Shown here piece by piece: positions 1-64,000 of a stretch of DNA of 64,000 nt. The translations under genes and the position numbers were made by a program. The stretch is taken from NCBI GenBank assembly GCA_009917445.1, contig QZEE01000005.1:62001-126000 (forward strand), written 5' to 3'. The stretch is from a bacterium D16-76. GTDB lineage: Bacteria > Bacillota > Clostridia > Oscillospirales > Acutalibacteraceae. The notes beneath the pieces were generated by a model, which saw only the letters and a list, made by a program, of their open reading frames with translations, did no database searches and had not been told where the DNA came from. Positions within the stretch are counted from its first letter, which is position 1; the number at the start of each line of letters is the position of its first letter.

Positions 1-92
1 ACGTTGGTAATGCCCACCTGTTCGGCCAGCTGGTTCAACGAAACCTTCCGCTCGGCCATGCGGGCGTCCAGGTTCAGCACGATCTTCCCCAT
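1..92 (-). CDS. YozG-like small HTH (Cro/C1 family) regulator, 5' part only
   Basis: The first 30 codons of a gene that runs off the left edge of the window. The readable protein starts MGKIVLNLDARMAERKVSLN and continues into a helix-turn-helix that includes QLAEQVGIT, the pattern of the very short Cro/C1-type regulators (YozG family). A GAGGGGGG ribosome-binding site sits just before the ATG at 92. It begins 11 bases after the stop of the DUF2975 membrane gene, and the DUF2975/YozG pairing is common in Firmicutes, so the two are probably one operon. The target is unknown. Confidence 0.75.
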   Translation of the reverse strand, partial: MGKIVLNLDARMAERKVSLNQLAEQVGITN

Positions 93-103
93 ACCATCCC
101 CCC

Positions 104-682
104 TCATACCAGGCCATCCACGTCCTGCTGCATCTGCACCCCCAAGGCAAAGCACTGGGCCAGGCACAGCAGCAAAATACCTGTAACCAAATCCCCGGCC
201 CCGGCGCTGACCTCCGCCTTGTCCGGCCCCAGCACCAGCACGGCAATGCCGCAGAATATCCACTGTACCACCACAATGGCAATGAAGAAAATCCCGATTT
301 CCCGCAGCATGCGCACATTAGCCTTTTGAAAAGGCGTCTTCCCCTGGGAGAATTTCGTAAGCCCCTGGGTGGTGCGCAAAATCAAGTTGACATTGCGGAA
401 CACCATAGTCATCAGGCCCAGGGACAGGGCGCAGTCGATAAGGAAAACGGGCAGGGCGCCGGGCAGCAGATTCCCCTGGGCGTCCGATATCACCAGCGAG
501 AATCCCCGGGAGGCAAGCTCCTCCAAAGGCCCAAGCCGGCCTGGCAGCGCAGGGTCCACCAGTACCAGCACCAGCATTACCACCACGCATATCATGGCGC
601 CGCAGTAGGCGATTTCCAATATCCGGGAAAGGATGGTCGCAATTTTCGTGATTCGTTTTTCATGTGTGTCAAAAAATGGCAT
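104..682 (-). CDS. DUF2975 family membrane protein
   Basis: A protein of about 192 residues with four predicted membrane segments: two in the first half around AYCGAMICVVVMLVLVLV and LPVFLIDCALSLGLMTMVF, then IGIFFIAIVVVQWIFCGIAV and a last one near LVTGILLLCLAQCFAL. The segment FSQGKTPFQKANVRMLREIG is the typical DUF2975 central loop. I chose ATG 682 (MPFFDTHEK) because GGAGG lies 8 bases upstream; a TTG at 697 is also in frame. The small HTH gene follows directly. Such pairs are usually described as a membrane protein with its regulator; the molecular function is unknown. Confidence 0.8.
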   Translation of the reverse strand: MPFFDTHEKRITKIATILSRILEIAYCGAMICVVVMLVLVLVDPALPGRLGPLEELASRGFSLVISDAQGNLLPGALPVFLIDCALSLGLMTMVFRNVNLILRTTQGLTKFSQGKTPFQKANVRMLREIGIFFIAIVVVQWIFCGIAVLVLGPDKAEVSAGAGDLVTGILLLCLAQCFALGVQMQQDVDGLV

Positions 683-714
683 ACAGGGCACCTCCAAAAG
701 TTGATTGTGCCCTT

Positions 715-743
715 AGTATACACCCGAATTTATCGTTTGTCAA
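715..743 (-). promoter_or_regulatory. Sigma-A-type promoter of the DUF2975-HTH unit
   Basis: On the minus strand TTGACA (738-743) and TATACT (715-720) are separated by exactly 17 bases. The predicted start lies close to the ribosome-binding site of the gene at 682. Confidence 0.8.
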
Positions 744-807
744 TAAATATTTAATGTTTTTCGATAAAAGAGAACCCCCGGCCAGTCACCCGCCGAGGGC
801 CCCGTTT

Positions 808-1302
808 TTATCGTTCCGGCAGCGCGCCTTCCCGCAGCATCGCCCGGGGGCAGAACTGGTAAAGCCGCACCCCACCTACCCGGCCTTCAAAGGCTTCAAA
901 GCCCTGAAGCGCCAGGGGCAGGGCCGCGCAAACCTGCTCCGGTTCCTCTATCAGCAGGGTGGTGTGGGCTGTCCAGTTCCGGCTTGTGCCGAAATGCTCC
1001 TTCAGTGTGAGCAGCTCCCGGTTCACGTCCGGCGCCAGGAACAGCACCCGGCCCCCGCCGAATACGCCAAAATGGTTGAAGGTGAGGGAAAAAGCCCTGG
1101 TCTGCCGCAGCGCTTCCTCCATTGCGGCAAGGGTTTCTTCCTGCTCGCTGGGCTGGAAAATCCCCAGGGTGATGTGATGGGGCAGGTTTTTCGTCTGCCT
1201 GCCGGCAAAGCCCGCCCCTACCAGCCGCGCCCGCATTTCCTCTATGCGCCGCTGGGTTTCTTCGTCATACACCGCCATAGCGCACAGGAAAGTTTTGTCC
1301 AT
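808..1302 (-). CDS. 2H phosphoesterase / RNA 2',3'-cyclic phosphodiesterase-like protein
   Basis: A 164-residue protein with the two HxT motifs that define the 2H phosphoesterase superfamily: HHITLG near residue 42 and AHTTLL near residue 116. Family members hydrolyse cyclic phosphates on RNA ends or nucleotides; in bacteria they are often annotated as 2'-5' RNA ligase or ThpR. Length matches the short, single-domain members. GGGAGG precedes ATG 1302. It lies downstream of thrS on the same strand, separated by a repeat-filled gap, so it may have its own transcript. The substrate cannot be read from sequence. Confidence 0.8.
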   Translation of the reverse strand: MDKTFLCAMAVYDEETQRRIEEMRARLVGAGFAGRQTKNLPHHITLGIFQPSEQEETLAAMEEALRQTRAFSLTFNHFGVFGGGRVLFLAPDVNRELLTLKEHFGTSRNWTAHTTLLIEEPEQVCAALPLALQGFEAFEGRVGGVRLYQFCPRAMLREGALPER

Positions 1303-1307
1303 GATGT

Positions 1308-1462
1308 CCTCCCAAAGACCTTAGGGGTTACACCCCTAAGACCCCGCTAACGCATGTTGGGCCTCCGGCAAGATCTTGGGGCTCTGCCCCAAACCCTGCC
1401 AGGGCTCCTCGCCCTGGACCCGCCAAAGGGTTTACACCCTTTGGAATCCCGCCTGGGCTCCC
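1308..1462. repeat. Cluster of short intergenic hairpins (module C)
   Basis: Four small inverted repeats follow one another: CTTAGGGG/CCCCTAAG, GGGGC/GCCCC, CCAGGGC/GCCCTGG and CCAAAGGG/CCCTTTGG, joined by the phrase GCCTCCGGCAAGATCTTGGGG. The same style of hairpin cluster recurs near 21585, 26255, 31660, 34400 and 54400. Confidence 0.7.
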
Positions 1463-1469
1463 CGTCAGG

Positions 1470-3374
1470 TTATTTGATTTCTTTACTGGCGATTTCCTTT
1501 TGGGCCCGCTCTAAGAACGCTTCTACTGAGATCGCGCCTAAGTCGCCGTCCTTCCGGTGCCGCACCGAGACCTCCCCGGCCTCTTGCTCCTTGTCGCCTA
1601 CTACCAGCATATAGGGTGTCTTTTTCAGCTGCGCTTCCCGGATTTTATACCCCGTCTTCTCGCTGCGCAGGTCGCACTCCACCCGCAGCCCAGCCGCTTC
1701 CATCTGCTTCTGCAAGGCCTTAGCATACTCGTGGTGACGCTCCGCAATCGGCAGGATAACCGCCTGCACCGGGCTCAGCCACAGCGGGAACGCCCCGGCA
1801 AAGTGCTCTGTGATCACCCCAATAAACCGTTCAATAGACCCCAGCACCACCCGGTGTATCATCACCGGCCTATGGCGCTCGCCGTCTACCCCTACATATT
1901 CCAGCTCAAACCGCTCCGGCAGCTGGCTGTCCAGCTGGATGGTACCGCACTGCCACGTGCGCCCCAGGCTGTCTGCCAAATGGAAATCCAGCTTCGGCCC
2001 ATAAAACGCCCCGTCGCCCTCGTTGATGACAAACTCCTTGCCCATCCCCGTAATGGCTTCCTTCAAAATCTCCTGGTTCTTCTCCCATTCCTCCACTGTG
2101 CCAATATGGTCCTCCGGCATTGTAGAAAGCTCAATGGTATACGTCAGCCCAAATGTAGAGTACACTTCGTCAAACAGCCGCACCGTCTCTTGTATGATGT
2201 CCTGCATCTGTTCCCTTGTCATAAATACGTGGGCGTCGTCCTGATTAAAGCACCGCACCCGGAAAAGCCCGTGCAGCGCCCCCGAAAGCTCATGCCGGTG
2301 CACCAGACCGATCTCCCCCACACGCAAGGGCAGGTCCCGGTAAGAGTGCGGCTCGCTGGCATACACCAGCATGCCCCCAGGGCAGTTCATGGGCTTAATG
2401 GCAAAATCTGCCTCGTCGATCACCGTGGTGTACATGTTGTCCTTATAGTGGTCCCAGTGGCCAGACCTCTCCCACAGCTGGCGGTTGAGCATAATGGGCG
2501 TCGATATTTCCAAATACTTATATTTCTTGTGGACCTCCCGCCAATACTCCATCAACGTGTTTTTCAGCACCATGCCCTTCGGCAAAAAGAACGGGAACCC
2601 CGGCCCCTCGTCCCGCAGCATAAAGAGGCCCAGCTCTTTGCCCAGCTTCCGGTGGTCGCGCTTTTTCGCCTCTTCCAGCATCTGCAAATGCTCTTCCAGC
2701 TGCGCCTGCTTGGGGAAAGCAATGCCGTACACCCGCGTCAGCATCTTCTTGGTGGCGTCCCCCCGCCAGTATGCGCCGGTAATGGCCGTCAGCTTTACCG
2801 CCTTTACCATGCCGGTGCTCATCAGGTGGGGCCCGGCGCACAGGTCGGTAAAGTCCCCCTGGCTGTAAAAGCTGATGTTCTCCCCGTTCCCCGCGTGCTC
2901 GTCGATCAGCTCCTGCTTATAGCCCTGCCCGGCCATCTTCTCTTTGGCCTCTGCCGGGGCCAGCTCAAAGCGCTCCAGGGGGATGTTCTCCTTGATGATC
3001 TTCTTCATCTCTTCCTCGATCTTCGGCAGGTCGTCCAAAGACAAGGGGCTCTCCATGTCAAAGTCATAATAGAACCCATTGTCAATGGCGGGCCCAATGG
3101 CAAACTTCGTCCCCGGGTACAGCCGGCACACCGCCTGGGCCATAATGTGGGAGCAGGTGTGCCAGTAAGCCTTTTTCCCTTCCTCGCTGTCAAAGGTGAG
3201 GATTTCCAGCGCGCAGTCGCCCTCCAGGGGGGTGCGCAGGTCCCGCACCTGGCCGTCTATGCGTGCGCAGCAGGCAGACTTATACAGCCCCATGCCAATC
3301 GACTTGGCCACCTCCGCCGCTGTCACGCCCTTCTCAAATTCCTTCCCTTGCCCTTTCAAATCCACTGTAATCAT
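1470..3374 (-). CDS. thrS: Threonyl-tRNA synthetase
   Basis: A 634-residue class II aminoacyl-tRNA synthetase that charges tRNA-Thr. It has an N-terminal TGS domain (MITVDLKGQGKEF), the editing domain with HTCSHIMAQAVCRLYPG, and the catalytic core with MNCPGGM and the motif 2/3 stretches RVRCFNQDDAHVF and RPVMIHRVVLGSIERF. It ends in an anticodon-binding domain (VQAVILPIAERHHEYA). The ATG at 3374 has AAAGGAG upstream and gives the usual family length; the frame stays open further upstream, but there it passes through the T-box leader. Transcription is controlled by that T-box, so the gene should rise when uncharged tRNA-Thr accumulates. Confidence 0.97.
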   Translation of the reverse strand: MITVDLKGQGKEFEKGVTAAEVAKSIGMGLYKSACCARIDGQVRDLRTPLEGDCALEILTFDSEEGKKAYWHTCSHIMAQAVCRLYPGTKFAIGPAIDNGFYYDFDMESPLSLDDLPKIEEEMKKIIKENIPLERFELAPAEAKEKMAGQGYKQELIDEHAGNGENISFYSQGDFTDLCAGPHLMSTGMVKAVKLTAITGAYWRGDATKKMLTRVYGIAFPKQAQLEEHLQMLEEAKKRDHRKLGKELGLFMLRDEGPGFPFFLPKGMVLKNTLMEYWREVHKKYKYLEISTPIMLNRQLWERSGHWDHYKDNMYTTVIDEADFAIKPMNCPGGMLVYASEPHSYRDLPLRVGEIGLVHRHELSGALHGLFRVRCFNQDDAHVFMTREQMQDIIQETVRLFDEVYSTFGLTYTIELSTMPEDHIGTVEEWEKNQEILKEAITGMGKEFVINEGDGAFYGPKLDFHLADSLGRTWQCGTIQLDSQLPERFELEYVGVDGERHRPVMIHRVVLGSIERFIGVITEHFAGAFPLWLSPVQAVILPIAERHHEYAKALQKQMEAAGLRVECDLRSEKTGYKIREAQLKKTPYMLVVGDKEQEAGEVSVRHRKDGDLGAISVEAFLERAQKEIASKEIK

Positions 3375-3407
3375 ACGTGTGCTCCTTTCCCGCCAGGGCC
3401 AAGCAGC

Positions 3408-3442
3408 AAAAAAGCCCGCCCCAGCAAAATTCTGGGGCAGGC
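3408..3442 (-). terminator. T-box-controlled intrinsic terminator
   Basis: An 11-bp stem (plus-strand arms 3414-3424 and 3432-3442, one G-U-type mismatch) with a 7-base loop is followed on the minus strand by TTTTTT. It lies between the T-box and the thrS start, where the regulated terminator is expected. Confidence 0.88.
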
Positions 3443-3699
3443 CGGCTTCCTTTTTGTAGATTTTGAAGCGTCCCGCGGTTCCACCCGGATTCAAAGCGCG
3501 CAAAAGCCCGCTTCCTTCATTGGGCCGTAACGGGGCCGTCCGTCTGTCCTTAGCCGCCCTTAGGCGGGTTCGGCAGCTGCTCAAAGGTGGTGTCCCCAAA
3601 AGCCCCCGCTGCCGGCGCTTTCAGCCTATGGCGCCAGCTCTCTTTGGCGGGCCCGCGCTTTCCGGGCGTCCTTGTCAAAGCATGTAGTTTTGTTAAATT
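3408..3699 (-). promoter_or_regulatory. T-box riboswitch leader of thrS
   Basis: Reading the minus strand, the leader starts with a GC-rich stem containing AAAGAGAG (loop E/AG-bulge type). A GACACCACC stretch, where an ACC threonine specifier triplet is plausible, comes before the conserved T-box TGGAACCGCGGGA (plus strand 3471-3483). The terminator/antiterminator region follows. This is the classic arrangement for tRNA-sensing control of a synthetase gene. The exact specifier triplet needs a folded model. Confidence 0.92.
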
Positions 3700-3705
3700 A
3701 ACGCT

Positions 3706-3734
3706 ATCATAGCACCCCCCGCCCTGTTTGTCAA
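3706..3734 (-). promoter_or_regulatory. thrS promoter
   Basis: TTGACA (3729-3734) and TATGAT (3706-3711) on the minus strand with a 17-base spacer. Transcription would begin near 3699, immediately before the T-box. Confidence 0.85.
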
Positions 3735-3809
3735 GATGGCCGCCCCGCCTCCCCGTAAAAATATTTCCGGATTATTTTTCCTTTTTGGAAAAGAATCCCC
3801 TTTGCCACC

Positions 3810-3839
3810 TTGACAAATTACCCACCCGCGCGATACAAT
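3810..3839 (+). promoter_or_regulatory. Promoter of the rny leader
   Basis: TTGACA (3810-3815) and TACAAT (3834-3839) with an 18-base spacer. It implies an untranslated leader of about 330 bases before the RNase Y start at 4175. Confidence 0.75.
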
Positions 3840-3845
3840 AGAACT

Positions 3846-4174
3846 GCAATGCACTTGGTGCTTTATATATTTTTCGCTTATTTCATGTAACCGGCAGCTT
3901 TGGCCTGCGTTTTTGATAGACCCGCCGCCAAAAGGCCCCTGTACCGCCTTTTGCGCGTATAGGCGTTTTATATCCTTTCCCCAGCGGAAAGCCAGGCCCG
4001 CCTGCCATAAAACCCACTGAAATAAAACAATAAATATATGACCCGGGGGCCCGCCCCCCGTGTATCCGCCACCATGCATTTGCCGGGGGCGGTTTTTTCT
4101 TCCCCTGGCGTGCCATGTACCAAGACCCATGACCAGGAAAATATTTTACATCACGCAGAAAAGGAGGTGCCCGG
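3846..4174 (+). other. Long rny leader with a terminator-like hairpin; possible attenuator or small RNA
   Basis: No convincing gene is present in these 330 bases. An 8-bp GC stem, CCGCCCCC (4051-4058) with GGGGGCGG (4085-4092), is followed by TTTTTT. Just upstream, GGGGG at 4045-4049 could pair with the same C-run and so compete with that stem. The leader may attenuate rny, or end as a separate small RNA of about 250 nt. Confidence 0.5.
4051..4098 (+). terminator. Terminator-like hairpin in the rny leader
   Basis: Stem CCGCCCCC/GGGGGCGG with a 26-base loop, followed by a run of six T. It lies 76 bases upstream of the rny start codon, so it can only act as an attenuator or end a leader RNA. 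Confidence 0.55.
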
Positions 4175-5737
4175 TTGAACGGGATAGCAGTATGGCTGTG
4201 CATCGTCATTGCCCTGGCGGCTGCTGCCGTAACAGGCGGCGCGGCGTTTTTCTTTGGCGTCTACTACCGTAAAAGCAAGGCAGAGGCCGCTATCGGCTCC
4301 GCTGAGCAGGAGGCCAAGCGCATCGTAGGCGAGGCCGTTAAAACAGCAGAGGCCAGGAAAAAGGAGATTGTGCTGGAAGGCAAGGACGAGGTGCACAGGC
4401 TGAGGAATGAATCCGAAAAGGAGCTGGCGGACCGCCGCAAGGAGATCCAGCATCAGGAGCGCCGCATCCTGCAAAAAGAAGAGACCTTAGAACGCAAGCT
4501 GGAAAGCGTAGATAAAAAGGAAGAGCAGGCCAACGAAAAGAACAGAAAGGCCGAAGAGCGCCTGCGGGAAGCCGAAAGCGTAAAGAAGAGCCAGTTTGAC
4601 ATGCTGGAGAAAATCTCTTCCTTCTCCCAGGAGCAGGCCAAGGAATACCTGCTGAAAAACCTGGAAAACGAGCTGGTCCACGAAAAAGCCGTAAAGGTCC
4701 GGGAGTATGAGCAGCAGGTGAAGGACGAAAGCGACAAGGCCGCCCGGGAGATTTTGGCCTTGGCCATCCAGCGCTGCGCCGCAGACCAGGTGTCCGAGGC
4801 CGCTATCAGCGTCGTGCCCCTGCCCAACGACGAAATGAAGGGCCGCATCATCGGCCGCGAGGGACGCAACATCCGTGCCATCGAGACCCTTACCGGCGTA
4901 GACCTGATTATCGACGACACCCCCGAGGCCATCACCCTGTCCAGCTTCGAGCCTGTCCGCCGCGAGGTGGCCCGCATTGCCTTGGAAAAGCTCATTTCCG
5001 ATGGCCGCATCCACCCCACCCGCATCGAGGAGACCGTGGAAAAAGCCCGCCGCGAGGTAGAAAACACCATCAAGTCCGAAGGCGAGCGGGCTGTGCTGGA
5101 GGTCGGCGCCAATGGCGTCCACCACGAGCTGGTAAAGCTTTTGGGACGCTTGCGCTACCGCACCAGCTATGGCCAGAACGTCTTAAACCACTCCCTGGAG
5201 GTGGCCTTCCTTTCCGGCATGATCGCCAGCGAGCTGGGCCTTAACCCCACCGTGGCCAAGCGCGCGGGCTTGCTCCATGACATCGGCAAGGCCCTGGACC
5301 ACGAGGTAGAGGGCAGCCACGTGCAGATTGGCGTAGACGCCGCCCGCAAGTACCGGGAAAGCGAGGCTGTCATCCACGCCATCGCCGCCCATCATGGCGA
5401 CGTAGAAGCCAAGACCATCGTGGCCTGCATCGTCCAGGCGGCAGACGCCATTTCCGCAGCCCGGCCCGGCGCCCGCCGGGAAAACCTGGAAAATTACATC
5501 AAACGCCTGGAAAAACTGGAAGAGCTGGCCTCCTCCTTCGAGGGCGTGGAGAACTGCTATGCCATACAGGCTGGCCGCGAGGTGCGCATTATGATCAAGC
5601 CCGAGGTGGTCAGCGACGAGAAGATGACCCTTTTAGCCCGGGAGATCTGCCAGAAGATCGAAGCCGAGCTGGACTACCCCGGCCAGATCAAGGTGAACAT
5701 GATACGGGAAAGCCGCGCTGTAGACTACGCCAAGTAG
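4175..5737 (+). CDS. rny: Ribonuclease Y
   Basis: A 520-residue membrane-anchored endoribonuclease that starts mRNA decay in Firmicutes. Visible parts are an N-terminal membrane helix (residues 5-30), a long Glu/Lys/Arg-rich coiled coil (about 35-190), a KH domain ([15 protein letters not shown]) and an HD domain with [12 protein letters not shown], the catalytic His368-Asp369. The start is TTG 4175, with AAGGAGG 7 bases upstream; no ATG fits both the RBS and the membrane helix. Length is typical for the family. ymdB follows after 76 bases, the conserved order in this phylum. Confidence 0.97.
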
Positions 5738-5763
5738 CCTGCCGCCAAACCCGGAGGAACCCA

Positions 5764-5789
5764 AAAGGTGCGCCCCCCAGCGCACCTTT
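5764..5789 (+). other. Hairpin between rny and ymdB
   Basis: A perfect 10-bp stem, AAAGGTGCGC with GCGCACCTTT, and a 6-base loop. Only a short T run follows, so it may be a weak terminator or an RNA-processing/stability element that sets the ratio of the two products. Confidence 0.65.
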
Positions 5790-5813
5790 ATCCATTTAGG
5801 GAGGAAAAAACCT

Positions 5814-6587
5814 ATGGTAAACATCCTGTGTATCGGCGACGTGGTGGGCTCTGTAGGCCTGCAGTTCCTGCGGGCCAAGCTGCCCCCCTTAAAAAAGGCA
5901 AAGGCAATCGACCTGGTCGTGTGCAACGGCGAAAACGCCGCCGACGGCAACGGTGTCACCCGCGCTTCGGTAGAGCATCTCTTAGACAGCGGTGTAGACG
6001 TGGTCACCACCGGCAACCACAGCTTCCGCCGCAAAGAGTCCTACGACCTTTACGACGAAGCCCCCACCCTCCTGCGCCCAGCCAACTACCCCCCCGCCGC
6101 CCCAGGCCGGGGCCTGTGCGTGGTAGACCTGGGCCGCACCCAGGTAGCGGTCATAAACCTCATGGGCACCGTATATCTCGAAAGCCTCCGCTGCCCCTTC
6201 GAGACCCTGGATACCCTTTTAAAGACCCCGGGCCTGCCCCGCCTCTGCGTGGTGGACTTCCACGCCGAAGCCACCGGCGAAAAGCGCGCCATGGGCTTTT
6301 TTGCCGACGGCAAAGTTACCGCCCTTTTCGGCACCCACACCCACGTCCAAACCTCCGATGAAACCATCCTCCCCCATAGCACCGGCTACATCACCGACGC
6401 CGGCATGACCGGCGTCACCGCCTCCGTCCTGGGCGTCAAGCCCGAGCTCATCATCCACAAGCTCACCACCAAGCTGCCCACCCGCTTCGACCTGGCCAAA
6501 GGCCCCTGCCACATGGGCTGCGTCCTTTTCACCGCCGACGAACGCACCGGCCTGTGCACGGGGGTGGAGAGGATGCGCATCCTGTAG
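5814..6587 (+). CDS. ymdB: YmdB-family metallophosphoesterase
   Basis: A 257-residue calcineurin-like phosphoesterase of the TIGR00282/YmdB family. Metal-binding motifs are visible: GDVVGSVG at the N-terminus, NGENAADGNGVT, TTGNHSF (residues about 64-70), VDFHAEATGEK and the GTHTHVQTSDE block near residue 185. Bacillus YmdB hydrolyses 2',3'-cyclic nucleotides and influences biofilm and motility decisions. GGGAGG precedes the ATG. It follows rny in the same direction, as in most Firmicutes, and the two are likely cotranscribed through the intervening hairpin. Confidence 0.93.
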   Translation: MVNILCIGDVVGSVGLQFLRAKLPPLKKAKAIDLVVCNGENAADGNGVTRASVEHLLDSGVDVVTTGNHSFRRKESYDLYDEAPTLLRPANYPPAAPGRGLCVVDLGRTQVAVINLMGTVYLESLRCPFETLDTLLKTPGLPRLCVVDFHAEATGEKRAMGFFADGKVTALFGTHTHVQTSDETILPHSTGYITDAGMTGVTASVLGVKPELIIHKLTTKLPTRFDLAKGPCHMGCVLFTADERTGLCTGVERMRIL

Positions 6588-6725
6588 GCCTCTTTTGGGG
6601 ACTCTGTCCCCAAGCCCCTGCAAGCCTTTTTGGAAAAAGGCTTGACCTAAAAACTGCCCGCACCCACGCTTGGGGCATCCTGGCGCTTATGGCCCGGTAC
6701 CCTTTGTGGGTGCTTTTTTTGCGTT
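6588..6725. repeat. Intergenic repeat (module D) ending in a terminator-like hairpin
   Basis: The stretch has AAGCCTTTTTGGAAAAAGGCTT, then GCCCGCACCCACG, then GGCGCTTATGGCCCGGTACC and finally GTGGGTGC followed by TTTTTTT. The outer GCACCCAC/GTGGGTGC arms form a stem. A clear relative lies inverted at 56560-56660 and a more diverged one at 41820-41960. Here it may also terminate the rny-ymdB transcript. Confidence 0.75.
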
Positions 6726-6803
6726 TTTTGCTCGGGGGGAATTTACATTTTGGCACGGATAACACCGGAAACATGGATAAGAATACCAGGTGGAGGTGTT
6801 TTT

Positions 6804-6959
6804 ATGGACACAAAAGAATGGACCCTGGGGCAGACCACCTATGAGGTAAGCCGCTTTTTTAACGAGGCCCGCACCGTGCAGGACGCCCTTTCCCAGCGCA
6901 TTTTACAAAATTTGGCCCGCCCAGACCCGGTTGACGCACCCCCAGCCAAGACGGTATAA
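6804..6959 (+). CDS. Small TnpW-like protein next to a serine recombinase
   Basis: A 51-residue protein beginning MDTKEWTLGQTTYEVSRFF. The TTYEV stretch and the following helix resemble TnpW-type small proteins encoded beside TnpX recombinases in Tn4451-like mobilizable elements, but the match is by pattern only. GGAGGTG lies 5 bases before ATG 6804. It ends 21 bases upstream of the large recombinase and is in the same direction, which supports a shared element. Function is unknown; an accessory role in excision or regulation is only a guess. Confidence 0.55.
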   Translation: MDTKEWTLGQTTYEVSRFFNEARTVQDALSQRILQNLARPDPVDAPPAKTV

Positions 6960-6980
6960 TAAGCCTGTGGGCGGTCCTCT

Positions 6981-8693
6981 ATGGAGGCGAATCAAAAACC
7001 AATGAGAACCGATACTTTACCGCTTGCCTTTGACTATCTCCGCCTTTCAGACGAAGAAGCCAACGCAGGCGAATCTTCAAGCATTACAAACCAGCGGAAG
7101 ATTATTAAAAGCTACTGTGAGCAGCACGGCATCGTTTTAGTGCGGGAGTTTGTAGACGACGGCTGGTCCGGCGGCAATTTTGAGCGCCCCGGCTTCCAGG
7201 AAATGCTGCGTATGCTGGAAAAGGGGCAGGTCAATATGGTTATTACCAAAGACCTGTCCCGCCTGGGCCGCGATATGCGGGAGGCCAGCTACTACGCCGA
7301 GCAGTATTTTCCCGAGCGCGGCATACGCTACCTGGCCATCGCCGACAATTTTGACACCGAGCAGGAGAACATCATGGCCCCCTTCCAGTTTGCCATGAAC
7401 GAAGTCTACCTCCGCGACGGCTCCCGCAAAGTAAAAGACGTGCTGCGCAACAAACGCGAAAATGGAGAATACTGCGCCTGCCCCCCCTACGGCTACCGCA
7501 AGGACCCGCGGGACAAAACCCGCCTCACGCCCGATGAAATGGCCGCGCCCATTGTGCAGCGCATATTTTCCCAGGCGGCCAAAGGCGACTCTACCCGCAA
7601 AATCGCGCTGGACTTGACAGCCGCCGGCATCCTCCCCCCACTGAAATACCGGGTGCTCTATTCAGGCAACTTTAAAGAGGAAGGCGCTGCCCGGGCGTCA
7701 GACTCCTGGAACTACACCACAGTCAAGCGGATTTTAAAAAACCCGGTATACCTGGGCCACACCCTGCTGGGCAAAACCAAGAAAGCCAGCTTCAAATCCA
7801 AAAAGAAGGTGCCCGTGCCAAAAGAGGGCTGGGCCGTCACCAAAAACACCCACCCGCCTTTGGTGACCGAAATAGACTTCGAGCGGGCCCAGCAGAACCT
7901 TGGGCGCGGCGCAAAAGACTATTCCGCTTATGAGCATGTGCGTAAAAGCATTTTTTCCGGCATCGCCGTCTGCGCAAAATGCGGCCACTCCCTGTGCTCT
8001 TGCGGCACCGTCTACAAGGGGGAGCGGGAAAAATATTGGTACCTTTCCTGCACCCACCAGCGGAAAGACATCCGCAACTCCTGTGACGGCGTGCGCATCC
8101 GCTACAGCGACCTCATAGAGCTGGTGCGGCAGGACCTAAACGCCCTGCTGGCCCTCTCCCCCTCGGGGATGGAAGAGCTTGCCCGCAAGGTGCTGAAAGA
8201 AAGCGGGAGCGAGGAAGCCCAAAAAGCTCAAAAGCTGCAGCGGGAGCACGGCGAAACGCGCCTAGCTACCATTGACCGGATCATCACCAAACTCTACACC
8301 GACAACGCCGAAGGCCGGCTGGCCGATGACAGGCTGGGCCATATGGTCGAAAGCCTGGAAAAAGAGGCCCAGGGCATAAAAGCCATGCTCCGCGAAACCG
8401 CCGGAAAAGACAACGGGCAAAAGGCCGAAGACCGCTTCGCCAAGTTCTTTTCCCTGGCCAAAAAGTACAGTTTCCTAGAAACGCTGGACCGGGATTCCCT
8501 GCTGGCCTTCGTAGAGCGGATTGAAGTCGGCCCCAAAGAGCTGCCCCCCGGGGTTGAGAAAACCACCCACCGCAGCCAGCCCTACCGGCAAAGCGTGCGC
8601 ATCTTCTATAAATTCATTGGCGAGCTGCCCCCCGCCCCCCTAAAAGACTTCCCAAGGGAACCCGATGCCGCCAGTAATCCCCCTTTGTTGTAG
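6981..8693 (+). CDS. Large serine recombinase (TnpX-like)
   Basis: A 570-residue site-specific recombinase. The N-terminal resolvase domain has FDYLRLS with the catalytic Ser near residue 23, then DDGWSGGNFERPGFQ and TKDLSRLGRD. The recombinase domain follows (PPYGYRKDPRDK, TVKRILKNPVYLGH). A zinc ribbon CAKCGHSLCSC lies near residue 332, then a coiled-coil region rich in Lys/Glu. This build is that of TnpX-type enzymes, which excise and insert elements through a circular intermediate. The start is uncertain: ATG 6981 has a weak ribosome-binding site and ATG 7002 is an alternative. Confidence 0.9.
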   Translation: MEANQKPMRTDTLPLAFDYLRLSDEEANAGESSSITNQRKIIKSYCEQHGIVLVREFVDDGWSGGNFERPGFQEMLRMLEKGQVNMVITKDLSRLGRDMREASYYAEQYFPERGIRYLAIADNFDTEQENIMAPFQFAMNEVYLRDGSRKVKDVLRNKRENGEYCACPPYGYRKDPRDKTRLTPDEMAAPIVQRIFSQAAKGDSTRKIALDLTAAGILPPLKYRVLYSGNFKEEGAARASDSWNYTTVKRILKNPVYLGHTLLGKTKKASFKSKKKVPVPKEGWAVTKNTHPPLVTEIDFERAQQNLGRGAKDYSAYEHVRKSIFSGIAVCAKCGHSLCSCGTVYKGEREKYWYLSCTHQRKDIRNSCDGVRIRYSDLIELVRQDLNALLALSPSGMEELARKVLKESGSEEAQKAQKLQREHGETRLATIDRIITKLYTDNAEGRLADDRLGHMVESLEKEAQGIKAMLRETAGKDNGQKAEDRFAKFFSLAKKYSFLETLDRDSLLAFVERIEVGPKELPPGVEKTTHRSQPYRQSVRIFYKFIGELPPAPLKDFPREPDAASNPPLL

Positions 8694-8694
8694 T

Positions 8695-8790
8695 AGGTAC
8701 GCCAAGGGAGGTAGGCGTCAACCTGAAGCAGGGCTACAACGGCGACCTGACTTCCCGCCAGGCCGGCTCTGTGGGCGGCCAGATGGTCAA
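8695..8790 (+). pseudogene. Fragment of an alpha/beta-type small acid-soluble spore protein gene
   Basis: Immediately after the recombinase stop the frame reads EVGVNLKQGYNGDLTSRQ and then AGSVGGQMV. This is the conserved C-terminal core of alpha/beta SASPs, which coat DNA in spores. No start codon or N-terminal half exists in this frame (a stop lies at 8675), and an apparent extra G at about 8706-8708 separates it from YAK in the neighbouring frame. After QMV the sequence stops resembling SASP. It looks like the part of a spore gene left beside the end of the recombinase element. Confidence 0.65.
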
Positions 8791-8897
8791 CATCATGACA
8801 CCCACACGAAATGCGACATACACACGGGAAAACCGCACAGCGCCAGGGCACAGCCAGCAGGTAGAGTATGGAGCCTCCATAACCGCATAACAAAAAA

Positions 8898-8939
8898 CCA
8901 GTACACGCAAGCCGATATAGCTTCGTGTGCTGGTTTTTT
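8898..8939 (+). terminator. Intrinsic terminator after the recombinase region
   Basis: A 10-bp stem, CCAGTACACG with CGTGTGCTGG (two G-U pairs allowed), plus an inner AAGC/GCTT extension, followed by TTTTTT. A-rich sequence on the other side would let it work in both directions. Confidence 0.85.
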
Positions 8940-8996
8940 CTTTCTAAACCCAGGTAAATTACAGCCCTACAGAAAGGCAAAGCCAAGCGTTTTGCT

Positions 8997-9111
8997 AACC
9001 TATACTTTACCGAACAAGAAAAAATTTTTAAATATAGGCTTATTTTCTGCGTATAACTGCCGAATTACCTAGTGTAAGCAGCTAGGAAATAAATTTGTAA
9101 AAGTATAGGTT
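8997..9111. other. 12-bp inverted repeat upstream of csrA
   Basis: AACCTATACTTT (8997-9008) and AAAGTATAGGTT (9100-9111) form perfect arms 91 bases apart in an AT-rich stretch before csrA. No clear sigma-A or sigma-28 promoter was found here. The arms may be regulatory or mark an element edge. Confidence 0.5.
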
Positions 9112-9148
9112 TCCAAAAATTTCTCAACTCCAAGGAAGGGGTGGCTGG

Positions 9149-9406
9149 ATGCTTTCTTTACAGCTGAAATCAGGAGATTATGTGACCATTGGCGGCAACA
9201 TTGTCGTACAGGTCTACCAAAACGGCCCGGGGTTCCGCATGGCTATAAAGGCCCCCAGGGACGTACCTATTTTGCGCGGCGACCTGCTGGAACGTCAAGG
9301 CGGCGCGCGCCCGGAGGGTCTGCACGAAAAGCAGCCCAAGGCCCCCTCGCGGCGGGCACGGGACGCGGCGCGGCTGGAAAAATTGGTGGAGAAGCCGCAG
9401 GATTAG
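9149..9406 (+). CDS. csrA: CsrA-like translational regulator with a basic C-terminal tail
   Basis: An 85-residue RNA-binding protein. Residues 1-50 follow the CsrA plan (MLSLQLKSGDYVTIGGNIVV, then MAIKAPRDVPILRGDLLER). The family's IEAPKDV turn appears as IKAPRDV, and the conserved Arg of the last strand is present (ILRGDL). The remaining 35 residues are a Lys/Arg/Ala-rich tail absent from textbook CsrA. AAGGAAGGGGTGG precedes the ATG. CsrA dimers block translation by binding GGA in hairpin loops; the next gene is flagellin, whose leader carries such a site. Divergence from typical CsrA leaves some doubt about identity. Confidence 0.85.
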   Translation: MLSLQLKSGDYVTIGGNIVVQVYQNGPGFRMAIKAPRDVPILRGDLLERQGGARPEGLHEKQPKAPSRRARDAARLEKLVEKPQD

Positions 9407-9407
9407 G

Positions 9408-9437
9408 TTTCAACAGCCCTGCGCAGGCTGTTTGAAA
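9408..9437 (+). other. Hairpin after csrA
   Basis: TTTCAA-CAGCC pairs with GGCTG-TTGAAA with one bulged T. It begins just after the csrA stop and lacks a T run, so it is more likely a stability or processing element than a terminator. Confidence 0.6.
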
Positions 9438-9465
9438 TATACCATTGTGCAGAGCGCTTTGGCAG

Positions 9466-9544
9466 CCCGGCCGGATGCGGGAGCGGCAAAGCACAACGCC
9501 AGGCGTGAAGGATCACGCCTGCTAACAAATATTTTTTGAAGGAG
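9466..9544 (+). promoter_or_regulatory. Candidate CsrA-binding sites in the flagellin leader
   Basis: Arms CAGGCGTGA (9500-9508) and TCACGCCTG (9513-9521) form a perfect 9-bp stem whose loop is AGGA. The ribosome-binding site GAAGGAG (9538-9544) supplies a second GGA. An upstream CCCG/CGGG stem (9466-9481) also shows GGA in its loop. This is the layout by which CsrA represses flagellin translation in Bacillus: one hairpin site and one site over the Shine-Dalgarno. Binding is inferred. Confidence 0.72.
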
Positions 9545-9553
9545 CAAAAAATT

Positions 9554-11743
9554 ATGCGTATCCAACACAACATCATGGCGATGAACGCCTACCGGAACTA
9601 CAACACCAACACGTCCGCCCTTAGTAAGAACCTTGAGAAGCTGTCTTCCGGCTACAAGATCAACCGCGCTGGCGACGACGCCGCCGGCCTGGCCATTTCG
9701 GAGAAAATGCGCGCGCAGATCACCGGCCTGAACGCCGCTTCCAAGAACGTGAAGGACGGCATCAGCCTGGTAAAAACCGCTGAGGGCGCCATGCAGGAAA
9801 TCCAGGACATGCTCAACCGCATGGACTACCTGGCCACCCAGTCCGCCAACGGCACCTACGACGACGAGGTTGACCGCTACAACCTGCAGAAGGAAGTCAA
9901 CCAGCTCCGTTCTGAAATCGACCGCATCGCGGACAGCGCCAACTTCAACGGCATCAAGCTGCTGGACGGCAGCCTGGACGTAAAGAAGACCAACGTAGGC
10001 GAGGTTAAGGCGGAAGCCGGCACGGTCAGCTCCATCGTTACTTCCAGCGTGGGCAATGCACTGGGCACCAACACCATCCTGCACAGCGATGGCGTTGAAG
10101 CTGCTGAGACCCAGTTCGGCGTTGACCTGCACGAAGTGAAATTTGGCAATGGCAACGGCGAGACCCTTACCTTAGAAATCGGCAGTAACAAATTCACCTT
10201 GGCTGGTGATGGCACCGGCGAGCTAGATGCCGCAGGCATCGCTGCCGCTTTCGCGGCTGGCAAATTTAAGGATGTAAATAGCAGCGCTGTTAACGCTACC
10301 GCTGTTCAGCTGACCGACGGCACCGAAACAGGCAACTTCACAGCGGAAGCCAAGGGCAACCGCCTCGTCTTTACCCAGGCGGCTGGCGAACCCCCTGTGG
10401 ACGGCGATATGAGTGTTAAGGTTTCCGGCGCAGGCGCTGCTGGCGCGGCGGCTACTGCTGCAAAGGCCGAAGCCACTTTGACCTATAGCGCTACACCGAC
10501 TTGGGCTGACGCCGATACAGTTGCTTTCAGCAGCACTGGTGGCGCTACAAATTTGAACATGACCGCAACCTTTGACGGCACTAGCTGGAATGTTACAGGT
10601 GCGCCGGCTGGATATACTGCCACCTTTGATGGTACTAAGCTGACACTGACCTCCGATACCGAAGGTGAGACTGGTGAAACGAATCATGAATTCGGCACTA
10701 TTACCGCAACGGTTGCCTGTGCTGGTACCGCTGGTGTCACTGCAACTATTGCGGATACCTTTACTGATGGCACCGACGCTGCCGCAGCAGGTGCCTCCAG
10801 TGTAACCGGCGACTACAACACCACCACCACCGTTACCACGCAGGGCGTAGAAGAGGCCGCGGGCCGCCTGGCCAGTGGCGTTGCCACCTTGACTGCTAAA
10901 GAATTTGCTGACGGCAGCATCATCAAGATTGGCGACAAGGACTACACCATCACCACCGACGCCGCCAAGAAGGGCAACGCAGACACCGTTTATGTTGGCG
11001 ACCTGACCTTGACGGACGCCGCTGGCCTGAAAGAAGCCATCGACCGCCTGTCCGTTGCCGCCGACAGCAATAGTGTATGGACCATCGGCCACGGCGCTAC
11101 CGCCGGGCAGGTCACCTTCGTAGAGAAGGTGGACAAAGACGGCAAGAGCTACACCGACCTGAACTCCACCGACGGCAAGCTCAACGACGGCGCTTTTGAC
11201 CTGAGCAAAGAGGACATCATCAAGAGCACCTTCGGCACCGTTACCGGCAAGGTAGAAGCAGAGGCCGGCGAGAATGGCAAGCCCTTGACCCTGCAGATCG
11301 GCGACACTTCCGACGATTACAACCAGTTGAAGGTTGGCGTAGGCGACATGCACGTTGCCGCCATGGGCGTTATGAATAAAGATACGGATGGCAGTCCCAA
11401 CGGCGTACAAGAAAAGGACGGCAAAGCGCAGTCCATCGCCAATATCGACATCAGCACCCGCGAGGGCGCTTCCGATGCCATCGACGTAATCAAGGCCGCT
11501 ATCAACTACGTTTCCGGCATCCGCGGCGACCTGGGTGCCACCCAGAACCGTTTGGAGCACACCGCCAACAACCTGTCCGTCATGGCCGAAAACATCCAGG
11601 ATGCCGAGTCCACCATCCGCGACACAGACGTTGCCGAGGAAATGATGGCCTATACCAAGAACAACATCCTGATCCAGAGCGCACAGGCCATGCTGGCCCA
11701 GGCCAACGCCGTGCCCCAGGGCGTCCTGCAGCTCTTAGGCTAA
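9554..11743 (+). CDS. fliC: Flagellin with a large central domain
   Basis: A 729-residue flagellar filament subunit. The N-terminal D0/D1 region (residues 1-140: MRIQHNIMAMNAYRNYN, INRAGDDAAGLAISEKMR) and the C-terminal D1/D0 region (last 90 residues, ending AQAMLAQANAVPQGVLQLLG) are highly conserved. The middle, about 140-640, is an Ala/Thr/Gly/Asp-rich variable domain, much larger than in the 270-residue flagellins, and would face the outside of the filament. ATG 9554 is chosen because GAAGGAG lies 9 bases upstream and MRIQHN is the classic start. It lies in the same direction as csrA, 147 bases downstream; no separate sigma-28 promoter was seen. Confidence 0.97.
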   Translation: MRIQHNIMAMNAYRNYNTNTSALSKNLEKLSSGYKINRAGDDAAGLAISEKMRAQITGLNAASKNVKDGISLVKTAEGAMQEIQDMLNRMDYLATQSANGTYDDEVDRYNLQKEVNQLRSEIDRIADSANFNGIKLLDGSLDVKKTNVGEVKAEAGTVSSIVTSSVGNALGTNTILHSDGVEAAETQFGVDLHEVKFGNGNGETLTLEIGSNKFTLAGDGTGELDAAGIAAAFAAGKFKDVNSSAVNATAVQLTDGTETGNFTAEAKGNRLVFTQAAGEPPVDGDMSVKVSGAGAAGAAATAAKAEATLTYSATPTWADADTVAFSSTGGATNLNMTATFDGTSWNVTGAPAGYTATFDGTKLTLTSDTEGETGETNHEFGTITATVACAGTAGVTATIADTFTDGTDAAAAGASSVTGDYNTTTTVTTQGVEEAAGRLASGVATLTAKEFADGSIIKIGDKDYTITTDAAKKGNADTVYVGDLTLTDAAGLKEAIDRLSVAADSNSVWTIGHGATAGQVTFVEKVDKDGKSYTDLNSTDGKLNDGAFDLSKEDIIKSTFGTVTGKVEAEAGENGKPLTLQIGDTSDDYNQLKVGVGDMHVAAMGVMNKDTDGSPNGVQEKDGKAQSIANIDISTREGASDAIDVIKAAINYVSGIRGDLGATQNRLEHTANNLSVMAENIQDAESTIRDTDVAEEMMAYTKNNILIQSAQAMLAQANAVPQGVLQLLG

Positions 11744-11783
11744 GCCGCGAGGCCGTTGTTTTACAAATTAAAGAGTACAAACG

Positions 11784-11815
11784 GAGGACGGGTTTTGTGC
11801 CCGTCCTCTTTCTTT
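11784..11815 (+). terminator. Flagellin terminator
   Basis: A 9-bp stem, GAGGACGGG with CCCGTCCTC, and a 7-base loop, followed by TTTCTTTATTTTT. The T run overlaps the end of the convergent doc gene. Confidence 0.92.
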
Positions 11816-12197
11816 ATTTTTCCACCCGATGCCCCCGCACCCACGCCAAAATTTCCTCATACCCCGCACGCCCCGCCGCGGCATCCAGCCCCAGCCTGAT
11901 CAATTCCTCCTGGGCATAGCGCAGAGTTATCCCATTGAGCTCCAGCGTCACCAGCATGGCAAGCATGCCCACCCGCTTGTTGCCGTCCACAAAAGCGTGG
12001 TTCGCAACCAACGCGAAGGCCAGCCGCGCCGCCTTTTCCTCCACCGCAGGGTATTGCTCCACCTCGCCAAAAGCCGCGTCCACGCTCCATACGGCGGATT
12101 CCAGCAAGCCCCGGTCACGCAGGCCGGGGCTGCCGCCTGTTGCCGCCAGCAGCTTTTCATGGAGCAAAACCACTTCGTCCACAGTTAGCCTGATCAT
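11814..12197 (-). CDS. doc: Doc-type (Fic fold) toxin
   Basis: A 127-residue protein with HAFVDGNKRVG, the Fic/Doc motif HxFxDGNKR, near residue 66. Doc toxins phosphorylate elongation factor Tu and so stop translation. The start at 12197 overlaps the antitoxin stop in an ATGA arrangement, so the toxin is translated after its antitoxin. Length matches the family and the active-site motif is intact, so the toxin is probably functional. The pair lies between flagellin and a mobile-element remnant, a usual place for addiction modules. Confidence 0.92.
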   Translation of the reverse strand: MIRLTVDEVVLLHEKLLAATGGSPGLRDRGLLESAVWSVDAAFGEVEQYPAVEEKAARLAFALVANHAFVDGNKRVGMLAMLVTLELNGITLRYAQEELIRLGLDAAAGRAGYEEILAWVRGHRVEK

Positions 12198-12430
12198 TTC
12201 GCCAACTCCCGGAAAGCCTCCAAGTTTTCCGCAATAATCTGGTCAGCCGCCGCGTTTACCCTTTCCCGGCGCTGGGCCTGGTCGTATGCGGAAAAATCCA
12301 ACACTACATAGCGGGGCTTGTTGTTCTTCAAAATTACAGCCAGCCCCGACTCGTCCACCAGTCGGGCGACTTTGGAAAAATTCTGGTTCGCCTCTGTCAT
12401 GGGCACCAGCACGTCTGTGTTGACGGTCAT
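12194..12430 (-). CDS. phd: Phd/YefM-family antitoxin
   Basis: A 78-residue antitoxin. The N-terminal part (VPMTEANQNFSKVARLVDE) is the Phd/YefM DNA-binding fold, followed by LKNNKPRYVVLDFSAYDQ. The C-terminal helix (residues 55-78) would wrap the Doc toxin. GAGGTGA lies 6 bases before ATG 12430. These antitoxins usually repress their own promoter, here helped by repeated TATACTAT motifs. Confidence 0.92.
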   Translation of the reverse strand: MTVNTDVLVPMTEANQNFSKVARLVDESGLAVILKNNKPRYVVLDFSAYDQAQRRERVNAAADQIIAENLEAFRELAK

Positions 12431-12478
12431 AGTATATCACCTCAACTATAGTATACACAGATTATAGGACAAAATCAA
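12431..12478 (-). promoter_or_regulatory. phd-doc promoter and probable operator
   Basis: On the minus strand TTGATT (12473-12478) and TATACT (12450-12455) are 17 bases apart. TATACTAT occurs twice, once as the -10 region and once next to the ATG (12431-12436 core), a likely antitoxin operator pair. Confidence 0.7.
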
Positions 12479-12938
12479 CCTATATTTTGTAGGACATAGA
12501 AGTAATTCTATTGTGTTTTCAAGCTCGCAACGCGAGGCGGCAAGGGATATTTTTTCTGATATTATAGGTAGTGTGGAGAGCTGTCATGGAAAAATTTGCT
12601 TTTGGTCAGCGATAAAATCTTCGCTGCATCCGTCTAAAAACAAAAAAATTTCGTTCTTTAGTCTCAGAATCAACTATGCAAATTGCGCCCTTAATTCGGG
12701 AGATTATGGCCTAACTGTTATATTGCATAAAATTTAAAAGGAAGTCTTCCGAAAATTCTACACAAAATCCGTGAAGTGGAGATTGACAGGAGGATTTGAA
12801 AGTTGTAGAATATATATGTAAAAGTATATAGAATTATAGGTTTGTGCTTAAAAAGTGGCATTTTACCCTGACAACAGGTGGAATGCCGCTTTTTTATGCC
12901 CATTTTTAACATACAAAAATTTTTCAAGGAGTGATGCT
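12479..12938. other. AT-rich spacer without a supported gene
   Basis: About 460 bases, clearly richer in A and T than the surroundings. Short open frames exist but none has a credible ribosome-binding site with family resemblance. A terminator-like hairpin occupies 12854-12895. The base composition suggests DNA brought in with the mobile element to the right. Confidence 0.6.
12854..12895 (+). terminator. Terminator-like hairpin before the HTH gene
   Basis: AGTGGCATT pairs with AATGCCGCT (one G-U), with an inner TACC/GGTG contact, followed by TTTTTT. It lies 44 bases upstream of the HTH gene start, so it either ends a leftward-origin transcript or acts as an attenuator. Confidence 0.7.
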
Positions 12939-13730
12939 ATGGCAATTTTCCGAACAAAGCACGACAAGGACTTCACCGTGATGAGCAACCACCACCTGCG
13001 AGACCCTGCCCTGTCCCTTAAGGCCAAGGGCTTACTGTCGCAAATGCTGGCCCTGCCGGCTGATTGGAACTACTCTATCGCGGGGCTGGCCTACATCAAC
13101 CGGGAGGGTATTAAGGCGATCCGTTCGGCAATCAACGAGCTGGAGCAGGCGGGGTATCTACGACGGTGCCAGCGGCGTGCGGCAGGGAAAATCACCGACA
13201 CGGAATATACTGTGTATGAGCGGCCACTGTGCCAAAACGCACCGGTGGAAAAACCACCGGTAGGAAAAGGCACACAATTAAATAAAGAAGAACCAAGTAT
13301 AGATAAAAGGAAAGGGAGCGCCCAGATGGACGCCCCCTTTCCTATCTTATCAGAGAAAGGATGTGATTGTGAATCCTATAACCAGCTTATCAAAGAAAAC
13401 ATTGAGTATGAGCATCTCATAGCCAATTCGGTCGTGGACAAGCCCCTGTTGGACGAACTGGTGTCCATCATAGTGGAAACGGTCTGCACGCGAAGTAAGA
13501 CCATCCGCGTGGCCGGGGCCGAGTACCCTGCCGAACTGGTGCGCGGTCGTTTCCTCAAGCTGGACAGCAGTCACATAGAATATGCCGCTGGCTGCCTGCG
13601 GGCGAACGTAACAGACATCCGTAATATCAGGCAGTATTTGCGCACTGTACTCTTTAATGCGCCTGTGACAATGGAGAGCTATTATGCTGCCAGGGTGGCC
13701 CATGACATGGCTATAGGCCAAAAGGCTTGA
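12939..13730 (+). CDS. Replication-initiator-like helix-turn-helix protein of a mobilizable element
   Basis: A 263-residue protein opening MAIFRTKHDKDFTVMSNHHL, then SLKAKGLLSQMLALPADWNY and YINREGIKAIRSAINELE. This is the winged-helix start shared by HTH/replication-initiator-like proteins of clostridial conjugative and mobilizable elements. The C-terminal half (about 170-255) resembles the DUF6017-type domain often attached to it. AAGGAGTGATGCT precedes ATG 12939. It heads a short set with a MobC-like gene and a serine recombinase. A role in element replication or regulation is inferred. Confidence 0.75.
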   Translation: MAIFRTKHDKDFTVMSNHHLRDPALSLKAKGLLSQMLALPADWNYSIAGLAYINREGIKAIRSAINELEQAGYLRRCQRRAAGKITDTEYTVYERPLCQNAPVEKPPVGKGTQLNKEEPSIDKRKGSAQMDAPFPILSEKGCDCESYNQLIKENIEYEHLIANSVVDKPLLDELVSIIVETVCTRSKTIRVAGAEYPAELVRGRFLKLDSSHIEYAAGCLRANVTDIRNIRQYLRTVLFNAPVTMESYYAARVAHDMAIGQKA

Positions 13731-13867
13731 ACCGAGCGGAAGCGAGCTTCAACAGCCTAGCCAGCATCGCATTTGTGCAGACCCTTGTGCGGACAAGTGT
13801 GCAGACAAACACCTGGGCAGGGGCGCCCCCCTGCTACCCTCAAAATTGAAAATGAGAGGATGATTTT

Positions 13868-14203
13868 TTGGAAAGGCAAAGAAAGTTTGACATGAGATTA
13901 ACGGAGCGAGATTTCAAATTATTGGAACGCAGGGCGCGAAAGTGCGGGTTAAGTAAGTCCGCTTATATGCGGCAGATGCTCCACGGCTACAAGCCCAGGG
14001 AATCGCCCCCAGCCGACTACCATGCCATGACGCGGGAATTGAAGGAAATTGGCAACAACATGAACCAGATAGCCTTTATGGCCAACGCCACAGGGCTTGT
14101 GGATGAGGCCGGTTACTATGAGAATGTGTTGGGGCTGCGGGACGCAATTAAACGCATAGAAAAGGCCGTGGTGGGCGTTGCGGGCGAGGATGAAGAGGAG
14201 TGA
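13868..14203 (+). CDS. MobC-like relaxosome protein
   Basis: A 111-residue protein with an N-terminal ribbon-helix-helix stretch (FDMRLTERDFKLLERRARK, GLSKSAYMRQMLHGY). The second half contains LKEIGNNMNQIAFMAN, the hallmark of MobC/relaxosome accessory proteins. Such proteins help a relaxase open DNA at oriT. The start is probably TTG 13868, with GAGAGG upstream; ATG 13892 is the alternative. No relaxase gene follows, so this is likely what remains of a mobilization module. Confidence 0.8.
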   Translation: MERQRKFDMRLTERDFKLLERRARKCGLSKSAYMRQMLHGYKPRESPPADYHAMTRELKEIGNNMNQIAFMANATGLVDEAGYYENVLGLRDAIKRIEKAVVGVAGEDEEE

Positions 14204-14295
14204 CCAGGCAGGACATCCTGCCCTTTTTTGTGCTGGTTGGCATAATTTGGATGTCAACGGGAAAAAATACCAGGGAGCCGAAAGGAGAGATGCTT

Positions 14296-14472
14296 TTGGA
14301 ACATAAGACGAACAAGGACGGAAAGCTAGCCGCACAGCGGGAATCGGTGGCGAAAAAAATCTGGCTGAACTATTATAACAACTATCTGTACGAGCACCAT
14401 CTCATCACCGAAGAAGAAAAAAGGAAAATGCAGCGGAAGATTGAAAGGCAAGGCGGCGGGCTGGGGTGGTAA
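14296..14472 (+). CDS. Small element-borne protein of unknown function
   Basis: About 58 residues, with AKKIWLNYYNNYLYEHHLIT followed by EEEKRKMQRKIERQ. The LITEEEKRKM ending resembles SHOCT-like tails (short helices that follow a G/LITEEE pattern). AAAGGAG upstream fits TTG 14296; ATG 14290 is also possible but too near the ribosome-binding site. It lies between MobC and the recombinase in the same direction. Small proteins in this position are common in clostridial mobile elements, but I know no function. Confidence 0.6.
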   Translation: MEHKTNKDGKLAAQRESVAKKIWLNYYNNYLYEHHLITEEEKRKMQRKIERQGGGLGW

Positions 14473-14547
14473 AGACACCTTGCTTTTTCTCTTCTTGTTT
14501 GATATAATAGTAGAATATGATAAAACGAACTGCAACGGAGGTACAGC

Positions 14548-16215
14548 ATGGATATACATACCATCCGCCAACAGCTTAAGACAAAGGCTATCTACGACCT
14601 GCCCCTGCGGGTCACCTTTTACGCCCGTGTCTCCAGCGAGAAGGATGAGCAACTAAATTCCCTGGGCAACCAGATCGCTTACTATCAGGAATTGATCCGC
14701 AAAAACCCCGCCTGGGAATATGTGGAGGGCTACATCGACGAGGGCCTTTCCGCCGCTACCACCAAAAACCGGGAGAACTTCCACCGCATGGTGGACGATG
14801 GCAAGTCCGGCCTATTCGACTTCATCATCACTAAGGAAATTAGTCGTTTCGCCCGCAACACCCTGGATTCCATCCAGTACACCCGGGAACTCCTGAACGC
14901 CGGGGTGGGGGTCTTCTTCCAAAACGACAACATCAACACCCTGGACGAAGACAGCGAGCTACGCCTGACCATCATGTCCGGCATTGCCCAGGACGAGCTG
15001 CGCAAGCTCAGCAGCCGGGTGAAATTCGGCCACGCCCAGGCCATCAAGAACAGCGTGGTGCTGGGCAACAGCCGCATCTTTGGCTACCGCAAGGAAAACG
15101 GGCGGCTGGCCATTATGGAAGACGAAGCCGTGATGGTGCGGGAACTGTTTGAGCTTTACGCCACGGGCCAGCACAGCATGAAGCAGATCGAGGGCATTTT
15201 CTGGGAGAAGGGCTACCGCAACCATAACGGCAACCGCATTGCCCACACCACCATGTCGGGGATGATCTCCAACCCCAAATATAAGGGCTACTACGTGGGC
15301 AACAAGGTAAAGATTGTTGACCTATTCACGAAAAAGCAGAAATTCCTGCCGCCAGAGGAATGGGTGATGTTCAAGGACGAGACCGGCGAGATCGTGCCTG
15401 CTATTGTGGGCGAGGATTTGTGGGAGCAGGCTAACCTTGTCCTGCGCAGGCGCAGCGAGGACGTGAAAAACCGCCAGGGCATCTGCAACCACGCAAACCT
15501 CCTTACCGGCAAGCTGATCTGCACCCACTGCGGCGCTGCTTACTACCGCCGGGATTCCGTCAGCCGGGACGGCAAAAAGAACAGCAAGTGGGTATGCTCC
15601 GGCAAGATAAAGAACGGCGCGGCATCCTGCCCCTCTTTCGCCATTTATGAAGAGGAGATAAAGCCCCTGCTGTTCCAGGTGTTCCGCGAGACAGAAGCAG
15701 ATGCGGAAGCGCTGGTAGACGAGTATATAGAAATGTACAAGTCTTTGCAGGACGATGGCGACACGGCCAAGCAGGTGGCGGAGTGGAAAAAGAAAATCGA
15801 GCTGGCCCAAAAGAAAAAGTCAAAGCTTTTAGGCTACAACGCCATGGGGGAACTCTCCGATAAGGACTTCCTCTCCATGAACAAAGCCTGCGAACTGGAA
15901 ATCAGCGAGGCCGAAGGGCAGATTTACCAGCTGGAACAGAACCAGCTTTCCCGGGGCGAATTCAAAAAGCACATCGACACCATCCGCCGGGTGCTCCAAA
16001 ATGCCCGGCGGGACGCCGCAGAGGGCATCATCAACAAGGAGTTTGTGGACAAGTATATCGACAAAATCTTCGTGACCCCGGAGGAAGGCCAGATGCTCCT
16101 GCAAATCAAGATATTTACCGGCGAAACCACCGACAAATACCTAGAGAATCTCCGAAGTCGTTCGGGGCACACGTTCAAGAAGATGATCGAAAGCTACGAA
16201 AAGGGCATGAAGTAA
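14548..16215 (+). CDS. Large serine recombinase
   Basis: A 555-residue site-specific recombinase. The resolvase domain shows TFYARVSSEKDEQ, with the catalytic Ser at residue 29, then ITKEISRFARNTLDSI and DELRKLSSRVKFGH. The recombinase domain follows (NPKYKGYYVGNKVK), then a zinc ribbon CTHCGAAYYRRD with a later Cys pair near GKIKNGAASC. A long coiled coil runs around residues 405-480. GGAGG lies 7 bases before ATG 14548. It differs clearly from the recombinase at 6981, so two independent elements are present. It probably moves the HTH-MobC unit. Confidence 0.92.
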   Translation: MDIHTIRQQLKTKAIYDLPLRVTFYARVSSEKDEQLNSLGNQIAYYQELIRKNPAWEYVEGYIDEGLSAATTKNRENFHRMVDDGKSGLFDFIITKEISRFARNTLDSIQYTRELLNAGVGVFFQNDNINTLDEDSELRLTIMSGIAQDELRKLSSRVKFGHAQAIKNSVVLGNSRIFGYRKENGRLAIMEDEAVMVRELFELYATGQHSMKQIEGIFWEKGYRNHNGNRIAHTTMSGMISNPKYKGYYVGNKVKIVDLFTKKQKFLPPEEWVMFKDETGEIVPAIVGEDLWEQANLVLRRRSEDVKNRQGICNHANLLTGKLICTHCGAAYYRRDSVSRDGKKNSKWVCSGKIKNGAASCPSFAIYEEEIKPLLFQVFRETEADAEALVDEYIEMYKSLQDDGDTAKQVAEWKKKIELAQKKKSKLLGYNAMGELSDKDFLSMNKACELEISEAEGQIYQLEQNQLSRGEFKKHIDTIRRVLQNARRDAAEGIINKEFVDKYIDKIFVTPEEGQMLLQIKIFTGETTDKYLENLRSRSGHTFKKMIESYEKGMK

Positions 16216-16254
16216 AAGCCCCGCCCCCTAGCTTTATAAAAAGCCCAGAGGCAA

Positions 16255-16292
16255 AAAACAAGCGGTCCAGGTTTTCCTGGGCCGCTTGTTTC
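16255..16292. terminator. Bidirectional terminator between recombinase and rnf operon
   Basis: ACAAGCGG-T-CCAGG and CCTGG-G-CCGCTTGT form a long stem with a TTTT loop, flanked by an A run on the left and a TTT run on the right. It serves the convergent recombinase and rnfB ends. Confidence 0.85.
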
Positions 16293-16325
16293 CATATACG
16301 TCATATTCTTTTACAGGCCCCCGCC

Positions 16326-17117
16326 TTACGCCTCCATCATGGTGATCACATGCCGGGGGCAGGCCTCGGCGCACTGGCCGCAGCCGGTACACTTGTGGGG
16401 GTCCACCGCGGCGCAGCCGTCCACCATAGCGATAGCGCCCTCAGGGCAGGTCTTCACGCACTTGGTGCAGGAGATACACCCCACCTTGCACACATCCATC
16501 ACAGCCTTGCCCTTGTCGCAGTTATGGCAGCGCACCACAGCCTGCTTCTTCACCGGCGTCAGGGTAATAAGCCCCTTGGGGCAGGCAGAAACGCACTTTC
16601 CGCAAGCTTTGCACAAAGCGGGGTCGATCCTCGCCACGCCGTTGCACACCTCTACCGCGCCGTATTCGCAGGCCCGCACACAGTCGCCCAGGCCCATGCA
16701 GCCAGCCAAACAGCTGCTGGAGCCCCCCGCCAGCAGCATGGCGGCGTTGCAGCCCTCCATGCCGTCGTACACCATCTTGTCGGTGGTGTTGTCATAGCTG
16801 CCCATGCACCGCACCAGGGCGGCTTTTATTTCCATCTCCACGTCGCCCGCGCCTAAAATTTCCGCGCACTTTTGGGCCACCGCCGGCCCGCCCGGCGAGC
16901 AAAGCCCCGGCTGGGCCTCGCCCTTAGACATAGCCGTCGCGTAGCCCGGGCAGCCCGAGTACCCACAAGCACCGCAGTTGGCGCCGGGCAGCACTTCTTC
17001 CAAAGCCTCGGCCTTTTCATCCTTGGGCACAGCCATGACAATAGAAGCCACCGCCAAAATCACACCGGCCAGCAGGCCAATCACGCCTACAATGAGGATA
17101 GGGGTAATAAATTCCAT
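16326..17117 (-). CDS. rnfB: Rnf complex subunit RnfB (iron-sulfur protein)
   Basis: A 263-residue subunit of the ferredoxin:NAD+ oxidoreductase that pumps Na+ or H+. It has an N-terminal membrane helix (ITPILIVGVIGLLAGVILAV) and the 4Fe-4S cluster region with CGACGYSGCPGYA. Several CxxCxxCxxxCP clusters follow (CKACGKCVSACP, CISCTKCVKTCP, CTGCGQCAEACP). These pass electrons from ferredoxin toward RnfC. It is the last gene of rnfCDGEAB and starts 13 bases after rnfA, with GAGGAATC upstream. Confidence 0.97.
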   Translation of the reverse strand: MEFITPILIVGVIGLLAGVILAVASIVMAVPKDEKAEALEEVLPGANCGACGYSGCPGYATAMSKGEAQPGLCSPGGPAVAQKCAEILGAGDVEMEIKAALVRCMGSYDNTTDKMVYDGMEGCNAAMLLAGGSSSCLAGCMGLGDCVRACEYGAVEVCNGVARIDPALCKACGKCVSACPKGLITLTPVKKQAVVRCHNCDKGKAVMDVCKVGCISCTKCVKTCPEGAIAMVDGCAAVDPHKCTGCGQCAEACPRHVITMMEA

Positions 17118-17130
17118 AGGTGATTCCTCC

Positions 17131-17748
17131 TTACATCAGGCGGTCCACAAGGCCGTTGAACCCCAGGAAGGAAACGGCCACAAGGGACGCAGCGACCAGT
17201 GTGATAGGCAGGCCCTGGAAGGTCTCGGGGATGTCGCAGTCCTCCAAGCGCTCCCGCACCCCGGCAAAAAGGATCATAGCCACCAGGAACCCAATGCCCG
17301 AGCCAAAGGCGTTCACCAAAGACTGTACATAGCCAAAGCTGGGGTCCGCGGCGCCCTTTTCCAGCACCAGCATGGTCACGCCCAGCACGGCACAGTTGGT
17401 GGTAATCAGGGGCAGGTAAATGCCCAAAGCGCTGTAAAGCGGCGGCATATACTTGCGCAGTACCGTCTCCAAAAGCTGCACCAGGGCCGCAATCACCAGG
17501 ATAAACACAATGGTCTGCAAGTACCCCAAGCCCTGGGGCACCAGCAGGTAGGTGTACAGGGGCCAGGTAACGGCCGTGGCGATCACCATGACCACTGTCA
17601 CCGCACAGCTCATGCCAAAGGCCGTATCCAGCTTTTTGGACACGCCCAAAAAGGGGCAGATGCCTAAAAACTTATTCAGTACATAGTTTTCTGTCAATAT
17701 GGCCGCTAAGAAGATGGCCACCAACGTTTTTACCGCTTGCGCGTCCAT
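17131..17748 (-). CDS. rnfA: Rnf complex subunit RnfA
   Basis: A 205-residue integral membrane subunit with six predicted helices. Recognisable stretches are LAAILTENYVLNKFLGICPF near the N-terminus and IYLPLITTNCAVLGV near residue 115; the paired Cys of RnfA/RnfE hold a membrane 2Fe-2S centre. The ATG shares one base with the rnfE stop (TAATG), showing tight translational coupling. Confidence 0.97.
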   Translation of the reverse strand: MDAQAVKTLVAIFLAAILTENYVLNKFLGICPFLGVSKKLDTAFGMSCAVTVVMVIATAVTWPLYTYLLVPQGLGYLQTIVFILVIAALVQLLETVLRKYMPPLYSALGIYLPLITTNCAVLGVTMLVLEKGAADPSFGYVQSLVNAFGSGIGFLVAMILFAGVRERLEDCDIPETFQGLPITLVAASLVAVSFLGFNGLVDRLM

Positions 17749-18440
17749 TATTCAGCCGCCCCCTTCCCCTCTTTTTCGTTGATTTTCGAACAGCTTGCCG
17801 CCAGCGGGCAGTTGGCGCAGCCCGTAGCCTCCGGGGCCCTGCCCTCTTTCGAGAGCTTGCCCGCCAGGGCAATCAGCATGCCAAACACAAAGAACCCCCC
17901 GGGAGGCAGCAGGAAAATGATAATAGGCTCCATAAACCCGGAAAGGACAGGCAGCCCAAACACCGTGCCCGCGCCCAAAAGCTCCCGTACAATGCCCATA
18001 GCCAGCATAGCCGCCGTAAAGCCTACGCCCATGCCCAGGCCGTCGATAATAGAGGGCAGCACCTTGTTCTTGCTGGCAAACATCTCCGCCCGGCCCAAAA
18101 TAATGCAGTTGACCACAATCAACGGCAGAAACACGCCCAGGGCCGTGTCCAGCGCCGGGGAGAAAGCCTTGATAAACAGCTGCACCACCGTCACAAACCC
18201 GGCAATAATGGTGATAAACGCCGGTATGCGCACCTTGTTGGGGATGACATTCCGCAAAAGGGAAATAGCCGCGTTAGAGCACACCAGCACAAAGGTGGTG
18301 GCCGCGCCCATGCCAATGGCGTTAGAGGCGGCGGTGGTCACCGCCAGGGTGGCGCAGCAGCCCAAAATCAGCCGCAGCACCGGGTTTTCTTTTATAATGC
18401 CTTTGGTAAACTCACCCCACAGGCCTCTTTTTTCCTCCAT
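17748..18440 (-). CDS. rnfE: Rnf complex subunit RnfE
   Basis: A 230-residue membrane subunit, homologous to RnfA. FTKGIIKENPVLRLILGCC opens the first helix and FLPLIVVNCIILGRAE marks the second conserved Cys region. The C-terminal tail has an unusual Cys group, CANCPLAASC, seen in several clostridial RnfE proteins. I chose ATG 18440 (MEEKRGL), with AAGGGGGG upstream, rather than the longer frame. It begins one base after the rnfG stop. Confidence 0.95.
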   Translation of the reverse strand: MEEKRGLWGEFTKGIIKENPVLRLILGCCATLAVTTAASNAIGMGAATTFVLVCSNAAISLLRNVIPNKVRIPAFITIIAGFVTVVQLFIKAFSPALDTALGVFLPLIVVNCIILGRAEMFASKNKVLPSIIDGLGMGVGFTAAMLAMGIVRELLGAGTVFGLPVLSGFMEPIIIFLLPPGGFFVFGMLIALAGKLSKEGRAPEATGCANCPLAASCSKINEKEGKGAAE

Positions 18441-18441
18441 G

Positions 18442-19005
18442 TCAATTCCCCCCTTCCGAAGCGTAGGCTTCCTGGTACAGTTCAATGGCGCTGTTTACGG
18501 CGTTTGTCACCGCCGCGCTGGTGATGGTCGCGCCGGTCATAGCCTGGATCTCGCCCTCTGCCGGCGCCTGGAACTTCACCACCGAAATGCCGCCGGCCAA
18601 ATCCCCCACAGGCTGCTTATACTGCTCCCGGAAGGATTCCTTCTCCGCATTTGCCCCCAAACCCGGGGTCTCGCTGTGGCTTAACACCACCACGCCGGTG
18701 ATTTCCCCTTCCGTGCTGATGCCGGTCATCACCTTCACCGTGCCGCCATAGCCCTTGGACTCGGTCTCAAACACATAGCCCACGGCCTGCCCGCCGGCCA
18801 TGCCCGCGTAGTGGCCATCCTTTTCCTCAAAGCTTTCCGCGCCGGGCAGCACCACCATGCGGGACTCCTCCGCTTTCTGGGCCGCCGCCTGGGCAATGCG
18901 GTCCCTTGTCAGGGCATTTGTACCCGCCAAAGCCGCCGCCACCACTACGCATATGGCGAACAGGACCGCCGCCGGGGCCAGCACGCTTTTCGCGTCCAAT
19001 TTCAT
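18442..19005 (-). CDS. rnfG: Rnf complex subunit RnfG (covalent flavin protein)
   Basis: A 187-residue subunit with one N-terminal membrane helix and an FMN-binding domain facing outside. MTGATITSAAV near residue 160 is the flavinylation motif in which a Thr carries FMN, attached by ApbE (no apbE in the window). HSETPGLGANAEKESFREQY is the other conserved patch. It follows rnfD with no gap. Confidence 0.96.
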   Translation of the reverse strand: MKLDAKSVLAPAAVLFAICVVVAAALAGTNALTRDRIAQAAAQKAEESRMVVLPGAESFEEKDGHYAGMAGGQAVGYVFETESKGYGGTVKVMTGISTEGEITGVVVLSHSETPGLGANAEKESFREQYKQPVGDLAGGISVVKFQAPAEGEIQAMTGATITSAAVTNAVNSAIELYQEAYASEGGN

Positions 19006-19968
19006 TTATGCCGCCCCCCTTCCTTTTTTCTCTTTAGGCTTGCCAAAGGCCCGGGGCCTTACATACCGTTCAATAAGGGGCGTCACAATGTTCATCAGCA
19101 CAATAGAGTAAGAAACGCCCTCCGGCAAAGAGCCAAACTCGCGAATCAGCACCGTCAGCACGCCGCAGCCCACAGCAAACACAATGCGGGCCTTCCAGTA
19201 CAGGGGGCTGGTGGTGTAGTCGGTAGCCATAAAGAAGGCCCCCAGCATCAGCCCGCCTGCCAGCAGGTCAAACAGCGGGTCCCTGCCCAGCACAGCCGAG
19301 AACACCGCCACGGTCGCCAGGTAGGTAACCGGTATCACCGGGCTTATCACCTTCCGGATGATCAAATACACCCCGCCCAGGATGATAGCCAAAGCGCAGG
19401 TCTCGCCCAGGCAGCCCCCGTGGGTACCCCAGAGAAGCTGCATGTAGTCTGGGGCGCTGTTGGGGGAGTTCACATACATCATGCCCGAAAGGGGCGTGGC
19501 CGTAGTCACCGCGTCCGCCCCGGCGCCGTAGTCAAAGGCGTCTGTCCAGTGGGTCATGGGGGCCGGGAAGGAATTCATGAGGATGATGCGGGCCGTCAGC
19601 GCCGGGTTCACAAAGTTCTGCCCAATGCCGCCAAACATCTGCTTGATAACCACAATAGCCGCCACGCTGCCAAACACCGCCATCAAGGGGTTAATGGTGA
19701 CCGGCAGGTTCAGCGCCAGCAAAATACCCGTTACCACGCAGGAAAGGTCCCCCACGGTCTGGGGCCGCTTCATCACCCGGCGGCAGATGTATTCGCTTGC
19801 CACACAGGCCGCAATGCAGGTCAGGATCACCACCGCCGCCCGTATGCCAAAAATCACCACCGAAGCGACCATGGCCGGCGTAAGGCCAATAATCACATCC
19901 AGCATAATGTTCTGGGTAGTCTTCTTACCGTTAAAGTGTGGGGAAGACGAGACGATAAATTTTTCCAT
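19006..19968 (-). CDS. rnfD: Rnf complex subunit RnfD
   Basis: A 320-residue multi-helix membrane subunit. MEKFIVSSSPHF is the standard start, MFGGIGQNFVNPALTARIIL is the conserved core, and DAVTTATPLSG holds the Thr that carries covalent FMN. The ATG at 19968 overlaps the rnfC stop by one base, which selects it over the longer upstream frame. Together with RnfG it moves electrons across the membrane as ions are pumped. Confidence 0.96.
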   Translation of the reverse strand: MEKFIVSSSPHFNGKKTTQNIMLDVIIGLTPAMVASVVIFGIRAAVVILTCIAACVASEYICRRVMKRPQTVGDLSCVVTGILLALNLPVTINPLMAVFGSVAAIVVIKQMFGGIGQNFVNPALTARIILMNSFPAPMTHWTDAFDYGAGADAVTTATPLSGMMYVNSPNSAPDYMQLLWGTHGGCLGETCALAIILGGVYLIIRKVISPVIPVTYLATVAVFSAVLGRDPLFDLLAGGLMLGAFFMATDYTTSPLYWKARIVFAVGCGVLTVLIREFGSLPEGVSYSIVLMNIVTPLIERYVRPRAFGKPKEKKGRGAA

Positions 19969-21311
19969 TATTTCTTCCCTGCCTTTCTCACATAAGATTT
20001 CCCCAGCCGTATAGCCTGTACCAGCCTGCGCCCGGCCGGGCAGGAGAAGGCGCAGCACCCGCACTCCATACAGGTCATAATGTCCAGGGACAGCAGGGCG
20101 TCCACGTCCTTTTTCTCCACAGCCTTTTCCAGCTTGGTGGGCATCAGCTCCATGGGGCAGGCGGCCACGCACCGGCCGCACCGTATGCAGTCAGTGGTCG
20201 CGTACTGCCGGGCTTCCGCCTCATCAAAGGCTAAAATGGCGTTGTTCTGCTTTAAAATCGGCAGCTCGTCCGAGGTAATGGCAATGCCCATCATAGGCCC
20301 GCCCATCAGGATCTTCCTGGGCTCTGCCTTATACCCCCCGCAGAAAGCCACCACGTCCTTAATAGGCGTGCCAATGGGCACAATGACATTTTTCGGCGAC
20401 TTCACCGCCGACCCGTCAATGGTCACGCGCTTTAAGGTCAAAGGCATGCCCGTGCGCATGTAGCTGGCCAAAAAAGAGACCGAGGCAATGTTCATCACCA
20501 GGCACCCCACGTCCGCGGGCAGCTGCCCCGGCGCCACCTTGCGCCCGGTGCAGGCCTGCACCAGCACCTTTTCAGCACCCTGGGGGTACCGGCTCTTTAG
20601 GGTGAGCACCCGCACCTCGTCCTTGGGATCCTTCTGGGGGTCGTCGGCGATTTCCGTAAGCTTTGCAATAACATCGGGCTTGTTGTCCTCCACGGCAATC
20701 AGCACCCGGTGCACATCCAAAATCTCCTTGACCTTATAGATGCCCTCCAGCACGTTCCGGCCGTTTTCCAAAGCCTCCCGGTGGTCCGAGGTCACATAGG
20801 GCTCGCACTCGGCCACGTTGATAATCAGCGTGTCAATGGACTTGCCCTCCGGCACGTTCAGCTTCACATGGGCCGGGAAGCCCGCGCCCCCCAGGCCCAC
20901 CAGCCCAGATTTCCGGGCGGTTTCCGCCAGCTCCTTTTTGTTTGTCACCGGGGGCGGGGGCGCAATAGAGGGGTCATGCTCCATCTGCCCGTCCGAGTCG
21001 ATAACAATAGCCTCTGTCGTCTGCCCGCCCGTAAGCAGCACCTTGGTAACGGCGCTTACCGTGCCGGACACAGAAGCGTGGATAGGCGCGCACACAAAGG
21101 CGTCGTTGTCGCCAATGACCTGCCCCACGTACACATGGTCGCCCTTTTTTACCACAGGCTTGCAAGGCGCGCCAATGTGCTGCTGCATAGGGATGACCAC
21201 CCGTTCAGGGGGCGGCATAACGGCCGAAGGCTCGCTCCACGTATTTTTGTGGTGCGGCACCGGGGCCCCGCCGTGGGTCCTGAAAGGGCGGTTTGGAAAT
21301 TGCTGTTGCAT
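19968..21311 (-). CDS. rnfC: Rnf complex subunit RnfC (NADH-binding)
   Basis: A 447-residue peripheral subunit. The N-terminal HGGAPVPHHKN and the SLBB/biotinyl-like region precede the nucleotide and FMN site (GLVGLGGAGFPAHVKLNVPE, INVAECEPYVTSDH). Two 4Fe-4S motifs lie at the C-terminus (CIRCGRCVAACP and CMECGCCAFSCP). It couples the NAD+/NADH end of the complex. ATG 21311 (MQQQFPNRPF) is the likely start; in-frame codons upstream cross the promoter region. It is the first gene of the six-gene operon. Confidence 0.96.
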   Translation of the reverse strand: MQQQFPNRPFRTHGGAPVPHHKNTWSEPSAVMPPPERVVIPMQQHIGAPCKPVVKKGDHVYVGQVIGDNDAFVCAPIHASVSGTVSAVTKVLLTGGQTTEAIVIDSDGQMEHDPSIAPPPPVTNKKELAETARKSGLVGLGGAGFPAHVKLNVPEGKSIDTLIINVAECEPYVTSDHREALENGRNVLEGIYKVKEILDVHRVLIAVEDNKPDVIAKLTEIADDPQKDPKDEVRVLTLKSRYPQGAEKVLVQACTGRKVAPGQLPADVGCLVMNIASVSFLASYMRTGMPLTLKRVTIDGSAVKSPKNVIVPIGTPIKDVVAFCGGYKAEPRKILMGGPMMGIAITSDELPILKQNNAILAFDEAEARQYATTDCIRCGRCVAACPMELMPTKLEKAVEKKDVDALLSLDIMTCMECGCCAFSCPAGRRLVQAIRLGKSYVRKAGKK

Positions 21312-21369
21312 GTGATTTCCAGCCTTTCTTTCAAATAACTTTCTTAATGGCATACACGTACTACCCCAT

Positions 21370-21398
21370 ATTTTACATGAAAAACCGCCATCTTGCAA
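21370..21398 (-). promoter_or_regulatory. Candidate rnf operon promoter
   Basis: On the minus strand TTGCAA (21393-21398) and TAAAAT (21370-21375) with a 17-base spacer, about 60 bases before the rnfC start. The overlapping GAAAAACCGCCAT motif also occurs upstream of typA. Confidence 0.6.
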
Positions 21399-21500
21399 GA
21401 ACATTTATAATTTGGCCATCCTTTGTTCATATTTGAACCTGCCCGCCCCAGCAAAAAAGCGCCCTCCCCTCTCAACCACCCCAAAGCCTCCCCACAAGGC

Positions 21501-21660
21501 CTTGGGGCTGTCTCGTCTGCCGACTCGGTCGGTTCGCAGCTTGTCTGCCACCGGCAGACGCTCACCCCCAACCCCCGCTCAGGGCTCTGCCCTAAGAACC
21601 CGCAAGGGGCCAAACGTTCGCCCTGCGAACGTTTACGCCCCTTGATCGCGCACCCAGCCC
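21501..21660. repeat. Intergenic repeat (module A plus hairpin cluster)
   Basis: Begins CTTGGGGCTGTCTCGTCTGC, continues GACTCGGTCGGTTCGCAGC and GCAGACGCTCACCCCCAAC, then hairpins AGGGC/GCCCT and AACGTTCG/CGAACGTT. Relatives of module A lie at 36571, 39010 (inverted), 46936, 54267 and 56656 (inverted). Confidence 0.85.
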
Positions 21661-21715
21661 TCCCCCCATCCCCTGCCAAAAAGAAAGCGGGCAGGTTTCC
21701 CCGCCCACCTTACGA

Positions 21716-24568
21716 TCATCCTAACCGGTAAATCTTCACCCCATAGGGCTCCAGCTCAATACAGCCATTCAATTCCCGCCGCTCGCCGCTTAACAGCTCC
21801 GTCGCCGGGCCATGATAGTTACAGTTTATATTAAACCCGCTGCCCTCGGCATTCACCGCCACCAGCACCGTCTCTTCCGGGCACGACCGCCGCATGACCC
21901 ACTGCTTATTCAGCAGCGTTTCATTTTTAAAATCCCCATAGCACAAGGCCGGGCTTTCCGCCTTCACCCGTCCCAAGCGGCCCAAAAACTCCGTCAAGTC
22001 GTTCTCCACCGGGGCGTCAAAGCTGGGCCGCAGCGCCGGGTCGCCGTCGCTCTTGCTGCCGTCGGCCCCCCATTCGCTGCCATAATACACGCAGGGCATT
22101 CCCGGCATGCCATACACCACCGCGTACAACGGCTTTATCTGGTTCTTATCCGTCAAAATGCTGTGTATACGGGACACATCATGGTTGTCCGCAAAAGAAA
22201 GCAGATGCTCACCCTTATACAGCGTCCAGCCCTCCGGCCCAAACTGCCGGTTCAGCGAATGGGCAATCTCAAACATATTCAACGTGTTAAAGGACGAATA
22301 AAGCCCCTTATAGCACTCGTAATTGGTGGCACTGTCCAGCATATCCGGGTTCATAATGCGGTGGTAGTCCCCGTGTATCATCTCCCCCAGCAGGAAGAAA
22401 TCCGGCCGCCGCTCCCGGCAGAACCGCCGCAGGGTGCGCATAAAGTCCTGGTCCACCATATAGGCCACGTCCAGGCGCAGGCCGTCTATCTGGAACTCCT
22501 CCATCCACTGGCCCACGCTTTGCAGCAAATGGTCCACCACCTGGGGATTTTTCAGGTTCAGCTTTACCAGGTCAAAAGCGCCCTCCCAGCCCTCGTACCA
22601 CAGGCCGTCGTTATACTGGGAGTTGCCCCCAAAATTGACATAAAACCAGTCCTTATACGGCGAGCGCTCCCGGTTTTTCAGCACATCCTGAAAAGCCCAG
22701 AACCCCCGGCCCACGTGGTTGAACACCCCGTCCAGCACCACGCGTATGCCCCCGTCATGCAGGGACTTGCACACCTGCTTAAAATCCTCGTTAGTGCCCA
22801 GCCGGCAGTCAATCTTCCGGTAGTCCCGGGTGTCATAGCCGTGCGCGTCCGACTCAAAAACCGGTGAGAAGTACACCGCCCCCACGTGCAGCTTTTGCAG
22901 ATGGGGCACCCAATCCCGCACCTTCAAAATGCGGCTGACCGTCTTCCCATCGTTCTGCAGGGGCGCGCCGCAGAACCCTATGGGGTAAATCTGGTAAAAC
23001 ACCGTCTCCTTCTGCCAGCCGGGCTTTTCCTCTATAGAGCGCGCCACCGGCTTCCCCTCCGCTCCCTTTTCCTTTTGGACCGCTTTCGCGGCCGGAGGCG
23101 CAGCAGCCGGCGCTATATCCGCCTTTTCCGGGGTTTCCGGCTTTGCCGCCTGAACCGCCGGGGCAGGCACAACCGCCTCCGGCTGAGGGGGCACAGGCTC
23201 TGGCTGGGGCTCTGCCCGCGGTTCCGGTTTAGGCTCTGCCGCAGGCCCCGGGTCTAAAGGGGCGGCCTGGGCCGGGCGCAGGGTATACTGGCCGTCGCCG
23301 CCGCAAAGGATGGCGCTGCCATAAAAAGCGGCCATAGCGTCTACCATATGGGAAAGGTCGTCCCGCCCGGCGGTCTCATAGGGGGAGTGCATGGCAAGCT
23401 GGGCCAAGCCTACGTCCACCGTAGGGATAGAGACGTGGGAAATAGAAATATTGCCCAAAGTCCCCCCGGCGGGGATGGAGGAATGGTTGTAGAAATCCTG
23501 TACCGGCACCGCGGCGTCCTGGCAAATCTTCTTAAATACCCCGGCAGAAACCGGCCCGGTAGCGTAGCGCACGCCATGCTTTATTACCACGCCGCCATTC
23601 ATATAGCAGCGGTTAGTGGGGTCGGCCTTGTCCGGGTAATCCGGGTGGACGGCATGGGCGTTGTCCGCCGAAAGCATAAAGCTGGCCTGAAGGGCCAAAA
23701 GCCTTTCTTCCTCTCCCTTGCCCGCGGCCAAACAAATACGGGTAAGCAAATCCGAAAGCAGGGTAGAATCCGCGCCCTGGCGGGTAGAGCTGCCGGTCTC
23801 CTCGTTGTCAAAAATGGCGCAGACCGTGCAGTTTTCGCCGTTTTCCGCCTGCAAAAACGCCTGCAACGAGCTGAAAGCGCACTCCAAATCATCCAGCCGG
23901 GGGGCGCAGATAAATTCCCCATCCGGCCCAATAGAAGCGCCTGGGGCCCGGTTGTACAAATAAAGATCATAAGAAAGGATATCCCCTTTTTCAACGCCCG
24001 AAGCCTCTGCCGCCAGGGCCAGCAAATCGGCCTCGCTGCCGCCCAACAGGGGCAGGGTGTCCTTCTGGGCATCCAGCTTTTTGCCGTTGTTGGCGTCGCG
24101 GTTCAGATGTATGGCCAGGCTGGGGATGACTAACAAATCCCTGTCCACATCAGTAAGGACGGTCCGCATGCCTTCCCCGGTGCGCACCGCCAGGCGGCCC
24201 GCCACCGAAAGGGGCCGGTCAAACCAGGGGTTCAGCAGGGGGACGCCGTAAACCTCGGTGTTCAGCTTGGTATAACGGTCTTCCACCCGCATTTCCGGCT
24301 GGCCCTTGACCCGGAAGGAGGGGGAGTCGCTATGGGAGGCGACAATGGAGAACCCCCGGAAAGCCGCCGAAGGATAGCGGAAAGCCATGACCGAGGTAAG
24401 GCCCCGGGTCAAGTAATACTTGCCGCCAGGCTCTAAGCGCCAGGGCTGGGACTCTTGCAGCCGGGTAAACCCGGCCTGGTCCAGCATCTGGCAGGCGGCA
24501 TGAACGGCATGGGCCGAGGTAGGGCTCTGGTGGATAAAATCAAACAGCTGAGGAACATAATTTTTCAT
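21716..24568 (-). CDS. Fusion of M18-family aminopeptidase and GH13 alpha-amylase-type domain
   Basis: One 950-residue frame joins two enzymes. Residues 1-435 are an M18 aminopeptidase with zinc-site motifs SHSDSP (His79, Asp81), DNEETGS (about 253) and SADNAHAVHPDYPDK. Residues 437-515 are a Pro/Ala/Glu/Lys-rich linker with repeated PEP units. Residues about 520-950 are a GH13 domain with all four signature regions: DGVFNH (about 612), GLRLDVA (about 697, nucleophile Asp), GEMIHGD (about 728, acid/base Glu) and FADNHD (about 793). GGAGAGGAG precedes the ATG, and there is no signal peptide, so it should be cytoplasmic. Both halves look active. The joint role, perhaps peptide plus maltodextrin breakdown, is a guess. 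Confidence 0.93.
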   Translation of the reverse strand: MKNYVPQLFDFIHQSPTSAHAVHAACQMLDQAGFTRLQESQPWRLEPGGKYYLTRGLTSVMAFRYPSAAFRGFSIVASHSDSPSFRVKGQPEMRVEDRYTKLNTEVYGVPLLNPWFDRPLSVAGRLAVRTGEGMRTVLTDVDRDLLVIPSLAIHLNRDANNGKKLDAQKDTLPLLGGSEADLLALAAEASGVEKGDILSYDLYLYNRAPGASIGPDGEFICAPRLDDLECAFSSLQAFLQAENGENCTVCAIFDNEETGSSTRQGADSTLLSDLLTRICLAAGKGEEERLLALQASFMLSADNAHAVHPDYPDKADPTNRCYMNGGVVIKHGVRYATGPVSAGVFKKICQDAAVPVQDFYNHSSIPAGGTLGNISISHVSIPTVDVGLAQLAMHSPYETAGRDDLSHMVDAMAAFYGSAILCGGDGQYTLRPAQAAPLDPGPAAEPKPEPRAEPQPEPVPPQPEAVVPAPAVQAAKPETPEKADIAPAAAPPAAKAVQKEKGAEGKPVARSIEEKPGWQKETVFYQIYPIGFCGAPLQNDGKTVSRILKVRDWVPHLQKLHVGAVYFSPVFESDAHGYDTRDYRKIDCRLGTNEDFKQVCKSLHDGGIRVVLDGVFNHVGRGFWAFQDVLKNRERSPYKDWFYVNFGGNSQYNDGLWYEGWEGAFDLVKLNLKNPQVVDHLLQSVGQWMEEFQIDGLRLDVAYMVDQDFMRTLRRFCRERRPDFFLLGEMIHGDYHRIMNPDMLDSATNYECYKGLYSSFNTLNMFEIAHSLNRQFGPEGWTLYKGEHLLSFADNHDVSRIHSILTDKNQIKPLYAVVYGMPGMPCVYYGSEWGADGSKSDGDPALRPSFDAPVENDLTEFLGRLGRVKAESPALCYGDFKNETLLNKQWVMRRSCPEETVLVAVNAEGSGFNINCNYHGPATELLSGERRELNGCIELEPYGVKIYRLG

Positions 24569-24680
24569 AAGACGAACTCCTCTCCTATATAAGCTACAGC
24601 GTCAAACGCTGTGATAGGCAAAATATATAAAGTGTAACACCCCCAAAACGCGGGCCCAAACCTCCCTCCCACCCCCCTGC

Positions 24681-24745
24681 CCGCGCGCGGGAAGCGAAGC
24701 GTGGGATTCCAAAGGGGCTAAGCCCCTTTGGCCGCCGGAGGCGAC
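24681..24745. repeat. Intergenic repeat (module B)
   Basis: GCGGGAAGCGAAGCGTGGG followed by the palindromic part CAAAGGGGCT/AGCCCCTTTG and GCCGCCGGAGGCGA. Near-identical copies lie at 28949-29010 and, changed in the hairpin, at 44700-44780 and 54465-54510 (inverted). Confidence 0.85.
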
Positions 24746-24746
24746 C

Positions 24747-25592
24747 TTAGCAGGGTGCAGGGGCCGCAGCCCCTGCCCGCCGGAGGCAGTCGGCCATGCG
24801 GGCCGCCTGCACCGCGGGAGCTACGTCGTGGACACGGAGGAGCCCGGCGCCGCCCAAAAGGGCCGTGGTGTGGGCGGCCAAGGTGGCGGGCAGGCGCTCT
24901 TCAAAGGGGGGGCTGCCGCAGGGGTAGCCGGTGACGCGCTTGCGGGAAGCGGCCATCAAATAGGCACAGCCCGGCAGGCTTGTCCTGCCCACCTGGGCAA
25001 TCAGGGCCAGGTTTTCTTCCATAGTCTTGCCAAAGCCGATGCCGGGGTCCAGGCACAGGCGCTCTTTTGCTATGCCAAAGCGGCCCGCCGCGTCCAGGCG
25101 TTCTAAGAAAAACCCCTTTACGTGGGCGAAAATATCCGGTACGCTGCCCGTAGGGCACATGACTACGCACCCGCAGCCGGTGCCGGCCACGGCTTCCATC
25201 ATTTCGTCCGGAAAACCGGAAACGTCGTTAATAATGTGAGCCCCCAGGGCCAGGGCCTTCTGGGCCACCCAGGGGTAAAAGGTGTCAATAGAAACCGGCA
25301 CCCGGGCCTTTTCCAAAATCGCGGGCAGCACGGCTTCCAGCCGGGCCCACTCCTCCTCCTGGGGCACCGGGGTGTACCCCGGCCGGGTAGACTGGGCCCC
25401 GATATCCAAAATGTCCGCGCCCTCCCGCTCCATCTCCTGGGCTCGGGCTAAGGCGGCGGCTGGGTCCAAATAGCGGCCGCCGTCGGAGAAGGAATCGGGC
25501 GTCACGTTGAGGATGCCCATAATATAAGTCCGGGTGAGGGGAAGGGTATAGCCGCAGGCGGCAAAGGCGGCGGTGGCTGTGTCTTTTCCCAT
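24747..25592 (-). CDS. folP: Dihydropteroate synthase
   Basis: A 281-residue TIM-barrel enzyme joining para-aminobenzoate to hydroxymethyl-dihydropterin diphosphate in folate synthesis. Signatures are MGILNVTPDSFSDGGRY, DIGAQSTRPGYTPV, SIDTFYPWVAQKAL, INDVSGFPDEMM and LDPGIGFGKTMEEN, with the closing loop near ASRKRVTGY. AAGGAGG precedes ATG 25592, 10 bases after the folE stop. The last codons (GAAAPAPC and the TAA) lie in intergenic repeat sequence, so the tail is probably repeat-derived. folB-folK lie 8 kb away on the other strand. Confidence 0.96.
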   Translation of the reverse strand: MGKDTATAAFAACGYTLPLTRTYIMGILNVTPDSFSDGGRYLDPAAALARAQEMEREGADILDIGAQSTRPGYTPVPQEEEWARLEAVLPAILEKARVPVSIDTFYPWVAQKALALGAHIINDVSGFPDEMMEAVAGTGCGCVVMCPTGSVPDIFAHVKGFFLERLDAAGRFGIAKERLCLDPGIGFGKTMEENLALIAQVGRTSLPGCAYLMAASRKRVTGYPCGSPPFEERLPATLAAHTTALLGGAGLLRVHDVAPAVQAARMADCLRRAGAAAPAPC

Positions 25593-25602
25593 ATTTTCCT
25601 CC

Positions 25603-26166
25603 TTATTTCCCGCCCAGCAGGGCCATGACTTCGGCCCGGGTCTTGGCGTCTGAGCGCATGCAGCCCCGCAGGGCCGAAGTCTGGGTAAGGGCCCCGGCGG
25701 CCCGTGCGCCCCGCATAGTCATGCACAGGTGCTCGGCCTGGATAAAGACCGCCACGCCCAGGGGCTCCATGTGTTCAAAGAGGAAATCGGCAATCTGCCC
25801 GGTCAAGCGCTCCTGCACCTGGGGGCGGCGGGCGAAGCAGTCTACAATGCGGGCAAATTTCGAAAGGCCGATGATCCTGCCGTCCTTGGGGATATAGGCG
25901 ATATCCGCCCGGCCGACAAAGGGCAGCAGGTGGTGCTCGCACACTGAATAAAGGGGGATATCCTTTACCAGCACCAGCTCGCCGTGGCGGCCGCCCTCGT
26001 GGAAAATCTTCAAGTGCTCGGCCGGATCCCCATGGAGGCCGGAAAAGATTTCCTCATACATGCGGGCTACCCGGCTGGGGGTCTCCCGCAGCCCTTCCCG
26101 CTGGGGGTCTTCCCCAACAGCCTCTAATATGTCGGCTACGGCCCGCTCAATCTTCTCCCTGTCCAT
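25603..26166 (-). CDS. folE: GTP cyclohydrolase I
   Basis: A 187-residue enzyme that turns GTP into dihydroneopterin triphosphate, the first folate step. The zinc site is [20 protein letters not shown], and [12 protein letters not shown] and [15 protein letters not shown] complete the active site. Length is typical. It is the first gene of folE-folP and has its own strong promoter. The start ATG 26166 is preceded by GGGGGAGC. Confidence 0.97.
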
Positions 26167-26204
26167 AGCAGCTCCCCCTTTCGGTTTATGGTTGCAATAC
26201 CCCT

Positions 26205-26233
26205 ATTATAAAGCAAACCTCCCCAGAGGTCAA
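26205..26233 (-). promoter_or_regulatory. folE-folP promoter
   Basis: Minus-strand TTGACC (26228-26233) and TATAAT (26205-26210) with a 17-base spacer. Confidence 0.85.
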
Positions 26234-26249
26234 GGCGGCAAGGCAAAGA

Positions 26250-26345
26250 GTCACAAGACCGTGGGGCTCTGCCCCACACCCCGCAACCCCTTTTAGAAGA
26301 AGGGTAAACATTCCCTGCGGGAATGTTTGACCCTAAAACTACTAT
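26250..26345. repeat. Intergenic hairpin cluster (module C/D-like)
   Basis: GTGGGGCTCTGCCCCACACC, then a CCCTTTT-rich stretch, then the perfect inverted pair AACATTCC/GGAATGTT and TTGACCCTAAAACT. The last phrase is shared with modules at 6640 and 56625. Confidence 0.7.
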
Positions 26346-26597
26346 TACACATTTATTGGTTTTTAGGGCCCCCGATTTTTCCCCCCCTGGGAAGAGCACC
26401 CTTTACGCCCCCAGCATCACCCGGAAAATGCAGGACAGCAGGCGCGGGCTTGCAAAAACAAAAATGAATAAATTGTGAACACAGCCATTTTTCATGCAGG
26501 TTTTGTCGAAAAACCGCCATTTTGTAAACAACTTGTAACGGATGTAACCAATTTGTTATTTTTGGTCCCAGATGCCGGGTTTTCCGCAAGCTTCTAT
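26346..26597. other. Upstream region of typA without a gene
   Basis: AT-richer than its surroundings. It carries GAAAAACCGCCATTTTG (26508-26524), which matches the rnfC upstream motif in 16 of 17 positions, and a CCATTTTTCATG stretch close by. No coding frame is supported. Confidence 0.5.
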
Positions 26598-26626
26598 TTG
26601 ACGGCGGGGCGTTAATTTGGTATAAT
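26598..26626 (+). promoter_or_regulatory. typA promoter
   Basis: TTGACG (26598-26603) and TATAAT (26621-26626) with a 17-base spacer, followed by a leader of about 115 bases. Confidence 0.87.
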
Positions 26627-26747
26627 AATTGCCAGGTTTTTCGAGGTTTAATTAGGAACCGGAACGAGCAGGCAAGGCGCCTGCGGGTATTTTGTGTCAT
26701 GCGCCCGGCCCCTGGGCGCGGAATGGAAAGGAATGTGAAGAAACAGC

Positions 26748-28592
26748 ATGGGAACCATCTGTGAAAGAGAAAATTTACGAAATGTAGCCATTATCGCCCA
26801 CGTTGACCACGGCAAGACCACCCTGGTTGACCAGCTCCTGCGCCAAAGCGGTATCTTCCGCCAAAACGAGACGGTGGCCGAGCGGGTGATGGACTCCGGC
26901 GATTTGGAGCGGGAGCGGGGCATCACCATTTTAAGCAAGAATACGGCGGTGCTGTATAACAATGTGAAGATCAACATTGTAGACACCCCCGGCCACGCGG
27001 ATTTTGGCGGCGAGGTGGAACGGGTGCTGCTGATGGTGGACGGCGTACTGCTGCTGGTAGACGCCTTTGAGGGGTGCATGCCCCAGACCCGTTTTGTGCT
27101 GAAAAAAGCCCTGGCTTTGGGTAAGAAGCCCATTGTGGTGCTCAATAAGATCGACCGGCCCGGGGCCCGGCCCGCCCAGGTGGTAGACGAGGTGCTGGAC
27201 CTGTTCATCGAGCTGGGGGCCGACGACAGCCAGCTGGATTTCCCGGTGGTGTACGCCTCGGCCCGGGAGGGCTGCGCTACCCTGGACCCGGATAAGCCCG
27301 GGACCGACATGGCCCCCTTGTTCGAGGCCATTATAAAAGAGGTGCCCGCCCCCGCGGGGGACATGGAAGGGCCCACGCAGGTGCTGTTTTCCAACATCGA
27401 CTATGACGACTACGTAGGCCGCATTGGCATTGGCCGGGTAGAGCGGGGCTCTGTAAAGACAGGCCAGACCGTTACCATCTGCGGCGGCGGGGAGGAAGGC
27501 GTGAAAAACGCCCGCATTACCAAGCTGTACCAGTTTGAGGGGCTCAAGCGGGTAGAGGCCGAATCGGCGGGGCTGGGGGACATTATCGCGGTTTCCGGCA
27601 TTGCCAGCCTGAACATCGGCCAGACCGCCTGCGACACAGAGCATGTAGAGCCCCTGCCCTTTGTAAAGATCGACGAGCCCACAGTGTCCATGATGTTCAT
27701 GGCCAACAACTCCCCCTTTGCCGGGCGGGAAGGGAAATACGTGACCTCCCGGAACCTGCGGGACCGGCTGTTTAAAGAGGTAGAGACAAACGTAGCCATG
27801 CGGGTAGAGGAAACAGACGCCACCGACACCTTCAAGGTATCGGGCCGGGGCGAACTGCACCTTTCCATCCTCATTGAGCAGATGCGGCGGCAGGGGTACG
27901 AGTTCCAGGTGTCACCCCCCAGCGTAATATATAAAGAAAAGGACGGCAAGCAGCTGGAGCCCATGGAGCTGTTGATGATCGAGGTGCCGGACAATTATGT
28001 AGGCGCGGTAATGGAGAAAATCGGCGCGCGCAAGGCCGAGCTTTTAAACATGGGCTCTCGGGAGACAGGGGCCACGCACTTAGAATTCAAGATACCGGCC
28101 CGGGGGCTGATGGGCTACCGGTCGGAGTTTTTAACAGACACCAACGGCAACGGCATTATGAACCACGTATTTGACGGCTACGAGCCCTACAAGGGCGACA
28201 TCCAGCAGCGGCAGCAGGGCTCCATCATTGCCCACGAGACCGGGGAATCCACAGCCTACGGCCTGTTTTACGCCCAAGACCGGGGCCGGCTCTTCATCGG
28301 CCCCGGGGTAGAAGTCTACGAGGGCATGGTAGTAGGCGCCAACCCCAAAAGCGAAGACATCGTAGTAAACGTATGCAAGAAAAAGCACGCCACCAACACC
28401 CGCTCCTCCGGCGCGGACGAGGCCCTGAAGCTAACGCCCCACTCCGTACTAAGCCTGGAACAGTGCCTGGAATTCATCGCCCCCGACGAGCTGGTAGAAG
28501 TCACCCCCAAAAGCATCCGCATGCGCAAAACCATCCTAGACAAAGAACAACGCATGAAACACTCCAGCCGCAAACTCAAGCGTGACGCTTGA
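26748..28592 (+). CDS. typA: Ribosome-associated GTPase TypA/BipA
   Basis: A 614-residue translational GTPase of the EF-G family that binds the 70S ribosome and aids subunit assembly under stress. G motifs: [15 protein letters not shown] (G1), [11 protein letters not shown] (G2), [14 protein letters not shown] (G3) and [10 protein letters not shown] (G4). EF-G domain II and V follow, then the BipA-specific C-terminal domain ([30 protein letters not shown]). The AAGGAATG site is rather far from ATG 26748. The final codons and stop (RDA then TGA) fall inside the first copy of a tandem repeat that continues downstream. Confidence 0.97.
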
Positions 28593-28890
28593 CCCGCGAC
28601 GCGGGGACATTCGCTTACGCTCACTGGTTAGTGGTAGGGGGCCGACGCGTGAAGGGTTCACACGTCTACCTGTTGCCAGCGCGTGTCAAACGTGCTCCCG
28701 GACTGCGTAACAGCAGCGTGACGGCAGCGTGACGCTGCACCCAAGACGCGGGGACGTTCGCTGGCGCTCACTGGTTAGTGGTGGGGGCCGACGCGTGAAG
28801 GGTTCACGCGTCTACCTGTTGCCAGCGCGTGTCAAACGTGCTCCCGGACTGCTACTGCATATTAGCGCTAACGTGCTTCCGGGCCGCGTG
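28581..28890. repeat. Tandem repeat of about 125 bp with internal hairpin
   Basis: Copy 1 spans 28581-28706 and copy 2 28728-28852, both running from CGTGACGCT to GGACTGC and about 90% identical. A third, partial copy of the end follows near 28868-28890. Each copy holds a hairpin: in copy 2 GACGCGTGAA and TTCACGCGTC form perfect arms around GGG; copy 1 has one mismatch. No coding frame is conserved between copies. Confidence 0.9.
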
Positions 28891-28948
28891 ACAGGACGCG
28901 GATGCAATGGGCGCGGGCCAGGTGAGCGGCCAACAGCAGGAGGGTGGT

Positions 28949-29010
28949 GCGCGGGAAGCGGAGCGTGGGATTCCAAAGGGGCTGGGCCCCTTTGGCCGCC
29001 GGAGGCGAGG
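28949..29010. repeat. Intergenic repeat (module B)
   Basis: GCGGGAAGCGGAGCGTGGG, then the arms CAAAGGGGC/GCCCCTTTG and GCCGCCGGAGGCGA. It is nearly identical to the copy at 24681. Confidence 0.87.
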
Positions 29011-29036
29011 TATGGGAGGAAAGTGAGGTGAGAGTG

Positions 29037-30722
29037 ATGGATATTGTGATATTGGATTTGGAGTGGAATGCGGCTTATAGCCGGAGGCTGCAGGGATATA
29101 TCAACGAGATCATTGAATTTGGGGCGGTGAAGTGCGGGGAGGATTTGCAGGTGAAGTCGGAGTTTTCCTGCTTTGTGAAGCCTCAGGTGGGAAAGCATAT
29201 CAGCAGCACCATTGCAAGCCTTACCAACATTACCGACGAGAACCTGGAAGAAGGGCTGCCATTTATGCAGGCGGCGGCGCGGTTTAAACGGTGGGCCGGA
29301 GACTGCCTGGTGATGACCTGGGGGACGTCGGACATCTTGACCTTGATTGAGAACTGCCGGTATTTCAATGGCCGGGAGAAAGTGCCTTTTTTGTCCCGGT
29401 ATGTGGATTTGCAGCGCTACGCCCAGGTGCGTATGGGCTGGGGGACCAGCAACCAGGTGGGGCTCTCTACCGCGGCGGAGCTTTTGGAGCTGGACGTGAG
29501 CGGCATGGACCACCACCGGGCCGGGGACGACAGCCTGATCACCCTGGAGATTTTGCGTCGGGTGTACGACCGGGAGGCCATGGGGCCCTTTGTGGATGTG
29601 TGCGACGACGAGTTTTACCGGCGGATGACCTTTAAAACCAGCTATATCTGCGACCTTCGCAGCCCGCTGGTGGAGGCCGGGCACCTGCGGTTTGCCTGCC
29701 CCCGGTGCGGGGGCGAATCAAAACGGACTACCCGGTGGAGCCTGAAAAACAAAAGCTTCCGGGCAGAGTTTGCCTGTAAAGCCTGCGGCACCCCCTTTGC
29801 GGGGCGGCTGATTATCAAACAGAAATACGAGGGGTTAGCTGTGAATAAAAAAACATTCCCATTGCCAGAGATACAAGAGCCGCGCAAAGCCCAGCCCGGC
29901 CCGGTGGGCCGCATGCGCCTGGAAATGCCCCAAGGGGTGGGGGTGCTGCGCTTCCCGGAATACGACGGGTTGGGGTGGGTCAACCACGCCTTTACTACCC
30001 GCCTGGGCGGTGTAAGCGGGGGCGAATTCGCCGCCATGAACCTGGGCTTTGGCCGGGGGGACAAGGACGAAAACGTGGCCCGGAATTTCGAGCTTTTCTG
30101 CGGGGCCGCAGGGTTTGACGCCCAGTCCCTGGTAGCTGGGGCCCAGGACCACCATGTGAATATACGCCGGGTGGGTGGGGCGGAAAAGGGCATCGGCATA
30201 TGGCGGGAAAAGGACATGGAAAGCATTGACGGCCTGTGCACGGATGTGGCGGGGGTCACGCTGGTGATCTACACGGCAGACTGCGTACCCCTTTATTTCA
30301 TAGACCCTGAGCACCATGCCATCGGCCTGGCCCATGCCGGGTGGCGGGGCACGGCGGCGGGCATGGCCCAGGTGATGGTAAAACGGATGGAAGCGGAATT
30401 TGGCACAGACCCGGGGAAGCTGCTGGCGGCCATCGGGCCCTCCATCTGCCGGGACTGCTTTGAGGTGGATGAGCCGGTGGCAAAGGAATTCCTGGCCCTG
30501 GCGGAATCGGAGAAATTCGTTACCAAGCCCACGGGAACGGATGTAAAATACCATGTGGACCTATGGGAGTGCAACCGGCAGTTCCTGCTTTCGGCTGGGG
30601 TGAGGGAGGGAAACATCACCCTGGGGGGCGTGTGCACCATGTGCGAAAGCGACCTGGTGTTTTCCCACCGGCGCACCCGGGGGCACCGGGGGTCCAACTG
30701 CGCCATGCTGGCCCTGCAATGA
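29037..30722 (+). CDS. Fusion of DnaQ-like 3'-5' exonuclease, zinc ribbon and PgeF (laccase-domain) protein
   Basis: One 561-residue frame. Residues 1-200 are a DEDD exonuclease of the KapD/RNase T-like group (VILDLEWNAAY, then HHRAGDDSLITLEIL). Around residue 220-250 is a zinc ribbon (CPRCGG and CKACG). From about 269 to 561 it is a complete PgeF/YfiH protein (TRLGGVSGGEF, TADCVPLYFIDPEHHAIGLA, HAGWRGTAAGM, GPSICRDCFEV, MCESDLVFSHRRTRGHRGSN). The Cys and His that bind zinc are intact; PgeF corrects muramic-peptide errors or acts on purine nucleosides. A GTG at 29841 with GAGGGG 6 bases upstream could start PgeF separately. ATG 29037 has GAGGTGA. Confidence 0.9.
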   Translation: MDIVILDLEWNAAYSRRLQGYINEIIEFGAVKCGEDLQVKSEFSCFVKPQVGKHISSTIASLTNITDENLEEGLPFMQAAARFKRWAGDCLVMTWGTSDILTLIENCRYFNGREKVPFLSRYVDLQRYAQVRMGWGTSNQVGLSTAAELLELDVSGMDHHRAGDDSLITLEILRRVYDREAMGPFVDVCDDEFYRRMTFKTSYICDLRSPLVEAGHLRFACPRCGGESKRTTRWSLKNKSFRAEFACKACGTPFAGRLIIKQKYEGLAVNKKTFPLPEIQEPRKAQPGPVGRMRLEMPQGVGVLRFPEYDGLGWVNHAFTTRLGGVSGGEFAAMNLGFGRGDKDENVARNFELFCGAAGFDAQSLVAGAQDHHVNIRRVGGAEKGIGIWREKDMESIDGLCTDVAGVTLVIYTADCVPLYFIDPEHHAIGLAHAGWRGTAAGMAQVMVKRMEAEFGTDPGKLLAAIGPSICRDCFEVDEPVAKEFLALAESEKFVTKPTGTDVKYHVDLWECNRQFLLSAGVREGNITLGGVCTMCESDLVFSHRRTRGHRGSNCAMLALQ

Positions 30723-31618
30723 CGGGCTGTAAACTGTGCCCCCGCCGCTGCGGCGCAGACCGGGAAACCCAAATGGGCCGCTGCCAAAGCGGCCGGGTGA
30801 TGCGCATAGCCCGGGCGGCGCTGCACCACTGGGAGGAACCGCCCCTAAGCGGGGAAAAGGGCTCGGGGGCGGTATTCTTTACGGGGTGCGGGCTGGGGTG
30901 CGCGTACTGCCAGAACGGGGAGATCAGCCGAATGGAGAACCCCGGGGAAGCGGTGGGCCCAGAGGAATTGAACCGGGTGTTCTTTGACTTGATCTCCCAG
31001 GGGGCCCACAACATCAACCTGGTGACGGCGGGGCATTTTGTGCCGCAGGTCTGCGAGGCGCTGCGGATACGCCGGCCCACGGTGCCGGTTGTGTACAACA
31101 GCTCTGGCTATGAGCGGGTGGAGGCGCTTCGCCTGCTGGAAGGCCTGGTGGACATCTACCTGCCGGATTTCAAGTACGGGGATTCGGGGCTGGCGGGGGA
31201 GCTCTCGCGGGCAGAGGACTACCCGGAAACCGCCCTGAAGGCCATAAAAGAGATGGTGCGGCAAGCCGGCCCGCCTGTCTACGGGGAAGATGGGCTGATG
31301 AAACGGGGGGTGCTGATCCGGCACCTGATCTTGCCGGGGCACACGAAAAACTCCATACAGGCCCTCAGGCAGATCGCGGAAAACTTCCCCGGCATACCGG
31401 TAAGCCTGATGGCCCAATACACCCCCCAGCGGCCGGTGCCTGGGCACCCGGAGCTTTCCCGGGGCATCACCCGGCGGGAGCTGGACAAGGTACAGGCTTA
31501 CCTATTCGACCTAGGGCTGGACGGGTTCGTGCAGTCCCGCAGCGCAAAAGGGTCGGGGTACATCCCAGACTTCCAGCAGTACGCCCGGAAGCGGGCGAAT
31601 CCCCAAGAAAAAAACTAA
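30719..31618 (+). CDS. Radical SAM protein, PflX/PFL-activating-like
   Basis: A 299-residue radical SAM enzyme of the COG1313 type. An N-terminal Cys-rich motif (CKLCPRRCGADRETQMGRC) precedes the cluster-binding CGLGCAYC at about residue 59, followed by QNGEIS and the conserved NLVTAGHFVPQV. The protein ends LDGFVQSRSAKGSGYIPDF. ATG 30719 overlaps the upstream stop (ATGA), so it is translationally coupled to the exonuclease-PgeF gene. The substrate is unknown for this group; it is not a standard pyruvate-formate-lyase activase because of the N-terminal Cys block. Confidence 0.87.
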   Translation: MTGCKLCPRRCGADRETQMGRCQSGRVMRIARAALHHWEEPPLSGEKGSGAVFFTGCGLGCAYCQNGEISRMENPGEAVGPEELNRVFFDLISQGAHNINLVTAGHFVPQVCEALRIRRPTVPVVYNSSGYERVEALRLLEGLVDIYLPDFKYGDSGLAGELSRAEDYPETALKAIKEMVRQAGPPVYGEDGLMKRGVLIRHLILPGHTKNSIQALRQIAENFPGIPVSLMAQYTPQRPVPGHPELSRGITRRELDKVQAYLFDLGLDGFVQSRSAKGSGYIPDFQQYARKRANPQEKN

Positions 31619-31639
31619 AAAACAGCAGCAGCCCCCCGG

Positions 31640-31745
31640 CGCGGGCCGTACCCACCGCCAACCGCCCGCCAAAACGCGGGACGGGGCCCGGGGGCTGTGC
31701 CCCCGGCAGAGCGCGAGACGGCGTCTCGCGGCCTTGCCGGAGGCA
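31640..31745. repeat. Intergenic hairpin cluster (module C)
   Basis: GGGGGCTGTGCCCCC and GCGAGACGGCGTCTCGC palindromes, followed by GGCCTTGCCGGAGGCAGAAA, directly in front of the DUF4091 gene. Confidence 0.65.
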
Positions 31746-31767
31746 GAAAGAAAGAGAGGTGCTTGGC

Positions 31768-33402
31768 GTGATCAGCATGCATAGCCGTTCGGCGCTGGAA
31801 AAAATCTTCCCGGATGGAGGAGAGTTCCGGGTGGAATACGAAAAGGGGAGCTGCCTGCGGGGGGAAGCCTTTGCCTGGCAGGTGGCCCTGAAATGGGACG
31901 GATGGGGCACAAAGCCCCTGCGGGTGTGGGTGGAATCGCCCCTAAAGGAGCACACGGCCCTTTTCCGGGTGGGCAACGTGCCCTGCGAGCTGCCCGCCTA
32001 CCCCGGGCAACACGACAGCGACTATTTAAGCGTAAAGCCCGGGCTTTTCCCGGACCCGCTGTTCCCTATGGGGGAAGGGCTTGAAATCAACAGCTTTACC
32101 CAGACGGTGGTGTGGGTGGAGGTCACGGCGCCCGAGGGCTGGGAAGCCGGGGAATACCCTGTCACCCTGCGGGCTGAAGGGGAGGGCGAATCGGCCCAAA
32201 GCACCTTTACACTGGAAGTGGTGGGGGCAAAGCTGCCCCCGCAAAAGCTGCGCTACACCCAATGGTTGCATGGGGACTGCCTGGCCCAATGGTACCGTGT
32301 GCCTGTATATGGGGACGAATACTGGAAGCTTTTGGGGCGCTACCTACGGGCCGCCGCCGAAGAGGGCATGGACACGGTGCTGACCCCGGTACTGACCCCG
32401 GCCCTGGACACGGAGGTGGGGGCCGAACGGCTTTGCACCCAGCTTGTAAAAATCCGCAAAACCAAAAGCACCTATACCTTTGACTTTGCGGACCTTGCCC
32501 ACTTTATCCGGGTGGCCCAGGAGGCGGGGATCGGGTATTTTGAAATCTCCCACCTGTTTACCCAGTGGGGGGCGGGGTTTGCCCCGGCCATCTACGCAAA
32601 CGAAAACGGCGCCCGGGTGCGGTGCTTTGGCTGGGACACCCCGGCGGCCTCAAAGGAATACAAAGACTTTTTAGCCCAGCTGCTGCCGGCCTTGACCGCC
32701 TTTTTAAAGCGGGCGGGCTTGGAGGGCCGGGTGATCTTCCATATTTCGGACGAGCCCGAGGACAAGCACCTGGAAGCCTACCGGGAGGCCCGGGAAGCGG
32801 TGCTGCCATACCTGGACGGCTTCCCCTTGTACGACGCTTTATCGGACACGGCCTATTTTGACAAGGGCCTGGTGGACCACCCCATTGCGGCCACCAACCA
32901 CATAGAGGGCTTTTTGCAGCGGGAGGTGCCGGGCCTGTGGGCCTACACCTGCTGCAGCCAGAATGTGGACGTGGGCAACCGGTTTTTGGCTATGCCCTCT
33001 TACCGCAACCGCATACTGGGCTGGCAGCTGTACAAATATAAATGTGCGGGCTTTTTGCACTGGGGCTTCAATTTCTGGAACTCCCAATACTCCCGCAGCG
33101 CCATAGACCCTTATACCGTCACCGACGCGGGCCGGGCTTTCCCGGGGGGCGACCCCTTCTCGGTATACCCGGGGACGGATGGGCCGGTGAAGTCGCTGCG
33201 GATGAAGGTCTTCCACCACGCCCTGCAGGACCTGCGGGCGCTAGAGCTGCTGGAAGAGCTGGCCGGGCCGGAAGCGGTAAAGGGCCTGCCGGGGTTTGAC
33301 CAGCTGACCTTTACTACCTACCCCCGGTCCCCGGGCAGCCTGCTTGCCTGGCGGGAGGCCGTGAACGGGGAGATCAACAAACGGGCGGGCGGCCCGGCTT
33401 AA
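31768..33402 (+). CDS. DUF4091 / GH123-like glycoside hydrolase family protein
   Basis: A 544-residue protein. The N-terminal third is a beta-sandwich-like region (VESPLKEHTALFRVGN, VVWVEVTAPEGWEAGEYPV), followed by a TIM-barrel part with WLHGDCLAQWYRVPVYGDEY, FEISHLFTQWGAG and IFHISDEPEDKHLEAY. The last stretch holds the paired Asp-Glu of DUF4091/GH123-type enzymes. The C-terminal WQLYKYKCAGFLHWGFNFWN is also typical. GH123 members release GalNAc from glycolipids, but substrate assignment here is open. There is no signal peptide. GTG 31768 is preferred, with GAGAGG 8 bases upstream; ATG 31777 is possible. Confidence 0.82.
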   Translation: MISMHSRSALEKIFPDGGEFRVEYEKGSCLRGEAFAWQVALKWDGWGTKPLRVWVESPLKEHTALFRVGNVPCELPAYPGQHDSDYLSVKPGLFPDPLFPMGEGLEINSFTQTVVWVEVTAPEGWEAGEYPVTLRAEGEGESAQSTFTLEVVGAKLPPQKLRYTQWLHGDCLAQWYRVPVYGDEYWKLLGRYLRAAAEEGMDTVLTPVLTPALDTEVGAERLCTQLVKIRKTKSTYTFDFADLAHFIRVAQEAGIGYFEISHLFTQWGAGFAPAIYANENGARVRCFGWDTPAASKEYKDFLAQLLPALTAFLKRAGLEGRVIFHISDEPEDKHLEAYREAREAVLPYLDGFPLYDALSDTAYFDKGLVDHPIAATNHIEGFLQREVPGLWAYTCCSQNVDVGNRFLAMPSYRNRILGWQLYKYKCAGFLHWGFNFWNSQYSRSAIDPYTVTDAGRAFPGGDPFSVYPGTDGPVKSLRMKVFHHALQDLRALELLEELAGPEAVKGLPGFDQLTFTTYPRSPGSLLAWREAVNGEINKRAGGPA

Positions 33403-33415
33403 AAGAGGAGGGCAT

Positions 33416-33802
33416 ATGGACAAGGTTTTCATCAAGGGGTTGGAGATTTTTGCCTACCACGGCGTAAACCCTGAGGAAAAACGGGACGGCCAGCCCTTTG
33501 TGCTGGACATTACCCTGGCGGCAGACCTGGCACGGGCCCGGCAAAGCGACGACCTGGGGGACACGGTGAATTATGCCGGGGTGCGCAAGACCGTACAGCG
33601 GGCCTTTACGCAAGCCAAATATGACCTGATCGAGCGGGCGGCGCAGGTGGTGTGCGAAGCGGTGCTGGGGGAGTTCCCCCAGGTGGAGGCGGTCACTTTG
33701 CGGCTGAAAAAGCCCCAGGCCCCTATGAACGCGGTGTTTGACTATGCGGGGGTGGAAATCACCCTGAAACGGGAAGAATGGGAAAGGGGGGCGCTGGCGT
33801 GA
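33416..33802 (+). CDS. folB: Dihydroneopterin aldolase
   Basis: A 128-residue folate enzyme cleaving dihydroneopterin. MDKVFIKGLEIFAYHGVNPE contains the catalytic-region Tyr-His, then EEKRDGQPFVLDI, TVNYAGVRKTV and ERAAQVVCEAVL, with LRLKKPQAPMN at the end. AAGAGGAGGGC precedes the ATG. It overlaps folK by four bases (GTGA). Confidence 0.96.
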   Translation: MDKVFIKGLEIFAYHGVNPEEKRDGQPFVLDITLAADLARARQSDDLGDTVNYAGVRKTVQRAFTQAKYDLIERAAQVVCEAVLGEFPQVEAVTLRLKKPQAPMNAVFDYAGVEITLKREEWERGALA

Positions 33803-34281
33803 AAGCAGTACTGGGCCTGGGGGGGAACCTGGGCAACCGGGAAGAAAACATGGCCGCAGCTGTAGAGGGGCTGGAAAAGCTGCCGAAAACCCGGGTGCTG
33901 GCTATGTCCAACCTGTATGAGACGGCGGCTTTCGACGTGGCTTCGCCGCAGCCGGACTATTTAAACTGCTGCGTGCTGGTAGAAACAAAGCTGGCCCCGG
34001 AAGAGCTTTTAGAGCGCTGCCTAGCCTTGGAAACAAAGCTGGGCCGGGTGCGCACCGAGTACCACGGGGCGCGGACGGTGGACATTGACCTGCTGCTGTA
34101 CGAGGGCTGCGAGAGGGCCACGGAGCGCCTGACTGTGCCCCACCCCCGCATACGGGAAAGGGCTTTTGTCATGACGCCGCTGTCGGATCTGTTCCCGGGG
34201 TGCGCGGCGGGGGTTTTTGGGTTTGATTTCCGGGAAGCGTACCAAAAGGCAGACAAGGGCGGCGTGCGCCTATATAAGTAA
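33799..34281 (+). CDS. folK: 2-amino-4-hydroxy-6-hydroxymethyldihydropteridine pyrophosphokinase
   Basis: A 160-residue kinase that transfers pyrophosphate from ATP to the pterin alcohol, giving the FolP substrate. LGLGGNLGNREENM, RTVDIDLLLY and PHPRIRERAFVMTPLSDL are all present. The start is GTG 33799, overlapping the folB stop as GTGA. A hairpin terminator follows at once. Confidence 0.95.
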   Translation: MKAVLGLGGNLGNREENMAAAVEGLEKLPKTRVLAMSNLYETAAFDVASPQPDYLNCCVLVETKLAPEELLERCLALETKLGRVRTEYHGARTVDIDLLLYEGCERATERLTVPHPRIRERAFVMTPLSDLFPGCAAGVFGFDFREAYQKADKGGVRLYK

Positions 34282-34288
34282 TAAGAAT

Positions 34289-34313
34289 GGGCGGGGCTTG
34301 TGCCCCGCCCTTC
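34289..34313 (+). terminator. Terminator after folB-folK
   Basis: A 9-bp GC stem, GGGCGGGGC with GCCCCGCCC, loop TTGT; the T run is weak. Further small hairpins (CCAGGGC/GCCCTGG, TGGGC/GCCCA) fill the space up to the next gene. Confidence 0.7.
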
Positions 34314-34464
34314 ATACAACCTTCACATAGCGGGTGTATGCTGTAGCCAGCATGCCTAAACAGGCAAAGTTTAGGGCCGCCCTTTTCAAAGGGTGGTGGG
34401 CCCAGGGCAAAGCCCTGGTGGGTTTGGGCAAAGCCCAATCCCCACGACGAAGGAGGGAAAACGG

Positions 34465-35145
34465 ATGTACCGTTTGCTGGTAGTGGACGATGAGGAAATG
34501 ATACGCAAGCTGATACGGAAGTACGCGGAGTTTGAGGGGCACGAGGTTACGGAGGCGGAAAACGGTATGGAAGCCGTGGAGCTGGTGCGGCGGGACCCGG
34601 GGGCCTTTGACCTGGCGGTTTTGGATGTGATGATGCCGGAGCTGGACGGGTTTTCGGCGGCGGGGGAGATACGGAAGGTGTCGCCTATGCCGGTGCTGAT
34701 GCTTTCGGCCCGGGGGGAGGAATACGACCGGATACATGGCTTTGAGCTGGGGGTGGACGATTATGTGGTGAAGCCCTTCTCCCCTAAGGAATTGATGCTG
34801 CGGGTAAACGCCATTATGAACCGGGCCAAGCCCCGGGAGGCGGAAAAAAAGCGCAGCCTGGTGGAGATAGAGGGGCTCTGCATCAACTTTGACGCCCGGG
34901 TGGTCACGGTGGACGGGGAAAGGGCCAGCCTTTCGCCGAAGGAATATGAGCTTTTAAGCTACCTGGTGCAAAACCGGGGGCTGGCGCTTACCCGGGAGAT
35001 GCTGATTACCAATGTGTGGGGGTATGACTTTTACGGCGACGACCGGACGCTGGACACCCATATCAAGCTGCTTAGGCGGTCGCTGGGGCCCTACAGCCGG
35101 TTTATTGTAACCCTGCGGGGCGTAGGCTACCGCTTTGATCCATGA
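34465..35145 (+). CDS. OmpR-family response regulator
   Basis: A 226-residue two-component regulator. The receiver domain has VVDDEE, the phospho-acceptor Asp in LAVLDVMMPELDG (about residue 53), LMLSARGEEYD and VVKPFSPKEL. The winged-helix DNA-binding domain follows from about 130 (LSPKEYELLSYLVQNRGLAL, DDRTLDTHIKLLRRSLG, TLRGVGYRFDP). AAGGAGGG precedes ATG 34465. The kinase gene overlaps by four bases. The signal is unknown. Confidence 0.95.
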   Translation: MYRLLVVDDEEMIRKLIRKYAEFEGHEVTEAENGMEAVELVRRDPGAFDLAVLDVMMPELDGFSAAGEIRKVSPMPVLMLSARGEEYDRIHGFELGVDDYVVKPFSPKELMLRVNAIMNRAKPREAEKKRSLVEIEGLCINFDARVVTVDGERASLSPKEYELLSYLVQNRGLALTREMLITNVWGYDFYGDDRTLDTHIKLLRRSLGPYSRFIVTLRGVGYRFDP

Positions 35146-36614
35146 GGGGCGCCAGGAAGGAACGGCAAAAGGGGCAGAGGCGGCTGCCGGGGTTCCAGGC
35201 GCAGATTACGGCGGGGTTCTGCCTGTTTGCGCTGCTGAGCCTGGGCCTGCTGTGGATGCTGCAAACCGTGCTGCTGAACCCCTTTTACCAGGCCATTAAG
35301 ACCGGGGAGGCCAGGGGCATTGCAGAGTCTATTGTGAAAAACATTGACAGCCAGGAGCTGGACACCCTGGCCTATGACACCTGCGTGCGCACGGGGGTAA
35401 GTATTTTTATCACAGACCCTATTGGCCGCAGCCTGGTGGTCTGCCGCCAGAGCTTTAAGGGCAGCCTGGTGGCGGACATGGGGCGCTTGGAGCGCATGGC
35501 CATCTTTGAAAAGGTGAACCTGATGGGGGGCTCTTATACCGAGGCCTTTACTTCCCGTACCGGGGCGGGGCTCATTTTAATTGGGCGGGTGGCGCCTACG
35601 GGCGGGGGCGACCACTGGCTGGTGCTGGTGGAATCGGAGATTACCCCGGTGGACGCCACGGTGGACACCCTGCGGGTGCAGCTTTTGTGCGTCACCCTGG
35701 TGATGCTGCTGCTGGGCACGGCCCTGGCGGCGCTTTTGGCCAGGCGCATGGCCGGGCCCCTTACGGCTATGAGCCAGTCGGCCAAACGGCTGGGGCAGGG
35801 GGATTATTCCATCCGCTTTGCGCCCCAGGGGGCCAGGGAGGTAAGCGATTTGGCCCATACCCTCAACTACGCGGCCGGGGAGCTTTCTAAGGTAGACCAG
35901 CTGCGCCGGGAGCTGCTGGCCAATGTCTCCCACGACCTGCGCACGCCGCTGACCATGATAAAGGGCTATGCGGAGGTTATGCGGGACCTGCCAGGGGAAA
36001 ACACCCCGGAAAACGTACAGGTAATTATAGAAGAGGCCGAAAGGCTTACAAGCCTGGTAAACGACCTGCTGGACCTTTCCCGGCTGGAAGCCGGGGCGGT
36101 GGGGCTTACCCTGGCGCCCTTTGACCTGACGGCCTGCATACAGGAGATTTTGGGCCGCTACGGGAAGCTGGCGGACTACCGGTTCCCCTTCCAGTTTGAG
36201 GGCCCGGCCTGGGTAGAGGCGGACAAGCTGAAAATCTCCCAGGTGCTGTACAACCTGGTAAACAACGCCATCCACTACGCAGGTCCCGACAAGACCATTT
36301 CCCTGCGCCAGACAGTGGAGGGCGGGAACGTCCGGGTAAGCGTGACGGACACCGGCGAGGGCATACCCCCGGACAAGCTGAAGGACATTTGGGACCGCTA
36401 CTACAAGGTGGACAAGGAGCACCGCCGGGCCCAGGTAGGCACCGGTCTGGGGCTCTCTATTGTAAAAAATATATTAGAGCTCCACGGCGGCGCTTACGGC
36501 GTAGAAAGCACCTTGGGCCAGGGCAGCACCTTCTGGTTCCAGCTGCCGGCCGTGGGGCCTGGGGGGCAAAACCTTGGGGCTCTGGTCTCGTCTGCCGACT
36601 CGGTCGGTTGCTGA
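35142..36614 (+). CDS. Sensor histidine kinase with repeat-encoded tail
   Basis: A 490-residue membrane kinase. Membrane helices lie near residues 20-45 and 185-205 with a 140-residue outside sensor between them. A HAMP segment (RRMAGPLTAMSQSAKRLGQG), the H-box NVSHDLRTPLTMIKGY and the ATPase motifs NNAIHY, DTGEGIPPDKL and GTGLGLSIVKNILELHGG follow. The kinase fold should end at FWFQLPA; the last 20 or so residues (GGQNLGALVSSADSVGC) and the stop are read from module A repeat sequence. Its ATG overlaps the regulator stop. Confidence 0.95.
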   Translation: MRGARKERQKGQRRLPGFQAQITAGFCLFALLSLGLLWMLQTVLLNPFYQAIKTGEARGIAESIVKNIDSQELDTLAYDTCVRTGVSIFITDPIGRSLVVCRQSFKGSLVADMGRLERMAIFEKVNLMGGSYTEAFTSRTGAGLILIGRVAPTGGGDHWLVLVESEITPVDATVDTLRVQLLCVTLVMLLLGTALAALLARRMAGPLTAMSQSAKRLGQGDYSIRFAPQGAREVSDLAHTLNYAAGELSKVDQLRRELLANVSHDLRTPLTMIKGYAEVMRDLPGENTPENVQVIIEEAERLTSLVNDLLDLSRLEAGAVGLTLAPFDLTACIQEILGRYGKLADYRFPFQFEGPAWVEADKLKISQVLYNLVNNAIHYAGPDKTISLRQTVEGGNVRVSVTDTGEGIPPDKLKDIWDRYYKVDKEHRRAQVGTGLGLSIVKNILELHGGAYGVESTLGQGSTFWFQLPAVGPGGQNLGALVSSADSVGC

Positions 36615-36660
36615 ATGCGTCCCACCGGGACGCCGCAACCCCCATCCCCGCCAGAGGGGG
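36571..36660. repeat. Intergenic repeat (module A) overlapping a kinase gene end
   Basis: CCTTGGGGCTCTGGTCTCGT, CTGCCGACTCGGTCGGTTGC, GCGTCCCACCGGGACGC hairpin and CAACCCCCATCCC. The first 44 bases are translated as the tail of the histidine kinase. Confidence 0.87.
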
Positions 36661-36757
36661 GAACCCTCTCTGGACTCCCTTCCCATTAGGGGGCGGGCCG
36701 GGGGTAGGCGGTACCGCGGCGGACGTTTTTTCAAATTATAACAGAGGAGGAATTTTT

Positions 36758-37678
36758 ATGCGGGCTAAGACGTTATCTCGGGACGGGGTTATTGGGATTT
36801 GCTCGCCCAGCCATGTGCCGCTTTATGAGGCGGCGCCCGGGCAGGAGATACCTTGGAGCCGGGAGTATAAGAACATTATCGGGAACATGGAGCAGGAAGG
36901 GTTCCGGGTGGTGCGGGGCCAGAACCTTTACAAAGATACCTGGGGGTATTTGGCGGCGGATACGGAACGGGCGGCGGATTTGAACCAGCTGGCTGGGGAT
37001 GGGGATGTAGAGTATATTTTGTTTGGCGGGGGCGAGGGGAGCCCGGAGCTTTTGCCTTATTTGGATTTTGGCTTGTTTAAGGGGAACCCTAAGCGTGTGT
37101 GCAGCTATAGCGACGGCACTACCCTTTTAAACGCTATTTGGGCTAACACGGGGCTAGAGACGTATTATGGGCAGGACCCTACCCTGTTTACCGGCTGGAC
37201 GGATTACAACCGCCGGCATTTTGAGGGGCATATTTTAAGCGACAGCATGGCTGTGCATGAGAAAAACTCCCCCTGGCTGGTTTTGAACCCTGGCGTGGGG
37301 GAAGGGGTGCTTTGCGGCGGGTATACCATGAATTTCGCGCTTTTGCTGGGGTCGGGGTATTTCCCGGTGGACTTGGGGGAGCCGCACATCCTGTTTTTGG
37401 AGGACCATGAGAAGTTTGGGGATGAGGCCCACGTAAGCTCCATGCTGGCCTGTATAGAGCAGAGCCCCTTTATGAAGACGGTGAGGGGGCTGGTCTTCGG
37501 CCATTTTGCCGGCCACCCCTGCCCGGGCCTTTACGCCCGCTTAAATCTTTTGGGGCAGCGGCACCATATACCCGTGGTGTACTGCGACGATTTCGGCCAC
37601 GGGGAAAACCACGCCGTTCTGCCCATTGGCCGGGCGGCCAGGCTGGATGCGGATAAGGCTGCTTTGTCGTATTTATAG
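36758..37678 (+). CDS. S66-family peptidase (LD-carboxypeptidase-like)
   Basis: A 306-residue serine peptidase of the LdcA/MccF family. GVIGICSPSHV opens the fold. The nucleophile Ser lies in VCSYSDGTTLLNAI near residue 115, the Glu region in LFLEDHEKFGDEAHV, and the His in DDFGHGENHAVLPIG at the end. LdcA enzymes trim the terminal D-Ala from cytoplasmic muropeptides; MccF types detoxify microcin C. ATG 36758 has GAGGAGG 8 bases upstream. There is no signal peptide. Which branch it belongs to cannot be settled by eye. Confidence 0.88.
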   Translation: MRAKTLSRDGVIGICSPSHVPLYEAAPGQEIPWSREYKNIIGNMEQEGFRVVRGQNLYKDTWGYLAADTERAADLNQLAGDGDVEYILFGGGEGSPELLPYLDFGLFKGNPKRVCSYSDGTTLLNAIWANTGLETYYGQDPTLFTGWTDYNRRHFEGHILSDSMAVHEKNSPWLVLNPGVGEGVLCGGYTMNFALLLGSGYFPVDLGEPHILFLEDHEKFGDEAHVSSMLACIEQSPFMKTVRGLVFGHFAGHPCPGLYARLNLLGQRHHIPVVYCDDFGHGENHAVLPIGRAARLDADKAALSYL

Positions 37679-37722
37679 CGTTATGGCGGGGCTCTTGTTT
37701 GGGGCTTCGGGAAAGGGGGCTT

Positions 37723-38010
37723 ATGGAAAAGAAGGTCTACCGGTTTCAGGCGCTGATTGAGCCGGTGCCGAAAAAGGGCGGGGCTTTTGTCCGGTTCCCT
37801 TATGACATCCGGCAGGAGTTTGGCAAGGGCCGGGTAAAGGTGGCCGCGGCCTTTGACGGGGAACCTTACCAGGGCAGCCTTGTGAACATGGGCGTGAAAA
37901 ACCCGGATGGGTCTATCTGCTATATTTTGGGCGTGCGGAAGGATATACGGGATAAAATTGGGAAGCAGCCCGGGGATATGGTAGAAGTCACCCTGGAGGC
38001 GCTGGTGTGA
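37723..38010 (+). CDS. DUF1905 domain protein
   Basis: A 95-residue protein consisting of one DUF1905 domain: VYRFQALIEPV, GAFVRFPYDIRQEFG, GSLVNMGV and YILGVRKDIRDKIGKQPGD. The fold is a small beta-barrel; the function is unknown. AAAGGGGGC precedes ATG 37723. It follows the S66 gene by 44 bases and may share its transcript. Confidence 0.88.
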   Translation: MEKKVYRFQALIEPVPKKGGAFVRFPYDIRQEFGKGRVKVAAAFDGEPYQGSLVNMGVKNPDGSICYILGVRKDIRDKIGKQPGDMVEVTLEALV

Positions 38011-38174
38011 GGGCCGGGCTTTTTCCGGCTAAAGATTCTGCGAAAAATACCAGAGTCTGTTTTAAAACTCCGAAGCGCCGTCTTTACGTCTAAAATCCTG
38101 GCATTTCTCCGGATTAAAAATAGGCTCTAGGAAAGGAACGGTACGGGGCCTTTGTAAAACTTTGGCGGCCCTGG

Positions 38175-38203
38175 TTGATTCGCCGGGGGGAGTGTGGTAT
38201 ACT
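38175..38203 (+). promoter_or_regulatory. Promoter of the P-loop kinase-like gene
   Basis: TTGATT (38175-38180) and TATACT (38198-38203), 17-base spacer, about 30 bases before the start codon. Confidence 0.8.
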
Positions 38204-38232
38204 TTGTCTGTATGTGGAATGGAGGAGAAGGC

Positions 38233-38901
38233 ATGGCCGTAACACTGGCAGGCAACCTGCTCAAACATATTTTCCGGCAGGCTTATTTTATTAACGGCAC
38301 AGCTTACGCGGGGAAATCTACCATGGTAAAAAGGCTGGCGGAAAAGCATAAGGGCATCTGCTGCGGCGAAAACTATCACGATATCTTTATGGAGGCGGCC
38401 GACCCGGAGCACCAGCCGGCCCTGTCTTACTTTCAGACTATGGGGAGCTGGCAGGAGTTTATCAGCCGCACCCCGGCCGAATACGCCCGGTGGATGGACG
38501 ATTGCAGCCGGGAAGCGGCTGAGCTGGAAATCATACGGCTGATACAGCTGGCCGAGGCCGGGAAAAAGATGTTTGTGGACACCAACATCCCGTTGGATAT
38601 GCTTAGGGAGATTGCCAGCCCCGGCCATGTGGCGGTTCTGCTGGCGCCGCCCAGCACCTCGGTAGAGCGGTTCTTCCAGCGGGGCGACCCGGAAAAGCTG
38701 TTTTTGCTGGAACAAATCCGCAAGGCGCCAGACCCCGACGGGGCTACGGAAAACTTCCGGGCGTGCCTGGCGGAGATAAACAGCCCCCAGCGGTACCGGG
38801 CTTTTGAAGAAGCCGGGTTCTTTACCCTGGTGCGCGACGAGGGGCGCACGGCGGAAGAGACCTTGGGGATTTTGGAGAAATATTTCGGTTTGGAAAATTA
38901 G
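38233..38901 (+). CDS. P-loop kinase-like protein
   Basis: A 222-residue protein with a Walker A motif, INGTAYAGKSTMVKRLAE, near residue 20. FVDTNIPLDML and an Arg-rich lid region (SVERFFQRGDPEKL) follow. This is the plan of small-molecule kinases in the AAA/adenylate-kinase-like group, but no specific family was recognised. ATG 38233 is chosen because it falls just downstream of the predicted transcript start and has GGAGGAG; the longer frame would start inside the promoter. Confidence 0.75.
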   Translation: MAVTLAGNLLKHIFRQAYFINGTAYAGKSTMVKRLAEKHKGICCGENYHDIFMEAADPEHQPALSYFQTMGSWQEFISRTPAEYARWMDDCSREAAELEIIRLIQLAEAGKKMFVDTNIPLDMLREIASPGHVAVLLAPPSTSVERFFQRGDPEKLFLLEQIRKAPDPDGATENFRACLAEINSPQRYRAFEEAGFFTLVRDEGRTAEETLGILEKYFGLEN

Positions 38902-38929
38902 GGCTTGTTTGAAAATAGGGAGATGCCGG

Positions 38930-39120
38930 GAGAGTGTCTAAGGCAAAAGTTTCGTCCACCTTTTCAAAGGTGGGCAAACGCAAACGCTGCGCGTTAGCGT
39001 TGCTTCGGGGTTCTTAGGGGTTGCTGCGTGCCAGTGGCACGCGTCCAGCAACCGACCGAGCCGGCAGGCGAGACGAAACCCCTAAGCCGCCGGAGGCACA
39101 ATGCGGTTGGGCGTTTCGGG
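38930..39120. repeat. Intergenic repeat (module A, inverted, with hairpins)
   Basis: Reading the minus strand: GCCTCCGGCGGCTTAGGGG, TCTCGCCTGCCGGCTCGGTC, GGTTGCTGGACGCG and a GTGCCACTGGCAC palindrome, then CAGCAACCCCTAAGAACCCC. It is the inverse of the copy at 46936. A CACCTTTTCAAAGGTG palindrome lies at the left. Confidence 0.85.
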
Positions 39121-39159
39121 CAGGCCCTAGAATATGAAAATAAAAGGAGACGGAATAAC

Positions 39160-39996
39160 ATGAGCGAGATGGAAAACTGCACGCATGACTGCTCGACCTG
39201 CGGGGAGAACTGCCCCAGCCGGGAGGGCCCCCAGAGCTTTTTGGAGAAAACGAACGATTTGAGCCATGTGAAAAAGGTCATTGGCGTGGTGAGCGGCAAG
39301 GGCGGCGTGGGCAAGTCTTTGGTGACTTCCCTGCTGGCTACCACCCTGCGCCGGCGGGAGCTGGCCGTGGGCATTTTGGACGCGGATATTACGGGGCCTT
39401 CTATCCCCAAGTGCTTTGGGCTTAAGGGCAAATGCATGGCCGATGAGAACGGCATGTACCCTATGGACACCAAGACCGGGGTAAAGGTCATGAGTATTAA
39501 CCTGCTTTTGGACGAGGAAACAACCCCAGTGGTGTGGCGGGGGCCGGTGATTGCCGGGGCCATTAAGCAGTTTTGGACGGATGTGGTGTGGGGCGATGTG
39601 GACTACATGTTTGTGGACATGCCCCCCGGCACCGGCGACGCGCCTTTGACGGTGTTCCAGAGCCTGCCTTTGGCGGGGATCATCATCGTGACGTCGCCCC
39701 AGGAGCTGGTGTCCATGATCGTCTCGAAGGCCGTGGAGATGGCGAAGATGATGGACGTGCCCGTGCTGGGCCTGGTGGAAAACATGAGCTATGTGCAGTG
39801 CCCGGACTGCGGCAAGCCCTTCTCTGTCTTTGGGGAAAGCCATATTGAGGAAGTGGCGGCCAAGTACGCGCTGCCGGTACTGGGCAAGCTGCCCCTGGAC
39901 CCCAAGCTGGCCGCGGCCTGCGACCAGGGGTCTATTGAGCTGTTTGACGGGGATTGGCTGGACGAAGCGGCCAATACCATTGAAAAGGCGGAGTAA
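39160..39996 (+). CDS. mrp: Mrp/NBP35-family iron-sulfur carrier ATPase
   Basis: A 278-residue ATPase that holds and delivers Fe-S clusters. A Cys-rich N-terminus (CTHDCSTCGENCPS, residues 7-20) is followed by the deviant Walker A GVVSGKGGVGKSLVTSLLA and DADITGPSIPKCFGL. DYMFVDMPPGTGDAPLTV and the paired Cys in MSYVQCPDCGKPFSVFG, which bind the cluster between two subunits, complete it. AAAAGGAGACGG precedes ATG 39160. The next gene follows after five bases. Confidence 0.95.
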   Translation: MSEMENCTHDCSTCGENCPSREGPQSFLEKTNDLSHVKKVIGVVSGKGGVGKSLVTSLLATTLRRRELAVGILDADITGPSIPKCFGLKGKCMADENGMYPMDTKTGVKVMSINLLLDEETTPVVWRGPVIAGAIKQFWTDVVWGDVDYMFVDMPPGTGDAPLTVFQSLPLAGIIIVTSPQELVSMIVSKAVEMAKMMDVPVLGLVENMSYVQCPDCGKPFSVFGESHIEEVAAKYALPVLGKLPLDPKLAAACDQGSIELFDGDWLDEAANTIEKAE

Positions 39997-40001
39997 ATGT
40001 T

Positions 40002-40874
40002 ATGCTGGAGATAAAAAACGGGCGCTTTACCGCCCAGGTGGACCCGGCGGGGGCCCAGATCGTTTCTTTACAGGATGGGGGCCGAGAGCTTTTGTGGACC
40101 GGCGACCCCGCTTACTGGCACGAGCACGCCCCGGTGCTGTTCCCCATTGTGGGGGCTTTGCGGGACGGGCGGGTGAAGATCAAGGGCCAGTGGTTTGAGA
40201 TGGCCCGCCACGGCTTTGCCAAGCGCATGGGGTTTGCTGTGGACGGGCAGACCGGAAGCGCTGTTTCCTTGACCCTGCGGGCTGACGGGGAGACCAAAAA
40301 GCAGTACCCCTTTGACTTTGCCCTGACTGTGGCCTACATCCTGAATGAAGACGGGTACTCCACCCAGTTTACCGTGGAGAACACAGGGAAGGAGCCTTTG
40401 CCCTTTGCCATTGGCGGGCACCCGGGGTTTAACCTGCCGATGGAAGAGGGGGCCCGGTTTGAGGATTACACCATACAGTTTGAGAAGGACGAGGACCAGG
40501 TGTGCCCTACCGTCCATATGGATACGGGGCTTTTGGATTATGAGCGCCTGGGCTTTGCGCTGAAGGGCCGGGAAATCCCCCTGCGGCACAGCTTGTTTTA
40601 CGGGGACGCGCTGGTGTTCCGGCATTTGAACTCCCGCCGGGTGCGCCTGGTGAACAAGTCTACGGGCCGGGGGGTCGAGATGTACTTTGGCAGCGAGTTC
40701 CCCATGCTGGGGATTTGGTCGGCCCAAAACGACGGGCCTTATGTATGCCTGGAGCCCTGGACCGGCTGCGCCACCTTGACCACAGAGGGGGATGAATTGA
40801 CAGAGAAGTTTAACATGCTGGCTATTGAGCCGGGCACGAAATATTCCTTTTGCTTTACGGTGCGGGTGCTGTGA
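40002..40874 (+). CDS. Aldose 1-epimerase family protein
   Basis: A 290-residue galactose-mutarotase-like protein (COG2017). The catalytic His candidates are in HAPVLFPIVG, ARHGFAKRMGF and GGHPGFNLPM; ENTGKEPLPFAIGGHPGF is the most conserved stretch, and the Glu is probably in VCLEPWTG. Members interconvert sugar anomers or hexose-6-phosphates. GAGTAAATGTT precedes the ATG. It ends at a strong terminator. Confidence 0.9.
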   Translation: MLEIKNGRFTAQVDPAGAQIVSLQDGGRELLWTGDPAYWHEHAPVLFPIVGALRDGRVKIKGQWFEMARHGFAKRMGFAVDGQTGSAVSLTLRADGETKKQYPFDFALTVAYILNEDGYSTQFTVENTGKEPLPFAIGGHPGFNLPMEEGARFEDYTIQFEKDEDQVCPTVHMDTGLLDYERLGFALKGREIPLRHSLFYGDALVFRHLNSRRVRLVNKSTGRGVEMYFGSEFPMLGIWSAQNDGPYVCLEPWTGCATLTTEGDELTEKFNMLAIEPGTKYSFCFTVRVL

Positions 40875-40888
40875 CAGCCCGCAAACAG

Positions 40889-40921
40889 ACCGGGGCCCCT
40901 GTCTAATAAGGGGCCCCGGTC
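40889..40921. terminator. Terminator between convergent epimerase and kinase genes
   Basis: A 12-bp GC stem (ACCGGGGCCCCT with AGGGGCCCCGGT) around GTCTAATA. T-rich flanks are short, but it sits between convergent stops. Confidence 0.82.
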
Positions 40922-40928
40922 TGCTGCT

Positions 40929-41807
40929 TTACGCGGGGAAAGAGACTTCGATGCGCAGGCGGCCGTCCTGGTACTGGGCGGTGATGGTGCCCCCCATGCG
41001 CTCGGTAAGGAGCTTGGCAATGGAGAGGCCCAGGCCTGTGGCGTCACGACCGGTTTCTACCGTGTAGAAGCGGTCAAAGAGCCGGGCAGTAGATATGGGG
41101 GTTAAGCCGGGGGCTGCGTTTTCAAAGATGGCCCGGCCCTGGGGCGTGAGGGTTATGGCCAGGTCGCCGGCGCTGTATTTCAGGGCGTTGGAGAGGATGT
41201 TGGAAAAAACCCGGCTAAGGGCCCCGCTGTCCAGCAGGCGGGGCACCGGGGCGCTGGGCAGGGTGATTTCTGGCGTGATGCCCTGGCTTTGCAGGGCCCC
41301 GTAAAAGGACACCAGGCTTTCTTCCAGGGCCCGGGCCAGGTCTAGGGGGGCAAGGCCCAGGGGCTCGGCTGTTACCACGGAGTAGCGGAACAGCTCTTCG
41401 GTTAGGCGGCTCATGGCCTCTACCCGCCCGGCAATAAGGCCCAGGTACTGGTGCATGAGGGCTGGGTCGTCCTCATGGGCCAGCAGCTCCAGGTAGCCCC
41501 GCACCGCGGTTAGGGGCGTGCGCAGGTCGTGGGAGATATTGGTGACGGCTTCCTTCAGCTCCAAGTCCCCCTGCTGGTACTGCCGCCGCTTTTCCCGCAG
41601 CTGCCCCAGCTCCCGGTTGATTTCCACAGCCAGCTCCCGCATAGCCTTGTCCCGGCTGGATATGTCTACCAGCGTATTGGTTTCCATGTCCTTCCGGGCC
41701 CGCAGGCCCCGGGCCACCTCCCGGGCCGCTTTGCGCACCAGCCACAGGCGGGCCGCCAGCCCCGCCGCCAGCGCCCCCGCCGCCCCGGCTGCTATCCACT
41801 CTATCAT
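40929..41807 (-). CDS. Histidine kinase of the ABC transporter locus
   Basis: A 292-residue kinase with a single N-terminal membrane helix (WIAAGAAGALAAGLAARLWL), a coiled linker, the H-box NISHDLRTPLTAVRGYLE, and ATPase motifs NILSNALKYS and DATGLGLSIAKLLTERMGG. There is no outside sensor domain, as in intramembrane-sensing or lantibiotic-locus kinases. TAGGAGGC precedes ATG 41807. It stands 183 bases after the second permease gene; the likely partner regulator lies at the far side of the ABC genes. Confidence 0.9.
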   Translation of the reverse strand: MIEWIAAGAAGALAAGLAARLWLVRKAAREVARGLRARKDMETNTLVDISSRDKAMRELAVEINRELGQLREKRRQYQQGDLELKEAVTNISHDLRTPLTAVRGYLELLAHEDDPALMHQYLGLIAGRVEAMSRLTEELFRYSVVTAEPLGLAPLDLARALEESLVSFYGALQSQGITPEITLPSAPVPRLLDSGALSRVFSNILSNALKYSAGDLAITLTPQGRAIFENAAPGLTPISTARLFDRFYTVETGRDATGLGLSIAKLLTERMGGTITAQYQDGRLRIEVSFPA

Positions 41808-41814
41808 ACGTTTG

Positions 41815-41970
41815 CCTCCTAAGACCTTGGGACGCCGTCCCAAACCCTGCAACCCCTTTTGAGAAAAGGGGTTGACCCGAAAACCACCCGCACCCACGTT
41901 GGGGTTGGCCGCCGCGTTTGTGTCCGGTAGCCAGCGTAGGCAGGGGGGCTTTTTGTTGTTTTGAGCGCTG
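41815..41970. repeat. Intergenic repeat (module D-like)
   Basis: GACCTTGGGACGCCGTCCCAA, CAACCCCTTTT/AAAAGGGGTTG arms, AAACCACCCGCACCCACGTTG and GGCAGGGGGGCTTTTTGTTG. It resembles the copies at 6588 and 56560 in its central part and separates the second permease gene from the kinase gene. Confidence 0.7.
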
Positions 41971-41989
41971 CGCGCCTGCCCTCGCTGCG

Positions 41990-42820
41990 TTAGCACAGGT
42001 TTTTGCGGTGAAAGCCCCACGCGCCGGCCAGGGTGGCAAGCGTCCCTGTTACTCCGGCATTTAGGATGATGAGCCAGGGCTTCCCTGCGTCCAGGGAGGA
42101 GCACTGGAACACCATGCCGCCCAGGGTGTAGTTGTAGAAAAATTCCAGCGCCGACCGGTACGCGCCCTGGGGGCAGGCCGGGTTAGGGGTCATCTCCCCG
42201 ATAAGCTGGCCCGAGCCGGGGGCGTACAGGGGTGAAAATTCGGGCGTGTGCAGGAGGAGGCTTACAAGCCACCCCGCTATCACAAAGAGGAAGCCTGCCG
42301 CCAGGCCTGTGGCCACGCCCCAGGCCTGGCTCTGTATCAGCATGGCAAGGGCCGTAAAAAGCGCCGCCAGCGCCAGCAGCACTATCAGGGAGCACACAGC
42401 CAGGGCCAGCAGGTACCCCGGCTCCCGGCTCATCTCCGCCTCCGGTGCAAGGGCCAGGAAAAGCCCCAGATAGCACAGCAGGTATACCCCCGCAAACCAC
42501 AGCGCCGCCATAAAGCTGACCAGCAGCGCGGAAAAATAGACCCTGCCCCGCCCGTGCCCCACGGCCATTTTATTGCGCATGCCGCCGCAGCCGTACTCAC
42601 GGCCCAGGGTGATGGAGCAGAACACCGGCAGCACGATACTGGCTATCATCAGGCAGTTGAAGGCCCCGGAGTCCCAGGGAAAAGCAGCGTCCTTTCCGCG
42701 GCAGGCCTTCACGCCGTTCAAGACCATAAAACCCCCGGCCCAGGCCGCGAAGGCCGTCTCCGCCCAGAAGAGCCAGTCCCGGCAGATGCCTCGTGCCCAG
42801 GCATGCAGCATCCCCTTCAT
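41990..42820 (-). CDS. ABC-2 type transporter permease
   Basis: A 276-residue membrane protein with six predicted helices. The conserved start of such permeases is recognisable in SIVLPVFCSITLGREYGCGG followed by MRNKMAVGHGRGRVY, the same pattern as DYSDGTIRNKMMVGRTRNEIY in the next gene. That pairing is typical of lantibiotic-immunity (LanE/LanG) type transporters. GAGGTGC fits ATG 42820 better than the in-frame GTG at 42829. It starts 10 bases after its paralogue's stop. Confidence 0.85.
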   Translation of the reverse strand: MKGMLHAWARGICRDWLFWAETAFAAWAGGFMVLNGVKACRGKDAAFPWDSGAFNCLMIASIVLPVFCSITLGREYGCGGMRNKMAVGHGRGRVYFSALLVSFMAALWFAGVYLLCYLGLFLALAPEAEMSREPGYLLALAVCSLIVLLALAALFTALAMLIQSQAWGVATGLAAGFLFVIAGWLVSLLLHTPEFSPLYAPGSGQLIGEMTPNPACPQGAYRSALEFFYNYTLGGMVFQCSSLDAGKPWLIILNAGVTGTLATLAGAWGFHRKNLC

Positions 42821-42830
42821 GGTGCGCACC

Positions 42831-43664
42831 TCACTTCAGGTCTTTTCTGGCAAACAGCACCAGGCCCACAAAAATACTGGCAAGGCTTATCCCCAAATCA
42901 CACAATGCAAAGCGCAAAGGGTTTGTGATTCCCATGCCCGCGCACTGTATCGCCTGGTTTACAGGCAGGAAGTCGTTGAGGAACTCATAGACGGCCCGCT
43001 TTATACCGGTCAGGTAGGCGGGGTTGGGGACGCTGTCATCGGCTATCTCCATGCCCTTTTCTGTAAACGTCACCATGCCCTCATTCGTGGGCGGCTCGCT
43101 TAAGGCGCCGTTTATCACAGTAGCGGCGACAAACAGCACCATGGGGATGATGAGGCATATGGTGGACGCGACAGCTTTATTGGGGCACAGCATACTCACC
43201 AGCACGTAAATGGACGTGACCGCGACGGCCACCAAAATGCTGAGAAGCGCGGTCACCACAAAGGCCATGGCGGGCGCTTTCGCGGCACCCAGCAGGAAGA
43301 GGGAGATTACTGTGGCGGGTACGGCAAAAGCCAGGCACAAAAGCAAGGTCCCTATGACGCACACCACCCAGTTGGACATATAGATCTCATTGCGGGTGCG
43401 GCCCACCATCATTTTGTTGCGGATGGTGCCGTCGCTGTAGTCTATGCCCAGGTACAGGCTGATGAACACCGCCGCCGCGATACAGATAAACGGCGTATAA
43501 TTAAAGACAAGGTCATCCGGCGCGAAAACCGTGTTATAGCGCAGGCTGTCAAAATATTGTGCCACCGGAAGATAGACGCCCAGCACCGCCATGCCCAAAA
43601 AACAGATTAAAAAGGCCGAATCCTTTTTTAACCGGGCAAAGCCCGCGAAAACCAGCTTATTCAT
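42831..43664 (-). CDS. ABC-2 type transporter permease
   Basis: A 277-residue permease with six predicted helices; LGIDYSDGTIRNKMMVGRTR follows the second helix. A large outside loop lies near residues 195-240. GGAGGTG sits 8 bases before ATG 43664, and the start lies within the last codons of the ATPase gene (overlap of 8 bases). With the other permease and the ATPase it would form an exporter for a peptide antibiotic or similar molecule. Confidence 0.86.
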   Translation of the reverse strand: MNKLVFAGFARLKKDSAFLICFLGMAVLGVYLPVAQYFDSLRYNTVFAPDDLVFNYTPFICIAAAVFISLYLGIDYSDGTIRNKMMVGRTRNEIYMSNWVVCVIGTLLLCLAFAVPATVISLFLLGAAKAPAMAFVVTALLSILVAVAVTSIYVLVSMLCPNKAVASTICLIIPMVLFVAATVINGALSEPPTNEGMVTFTEKGMEIADDSVPNPAYLTGIKRAVYEFLNDFLPVNQAIQCAGMGITNPLRFALCDLGISLASIFVGLVLFARKDLK

Positions 43665-44571
43665 GATGGGCACCTCCTACCAGATTGATGAAATAGCTTT
43701 CCAGAGACTCGTCCCGCTCCTGCATGGAGAGCACCTGGCAGCCTTCTTCATCCAGGGCTTTAATGAGGTGGGTAATGTTCATGGCGTCGTAGACGTCGGC
43801 GGTGGAGTCGTCTACAATGCTGTATTTCAGCACCATGCTGTCCAGCACCCGGGAGAGGGCTTTGGTATCGCTGACGGTAAGGCGGGTGCACTTGCGACAC
43901 TGGGATTCCAGGTCTTCGGCGCTGACCTCCTTTACCATATGGCCCCGGTCGATAAAGCCGTAGTGGGTGGCAAGGCGGGAAAGCTCGTCTAAAATATGGC
44001 TGGAAATGAGGACGGTGATTTGGCGCTCGCGGTTCAGGCGCAAAATCAGCTCGCGCATTTCGATAATGCCCTGGGGGTCCAGGCCGTTGGTAGGTTCGTC
44101 CAGGACTAAAAAGTCCGGGTCGCCGGCAAGGGCCACGGCTATGCCCAGCCGCTGGCGCATGCCCAGGGAAAAGTTGCGGGCTTTCTTTTTGCCGGTGTCC
44201 CCCAGGCCCACGAGCTCCAAAAGCTCGGGGATGCCGGAAAAGTCCGGCCGGCCCAGCACCAGGTATTGCTCTTTCAGGTTTTCCTCGGCGGTCAAGTGCA
44301 GGTAGATGGAGGGGGACTCTACCACAGCCCCCATGCGTCGGCGGGCCATGACGATATCTTTCTGGGTATTTTGCAGGCCATACAGGGTGTAAGCCCCGGC
44401 GGTAGGGTGCTGCAAGCCGCAGATAAGCCGGATCAGGGTAGTTTTACCCGCGCCGTTCTTGCCCACAAAGCCATAAATAGCCCCTTTGGGCACATGGATG
44501 GAAAAATCCTCCAGGGCCTTAAAGTGGCGGTAATGCTTGGAAAGCCCGCTGCAAGTCAACACATATTCCAT
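43657..44571 (-). CDS. ABC transporter ATPase, BcrA/LanF-like
   Basis: A 304-residue ATPase. Walker A GFVGKNGAGKTTLIRLICG, signature FSLGMRQRLGIAVAL, Walker B FLVLDEPTNGLDP and the H-loop SSHILDEL are all present. The residue at the Q-loop is Glu (MGAVVESPSIYLHLT), the E-loop that marks lantibiotic and bacitracin resistance ATPases. AAAGGAGG precedes ATG 44571. The promoter upstream carries repeated GTAAAG boxes. Export or removal of an antimicrobial peptide is the likely role, by family. Confidence 0.92.
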   Translation of the reverse strand: MEYVLTCSGLSKHYRHFKALEDFSIHVPKGAIYGFVGKNGAGKTTLIRLICGLQHPTAGAYTLYGLQNTQKDIVMARRRMGAVVESPSIYLHLTAEENLKEQYLVLGRPDFSGIPELLELVGLGDTGKKKARNFSLGMRQRLGIAVALAGDPDFLVLDEPTNGLDPQGIIEMRELILRLNRERQITVLISSHILDELSRLATHYGFIDRGHMVKEVSAEDLESQCRKCTRLTVSDTKALSRVLDSMVLKYSIVDDSTADVYDAMNITHLIKALDEEGCQVLSMQERDESLESYFINLVGGAHHE

Positions 44572-44601
44572 AAGTGTGAACCTCCTTTATGTGATGCCCC
44601 C

Positions 44602-44659
44602 ATTATACACCCCAAAGGTAAAGACAGCGGTAAAGAAAACCGTAAAGAAACCGTAAAAA
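44602..44659 (-). promoter_or_regulatory. ABC operon promoter with four direct repeats
   Basis: A -10 TATAAT (44602-44607 on the minus strand) has no good -35, but GTAAAG-type boxes begin at 44618, 44630, 44642 and 44653 (plus-strand view), spaced 12, 12 and 11 bases. Such repeats every helical turn upstream of a weak promoter are typical sites for OmpR-family activators, here probably the regulator at 44782. Confidence 0.75.
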
Positions 44660-44699
44660 TCCCCACCCAAAACGCGGGCGTACCCGTATAAAAAAGCAC

Positions 44700-44780
44700 C
44701 CCGCCCCGTGCGCGGGAAGCGGAGCGTGGGGTCCTTAGGGGCCGGGGGCCCCTAAGCGGGTGCAGGGCAGAGCCCTGCTG
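44700..44780. repeat. Intergenic repeat (module B variant)
   Basis: GCGGGAAGCGGAGCGTGGGG followed by arms TTAGGGGCC/GGCCCCTAA and a GCAGGGC/GCCCTGC hairpin just before the regulator stop. Confidence 0.8.
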
Positions 44781-44781
44781 T

Positions 44782-45438
44782 TCACCCCAGCTTAAACCCA
44801 ATACCCCAAACGGCCTCAATGTAATTCTCACCGGTGGCGTCCCGAAGCTTCTTGCGCAGGTTGCTGACGTGCTGTTTAAGGCTGGATTCGGTGCAGTCGG
44901 GGGTGTCCAGGGCGATGTTCTCTAGCAGGGCGCTTTTGGAGATGGGCTTTTCGGGGTCCTGCAAAAGCTGCTTGAGGATGGCGAACTCGGTCTTTGTCAG
45001 CTTAATGGGCTGGCCCTGGGCGGTGAGCTGGCGGGCGTTTAAGTCCAGGCACAGGCCCTGGTAGGCGAGCTGGCCGCTGCGGGCGGCCTGGCCTTTGCGC
45101 ATGGCTACCACTATGCGGGCCAAAAGCTCTTTGGGTTCAAAGGGCTTGGTGATGTAGTCGGCGGCGCCGGCCAGAAGAAGGTCGACTTTGCCGGCTACGT
45201 CGGCTTTGGCGCTTAGCACCAGCACCGGTATGCCCTGGATGTGGGGCAGGACCTCTTCGCCGGAAAGGCCGGGGAGCATGAGGTCTAAAAGGGCCAGGTC
45301 GGGCTTGTGCTGGGAGAGGAGGTACAGGGCCTCGGTGCCTGAGTAGGCCCGCAGGGTGGCGTAGCCCTCCCGGTGCAGGAGGTCCTCCAGCATGTCGCCG
45401 ATATAGATGTCGTCGTCGATGATGGCTATGGTTTTCAT
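44782..45438 (-). CDS. OmpR-family response regulator of the ABC locus
   Basis: A 218-residue regulator. AIIDDDIYIGDMLEDLL and the Asp in LALLDLMLPGLSGEEV form the receiver site, with VLVLSAKADVAGKV and ITKPFEPKELLAR. The winged helix begins near 125 (LTKTEFAILKQLLQDPEKPI, SSLKQHVSNLRKKL, AVWGIGFKLG). The protein resembles the VraR/BceR/CprR-like regulators placed beside drug-export ABC genes. ATG 45438 has GGGAGAAAACC upstream. The gene follows a TraX-like gene by 53 bases. Confidence 0.93.
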   Translation of the reverse strand: MKTIAIIDDDIYIGDMLEDLLHREGYATLRAYSGTEALYLLSQHKPDLALLDLMLPGLSGEEVLPHIQGIPVLVLSAKADVAGKVDLLLAGAADYITKPFEPKELLARIVVAMRKGQAARSGQLAYQGLCLDLNARQLTAQGQPIKLTKTEFAILKQLLQDPEKPISKSALLENIALDTPDCTESSLKQHVSNLRKKLRDATGENYIEAVWGIGFKLG

Positions 45439-45491
45439 GGTTTTCTCCCTGATGCCCCGGCTTTTGGCCGGCTTCTGTAGAGGGGCGGGGG

Positions 45492-46139
45492 TTAAATCCC
45501 CCTTTGCAAAAAGTAGAGGCACACCAGTACCGCCAGGTGGGCCGGGTATAGTATGTACAGCAAATAGCGGGGGGCGCGCCTGCCCCGCTGGCCGTTATAA
45601 AAAAGCAGGGGCACGGCGGCGAAGATGGCCCAGATTTGGAAAAGGCTGTGGTGGTAGGCGCAGTAGAGCAGGGTACAGCTGGCAAGCACCAGGGGGATGG
45701 CCCAGCGCCTGCCCCGGAAAACATAGAACAGCACCACCAGCAGCACCCCGTAAAAGCCATAGCTGAAACCGCCTGCCTGGGCCAGCAGGGCCAGGGCGGG
45801 TACGCCCAGGTACCAGGGGCCGCCCCGCCGGGCACAGCACAAGGCCCCCAAAGACAGCAGCAGGGCAAAAAGGATGTTGCTGGGCCGGAGGCCTATAAGC
45901 CGGTGGTAGATCATCAGCTGGTAGGGGATTTCGGCCAGGAGGGCAAAAAAGAGCAGCCGGGCCGCATATTTTTTCAGGTTGGAGGTGTGGGCGAAGCCCT
46001 CGCTTAGCAGGAAGGCGAAGATGGGGAACGACAGCCGGCCTACGGCCCGCAGCATGGGCAGGGCGGGGAAAAAGGTGTAGCCCATGTGGTCTATGAGCAT
46101 GGTGAAAAAGGCCAGCCACTGCAAGGCGGCGGAAGTCAT
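45492..46139 (-). CDS. TraX-like membrane protein
   Basis: A 215-residue protein with about eight membrane helices. MLIDHMGYTFF, GRLSFPIFAFLLSEGFAHT and YRLIGLRPSNILFALLLS-like stretches identify the TraX family (named after pilin acetylation on F plasmids; the chromosomal members have no settled role). GAAAGGGGC precedes the ATG. It has its own promoter and leads into the regulator gene. Confidence 0.85.
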   Translation of the reverse strand: MTSAALQWLAFFTMLIDHMGYTFFPALPMLRAVGRLSFPIFAFLLSEGFAHTSNLKKYAARLLFFALLAEIPYQLMIYHRLIGLRPSNILFALLLSLGALCCARRGGPWYLGVPALALLAQAGGFSYGFYGVLLVVLFYVFRGRRWAIPLVLASCTLLYCAYHHSLFQIWAIFAAVPLLFYNGQRGRRAPRYLLYILYPAHLAVLVCLYFLQRGI

Positions 46140-46177
46140 AAAACCAGCCCCTTTCTTTTTTGAAAATGGCTGGAATT

Positions 46178-46207
46178 ATTATGGCACACCCGCCCCCCGC
46201 TTGTCAA
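46178..46207 (-). promoter_or_regulatory. Promoter of the traX-like/regulator unit
   Basis: Minus-strand TTGACA (46202-46207) and CATAAT (46178-46183) with an 18-base spacer. Confidence 0.72.
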
Positions 46208-46302
46208 CCGCCCTATTTTGTTGTAAAATGGAGGCAGGAGGCCTGGGCGGTTTACCGGCGCCGCCTCGGGCGAATCTATGGAAATGAATAGAGGGATTGC
46301 AC

Positions 46303-46935
46303 ATGACAAAGCAAAAACGGGCCCTGCTGGCGGTAGAGGCCCTGAAAAAAGAGTACCCGGGGGCCGTATGCTCCCTGCAATACACCGACCCTTTACAGCT
46401 GCTTATTGCCACCCGGCTTTCGGCCCAGTGCACCGATGCCCGGGTGAACCTGGTGACCCCCGCCCTGTTTGCCCGCTTCCCCACCTTGGAGGATTTCTGC
46501 CAGGGCACCGAGGAGGAGATCAGCGGGCTGATACGGTCCTGCGGGTTTTATAAGATCAAGTCAAAGGATATTTTAGCGGCCTGCCGCATGATACGGGATG
46601 AGTTCGGCGGAAGGGTGCCGGACACCATAGAAGACCTGACCCGCCTGCCCGGCGTAGGCCGCAAGACCGCCAACCTGATTATAGGCGACATCTACCACAA
46701 GCCCGCCGTTGTTACGGACACCCATTTTATCCGCATTACCGGCCGCCTGGGGCTGACCGGCAGCACCGCGCCCCAAAAGGTCGAAACAGACCTGCGGGCC
46801 CTGCTGCCCCCAGAGGAATCCAACGACTTCTGCCACCGCACTGTCCTCCACGGCCGGGCCGTCTGCACCGCCCGCAAGGCCCACTGCGAGAAGTGCTGCA
46901 TGGCGGGGTTTTGCCCTACGGCGGAGGGCCAGTAG
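46303..46935 (+). CDS. nth: Endonuclease III
   Basis: A 210-residue DNA glycosylase/AP lyase removing oxidised pyrimidines. The helix-hairpin-helix LTRLPGVGRKTANLIIGD and the catalytic Asp in VVTDTHFIRI are present, as is ATRLSAQCTDARVN. The C-terminal 4Fe-4S site has the exact C-x6-C-x2-C-x5-C spacing (from CTARKAHC onward). GAGGGATT precedes ATG 46303. It is divergent from the traX-like gene. Confidence 0.96.
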   Translation: MTKQKRALLAVEALKKEYPGAVCSLQYTDPLQLLIATRLSAQCTDARVNLVTPALFARFPTLEDFCQGTEEEISGLIRSCGFYKIKSKDILAACRMIRDEFGGRVPDTIEDLTRLPGVGRKTANLIIGDIYHKPAVVTDTHFIRITGRLGLTGSTAPQKVETDLRALLPPEESNDFCHRTVLHGRAVCTARKAHCEKCCMAGFCPTAEGQ

Positions 46936-47100
46936 GGTTTTGGGGCTGCCGTCTCGCCTCCCGGCTCGGTCGGTTGCTGGACGTGTGCCACTGGCACACA
47001 GCAACCCCCATACCCTGGCCAGGGGGGATGATCCCCCCTGGACCCCCAACGCGTTTGCCCCACCAGCGCGGTGAGGGGATTGGAGGTTGCCGCACCCTTA
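46936..47100. repeat. Intergenic repeat (module A)
   Basis: GGTTTTGGGGCTGCCGTCTC, CTCCCGGCTCGGTCGGTTGC, then a GTGTGCCACTGGCACAC palindrome and AGCAACCCCCATACCC, followed by CCAGGGGGGATGATCCCCCC. It begins one base after the nth stop. Confidence 0.87.
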
Positions 47101-47132
47101 AGGGGGGTGGGGGCTTTTCTGGTTTATTTAGG

Positions 47133-47161
47133 TTGACAAAAGGGTGGGAATGGAGGATAAT
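47133..47161 (+). promoter_or_regulatory. Promoter of the MalY/PatB-like gene
   Basis: TTGACA (47133-47138) and GATAAT (47156-47161) with a 17-base spacer. Confidence 0.82.
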
Positions 47162-47224
47162 ATTTTTGTCGAAGAAGGGCGGGGCTGGGCCTGCGCCTGT
47201 AGATTTTTTGGAGGTATTGTTGCT

Positions 47225-48391
47225 ATGAAATACGATTTTGAGACGTTAGTGGACCGCTCGGCCCATGGCTCTGGCAAGTGGGCGGCTATGCGGGAGAAGA
47301 ACCCCGACACCAAAGAGGGCGTTGTGCCTTTTTCGGTGGCGGACATGGAATTTAAGAACGCCCCGGAGATCGCCCAGGGCTTGAAGGCCTACATGGATAC
47401 CCATATCCTGGGCTACACCGGCCCCACCCAGGAGTACCTGGACACGGTGTGCCAGTGGATGAAGGATCAGCACAGCTGGGACGTTAAGCCGGAGCACATT
47501 GTGTGCACCTGCGGCGTGGTTTCGGCTTTGTTTGTGGCGGTTAAGGCCTTTTGCCAGCCTGGGGACGGCGTGATCGTGATGCCACCGGTCTACTACCCCT
47601 TCTACGCGGCGGCGGAAAACGGCGGGTGTGAGGTTGTGCGGTGCCCGCTGATTTATGAAGATCATACATATTCTATGGATTTTGATTTGCTGGAAAAGCT
47701 GGCTGCGCAGCCGGAAAATAAGATGCTCATTTTTTGCAGCCCCCACAACCCTGTGGGCCGCGTCTGGACGGCGGAAGAGCTGCGCCGGGTGGGCGAGATC
47801 TGCTTGAAGAACGACGTGCGTGTCATTAGCGATGAGATCCATTTTGATTTGATTATGCCTGGGTACGAGCACACCGTTTTCCCCAATGCCGGGGATTTCG
47901 GCGATAAGATTATGGTCTGCACCGCCCCCAGCAAGACCTTTAACCTGGCTGCTATGCAGACCTCTAACATTATCATCCCCTGTGAGGCCGACCGGGAAGC
48001 CTTTAAAAAGGAGCTGGGCCACGGCGGGCCCGGCGCTTTGGGCCTGGAAGCCTGCCGCATCGCCTACACCCAGTGCAAGCCCTGGATGGCGGAAATGCTG
48101 GAAACCATCTACAGCAACTACCAGTTTGCCGTGGGTTTCTTGAAGGAGCGCCTGCCGGAGATTGCCGCTATCCCCCTGCAGGGCACCTACCTGCTTTGGC
48201 TGGACTGCACTGCCTTTGGCAAGACCGCCCAGGAGCTGGAAGAGATTATGGTACAGAAAGGGCAGCTTTTCTTTGACGAGGGATATGTCTTTGGGCCCGA
48301 GGGCGAGGGCTTTGAACGGGTGAACCTGGCGGTACCCCAGTGGGTACTGAAAGAGGGCTTGGAGCGCATGGAAAAGGCCCTGCGTTCTTAA
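47225..48391 (+). CDS. MalY/PatB-family PLP aminotransferase (cystathionine beta-lyase-like)
   Basis: A 388-residue fold-type I PLP enzyme. VVPFSVADMEFKNAPEI is the MalY/PatB signature, then CTCGVVSALFVAVKAF, FCSPHNPVGRVW, SDEIHFDLIMPG and the PLP-binding Lys in TAPSKTFNLAAMQ. Members cleave the C-S bond of cystathionine or cysteine conjugates. GGAGGTATTG precedes ATG 47225. Single gene unit between promoter and terminator. Confidence 0.93.
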   Translation: MKYDFETLVDRSAHGSGKWAAMREKNPDTKEGVVPFSVADMEFKNAPEIAQGLKAYMDTHILGYTGPTQEYLDTVCQWMKDQHSWDVKPEHIVCTCGVVSALFVAVKAFCQPGDGVIVMPPVYYPFYAAAENGGCEVVRCPLIYEDHTYSMDFDLLEKLAAQPENKMLIFCSPHNPVGRVWTAEELRRVGEICLKNDVRVISDEIHFDLIMPGYEHTVFPNAGDFGDKIMVCTAPSKTFNLAAMQTSNIIIPCEADREAFKKELGHGGPGALGLEACRIAYTQCKPWMAEMLETIYSNYQFAVGFLKERLPEIAAIPLQGTYLLWLDCTAFGKTAQELEEIMVQKGQLFFDEGYVFGPEGEGFERVNLAVPQWVLKEGLERMEKALRS

Positions 48392-48429
48392 AAATTATAG
48401 GCTGCCGCGCCTGTGGGCGCATCCTTTTG

Positions 48430-48465
48430 AAACGCTGGCCTTGTTTGGGGCTGGCGTTTCTTTTT
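48430..48465 (+). terminator. Terminator after the MalY/PatB-like gene
   Basis: AAACGCTGGCC pairs with GGCTGGCGTTT (11 bp with two G-U), loop of 8, followed by CTTTTT. Confidence 0.88.
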
Positions 48466-48657
48466 GAGCTTTTTTGGGGTTTCAGTCAGTTTTTTTGTGA
48501 TTTTGTGCGGTTGGCGGCCGCTATTATACCTATTTTTCCCAGCTGCTTTCCCCTGCCGGCATCCCGCGCGGCTTATAAAAGGGGGGCGCCACAGCCATTT
48601 TGCGCTGCGCCGCCCCTCTTTGGATTGTTTTGCCTTATGTGCCGGAAAATGGCCTGC

Positions 48658-49257
48658 TTATTTGGCTTTTTTTAGCCAGAGGTACACCACCAGCAGCGCC
48701 GCCCCATAAAGGGCGGCAAATGCCGCCACCTGGATAAACCCGGTGGGATACGCCCGGAACTGCCGCGCAAAGAAGAACCCTACCGCCATGGCGCAGGGCA
48801 GGAACAGCCCCAGCGCCCAGTCGATCATTTTGATGGGGAAGGGGGCCTCCTGCCGGAAGACGATCTTCCCCGCAAAGTACCAGACCACCCCGGCCACCTG
48901 TATAAGCATGCTGGACCATAGCACGCTATCGGTCTGTAAATCGTACCACCTGCCAAAAGCTGTCAACAGCCCTACGGCCATAAGCCCCGCGGACACCACG
49001 TACTGTACCTGGCCTATGGCTTCCCGGTTCCAGCCCTTTTTTTGGGGGGCGGGGGCTGGGCTGCTGCCTTTTAAAAGATAGTCGGTGGTGACGCCAAAAA
49101 ATTCGCTGAGCGCCAGCACCTTTTCCAGCTCGGGGGCCGATTCCCCCAGCTCCCACTTGCTTACCGCCTGCCGGGACACCCCCGCCGCTTCCGCCAGCTG
49201 CTCTTGGGAGAGGCCCCGGGATTTGCGCAGTTCCTGCAGCCGTTCATCAAGTCCCAT
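48658..49257 (-). CDS. HTH (XRE) regulator with membrane tail
   Basis: A 199-residue protein. Residues 1-60 are a Cro/C1-type helix-turn-helix ([38 protein letters not shown]). After a short Pro-rich linker come four hydrophobic segments ([66 protein letters not shown]), so the regulator is bound to the membrane. Such proteins are frequent in Clostridia and of unknown signal. ATG 49257 (MGLDERLQ) is preferred; upstream in-frame starts lack a proper site. Confidence 0.88.
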
Positions 49258-49362
49258 AATTTTCGCCATCCTTTCCGCCCTATGGGCACTTTCAGTATAG
49301 CGGTTTAGCTGGTTGCGGGCTACCAACCCCCTGTAGGGATGCCGCAACCACCGGTTGCACCT

Positions 49363-50328
49363 TTATGGGAAGGCCCGGAATTCCCGCAAAAACCAGGGCT
49401 CGCCGGCGGTGAAGGACCGGCCGTTTAAGTACTCTAAGGGCCCGGCGGGGGTGGTGAAGTCAAAACGGAGCTTATAGGAGCACAGCGCCTGGTAGGGGAA
49501 CCCGGTCTTTTTGTTCACGGCGTTTTTCCCATACTTGCCGTCCCCGGCCAGGGGGTGGCCGATGGCCGCGAAATGGGCCCGTATCTGGTGGGTGCGGCCG
49601 GTTAGCAGCTCTACTTCTAAAAGGGAAAAGCCCTGCCGCTCTTCCAGTACCCGGTACCGGGTGCGGATGCTCTTGCCGCCTGGGGATGGCTTTTGGGAGA
49701 TGTAGACGCGGTTTTGAACCTCGTTCTTTTCCAAATAGCCGGTAAGCAGGGCCTCTTCTTCCTCCATGCGGCCGCACACCACGCAGAGGTATAGCTTTTG
49801 CATTTCCCGGTCCTTTACCTTTTGGTTCAGGACCCGCAGGGCTTCGGCGTTTTTGGCCGCCATAACCAGGCCCCCGGTGTTGCGGTCTATGCGGTTGACC
49901 AGGGCCGGGGCAAAGGAATTCTCTTCCTGGGGGTCGTACTCCCCCCGGTCGTAAAGCAGGTGCTGCACCCGGGCGATGAGGGAATCGAAATGGTAATGCT
50001 CATCTGGGTGGACGATAAGGCCGGGCTTTTTGTCCAACAGCATCATGTGGCTGTCCTCATAGACAATGGAGACGGCTTTGGGGGCTTTCATAAAGTCAAA
50101 GGCTTCTGGGGATTTCTGGAAAAAATCCTCCTGCCAGTAAAGGCTTAGCTGGTCCCCTACGTTTAGGCGCTGGTCGGCCTTGCAGCGCTTGCCGTTTACC
50201 TTTACGTCTTTGGTGCGCACGCATTTGTACAGTACAGGCGGGGGCAGGTTGGGGTAGGCCTTCAGCAAAAACTTGTCCAGCCGCTGGCCCGCGTCGTTTT
50301 TTTCTATGTCTACGATTTTCCTGGGCAT
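49363..50328 (-). CDS. RluA-family pseudouridine synthase
   Basis: A 321-residue enzyme making pseudouridine in rRNA. The N-terminal S4 RNA-binding domain (NDAGQRLDKFLLKAYPNLPP) is followed by the synthase with VNRIDRNTGGLVMAAK, whose Asp is catalytic (RLD appears as RID), and LLTGRTHQIRAHFAAIGHPL. The position in rRNA cannot be assigned. ATG 50328 has GGGAGGTAGGC upstream. It follows the exporter gene by four bases and is probably cotranscribed with it. Confidence 0.93.
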   Translation of the reverse strand: MPRKIVDIEKNDAGQRLDKFLLKAYPNLPPPVLYKCVRTKDVKVNGKRCKADQRLNVGDQLSLYWQEDFFQKSPEAFDFMKAPKAVSIVYEDSHMMLLDKKPGLIVHPDEHYHFDSLIARVQHLLYDRGEYDPQEENSFAPALVNRIDRNTGGLVMAAKNAEALRVLNQKVKDREMQKLYLCVVCGRMEEEEALLTGYLEKNEVQNRVYISQKPSPGGKSIRTRYRVLEERQGFSLLEVELLTGRTHQIRAHFAAIGHPLAGDGKYGKNAVNKKTGFPYQALCSYKLRFDFTTPAGPLEYLNGRSFTAGEPWFLREFRAFP

Positions 50329-50332
50329 GGGC

Positions 50333-50794
50333 CTACCTCCCCTCCCGCCGCCAGGTAAAGAGGAACCGGGGCAGCGAAAGCACGATGCCGATCCCCAATG
50401 CAATGGCTACGGCGATTTTGATGGTCTCCAGGCCGGTGCTCATGGCCAGGGAGTTGTCGCTCATAAAGAAATGGTAACCGGTATAGTAGATGCCCGCCCC
50501 GGGCACCAGGGGGAAGATGCCGCAGATCAAAAAAACGGTCACCGGGGCCTTGCGGGCAAAGGAGAACACCCGCGACACCCAGGTGAGGGCTACGGTAGCA
50601 AAAAACGACGCCCCCACGGCGCCCGCGCCCAAGCCCATGGCCGCCAGGTACACCAGCCAGCCTACGGCCCCGGTGGCGCCGGTGCAAAGCCACTCCCGCC
50701 GGGGGGTGTGGAAGATGATGGAAAAGGCCACGGTGGACACAAAGGCCACCGCTGTCTGGAAGGCCCACTGTAAAATCACGATGGGGGGGATCAT
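50333..50794 (-). CDS. Threonine/serine exporter, small subunit (YjjB/DUF3815-like)
   Basis: A 153-residue protein with four to five membrane helices; LICGIFPLVPGAGIYYTGYHF is the hallmark. It corresponds to the C-terminal half of corynebacterial ThrE. The ATG overlaps the stop of the upstream gene (ATGA), so the two halves are made together as a split exporter. Confidence 0.9.
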   Translation of the reverse strand: MIPPIVILQWAFQTAVAFVSTVAFSIIFHTPRREWLCTGATGAVGWLVYLAAMGLGAGAVGASFFATVALTWVSRVFSFARKAPVTVFLICGIFPLVPGAGIYYTGYHFFMSDNSLAMSTGLETIKIAVAIALGIGIVLSLPRFLFTWRREGR

Positions 50795-51564
50795 AGCAGC
50801 GCACCCCCTGTCATAAGGGAAAGCAGGCGCACCACTACGCCTACCCCTACGGCAATGCAGCCGCCTACCAGCACGGCGTCCAGCATGCGGATGGCGCCGC
50901 TTAAGTAGTCGCCGTTAAAAAAGTCCCGGATAGAGGTGGTAAGGGCCACCCCGGGCACCAGGCGTATGATGGAGCCGATGATGATCTTGTCCATATTCTC
51001 CCCCAGCCCTATGAGGAAAAACACCGCCCCGCAAAAGGTCACCAGGGCGCTGGCGGAAAGGTTTGTCAAGAATTTGGAAAGGCCCCGGCGGCCTGCCCCG
51101 TACAGGTAGAATTCCAGGGCTATGCCGCAGACAAAGGCAATGGAGGCGTCGCGCCAGCTGCCCCCAAACAGGTAGCTGAAGCAGGCGCTGCCCACCGCGC
51201 AGGCCAGCACCGCTAAGGGCAGGGCGGAGTAGGGCATGTCCCCCACGCCCTCTAAAATGCCGAAGGCCTCGGCTACGGTGTGCCTGCCCTGGGCGATCTC
51301 ACGGGAAAGCTGGTTTACCGCCATAATACGGCCAAAGTGGATGGTGGTGCTGGGCACGTGCTTTAGGCGTGCGGCATGCTCTACCCCCCGTTCTATGCCC
51401 GTGGCGAAAATGGCGTTTGTCAATACGTACACGTCAAAGGTGTCGATCTCATAGGCCCGTGCCACCCGCTCCATGGTTTCCTGCACGCGGGAGATTTCGG
51501 CCCCGTTTTTTAACAGCGTCTCCCCCATCTGGAAGGAGAGCTCCAAAGCGCTGGTCTTGTCCAT
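50791..51564 (-). CDS. Threonine/serine exporter, large subunit (YjjP/DUF1212-like)
   Basis: A 257-residue protein, the N-terminal ThrE half. MGETLLKNGAEISRVQETMERVA is the family signature on the inside, then five membrane segments from about residue 115, with IGSIIRLVPGVALTTSIRDFFNGDY as the conserved re-entrant part. It begins three bases after the SdpI-like gene and overlaps its partner. Confidence 0.92.
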   Translation of the reverse strand: MDKTSALELSFQMGETLLKNGAEISRVQETMERVARAYEIDTFDVYVLTNAIFATGIERGVEHAARLKHVPSTTIHFGRIMAVNQLSREIAQGRHTVAEAFGILEGVGDMPYSALPLAVLACAVGSACFSYLFGGSWRDASIAFVCGIALEFYLYGAGRRGLSKFLTNLSASALVTFCGAVFFLIGLGENMDKIIIGSIIRLVPGVALTTSIRDFFNGDYLSGAIRMLDAVLVGGCIAVGVGVVVRLLSLMTGGALL

Positions 51565-51567
51565 CCT

Positions 51568-51960
51568 TTATTCCTCTCCGGCGCGGGGGGCGCCGTCCTT
51601 ATCAAAATTTTTGTGCAGGGCCACCTCGGTAGGCAGGATGGTGAGGAGCATGGCCCCACATTCCAGCAGCACCAGCCCGCCGCCTATCCAGCCGGTGGTG
51701 TCCTTATCCAGCTGCAAAACCAGCAGGATGATAAAGGCGACCACCGTCACCGGCAGGGAGACCAGCCCGATCTTCCACCACAGCCGGCCTATGTACTGGT
51801 GGGCAAAGGCGTTTGCCAGGTCGCTTTTGCCGGACAGGGGCGTGCGGTAGCCGAAAGCGCTGTTCCGCCCGGGCGTATGCCGGGTAAAGTACCAGCCTAC
51901 CCCTAAAAACGTGGCCGGCATGAGCAGGCTGCAGAAAAAAAGGAAAAACCAGAACATCAT
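51568..51960 (-). CDS. SdpI-family membrane protein
   Basis: A 130-residue protein with three membrane helices. GRNSAFGYRTPLSGKSDLA and AHQYIGRLWWKIG are the SdpI family core. Bacillus SdpI gives immunity to the SdpC toxin; most family members have unknown roles. GGGAGGCGGCG precedes ATG 51960. It heads the run SdpI - ThrE large - ThrE small - RluA. Confidence 0.87.
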   Translation of the reverse strand: MMFWFFLFFCSLLMPATFLGVGWYFTRHTPGRNSAFGYRTPLSGKSDLANAFAHQYIGRLWWKIGLVSLPVTVVAFIILLVLQLDKDTTGWIGGGLVLLECGAMLLTILPTEVALHKNFDKDGAPRAGEE

Positions 51961-52026
51961 CTTAACGCCGCCTCCCTTTTGGGTATATAGTTTCTCCTAT
52001 AAAATAAGGCCCTTCTAACCCATATC

Positions 52027-52055
52027 ATTGTACTGTGCCCGTTGGGCAAAGTCAA
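52027..52055 (-). promoter_or_regulatory. Promoter of the sdpI-thrE-rluA run
   Basis: Minus-strand TTGACT (52050-52055) and TACAAT (52027-52032) with a 17-base spacer. Confidence 0.83.
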
Positions 52056-52065
52056 GAATTTTTGG

Positions 52066-52113
52066 GAAAAAACAGGGCCCCCGGCCATCACCGGCGCGGG
52101 GGTGGCTGGGGGC
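52066..52113 (-). terminator. Terminator of the 2-hydroxyacid dehydrogenase gene
   Basis: GCCCCCAGCC pairs with GGCCGGGGGC (one mismatch) on the minus strand, followed by CCTG and TTTTTT, 25-70 bases past the stop. Confidence 0.72.
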
Positions 52114-52137
52114 TTTCTGCGGCAGGGGCGGCCGCGG

Positions 52138-53082
52138 TTATTTTATCAGGTTGACCGGGCTGCCTTCCAGCCAGGCGTACAGGTTCTGGAAGACGATCTC
52201 CGCCCGCTGCTCCATGGACTCTGCCGAGGCAAAAGCAATGTGGGGCGTGGCGATAGTGTTGGGGGTGTGCAGCAGGGGGTGGTCTGTGGGCAGGGGGGGC
52301 TCGGCCTCGAACACGTCGCAGGCGGCCCCGGCAATGGCGCCTTGGGTAAGGGCGTCTGCCAGGGCGGGGGTGTCTACTACGCCGCCCCGGGCGGTGTTGA
52401 GGAGGAGGGCCGTCTTTTTCATGCGGGCCAGCTCTTCGCGGCCGATTAAGCCCTTGGTCTCCGGGGTCAGCGGGCAATGGAGGGACACGATGTCCGACTG
52501 CTCTAAAAGCTCGGCCAGGGGTACCTGCCGGTCAATGGCAGGGTCCTGCACGGCGCTACGGTTATAGGCCAGCACGGTGCAGCCAAAGGCCTTGCACAAG
52601 GCCGCCGTGCGCCTGCCAATGGCCCCGGCCCCTACGATGCCCACGGTCTTGCCGGAAAGGAGGTTGCCTACAAGGCCGTCCTTTGTGCCGCCCTGGCGGC
52701 AGCGCTGCTGGGTGGCGTCTACCTTGCGGAGAAGCTGGATCATCAGGCCTATGCACAGCTCGGCCACGGCCTGGGTGGCGTATCCGGAGGCGTTGCTTAC
52801 CTGGATGCCCCGCTTTTTCGCGGCCTCCATAGGGATGTGGTCTACGCCCGTAAAGGCTACGTCAATGTATTTCAGCGCCGGGGCCTGCTCCACTACGGAA
52901 AGGTCCAGGGGCATGTTGGCCAGCATCACCACGTCCGCGTCCCGGCTGCGGTCCAGCTGGACGGCTGGGGAGGCGTCTTTTTCATAGGCGGTAAAGGTGT
53001 GGCCCATGGCCGCCAGCCTTTGGGCGTGCTTTTCGATCACCTGGGGCGGTACGCCCAGGCCCTCTAACAGTACGATTTTCAT
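52138..53082 (-). CDS. D-isomer-specific 2-hydroxyacid dehydrogenase
   Basis: A 314-residue NAD(P)-dependent reductase. The nucleotide fold has GKTVGIVGAGAIGRRTAAL; catalytic Arg lies in NTARGGVVDTPAL, Glu in DVFEAEPPLP and His in TPHIAFASAE. Domain order and length match glycerate/hydroxypyruvate and lactate dehydrogenases; the substrate is uncertain. CAAGGAGGACACC precedes the ATG. It follows the GH130 gene, perhaps on one transcript, with a hairpin between them. Confidence 0.93.
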   Translation of the reverse strand: MKIVLLEGLGVPPQVIEKHAQRLAAMGHTFTAYEKDASPAVQLDRSRDADVVMLANMPLDLSVVEQAPALKYIDVAFTGVDHIPMEAAKKRGIQVSNASGYATQAVAELCIGLMIQLLRKVDATQQRCRQGGTKDGLVGNLLSGKTVGIVGAGAIGRRTAALCKAFGCTVLAYNRSAVQDPAIDRQVPLAELLEQSDIVSLHCPLTPETKGLIGREELARMKKTALLLNTARGGVVDTPALADALTQGAIAGAACDVFEAEPPLPTDHPLLHTPNTIATPHIAFASAESMEQRAEIVFQNLYAWLEGSPVNLIK

Positions 53083-53111
53083 GGTGTCCTCCTTGTTTCT
53101 TTTCCCTATGG

Positions 53112-53142
53112 CAAGGCCCGAAGGGGGCGCCTCCGGGCCTTG
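53112..53142. other. Hairpin between GH130 and dehydrogenase genes
   Basis: Perfect 9-bp arms CAAGGCCCG and CGGGCCTTG. The T run lies on the plus side only, so for the minus-strand genes it is more likely a processing or stability hairpin than a full terminator. Confidence 0.6.
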
Positions 53143-53149
53143 GGTTTTC

Positions 53150-54151
53150 TTATTTGTTCTCCTGGTCGCCTACGTCCATGGGGTATTGGCGCATATAAGA
53201 GAGCAGCTCGTCCACGGTGGTAAAGGCAAGGCCGGTTACGGTGTCGGCCGCGCCGTAGTAGATGGTGATGCGCCCGGTCTCGGGGTCTGTAAGGGTGGCG
53301 CAGGGGAAGGTCACGTTGGGCACGTCGCCGGTGAGCTCGTAGTCCACCTCGGGCCCAAACACGTAGAAATTGCCCCGCTCTTTTACGATCCACGGCCGGT
53401 CAAGGTCCAAAAGGGCCGTGCCGAAACGGTACACAAAGCCGTTGCAGGAATTGAGCACACCGTGGTAGATCATCAGCCAGCCTTCGTCGGTCTCAATGGG
53501 GGTGGGGCCGGGGCCTACCTTTTTGGACTGCCAGCCCCCCGCCGTGCCGAACAGGAACCGGTGCTTGCCCCAGTAGCACAGGTCGGGGCTTTCGCTGTAG
53601 AAGATGTCCCCAAAGGGCGTGTGGCCGGTATCGCTTGGGCGGCTGACCATAGCGAAGTTGCCGCCGATTTTCCGGGGGAACAGCACCCCGTTGCGGTTGT
53701 AGGGCAAAAAGGCGTTTTCCAGCTGGTAGAAGGTTTTAAAGTCAAAGGTGTAGCCCAGGCCGATGGTGGGGCCGTGGTAGCCGTTGCACCAGGTAATATA
53801 GTACCGGTCCTCAATAAAGCACACCCGGGGGTCATAGCGGTATTCTTTGCGCACCACGTCCTTTTCGCCCTCAAAGACAATGGGCTCGTGGTTGATCTCC
53901 CAATGGATGCCGTCCTTGGAGAACCCGGCAAAGATGTCCATTTCCACGCCCCGGTTGTCGCAGCGGAACACGCCGGCGTAGGCGTCGCCAAAGACCACCA
54001 CCGCCGAATTGAAGACGCTGTTGGAGGTGGGGATGGCGTCCCGCGGGATGATGGGGTTTTGGTCGTAGCGCCACACGGGCTTTTGGTACCCGGCGGGTTT
54101 ATCTTGCCAGGGCATGTTGGGCAGGGCGGGCCTGCCGATGATCTTGGCCAT
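53150..54151 (-). CDS. GH130-family glycoside phosphorylase-like protein
   Basis: A 333-residue five-bladed beta-propeller enzyme. [21 protein letters not shown], the [15 protein letters not shown] stretch with the catalytic Asp, and [18 protein letters not shown] are the GH130 signatures. GH130 enzymes phosphorolyse beta-mannosidic linkages (mannosyl-glucose or manno-oligosaccharides, also N-glycan mannose). The subfamily cannot be set by eye. AAAGGAGC precedes the ATG and a good promoter lies upstream. Confidence 0.92.
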
Positions 54152-54191
54152 GAGGTTTGCTCCTTTCTACAATACAAATTTCCTCCCTTGT

Positions 54192-54220
54192 ATTATAGCC
54201 CGCGCGGGGGCAAAAAGCAA
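54192..54220 (-). promoter_or_regulatory. GH130 gene promoter
   Basis: Minus-strand TTGCTT (54215-54220) and TATAAT (54192-54197) with a 17-base spacer. Confidence 0.78.
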
Positions 54221-54266
54221 CTGTTTTCGGCGGGGCACGTCTTTTCTTTTTTTGGGGGGGATTAAG

Positions 54267-54512
54267 ACCTTGGGGCTTGTCTCGCCTGCCGGCTCGGTCG
54301 GTTCGCAGCTTGTAAACGTATTGCTGCGCAAAACGTTTTGCCACATGGCAGACGCTCACCCCCAAACCCCGGCTAACGCCTGTAGAGCCTCCGGCGCAAA
54401 GGTCGCGCCTGCGGCAAGACCGTGGGCTCTGCCCACCCCCGCTTAGGGCTTTGCCCTAAGAACCCACTTAAGGGTTTACACCCTTAAGAATCCCACGCTT
54501 CGCTTCTGGGGT
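54267..54512. repeat. Long intergenic repeat block (modules A, C and B)
   Basis: Starts GACCTTGGGGCTTGTCTCGC, then CTGCCGGCTCGGTCGGTTCG, TTGTAAACGTATTGCTGCGC, AAACGTTTTGCC and GGCAGACGCTCACCCCCAA. The hairpins AGGGC/GCCCT and CTTAAGGG/CCCTTAAG follow, and it ends with inverted module B (ATCCCACGCTTCGCTTC). About 60 bases are identical, inverted, to 56670-56735. Confidence 0.88.
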
Positions 54513-54514
54513 GG

Positions 54515-55333
54515 TTACAGGCAGTCTGCTAATTGGCCTAAGTCTGCGAAGACCAGGTCCGGCTTGGTTTCGCTTTCTGCTAACATTTCCGGCGTGGTTT
54601 CCCCGCTCATCACCAGAATCGAGGTCACCTCTGTCCCCGCCGCCACCGCTATATCGGTATAAAGCCGGTCCCCCACCACCGCCATTTCCTGAGGCTGGCA
54701 GCCCGTATGGGCAAGCATATACGAAAGCGTATGCCGGGAAGGCTTACCGAAAAACTCACACCCCACGCCGGTTGAAGCCTTTACCAGCGCCGCCATCGAG
54801 CCACAATCCGGGATAAACCCGCCTTCTACCGGGCAGTTGAGGTCTGGGTTTACCCCATAGATGGGCTTGCCAGCCCGCACCAGGCCACAGGCGGTAACAA
54901 GCTTTTCATAGGTCAAGGTCGTGTCAAACCCCAAAACTACATAGTCGGCATCCTCCTGCCGCTGTATACCCGCCCCGTCAAAGTCGGCGCAAAGGGCAGG
55001 CGTACCTACTACATAAGCGCTTTCGCCAGGGTGATGGGCCTGTAGCCAATCTAATAAGACACCGTTTGAAATCAGCATCTTTTCCGGCGGGATTTCTATA
55101 CCCATTCCCGCCAGCTTCTGCAAATAAGCCTCCCGGTTCCTCGAGCTGTTGTTGGTGAAAAAACAGAAATCCGCACCCTTAGCCCGCACCGTGCTTAAAA
55201 AGCGCTGGGTAAAGGGGAACAGCCTGTCCCCTAGATAAATGGTGCCATCCATATCCAGCACATACATTTTGATTTTTTGGAGCCTTGCGCGCCCTTCGTC
55301 CCCTGTGCTATACTGTACAAAATTGGCCCCCAT
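54515..55333 (-). CDS. HAD-IIA family phosphatase (NagD-like)
   Basis: A 272-residue hydrolase. The nucleophile motif is VLDMDGTIYLGD (about residue 26), then FFTNNSSRN (motif II), a C2 cap region with VVLGFDTTLTYEKL, GKPSRHTLSYML and motif IV VVGDRLYTDIAVAAG. NagD-type enzymes remove phosphate from nucleotides or sugar phosphates, for instance p-nitrophenyl phosphate in tests. ATG 55333 has AGGAGGGCCAGG. Confidence 0.92.
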   Translation of the reverse strand: MGANFVQYSTGDEGRARLQKIKMYVLDMDGTIYLGDRLFPFTQRFLSTVRAKGADFCFFTNNSSRNREAYLQKLAGMGIEIPPEKMLISNGVLLDWLQAHHPGESAYVVGTPALCADFDGAGIQRQEDADYVVLGFDTTLTYEKLVTACGLVRAGKPIYGVNPDLNCPVEGGFIPDCGSMAALVKASTGVGCEFFGKPSRHTLSYMLAHTGCQPQEMAVVGDRLYTDIAVAAGTEVTSILVMSGETTPEMLAESETKPDLVFADLGQLADCL

Positions 55334-55367
55334 ATCCTGGCCCTCCTGATGATGATTCGGTAGGGCC

Positions 55368-55396
55368 ATTCTATCACGGGGGCGCGGATTTTGCAA
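55368..55396 (-). promoter_or_regulatory. Promoter of the HAD-IIA gene
   Basis: Minus-strand TTGCAA (55391-55396) and TAGAAT (55368-55373) with a 17-base spacer. Its -35 lies right next to the ribosome-binding site of the divergent GrpB gene. Confidence 0.7.
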
Positions 55397-55410
55397 CAGG
55401 AGGGCCGGAA

Positions 55411-55980
55411 ATGCCGAAAAAATTATCCGAAATGACCCTGGAGGAGCTTTGGCAGCTCTTCCCTGTCACCTTGACCGGGCACAAAGAAGAGTGGGGCCAG
55501 TGGTATGCCCAGGAAGCCGCCGCCCTTACCCCGTTGCTGCCCGGGTGCAGGCTGCACCACATTGGCAGCACCAGCATACCGGGCATATGGGCCAAGCCCA
55601 TTGTGGATATACTGGCCGAAGCGCCGGTGGGGACGAATCTGGGAGCTATACGGGATGTGCTGGTAAAAAACGGCTGGGTATGCATGGCCGGCGGGGAAAC
55701 GCGGCTCTCCTTTAACAAGGGCTACACACCCGAGGGCTTTGCCCAGCGGGTGTTCCATTTGCACCTGCGGTTTGCAGGAGACGCGGACGAGCTCCTCTTC
55801 CGGGACTACTTGCGGGCCCACCCGGAAATCGCTAAAGAATACGAGGCCCTAAAGCTCTCGCTGTGGAAGCCCTATGAGCACGACCGGGACGGGTATACGG
55901 CGGCGAAAACCCTTTTTGTGGAAAAGGTGACGGCAGCGGCTAGAGTCTGTTTTAAAACAGACTCTAGGGCTTCCAGTTGA
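55411..55980 (+). CDS. GrpB-family protein (nucleotidyltransferase fold)
   Basis: A 189-residue protein. HHIGSTSIPGIWAKPIVDIL is the GrpB signature; the Gly-Ser and Asp positions recall nucleotidyltransferases. VFHLHLRFAGDADELLFRDYL follows. The natural role of GrpB proteins is not established. AGGAGGGCCGG precedes ATG 55411. The last five codons fall in a perfect 26-bp palindrome and overlap the end of the convergent sigma-like gene by 17 bases. Confidence 0.88.
   Translation: MPKKLSEMTLEELWQLFPVTLTGHKEEWGQWYAQEAAALTPLLPGCRLHHIGSTSIPGIWAKPIVDILAEAPVGTNLGAIRDVLVKNGWVCMAGGETRLSFNKGYTPEGFAQRVFHLHLRFAGDADELLFRDYLRAHPEIAKEYEALKLSLWKPYEHDRDGYTAAKTLFVEKVTAAARVCFKTDSRASS
55941..55966. repeat. Perfect 26-bp palindrome over two convergent gene ends
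   Basis: Two half-sites TAGAGTCTGTTTT (the second inverted) meet without a loop. It could form a bidirectional terminator with its internal TTTT/AAAA. One half, AGAGTCTGTTTTAAAAC, recurs near 38050. Confidence 0.75.
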
Positions 55981-56263
55981 CGTAGGCCAGGACGCGGGCC
56001 AGACGCTTTTTCGATTTTTGCAGGTGGCGGCAGACCGTGGCCTTGCCGATGCCCAGCTGGCGGCCTACCTCTTCCATGGTTAGCCGCTGGAAATAGTAGA
56101 GGGTTACGCACTCTTGCTGGCGGGGGGTGAGCTCTTGGGCCACGGCTGCCTGCAAAAGCTTTTTGGGGACTTTGGCCAGTGGGGACGTGCCCCCCTCCCC
56201 CGGGCCTGGCTGGATTAGGGACAGCCCGCTTACTTGTTCCAGGGCAACCCGTTTTGCGCGCAT
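55964..56263 (-). CDS. Sigma-70 region 4-like HTH protein
   Basis: A 99-residue protein whose second half (LTPRQQECVTLYYFQRLTME, then EVGRQLGIGKATVCRHLQKS) is a sigma-factor region 4 or YlxM-like helix-turn-helix. No region 2 is present. It may be a transcription regulator or anti-termination-like small protein rather than a full sigma factor. ATG 56263 has AGGAGGTGCC. Its promoter is at 56300-56328. Confidence 0.8.
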   Translation of the reverse strand: MRAKRVALEQVSGLSLIQPGPGEGGTSPLAKVPKKLLQAAVAQELTPRQQECVTLYYFQRLTMEEVGRQLGIGKATVCRHLQKSKKRLARVLAYVNWKP

Positions 56264-56299
56264 AGCGGCACCTCCTGTTCGAACGGATGTTTCTATTTT

Positions 56300-56328
56300 A
56301 GTATAGCATGTTTGGGGAGAATCCGCAA
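56300..56328 (-). promoter_or_regulatory. Promoter of the region 4-like gene
   Basis: Minus-strand TTGCGG (56323-56328) and TATACT (56300-56305) with a 17-base spacer. Confidence 0.75.
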
Positions 56329-56559
56329 GAGGTCCAGGAACAAAATTTCGCTTTTGGAGATGGGGCTTTGTTATTGTACGTTGGAAAAAGGGAAACGTAT
56401 TCGATGTTAAGAAGGGGCTGCGGTTGGGGGGCAAATAATATGGGCGGTTAGGATTGGGGTGGCGTACAGGGCTGGCGCGGTTAGCGCCCTATTATAATAA
56501 GCGGCCTTACGCATTGCTTTTAGGGGGGCCTGAGTAGAGAGTCTTTCCTCAAAAAATGC
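56329..56559. other. Non-coding spacer
   Basis: No supported gene. A small GGCGC/GCGCC hairpin lies near 56476 within an AT-rich stretch. Confidence 0.5.
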
Positions 56560-56763
56560 AAAAAGCACCCACATGGGGTACCGGGCTAAAAGCGCCGTGG
56601 TACAAACACACGTGGGTGCGATTGGTTTTAGGGTCAAGCCCTTTTTTCAAAAGGGCTTGTGGGGGTTGGGGGTGAGCGTCTGCCATGTGGCAAAACGTTT
56701 TGCGCAGCAATACGTTTACAAGCTGCGATCCGACCGAGCCGGGAGGCGGGACCGCCCCAAGGT
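56560..56763. repeat. Intergenic repeat block (inverted modules D and A)
   Basis: AAAAAGCACCCACATGGGGT, GGTACCGGGCTAAAAGCGCC and CACGTGGGTGC are the reverse of the 6620-6725 module. Then GCCCTTTTTTCAAAAGGGC and an inverted module A from about 56660. It ends exactly at the stop codon of the isomerase gene. Confidence 0.87.
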
Positions 56764-57584
56764 CACCAGCCCAGGGATTTGAGATACTGGCGGCTCATGG
56801 TGATAGCTTCCATGGGGGTGCGGCCGTTAGACTGGTCTTGCTCGACAACGACCCAGCTGGCGCCTGCTTCTAGGCTGGCTTCCAGGATGGAGGGGAAGTC
56901 CTGCATGCCGCTGCCTACGGGGCGGAACTCGAAGAAGCCGTGGCTTTCCTGCTCTTCTACGTCGGTGCCGATGAGCTGGTACATGTTGGCGGGCTTGCCC
57001 TCTTTGTAGAAGTCCTTGAGATGGACCACCGGCGCGCGGCCTGTGTACTTTTTAATATAAGCCGCAGGGTTCTCGCCGGCTACGTTTACCCAGCAGGTGT
57101 CGATCTCGGTCTGCAGGATGTCGGCGGGGATGGTCTCGTAAATGTAGTCCAGGGCGTAGCGGCCGTCGGGCATCTTGATAAACTCAAAATCGTGGTTGTG
57201 GTACAGGGTCTGGATGCCGTGGGCTTTGCAGGCCTTGCCGATCTCTTCAAAAAGCTTTACGTTGCCTTCAAACTTGGGGGTGCCGGGGCGGTCTTCTTCC
57301 ATCAGGTAGGGGATGGCGATGTATTTTACGCCAATCTCTACATACTTCTGGATGGTGCCTTCCATGTCGGCCACCAGCTCCTGGAAGGGGACGTGGGCGG
57401 AAACAGCCTGGAGGCCCGCGGCTTCGATGGCGGCCTTGATCTCGGCGGGCTCTTTGCCGTAAAGGCCGGCCAGCTCTACACCGTCGTAGCCGATCTCTTT
57501 AATCTTTTTCATGGTACCGGCAAAGTCTTTCTCGGCGTCATCACGGACGGAATAGACCTGCACGGCAACGGGTAAGGTTTTCAT
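56763..57584 (-). CDS. Sugar phosphate isomerase/epimerase-like TIM barrel protein
   Basis: A 273-residue AP-endonuclease-2-type TIM barrel. PVAVQVYSVRDDAEKDF, IGYDGVELAGLYG, QTLYHNHDFEFIK and the metal-site pair TEIDTCWVNVAGENP and PVVHLKDFYKEGK are conserved. Members include xylose isomerase-like and inosose-type enzymes; no substrate can be named. AAAGGATG precedes the ATG. It follows the MurT/GatD-like pair and may be its third gene. Confidence 0.9.
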   Translation of the reverse strand: MKTLPVAVQVYSVRDDAEKDFAGTMKKIKEIGYDGVELAGLYGKEPAEIKAAIEAAGLQAVSAHVPFQELVADMEGTIQKYVEIGVKYIAIPYLMEEDRPGTPKFEGNVKLFEEIGKACKAHGIQTLYHNHDFEFIKMPDGRYALDYIYETIPADILQTEIDTCWVNVAGENPAAYIKKYTGRAPVVHLKDFYKEGKPANMYQLIGTDVEEQESHGFFEFRPVGSGMQDFPSILEASLEAGASWVVVEQDQSNGRTPMEAITMSRQYLKSLGW

Positions 57585-57614
57585 GGGGATACATCCTTTC
57601 TTTTCCAGCGCGGG

Positions 57615-58406
57615 TCAACCCCGGCGCAGCTTTGACTTTAGGATATTATACCAGGATTTGGGGGAAAAATCAATCTTCAACTGGTTCGTATCCCCTTCTT
57701 TTTCCATGCGCACCGCCGGGTCCTTAAACTCTTTCAGGCGCTGGGCGTAGGCCCGCTTCACGGCGTCTTCATAGGCCAGGGGGGCGTCTTTGGCGCCCAT
57801 GCTGTCCAGCAGCCAGCGGGTAAAGGGCGGGTTCATCACCAGCAGGGGGCCGATAAGGTAGGTGCCGATAAAATTGTTCTGGCGTATGCCCTCCAGGGGG
57901 GTATCACGGTTAAGGCCTATGCCACGCTGCGCTTTGGCAAAATAGTTTTGGGAGTTGTCACCGTAAGCCATGGTGAACTGGGATTTGCAGCCTAAAACCT
58001 CCATGCCCTGGAAGCCCCCCAGGAAATTGGAGTTGTGGCGGTGGAGGTAGTTGCGCTTGGCGGTAAGGCTGAACAGGCCCAGGCCGGGGATTTTCCGGCC
58101 GTTGTCCTCGATTTCTTGAAAAAGGGTCTCCACGGCGTTGCCGGTGAAGAGGAAATGGGCGCCGCCGGCTATGAGCCCGGCCAGCTGCTCTTTATAGGGC
58201 ATAAGGCGCTGGATGGCTTTCTCCTGGGCGGGCTCGGACATGGGGCCCATGTAGATCAGGTCTATGGGCTCTGTCAGGAACCGGGGGGCGCTGTTCATGG
58301 GGGTCTCGATAAATTCGGCTTGGGGCAGGCAGGCTTTCAGGTACAGGATGTTGCCCATGTCGCCGAAAAGGTTGGCGTATTCGGGGTATAAAATCTCGAT
58401 CTTCAT
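57615..58406 (-). CDS. GatD-like glutamine amidotransferase without the catalytic Cys and His
   Basis: A 263-residue class I amidotransferase-like protein encoded next to a MurT-like Mur ligase. In lipid II isoglutaminyl synthase GatD supplies ammonia from glutamine. Here the expected nucleophile position reads FLFTGNAVE, with Thr88 in place of Cys, and the expected YLHGPLL motif reads TYLIGPLL, with Ile185 in place of His. Spacing between the two sites (97 residues) fits the active family, so the alignment is probably right. The rest (DLIYMGPMSEPAQEKA, IGTYL) is well kept. It would need free ammonia or another role. It starts two bases after the murT stop. Confidence 0.85.
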   Translation of the reverse strand: MKIEILYPEYANLFGDMGNILYLKACLPQAEFIETPMNSAPRFLTEPIDLIYMGPMSEPAQEKAIQRLMPYKEQLAGLIAGGAHFLFTGNAVETLFQEIEDNGRKIPGLGLFSLTAKRNYLHRHNSNFLGGFQGMEVLGCKSQFTMAYGDNSQNYFAKAQRGIGLNRDTPLEGIRQNNFIGTYLIGPLLVMNPPFTRWLLDSMGAKDAPLAYEDAVKRAYAQRLKEFKDPAVRMEKEGDTNQLKIDFSPKSWYNILKSKLRRG

Positions 58407-58407
58407 G

Positions 58408-59787
58408 TTAGCAGGCCTCCTTCCCGTTTATGCGCTTCACAAGCTCGTCCCGGGCCCGGCGGGCGTCCGGCACGGTAAACACGGCGTGGAGGATATAGAC
58501 CTTGTCCACGTTGTCCAGGTCCACCAGGGCGGCGGCTTCCTCGGGCTGGGGGGCGGCGTGGACCCGGGAGGGCTCCATGCCCGCCAGGAGGGCCCGGACC
58601 TGGTAGTCGTAGCACCGGTTGCCCGTGGGGATCAGCTGCTTGACGCAATCGTTCCGGAGGAATTCATAGTCCACCTCGTAAAGCCAGCCGATGTTCTCGG
58701 AGGAATGGGCCTGGTCGTGGCTGTCGTAATTTAGCAGGATGATGGCTGCCCGGCCCCCCTGGCGGGTGATGAAGTCAAACACCCGGGAGCTGGCAATGGG
58801 GCTTTGGCCTTTTGCCAGGCAGAAAATGACCTCCTTATCCCCCACCTTTTCCACGTCGTAGCGGGAACGGGCCAGCTGTGCCCCCTGCAGCGCGCCGGCC
58901 ACCTGCTGGTAAGACAGGCCCCGGTCCCGCAGGAAGGCTACGGCGGTAACGGTGTTGTACAGGTCGGTAATGTTGGCGCCGGGCAGGCGGTAGGCTTCTT
59001 CCCCATGCGGGGTCCGCAGGGTGAATTCCATGGCGTCCATATCCACGGCGGTGCAGTCGTATGCAATGGGATGGGTGCCCCAGCCGCACTGGGGGCAATG
59101 GGCCCGGCCGATATGGTTGTAGCGGAGGAAATCGTAGGAAAGGGGGGTGTCGCACTCTGGGCAGCAGACAATATCCCGCACCAGGTTGGGCCGGGATCCG
59201 CTGTCCCGGGGCAGCTGGCTTATGCCAAAACACACCCGCTGGCTGCCGGGGGCCAGGTGGCTGGCAATCAGGTCGTCGCCGTTTACCACCAGCTTGGCGC
59301 CTTGCCACAGGTTCTCGTTGATGAGCTTTACAATGAAATCCACGTTGGCGTTGCGGTCCAGGGCGTCCCGGCAGAGGTTGGTGCACAGGAAGGTGCTGGG
59401 CTTGATGTAGGGCAGGATCAGGGGGGCGGAACGCTCGTCAAACTCAAAGATGGCCAGGTCGTGCTTGGGGCGGCCGAAAAAGGTGCTGCCCGCAATCAGG
59501 GTAGAGGCAAGACCCGTGTTGACATTGGCCCCGCCCCGGTTGCACAGGTAGTCTACACCGTTTGCCGTCAGGATGTCTTCGATCAGGTTGGCCACGGTGG
59601 TTTTGCCGTTGGTGCCGGCCACCAGCACCACTTCTTTGGGCAGGGGCATGCGGCCCAGGAAATCCGGGCACAGGATGATGGCCCAGGAGCCCGGCATGGA
59701 GGTGCCCTTGCGGCCGATGAGCTTTAGGACAAGGGCTGTGCATTTGGCAAAGAAAAGGGCAAAATAAAAGCGGAAGTTGCGCTTCAA
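58408..59787 (-). CDS. MurT-like Mur ligase family protein
   Basis: A 459-residue ATP-dependent ligase fold. Walker A is VLVAGTNGKTTVANLIEDIL. The MurT zinc ribbon is visible (CCPECDTPLSYD, later CPQCGW), as is NVDFIVKLINENLWQGAKLVVN and NITDLYNTVTAVAFL. In standard MurT a DxDFE motif near the end completes the glutaminase site; here it reads WLYEVDYEFL. Start is TTG 59787 (first codons KRNFRFYF), with AGGAGG 8 bases upstream. With the GatD-like gene it resembles the lipid II amidation pair. Confidence 0.87.
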   Translation of the reverse strand: MKRNFRFYFALFFAKCTALVLKLIGRKGTSMPGSWAIILCPDFLGRMPLPKEVVLVAGTNGKTTVANLIEDILTANGVDYLCNRGGANVNTGLASTLIAGSTFFGRPKHDLAIFEFDERSAPLILPYIKPSTFLCTNLCRDALDRNANVDFIVKLINENLWQGAKLVVNGDDLIASHLAPGSQRVCFGISQLPRDSGSRPNLVRDIVCCPECDTPLSYDFLRYNHIGRAHCPQCGWGTHPIAYDCTAVDMDAMEFTLRTPHGEEAYRLPGANITDLYNTVTAVAFLRDRGLSYQQVAGALQGAQLARSRYDVEKVGDKEVIFCLAKGQSPIASSRVFDFITRQGGRAAIILLNYDSHDQAHSSENIGWLYEVDYEFLRNDCVKQLIPTGNRCYDYQVRALLAGMEPSRVHAAPQPEEAAALVDLDNVDKVYILHAVFTVPDARRARDELVKRINGKEAC

Positions 59788-59821
59788 GGCGATAGCCTCC
59801 TTTTGTTTTCTACTGGAAAGT

Positions 59822-59850
59822 ATTGTACACGATTGCGGGGGCTTAGTCAA
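59822..59850 (-). promoter_or_regulatory. Promoter of the MurT/GatD-like unit
   Basis: Minus-strand TTGACT (59845-59850) and TACAAT (59822-59827) with a 17-base spacer. Confidence 0.83.
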
Positions 59851-60233
59851 GGATTTGCGGCGGGTGGGGAGACCCGGGGCGCTGTGCGCCCCGCGGGGGA
59901 AAGGGCGGGATCGGGGGGCTGGGCTTTCCGGGTACACTTTTTTAAGAAAAGAGAATATAGGATTCTTTTTTTCCGGCGCAGCCGCAAGGCTCTAAACTTT
60001 AGCGGGAACCCAGCTTTTCCGCAGGGTTCAGGAGTAAAAAAGCAGGTTGGATTTAAAATAATTATCAGAATGGTGAATATACTTCACCTATAACTTGAAA
60101 TATAAGAAAACTGCTGGCTTTTTCTTTGGGGATGGGCTATAATCTATTTCATTCCCAGACAAACAGCCATTGATTTAGCAAATAGGATGCGGGGCATACT
60201 TAAAGAAGTGCAAGCTGGAACAGTGGGGCCTGG
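59851..60233. other. Spacer with a palindromic site and a weak promoter-like TATAAT
   Basis: No gene is supported. A GGTGAA/TTCACC palindrome lies at 60072-60088, and a TATAAT at 60138-60143 has a poor -35. Both are upstream of the HTH gene. Confidence 0.5.
60072..60088. promoter_or_regulatory. Candidate operator palindrome
   Basis: GGTGAA-TATAC-TTCACC, a perfect inverted repeat of 6 bp arms, 50 bases upstream of a TATAAT, in front of an HTH regulator gene. Autoregulation is plausible but untested. Confidence 0.5.
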
Positions 60234-60683
60234 ATGGAAAGGGAGCGCAGCAGCGGTATGGGAAAGAAAAACGGACAGGACCCGGCTTTGGGTGGACCTG
60301 GCATGTTTGCCACAGCTCTCCGCAAATACCGTATCCTGGCGGGGTATTCCCAGCGGGAAGTCGCGACGATTTTGCGCATGAGCCGTTCTACGTATACGTA
60401 CTACGAAACCGGCCGCACAGCGCCGGACCCCGATACCTTGAACCGCATTGCCAAAATATTTGGCATACCTATGGAGTTCTTTTTTGATGTAGAGACCCTT
60501 TCTACCCTGTCGGATTCCCTGCCCGCGAAAAAGCGGCCGTTCCAGAAAAAGTACCCTAACCCCAGCCATATTGGGGAATTGACGACAGAAGAAAAGCTGA
60601 TTATTGCTTACCTGCGGGATAAGGGCTTGTCTGCGGAGGCGGTGTTCCATGCCCTGCGCAAGCGTTTTGACAGTTTGCCGTGA
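60234..60683 (+). CDS. XRE-family HTH regulator
   Basis: A protein of up to 149 residues. The helix-turn-helix is near residues 27-82 (LRKYRILAGYSQREVATIL, RMSRSTYTYYETGRTAPDPD, LNRIAKIFGIPMEFF). A C-terminal stretch of 65 residues ends KGLSAEAVFHALRKRF. The start is uncertain: ATG 60234, 60258 and 60303 are all in frame; the last has GGTGG at proper distance. Nothing says which genes it controls. Confidence 0.82.
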   Translation: MERERSSGMGKKNGQDPALGGPGMFATALRKYRILAGYSQREVATILRMSRSTYTYYETGRTAPDPDTLNRIAKIFGIPMEFFFDVETLSTLSDSLPAKKRPFQKKYPNPSHIGELTTEEKLIIAYLRDKGLSAEAVFHALRKRFDSLP

Positions 60684-60800
60684 CAGACTTTTTTTGCCCT
60701 TTGCGGCAGATTTCGACACGGTTTGCGGTCTTTGCAGGGTAAAATAAAGATGGCCGCAAGGGGGGGCGCTGTTTGGGCCCTGCTTGATGGACATATATAT

Positions 60801-60877
60801 GCGCTTGTAGCTCAGTTGGATAGAGTATCAGACTCCGACTCTGAGGGCCGCTGGTTCGAATCCAGTCAAGCGCGCCA
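60801..60877 (+). tRNA. tRNA-Arg (anticodon CCG)
   Basis: Acceptor GCGCTTG pairs with CAAGCGC, the D-arm is GCTCAGTTGGATAGAGT, the anticodon stem is TCAGA/TCTGA with loop CTCCGAC, and the T-arm is CTGGTTCGAATCCAG. The anticodon CCG reads CGG. CCA is encoded. A strong terminator follows. Confidence 0.95.
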
Positions 60878-60880
60878 GAG

Positions 60881-60916
60881 AGCGGAAAAGTTCAGTGTGA
60901 ACTTTTCCGCTTTTTT
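60881..60916 (+). terminator. tRNA-Arg terminator
   Basis: A 13-bp stem, GCGGAAAAGTTCA with TGAACTTTTCCGC, loop GTG, followed by TTTTTT. Confidence 0.93.
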
Positions 60917-60941
60917 CAAATTATCTGGCATGAGGTGTGCT

Positions 60942-61571
60942 ATGAAAAATATAATTATTGTCGGGCCGTCCAGGGCCGGGAAGACAACTTTGGCAAAACG
61001 ACTCCACGAAAAGTTCAATTATTTTGTCATCAGCCTTGATAAGCTGGTCGCTACATTCCAAGCGGCCTATCCCCAGCTTGACATCCGGCTCAACTGGAAT
61101 AGGGATAAGACAACGGAAAATATAGCGCCGTTTATTGGGCATTTCCTGGGGCTATTTTCCTCAGATGACGGAATCAAAGATGACTTGAACCTCCGCGCAC
61201 ATCATGTTGAAGGGAATCATTTTGTGCTGGAAGGCGGGTATTTTGATTTTGAAAAAATCACCTCTATCCTGAAAGAATATGGAGTGAATGAATTGAAAGA
61301 CCGCTTTATTTTGATCGGATTAGTGCAGGGCCAAAAGACGGTTGATGAGTATGTAAGCGACTTCAAAAAGTACGATACAGAAGACGACTGGACATATAAT
61401 TTGAGTGAGGACGAATTGACAGATTATGTTACACGAGACGCTATTCCATTTAACCGGGTTATGATGGATTATCTGGCAAAATATAGATTCACAATTTACG
61501 ATACATCGTCAGATCGAGAGCGTGTTTTTGATAAGATTATTGAAGATATCATGATTGCTAATAAGAGTTGA
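60942..61571 (+). CDS. P-loop NTPase, adenylate-kinase-like
   Basis: A 209-residue protein with an N-terminal Walker A IIIVGPSRAGKTTLAKRLHE. FVISLDKLVATFQAAYP and GNHFVLEGGYFDFEKI fit a small kinase fold. It belongs to no well-characterised family I can name. GAGGTGTGCT precedes ATG 60942. Codon use and AT content differ from the chromosomal genes, and it lies right after the tRNA, so it was probably acquired. Confidence 0.7.
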   Translation: MKNIIIVGPSRAGKTTLAKRLHEKFNYFVISLDKLVATFQAAYPQLDIRLNWNRDKTTENIAPFIGHFLGLFSSDDGIKDDLNLRAHHVEGNHFVLEGGYFDFEKITSILKEYGVNELKDRFILIGLVQGQKTVDEYVSDFKKYDTEDDWTYNLSEDELTDYVTRDAIPFNRVMMDYLAKYRFTIYDTSSDRERVFDKIIEDIMIANKS

Positions 61572-61575
61572 TTTC

Positions 61576-62001
61576 ATGAAAATCGATAAATTATCCTACC
61601 ACTTAGGCGCTGCCGATTGCTTTTGCGAGATGGTTCGGGCTGGGGTGAAGAGTATTGCGTTGTCACATCCTTGCGATACCGAAGAGGAGCGCAACAGCTT
61701 TCTGCCGGAGTTCGATAGGCTGTGCAAAAAGTATGGCGTTCGTTACTATGCGGAGGATGAGGCACTTTTAACCGACCTCTTTTCCCTGTCGCTGAATCAG
61801 GGCAAGTTCAACGTGATTTTTTATCAGGATGAATCGGCCTTGCAGGAGTATCTTGACTTGAAGGCAGAGAAAGAAAAGGCTATCTCTACTGGTACTTATG
61901 CAGAGTGCCGCGAAAATATTGCCCATCAATATGGCAAGCTGCTCTCGTACACTGACGAAGGCATCCAGCGACTACTGGATGCCAACACAGAGAAAGAGTA
62001 A
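61576..62001 (+). CDS. Hypothetical protein following the P-loop gene
   Basis: A 141-residue protein (MKIDKLSYHLGAADCFCEMV and, later, SLNQGKFNVIFYQDESALQE). I do not recognise the family. It starts five bases after the kinase-like stop with no clear ribosome-binding site, so translational coupling is likely. High Glu/Lys content and AT-rich codons match its neighbour. A joint function of the two proteins is possible but unsupported. Confidence 0.6.
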   Translation: MKIDKLSYHLGAADCFCEMVRAGVKSIALSHPCDTEEERNSFLPEFDRLCKKYGVRYYAEDEALLTDLFSLSLNQGKFNVIFYQDESALQEYLDLKAEKEKAISTGTYAECRENIAHQYGKLLSYTDEGIQRLLDANTEKE

Positions 62002-62037
62002 GCCCTCTTTACGAGGACTTGAACTCTTTTTCTTCTG

Positions 62038-62180
62038 TCAGATGTCCAGGCTCTCCTGCAAAACCGCGCTGGCTGCTTTCTTCTTGTCATCGAAGGCGTG
62101 GGTGTAGATGTCCAGCGTAGTGGACACCTGAGAGTGTCCGAGTAAATCAGACACGTAGCTACATCGGCCCCGCCTGCAAT
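62038..62180 (-). pseudogene. Tyrosine integrase, C-terminal fragment
   Basis: About 45 codons reading VSDLLGHSQVSTTLDIYTHA followed by a Lys-rich tail, the end of a phage or element integrase. The His of LGHSQ and the catalytic Tyr of DIYTH are present; everything upstream, including the catalytic Arg, is lost. Upstream the same frame enters unrelated sequence shared with the substrate-binding-protein remnant, so the break lies around 62165-62190. Confidence 0.83.
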
Positions 62181-62182
62181 CA

Positions 62183-63018
62183 TATGAAACGGCCCCAGAA
62201 AGGGTGATCTGCGTGTACCAGTGCTGCATTGAGATCATGGCGGCGCTGGGGTTGGAGGACCATGTCATCGCCTCTTATAACCTGGACAATGAGGTGAAGG
62301 ATGAGTGGAAGCCGGCCTTTGAGAAGATGCACTATGACGATTCCGTGTTCGCCCCGGATAAGGAGACCGTCACCATGCTGGAGCCGGACATGATTTTCTC
62401 CTGGGACTCCTACTTTGGCGAGAAAACCTGGGGGACGTGTACGGCTGGAATGAAAAGGGTGTGGCCACCTACATCGCCAGCAACAGCGGCGCTGTGCCGG
62501 AGCGCACCCTGGAGAACGAGTACAGCGACATCCTCAACATCGGCAGGATCTTCGGTGTGGAGGATAAAGCCCAGGCCCTGGTGGATGAAATCAAGGCTCA
62601 GGTGGCGGATACCCTGAAAAAGGCCGAGGGCCATGACCCGGTGCGGGTGGCCGTGGTGGAGCCCCTGGGCGGGGACATTACCAATTATGCCGCCAACTCC
62701 CTGGCTGGGGACATGGTAAAGGCACTGGGCGGCGAACTGGTAAAGCCCGAGGGCAGCGAGATGGGCAAGGAGGACCTGGTAGCCTTTGACCCGGATGTGA
62801 TTTTTGTAGTGTACATGGCCTATTCCGGGGATGACCCGGAAACTGTGAAACAGCAGCAATTGGCGGTGATACAGGATGACCCCGCCTTAGCAAGCCTGTC
62901 CGCCGTAAAGAACGGCCGGGTGCACCTTATCATGCTGGGGGATATGTACGCCAGCGGCCCCCGCACCGGGGATGGCATCGCGGTGCTGGCCAAGGGCATG
63001 TACCCGGACCTAGGTTAA
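62183..63018 (+). pseudogene. Iron/cobalamin ABC substrate-binding protein, truncated and frameshifted
   Basis: Two overlapping frames together give a BtuF/FhuD-type periplasmic-binding protein. The first reads RVICVYQCCIEIMAALGLED to IFSWDSYFGEKT; the second continues DVYGWNEKGVATYIASNSGA to the stop at 63018. One base, most likely a C near 62427, is missing at the join. The start of the gene, with its lipoprotein signal, is replaced by integrase sequence. No permease or ATPase partner is present. The protein is surely inactive. Confidence 0.85.
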
Positions 63019-63067
63019 AAGCATGAAGGGATATTATTTCTGAAAGAAATAATAGGAAAAGATAGCC

Positions 63068-63102
63068 GTGTATTCCCCCGCCCTGTGGGCGGGAGAATAC
63101 AC
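63068..63102. other. Long hairpin in the spacer
   Basis: GTGTATTC pairs with GAATACAC and the inner CCCGCC with GGGCGG, around CTGT. No T run follows. It could be a remnant of an element end or a terminator for the pseudogene. Confidence 0.6.
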
Positions 63103-63188
63103 CCAATTTTCTACTATTGTGTGCAGAAGTAATAATCAGTGGTTCCTTTACTGCCCACGCTTCAAAACCCTGCGGACTATCTTTCCCC

Positions 63189-64000
63189 TCACCCCTCTAT
63201 AAACACCGCCGTCTCATATCCCCCCAAGCTCCCGGAGAACACTTTCCCTGTTATCCTATCCAACCTCCCCCGCAGCTCCGGCAGGGAAACCATTCCCTCC
63301 CCGGCGTGGAAAATGAGAATGGCGCCTCGGACGCCCAGCCTCCGCTCCAGTATCATCAGACCATCTCTATCCTCTGAGCGAACAAGCTCTCCCTCTGTCA
63401 GGATGGGCTCCTGACGGCGCAGCCGTATGAGCTGCCGGTACCATGCCAGGGTCTCCCGGTCCTGTCTCTTCTCGTCCCAAAGCATTCCCCGGCGGCAGTC
63501 CGGGTCGCCGGCGCCGTTCATTCCCACCTCGTCGCCGTAGTAGATCATGGGCATTCCCGGCAGAAGGAGCTGAATCGCCGCCGCAAGGCGCTGTTTTCTG
63601 GGATCCTCCCCCGCAGCGTGAAGGAAACGGGCCGTGTCATGGGTGTCGATGAAGTTCCACAGGTAGCCCTCCAGCTCCCGGTGCAGGTTTCCCCTGAGAA
63701 ACCCCATATCATCCAAAAACTCCCCGGGGGTCTGGGTCCCGCCGGCGATCAGGCCCTGGATGCCCCTCAGGAACGGGTAGTTCATGACGCTGTCCCATTC
63801 GTCCCCCTCCAGGAAATCCCCGGCATAGTGCCAGATCTCCCCCACGATCAGCGCCTCCGGCTTCACCGCCTTGACCTCCCGTCGGAACCGTTTCCAGAAG
63901 GCGTGGCTGATCTCGTCCGCCACGTCCAGCCGCCAGCCGTCGATATCGCACTCCCTTATCCAATAAGTGGCCACATCAATAACAAAATCCGCCGTCTCCG
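63189..64000 (-). CDS. GH13 amylase-family enzyme (neopullulanase/cyclomaltodextrinase-like), C-terminal part
   Basis: The last 269 codons of a gene cut by the right edge of the window. Region II DIDGWRLDVADEI holds the nucleophile Asp, region III LIVGEIWHYAGDFL the acid/base Glu, and region IV NFIDTHDTARFLH the third Asp. GMPMIYYGDEVGMNGAGDPD is typical of neopullulanase, maltogenic amylase and cyclomaltodextrinase. It ends in a beta-sandwich part. Its substrate is likely maltodextrin. The frame is open to the last base. Confidence 0.92.
   Translation of the reverse strand, partial: ETADFVIDVATYWIRECDIDGWRLDVADEISHAFWKRFRREVKAVKPEALIVGEIWHYAGDFLEGDEWDSVMNYPFLRGIQGLIAGGTQTPGEFLDDMGFLRGNLHRELEGYLWNFIDTHDTARFLHAAGEDPRKQRLAAAIQLLLPGMPMIYYGDEVGMNGAGDPDCRRGMLWDEKRQDRETLAWYRQLIRLRRQEPILTEGELVRSEDRDGLMILERRLGVRGAILIFHAGEGMVSLPELRGRLDRITGKVFSGSLGGYETAVFIEG

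Follow-up and report, generated by a model that had tools for sequence, protein, structure and literature searches.

A MurT/GatD-like gene pair of Clostridia lacks the catalytic residues of its glutaminase subunit

The window analysed here is a stretch of 64,000 nucleotides from the bacterium D16-76 (Acutalibacteraceae, Clostridia; assembly GCA_009917445.1, contig QZEE01000005.1, positions 62,001 to 126,000 of the forward strand). It contains two genes on the minus strand that are separated by a single base: a MurT-like Mur ligase gene (58408-59787, 459 aa, TTG start) and, next to it, a GatD-like gene (57615-58406, 263 aa). A ribosome-binding site, AGGAGG, was read from the sequence 5' of the TTG (59796..59801, minus strand). 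A Pfam search found the MurT_C (PF08353, 58.7 bits) and Mur_ligase_M (PF08245, 27.9 bits) domains in the MurT-like protein and no match for the GatD-like protein. Neither protein reached the equivalog cut-offs of NCBIfam, as the first scored 181 and 144 bits against MurT models (cut-offs 800) and the second 41 and 36 bits against GatD models (cut-offs 450 and 400). When solved structures were searched by sequence, the best relative of the MurT-like protein was MurT 7q8e (2.6e-51), and the GatD-like protein matched GatD chains at 2.2e-9 to 9.9e-7. AlphaFold models of the MurT-like protein (pLDDT 88, from 37 sequences) and the GatD-like protein (pLDDT 91, from 43 sequences), the structural check that the original prediction had called for, were compared with known folds using Foldseek. 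The first 13 fold matches of the former were MurT chains (E 3.4e-30), and the first nine of the latter were GatD chains (best E 1.4e-18). Sequence and fold both mark the window pair as homologous to MurT/GatD.

The MurT-like protein has the ATP and Mg2+ residues of the Mur ligase fold family, the MurT_C domain, GTNGKT motif and Cys4 zinc ribbon of MurT, and an adjoining GatD homologue. The GatD-like protein has the fold of a class I glutamine amidotransferase and lacks the nucleophile Cys, the His and the oxyanion hole of active members. Searches of the host assembly (99.98% complete) gave a single match each for MurT_C and GatD, and no second, normal pair was found there. The host's own MurE (L179) reads DNSR at the site where DNPR is the usual motif (lysine- versus DAP-type wall).

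For S. aureus, a catalytic triad of GatD C94 and H189 and MurT D349 has been proposed (PMC6113224). At the nucleophile elbow, the window reads Thr88-Gly89-Asn90 (58137..58145, minus strand; placed by model and relatives) in place of Cys94-Gly95. A one-residue alignment gap leaves T88 and G89 as candidates for the Cys94 position, and the alignment shows no Cys near either of them. In the AlphaFold model, residues 85-88 form a strand and 89-95 a helix, so that T88 closes the elbow strand and G89 opens the next helix. Catalytic His189 is replaced by Ile185 in the alignments (57852..57854, minus strand). The 166 non-catalytic rows, selected for the absence of His189 and with some genes included twice, hold I 80, L 60, T 12, V 8, S 4 and Q 2 in this column. 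The loss of both GatD residues, as originally predicted, is borne out by alignments, fold matches and relatives. The third residue had been sought in the MurT motif EVDYE; this starts six residues further along, at D355 of S. aureus, and does not contain the triad Asp. When D349 was placed within GRDTSW by counting residues, the alignment gave Asn365 as its replacement (58693..58695, minus strand). Since the true triad Asp is also replaced, the conclusion on MurT survives. All 45 canonical rows have D in the Asp349 column, and the non-catalytic ones (n=163) have N 107, E 21, D 19 and others 16. In S. aureus, a D349N exchange in MurT severely reduced activity (PMC6113224).

Two further positions of the glutaminase site were inspected. 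Pro55 (58242..58244, minus strand) occupies the position of oxyanion-hole Gly60; in the non-catalytic groups A and B described below, this position is Pro at 0.67 and Ser at 0.57, respectively, in a column that lay under a scan pattern and is biased among scan-found relatives. Arg123 (58038..58040, minus strand), the equivalent of the Arg128 by which GatD captures glutamine (PMC5871853), is kept (Arg at 0.98 in group A, 1.00 in group B). Misalignment was rejected, as had been anticipated, because profile alignments, fold matches and many relatives all agree. Frameshift or decay was rejected, since the frames are open and comparison with two close relatives gave a dN/dS of 0.11-0.17, which indicates purifying selection on the pair; with a third, L061, synonymous sites were saturated. 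Loss of Cys and His, and usually of the MurT Asp, is shown here for natural pairs.

To find relatives, one genome per species was scanned (84,980 species). The scan gave 484 relatives, of which the best 80 were kept for residue reading; because the His189 and Gly60 columns lay under the two scan patterns, they are biased in these 80, and the Cys and Asp columns are unbiased. Among the best 80, the elbow reads TGN in 79 and TSN in one, the His column holds I 51, L 23 and V 6, and 72 of the 78 that have a MurT show N in the Asp column. In one of these relatives (L137), a Cys lies directly before the elbow Thr. The closest named relative in this set is Neglectibacter sp. X58 (83% over GatD), and Frisingicoccus caecimuris DSM 28559 and Anaeromassilibacillus senegalensis An867 carry group A pairs. 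A further group A pair belongs to Vescimonas fastidiosa MM35, where the annotation calls GatD a hypothetical protein. In 74 of 78 loci, MurT immediately precedes GatD (two of the best 80 were left unanchored); in G060, the two genes are on separate contigs. The sugar-isomerase-like gene that the original prediction pointed out has a homologue within six genes in 7 of 78 loci, downstream on the same strand in 2; this gives no support for an operon, and the gene does not seem to belong to the system. No relative was seen in viral carriers by the single-protein scan, which reaches close relatives only.

Spread was assessed in samples that had not been selected on residues. In 150 genomes of the window's family, 52 have a MurT and 98 gave no MurT match, suggesting that the modification is dispensable in the family. 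Manual sorting placed the 52 in group A (21), group B only (17), group C (2) and canonical (12), and 40 of them have lost both Cys and His. Three family genomes hold two non-catalytic pairs (A with B in G084 and G107, two A-lineage pairs in G038). In a class sample of 341 Clostridia genomes, 180 match the A1 (GatD) profile. Since bits on this profile alone classify poorly, with canonical overlapping group C and some of B, a canonical profile was added, and genomes with 225 bits or more on it (the next score is 184) were taken as canonical-scoring. It matched 226 class genomes, the extra ones scoring below the canonical range and lying outside the residue reading. By this threshold, 141 of the 180 are canonical-scoring; in the 16 of these whose residues were read, Cys and His are present in 15, and G237 has Asp for His. 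All 39 genomes without a canonical-scoring copy were read, and 38 lack both Cys and His; the 39th (G151) has a fused 863-codon frame without the Cys that keeps His and Asp. Of the 39, thirty belong to A or B, with divergent rows counted in, and eight to C. In the phylum sample, the GatD profile matches 77 of 249 genomes, and 17 of 20 loci read from other classes are canonical; the exceptions lack both Cys and His (L201), Cys (L202) or His (L203). Many gut Clostridia carry a pair whose GatD half lacks the catalytic residues and whose MurT half retains those of a ligase. The claim of a coordinated change rather than a chance error is supported by the elbow of the best 80 relatives and by the 40/52 family and 38/39 class genomes.

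A MurT tree was computed from 107 of the 172 available rows, with triad and loop columns removed (quick search without bootstrap, unrooted). It placed 81 non-catalytic rows on one side of a branch with an SH-aLRT of 97, in agreement with a clade-wide loss. Active glutamine amidotransferases of GatD's class possess the Cys; loss is therefore a simpler reading than gain. Group A or B pairs and canonical pairs were never found together, neither in the 150 family genomes (38 with A/B, 12 canonical; Fisher p 0.026) nor in the 341 class genomes (30 with A/B, 141 canonical-scoring; p 4e-8), in tests that ignore phylogeny and in samples that share some genomes. Ten species of one genus have one match each, namely A in four, B in three and canonical in three. 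Because A/B pairs were never found beside canonical ones, yet both kinds are found within one genus, they look like replacements of each other. Group C behaves differently, as G477 combines it with a canonical pair and G425 with one of the A lineage, and G717, from another class, has a canonical pair together with the non-catalytic L201. These cases and the two-pair genomes suggest that some members may do something else.

To see what was kept, residues were counted in 111 group A and 30 group B rows (S. aureus numbering). Canonical proteins share 65 MurT sites with a conservation of 90% or more, of which 34 are kept in both groups and 11 changed in both; for 51 GatD sites, the corresponding values are 17 and 16. 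The kept MurT residues include N80, N85, E108, D110, E111, D134, R138, R298, K315 and N316. The core of the ATP-binding GTNGKT (59599..59616, minus strand; from sequence and census) is kept as well, with T56 and T61 changed to Ser in B, and so is the Cys4 zinc ribbon (59086..59163, minus strand), with C202, C205, C224 and C226 at 0.99-1.00 in A and B. The MurT residues changed in both groups are D137 and E141 in the interface loop, N341, D346 and G347 on the side of D349, and A84, L219, M299, E300, G319 and K384; D349 itself is changed in group A. A84, beside the acceptor residue N85, is mostly Ser in A and B. The changed GatD sites include G60, C94, G95, Q98, H149 and H189.

The interface loop of the window MurT reads RNAN in the alignment (59344..59355, minus strand); relatives usually have RNAH or RNGH, and canonical proteins usually R-Y-G-E. 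Of 45 canonical rows, 44 have E at position 141, and the non-catalytic rows (n=163, some genes counted twice) have H 135, N 10 (the window included), D 10, E 5, T 1 and gap 2 there. The use of RN as a marker was weakened by Ruminococcus albus, which has RNGE with a canonical GatD, and Glu141 to His is a better marker of non-catalytic pairs. By eye, His141 lies beyond the D-H position of the Mg2+ ligand of MurC-F, and we do not equate the two. In the S. pneumoniae MurT loop, D136 and R140, which match kept residues, matter, and D139 and E143 have a minor effect (PMC6085368). Compared with the remainder, the region of the old active site is more conserved in both groups (0.99 v 1.94 bits over 62 thinned rows of A; 0.95 v 2.15 bits over 29 rows of B), with 0 of 10000 shuffles as low in either; the columns were hand-chosen around the known site, and some frame the fold. 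Across 43 relatives, T88, N90, E93 and R123 are invariant and K141 and Q143 nearly so. Taken together, the glutaminase site and the interface loop are remodelled yet conserved.

A precedent for activity without a glutaminase comes from S. aureus, in which GatD C94G supported NH3-dependent amidation at pH 8.5 and not the Gln-dependent reaction, MurT alone was inactive, and GatD was needed even when ammonia was supplied (PMC3266927). With most ligase residues kept and this activity of C94G, ammonia or another donor, two of the original suggestions, is the best reading left. Our preferred reading, to which we give an even chance, is a complex with a naturally dead glutaminase half and an intact ligase half, a glutamine-independent amine ligase that would act on peptidoglycan D-Glu, most likely with ammonia; the product, like the donor, is deduced. 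MurT would phosphorylate the alpha-carboxyl of D-Glu on the lipid-linked precursor, and an amine from a source other than glutamine would attack the activated carboxyl. The likeliest amine would be free ammonia or ammonium, giving D-isoglutamine as in canonical pairs. Both are plentiful in the gut and rumen. The GatD-like subunit would be retained since MurT requires a docked partner, and the remodelled, conserved pocket and the new MurT loop, in which position 141 is usually His, may serve to capture the amine or to deprotonate it. S. aureus MurT/GatD uses NH3 at pH 8.5 only and not at 7.5 (PMC3266927), so that an ammonia enzyme here would need a better ammonia site. The residue census, the C94G precedent, the replacement pattern, dN/dS, the MurT-GatD pairing and the conservation of the active site speak for this reading. 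Against it, a pure scaffold needs no conserved pocket, and such a pocket is better suited to another ligand than to plain ammonia; A84 beside N85 is mostly Ser, and position 141 of the window is Asn, not His. The non-adjacent genes of G060, the double non-catalytic pairs and the coexistence seen for group C and in G717 count against it as well, as does the dispensability of the modification in the family.

The conserved pocket may instead present another amine. It is possible, if somewhat doubtful, that a primary amine or amino acid (e.g., glycine or a diamine) is joined to the alpha-carboxyl of D-Glu, with GatD as the amine-presenting domain. The pocket residues and the entropy test indicate remodelling rather than relaxation, the loop has a new conserved residue in A and B, and the exclusion of canonical pairs fits competition over one carboxyl. 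However, no recurrent recognisable neighbour gene hints at an amine (78 loci, clusters judged by eye), and a FemAB-type match (branching ligase) is absent from the host genome. Leifsonia is a genus with amino-acid-substituted D-Glu, and a Leifsonia plasmid pair is canonical. A link to Selenomonas diamine walls found no support among Omp85-positive genomes of the phylum sample, 8 of 63 of which match the GatD profile, with the two that were read (L205, L206) canonical; this is a weak test of a Selenomonas-type cadaverine wall, as it used the GatD profile only and no genome was identified as Selenomonas. We therefore put forward only tentatively that, in this large branch of Clostridia MurT/GatD, a glutaminase may have become an amine-binding subunit through which a non-ammonia amine (an amino acid or small amine) is attached to the D-Glu alpha-carboxyl. 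To our knowledge, genes for the type of enzyme that attaches such amines to D-Glu are not known.

The kept Arg128 equivalent allows two other readings. That the GatD-like protein is a relaxed relic that merely stabilises MurT with little amidation, or a regulator that senses glutamine or precursor via this Arg, agrees with the loss of catalytic and oxyanion residues and with the dispensability of MurT in the family; it is unlikely in view of the low dN/dS, the kept ATP and acceptor residues and the maintenance of the pair across hundreds of species genomes (484 relatives, residues read in the best 80). A surviving glutaminase with other residues, such as Thr88 as nucleophile and another base, could draw on the same Arg, on the modelled position of Thr88, where the elbow strand ends, and on a His no more than three columns away from the lost one in 20 of 166 non-catalytic rows (e.g., THL in group B). 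We regard it as very improbable, since the window has no His near 185 and a Pro at the oxyanion Gly60, and the published C94S and C94G exchanges abolish Gln use (PMC6113224, PMC3266927). As for the acceptor, phosphorylation by MurT of a carboxyl on a different wall or non-wall substrate would explain how group C pairs coexist with a canonical or A-lineage pair, so that this branch may act elsewhere, and would suit the change of A84 next to the acceptor Asn. For the pairs as a whole it is improbable, because the acceptor-contact residues N85 and D110/E111 are kept and A, B and canonical pairs alternate within one genus; the non-peptidoglycan substrate considered in the original prediction has lost ground for these reasons and through the exclusion of canonical pairs.

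MurT/GatD is described as glutamine-dependent, and finding it in a genome points to D-isoglutamine in the wall; in 39 of the 180 GatD-matching genomes of the class sample, the only copies lack the catalytic Cys. If ammonia is indeed the donor, these walls would be amidated directly with it, and wall chemistry would be tied to the surrounding ammonia. The alternative would be a wall modification for which we found no description in the literature searched; attachment of a non-ammonia amine, if true, would be a new route of cell-wall modification in gut bacteria. Cultured carriers, Frisingicoccus caecimuris and Vescimonas fastidiosa, exist. Some caution is needed regarding immune relevance, as D-Glu amidation did not alter NOD2 activation in one study (PMC4995902). 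The wide distribution of murT-gatD in Clostridiales has been reported, and the accessible part of that report makes no distinction between catalytic and non-catalytic pairs (PMC6085368); titles and abstracts of the open-access literature gave no description of pairs without the catalytic residues.

Selenomonas and Veillonella possess an enzyme for diamine transfer to D-Glu. This places a non-ammonia amine on D-Glu, as in the reading with a different donor, and there was no sign that the present pair is used there. Their walls contain bound cadaverine and putrescine (PMC12826042). Archaeal MurT-like proteins resemble the MurT described here in doing without an active GatD; MurT-like-only species have no GatD homologue (PMC11915815), whereas the pairs here retain one. 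The closest systems are the MurT/GatD complexes of S. aureus (6gs2/7q8e), S. pneumoniae (6fqb) and S. pyogenes (9sq9). The window pair shares with them both folds, the gene order, most ATP and acceptor residues of the Mur ligase, the zinc ribbon and Arg128, but scores far below the NCBIfam cut-offs, and the non-catalytic pairs lack Cys94, His189, mostly Asp349 and the oxyanion Gly60 and have an altered interface loop. By analogy, they look like the S. aureus C94G mutant made permanent: both have a dead glutaminase, and the mutant complex keeps NH3-dependent amidation of lipid II at pH 8.5 (PMC3266927). The loss described here differs in that it is natural, extends over many residues and is joined by changes in MurT.

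Among the pairs of MurT and GatD homologues without the catalytic residues, a third branch, group C, was found (loci L047, L054, L176, L211-L216, L220, L224 and L225). Its members are marked by nucleophile-elbow motifs such as VGTT or TGTS around the lost Cys, by FTN-LGP, and by the sequence QKDQVQRNGDP in the MurT interface loop. A group C pair lies beside a canonical pair, with catalytic residues kept, in one sampled genome (G477) and beside a pair of the group A lineage in another (G425). Since group C pairs can thus coexist with either type, they may have a different job.

Other combinations of catalytic residues were also observed. In genome G151 (L221/L227), the MurT and GatD homologues lie within a single open frame of 863 codons; the GatD part lacks the Cys and keeps the His, and the MurT part keeps the Asp. 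The GatD of L175 (genome G237) looks canonical and retains the Cys, with the catalytic His replaced by Asp, while its MurT keeps the Asp.

Canonical murT-gatD pairs were found on large plasmids of Ruminococcus albus 7 (pRUMAL02, typed as conjugative; L231) and of Monoglobus (L230), in line with horizontal exchange of the operon.

As originally noticed, a sugar-isomerase-like gene follows the window pair in the same direction: a xylose-isomerase-like TIM-barrel gene (56763-57584, minus strand) lies 30 bases downstream of gatD. It scored 59.6 bits against the iolE model, well short of the cut-off of 290, and a homologue occurs near the pair in 7 of the 78 loci examined. Elsewhere in the window, a solute-binding-protein-like gene (62204-63018, plus strand) appears split into two overlapping frames (62204-62617 and 62437-63018). 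Judged by eye from the translations, each carries part of one apparent protein, which suggests a frameshift or an assembly error.

When the neighbourhoods of the group A relatives were inspected by eye, a recurring set of three genes was seen downstream of gatD in approximately 30 of the 78 loci (among L059-L138). Its members resemble rlmN together with genes for a Ser/Thr kinase and a PP2C phosphatase, a combination linked to wall sensing.
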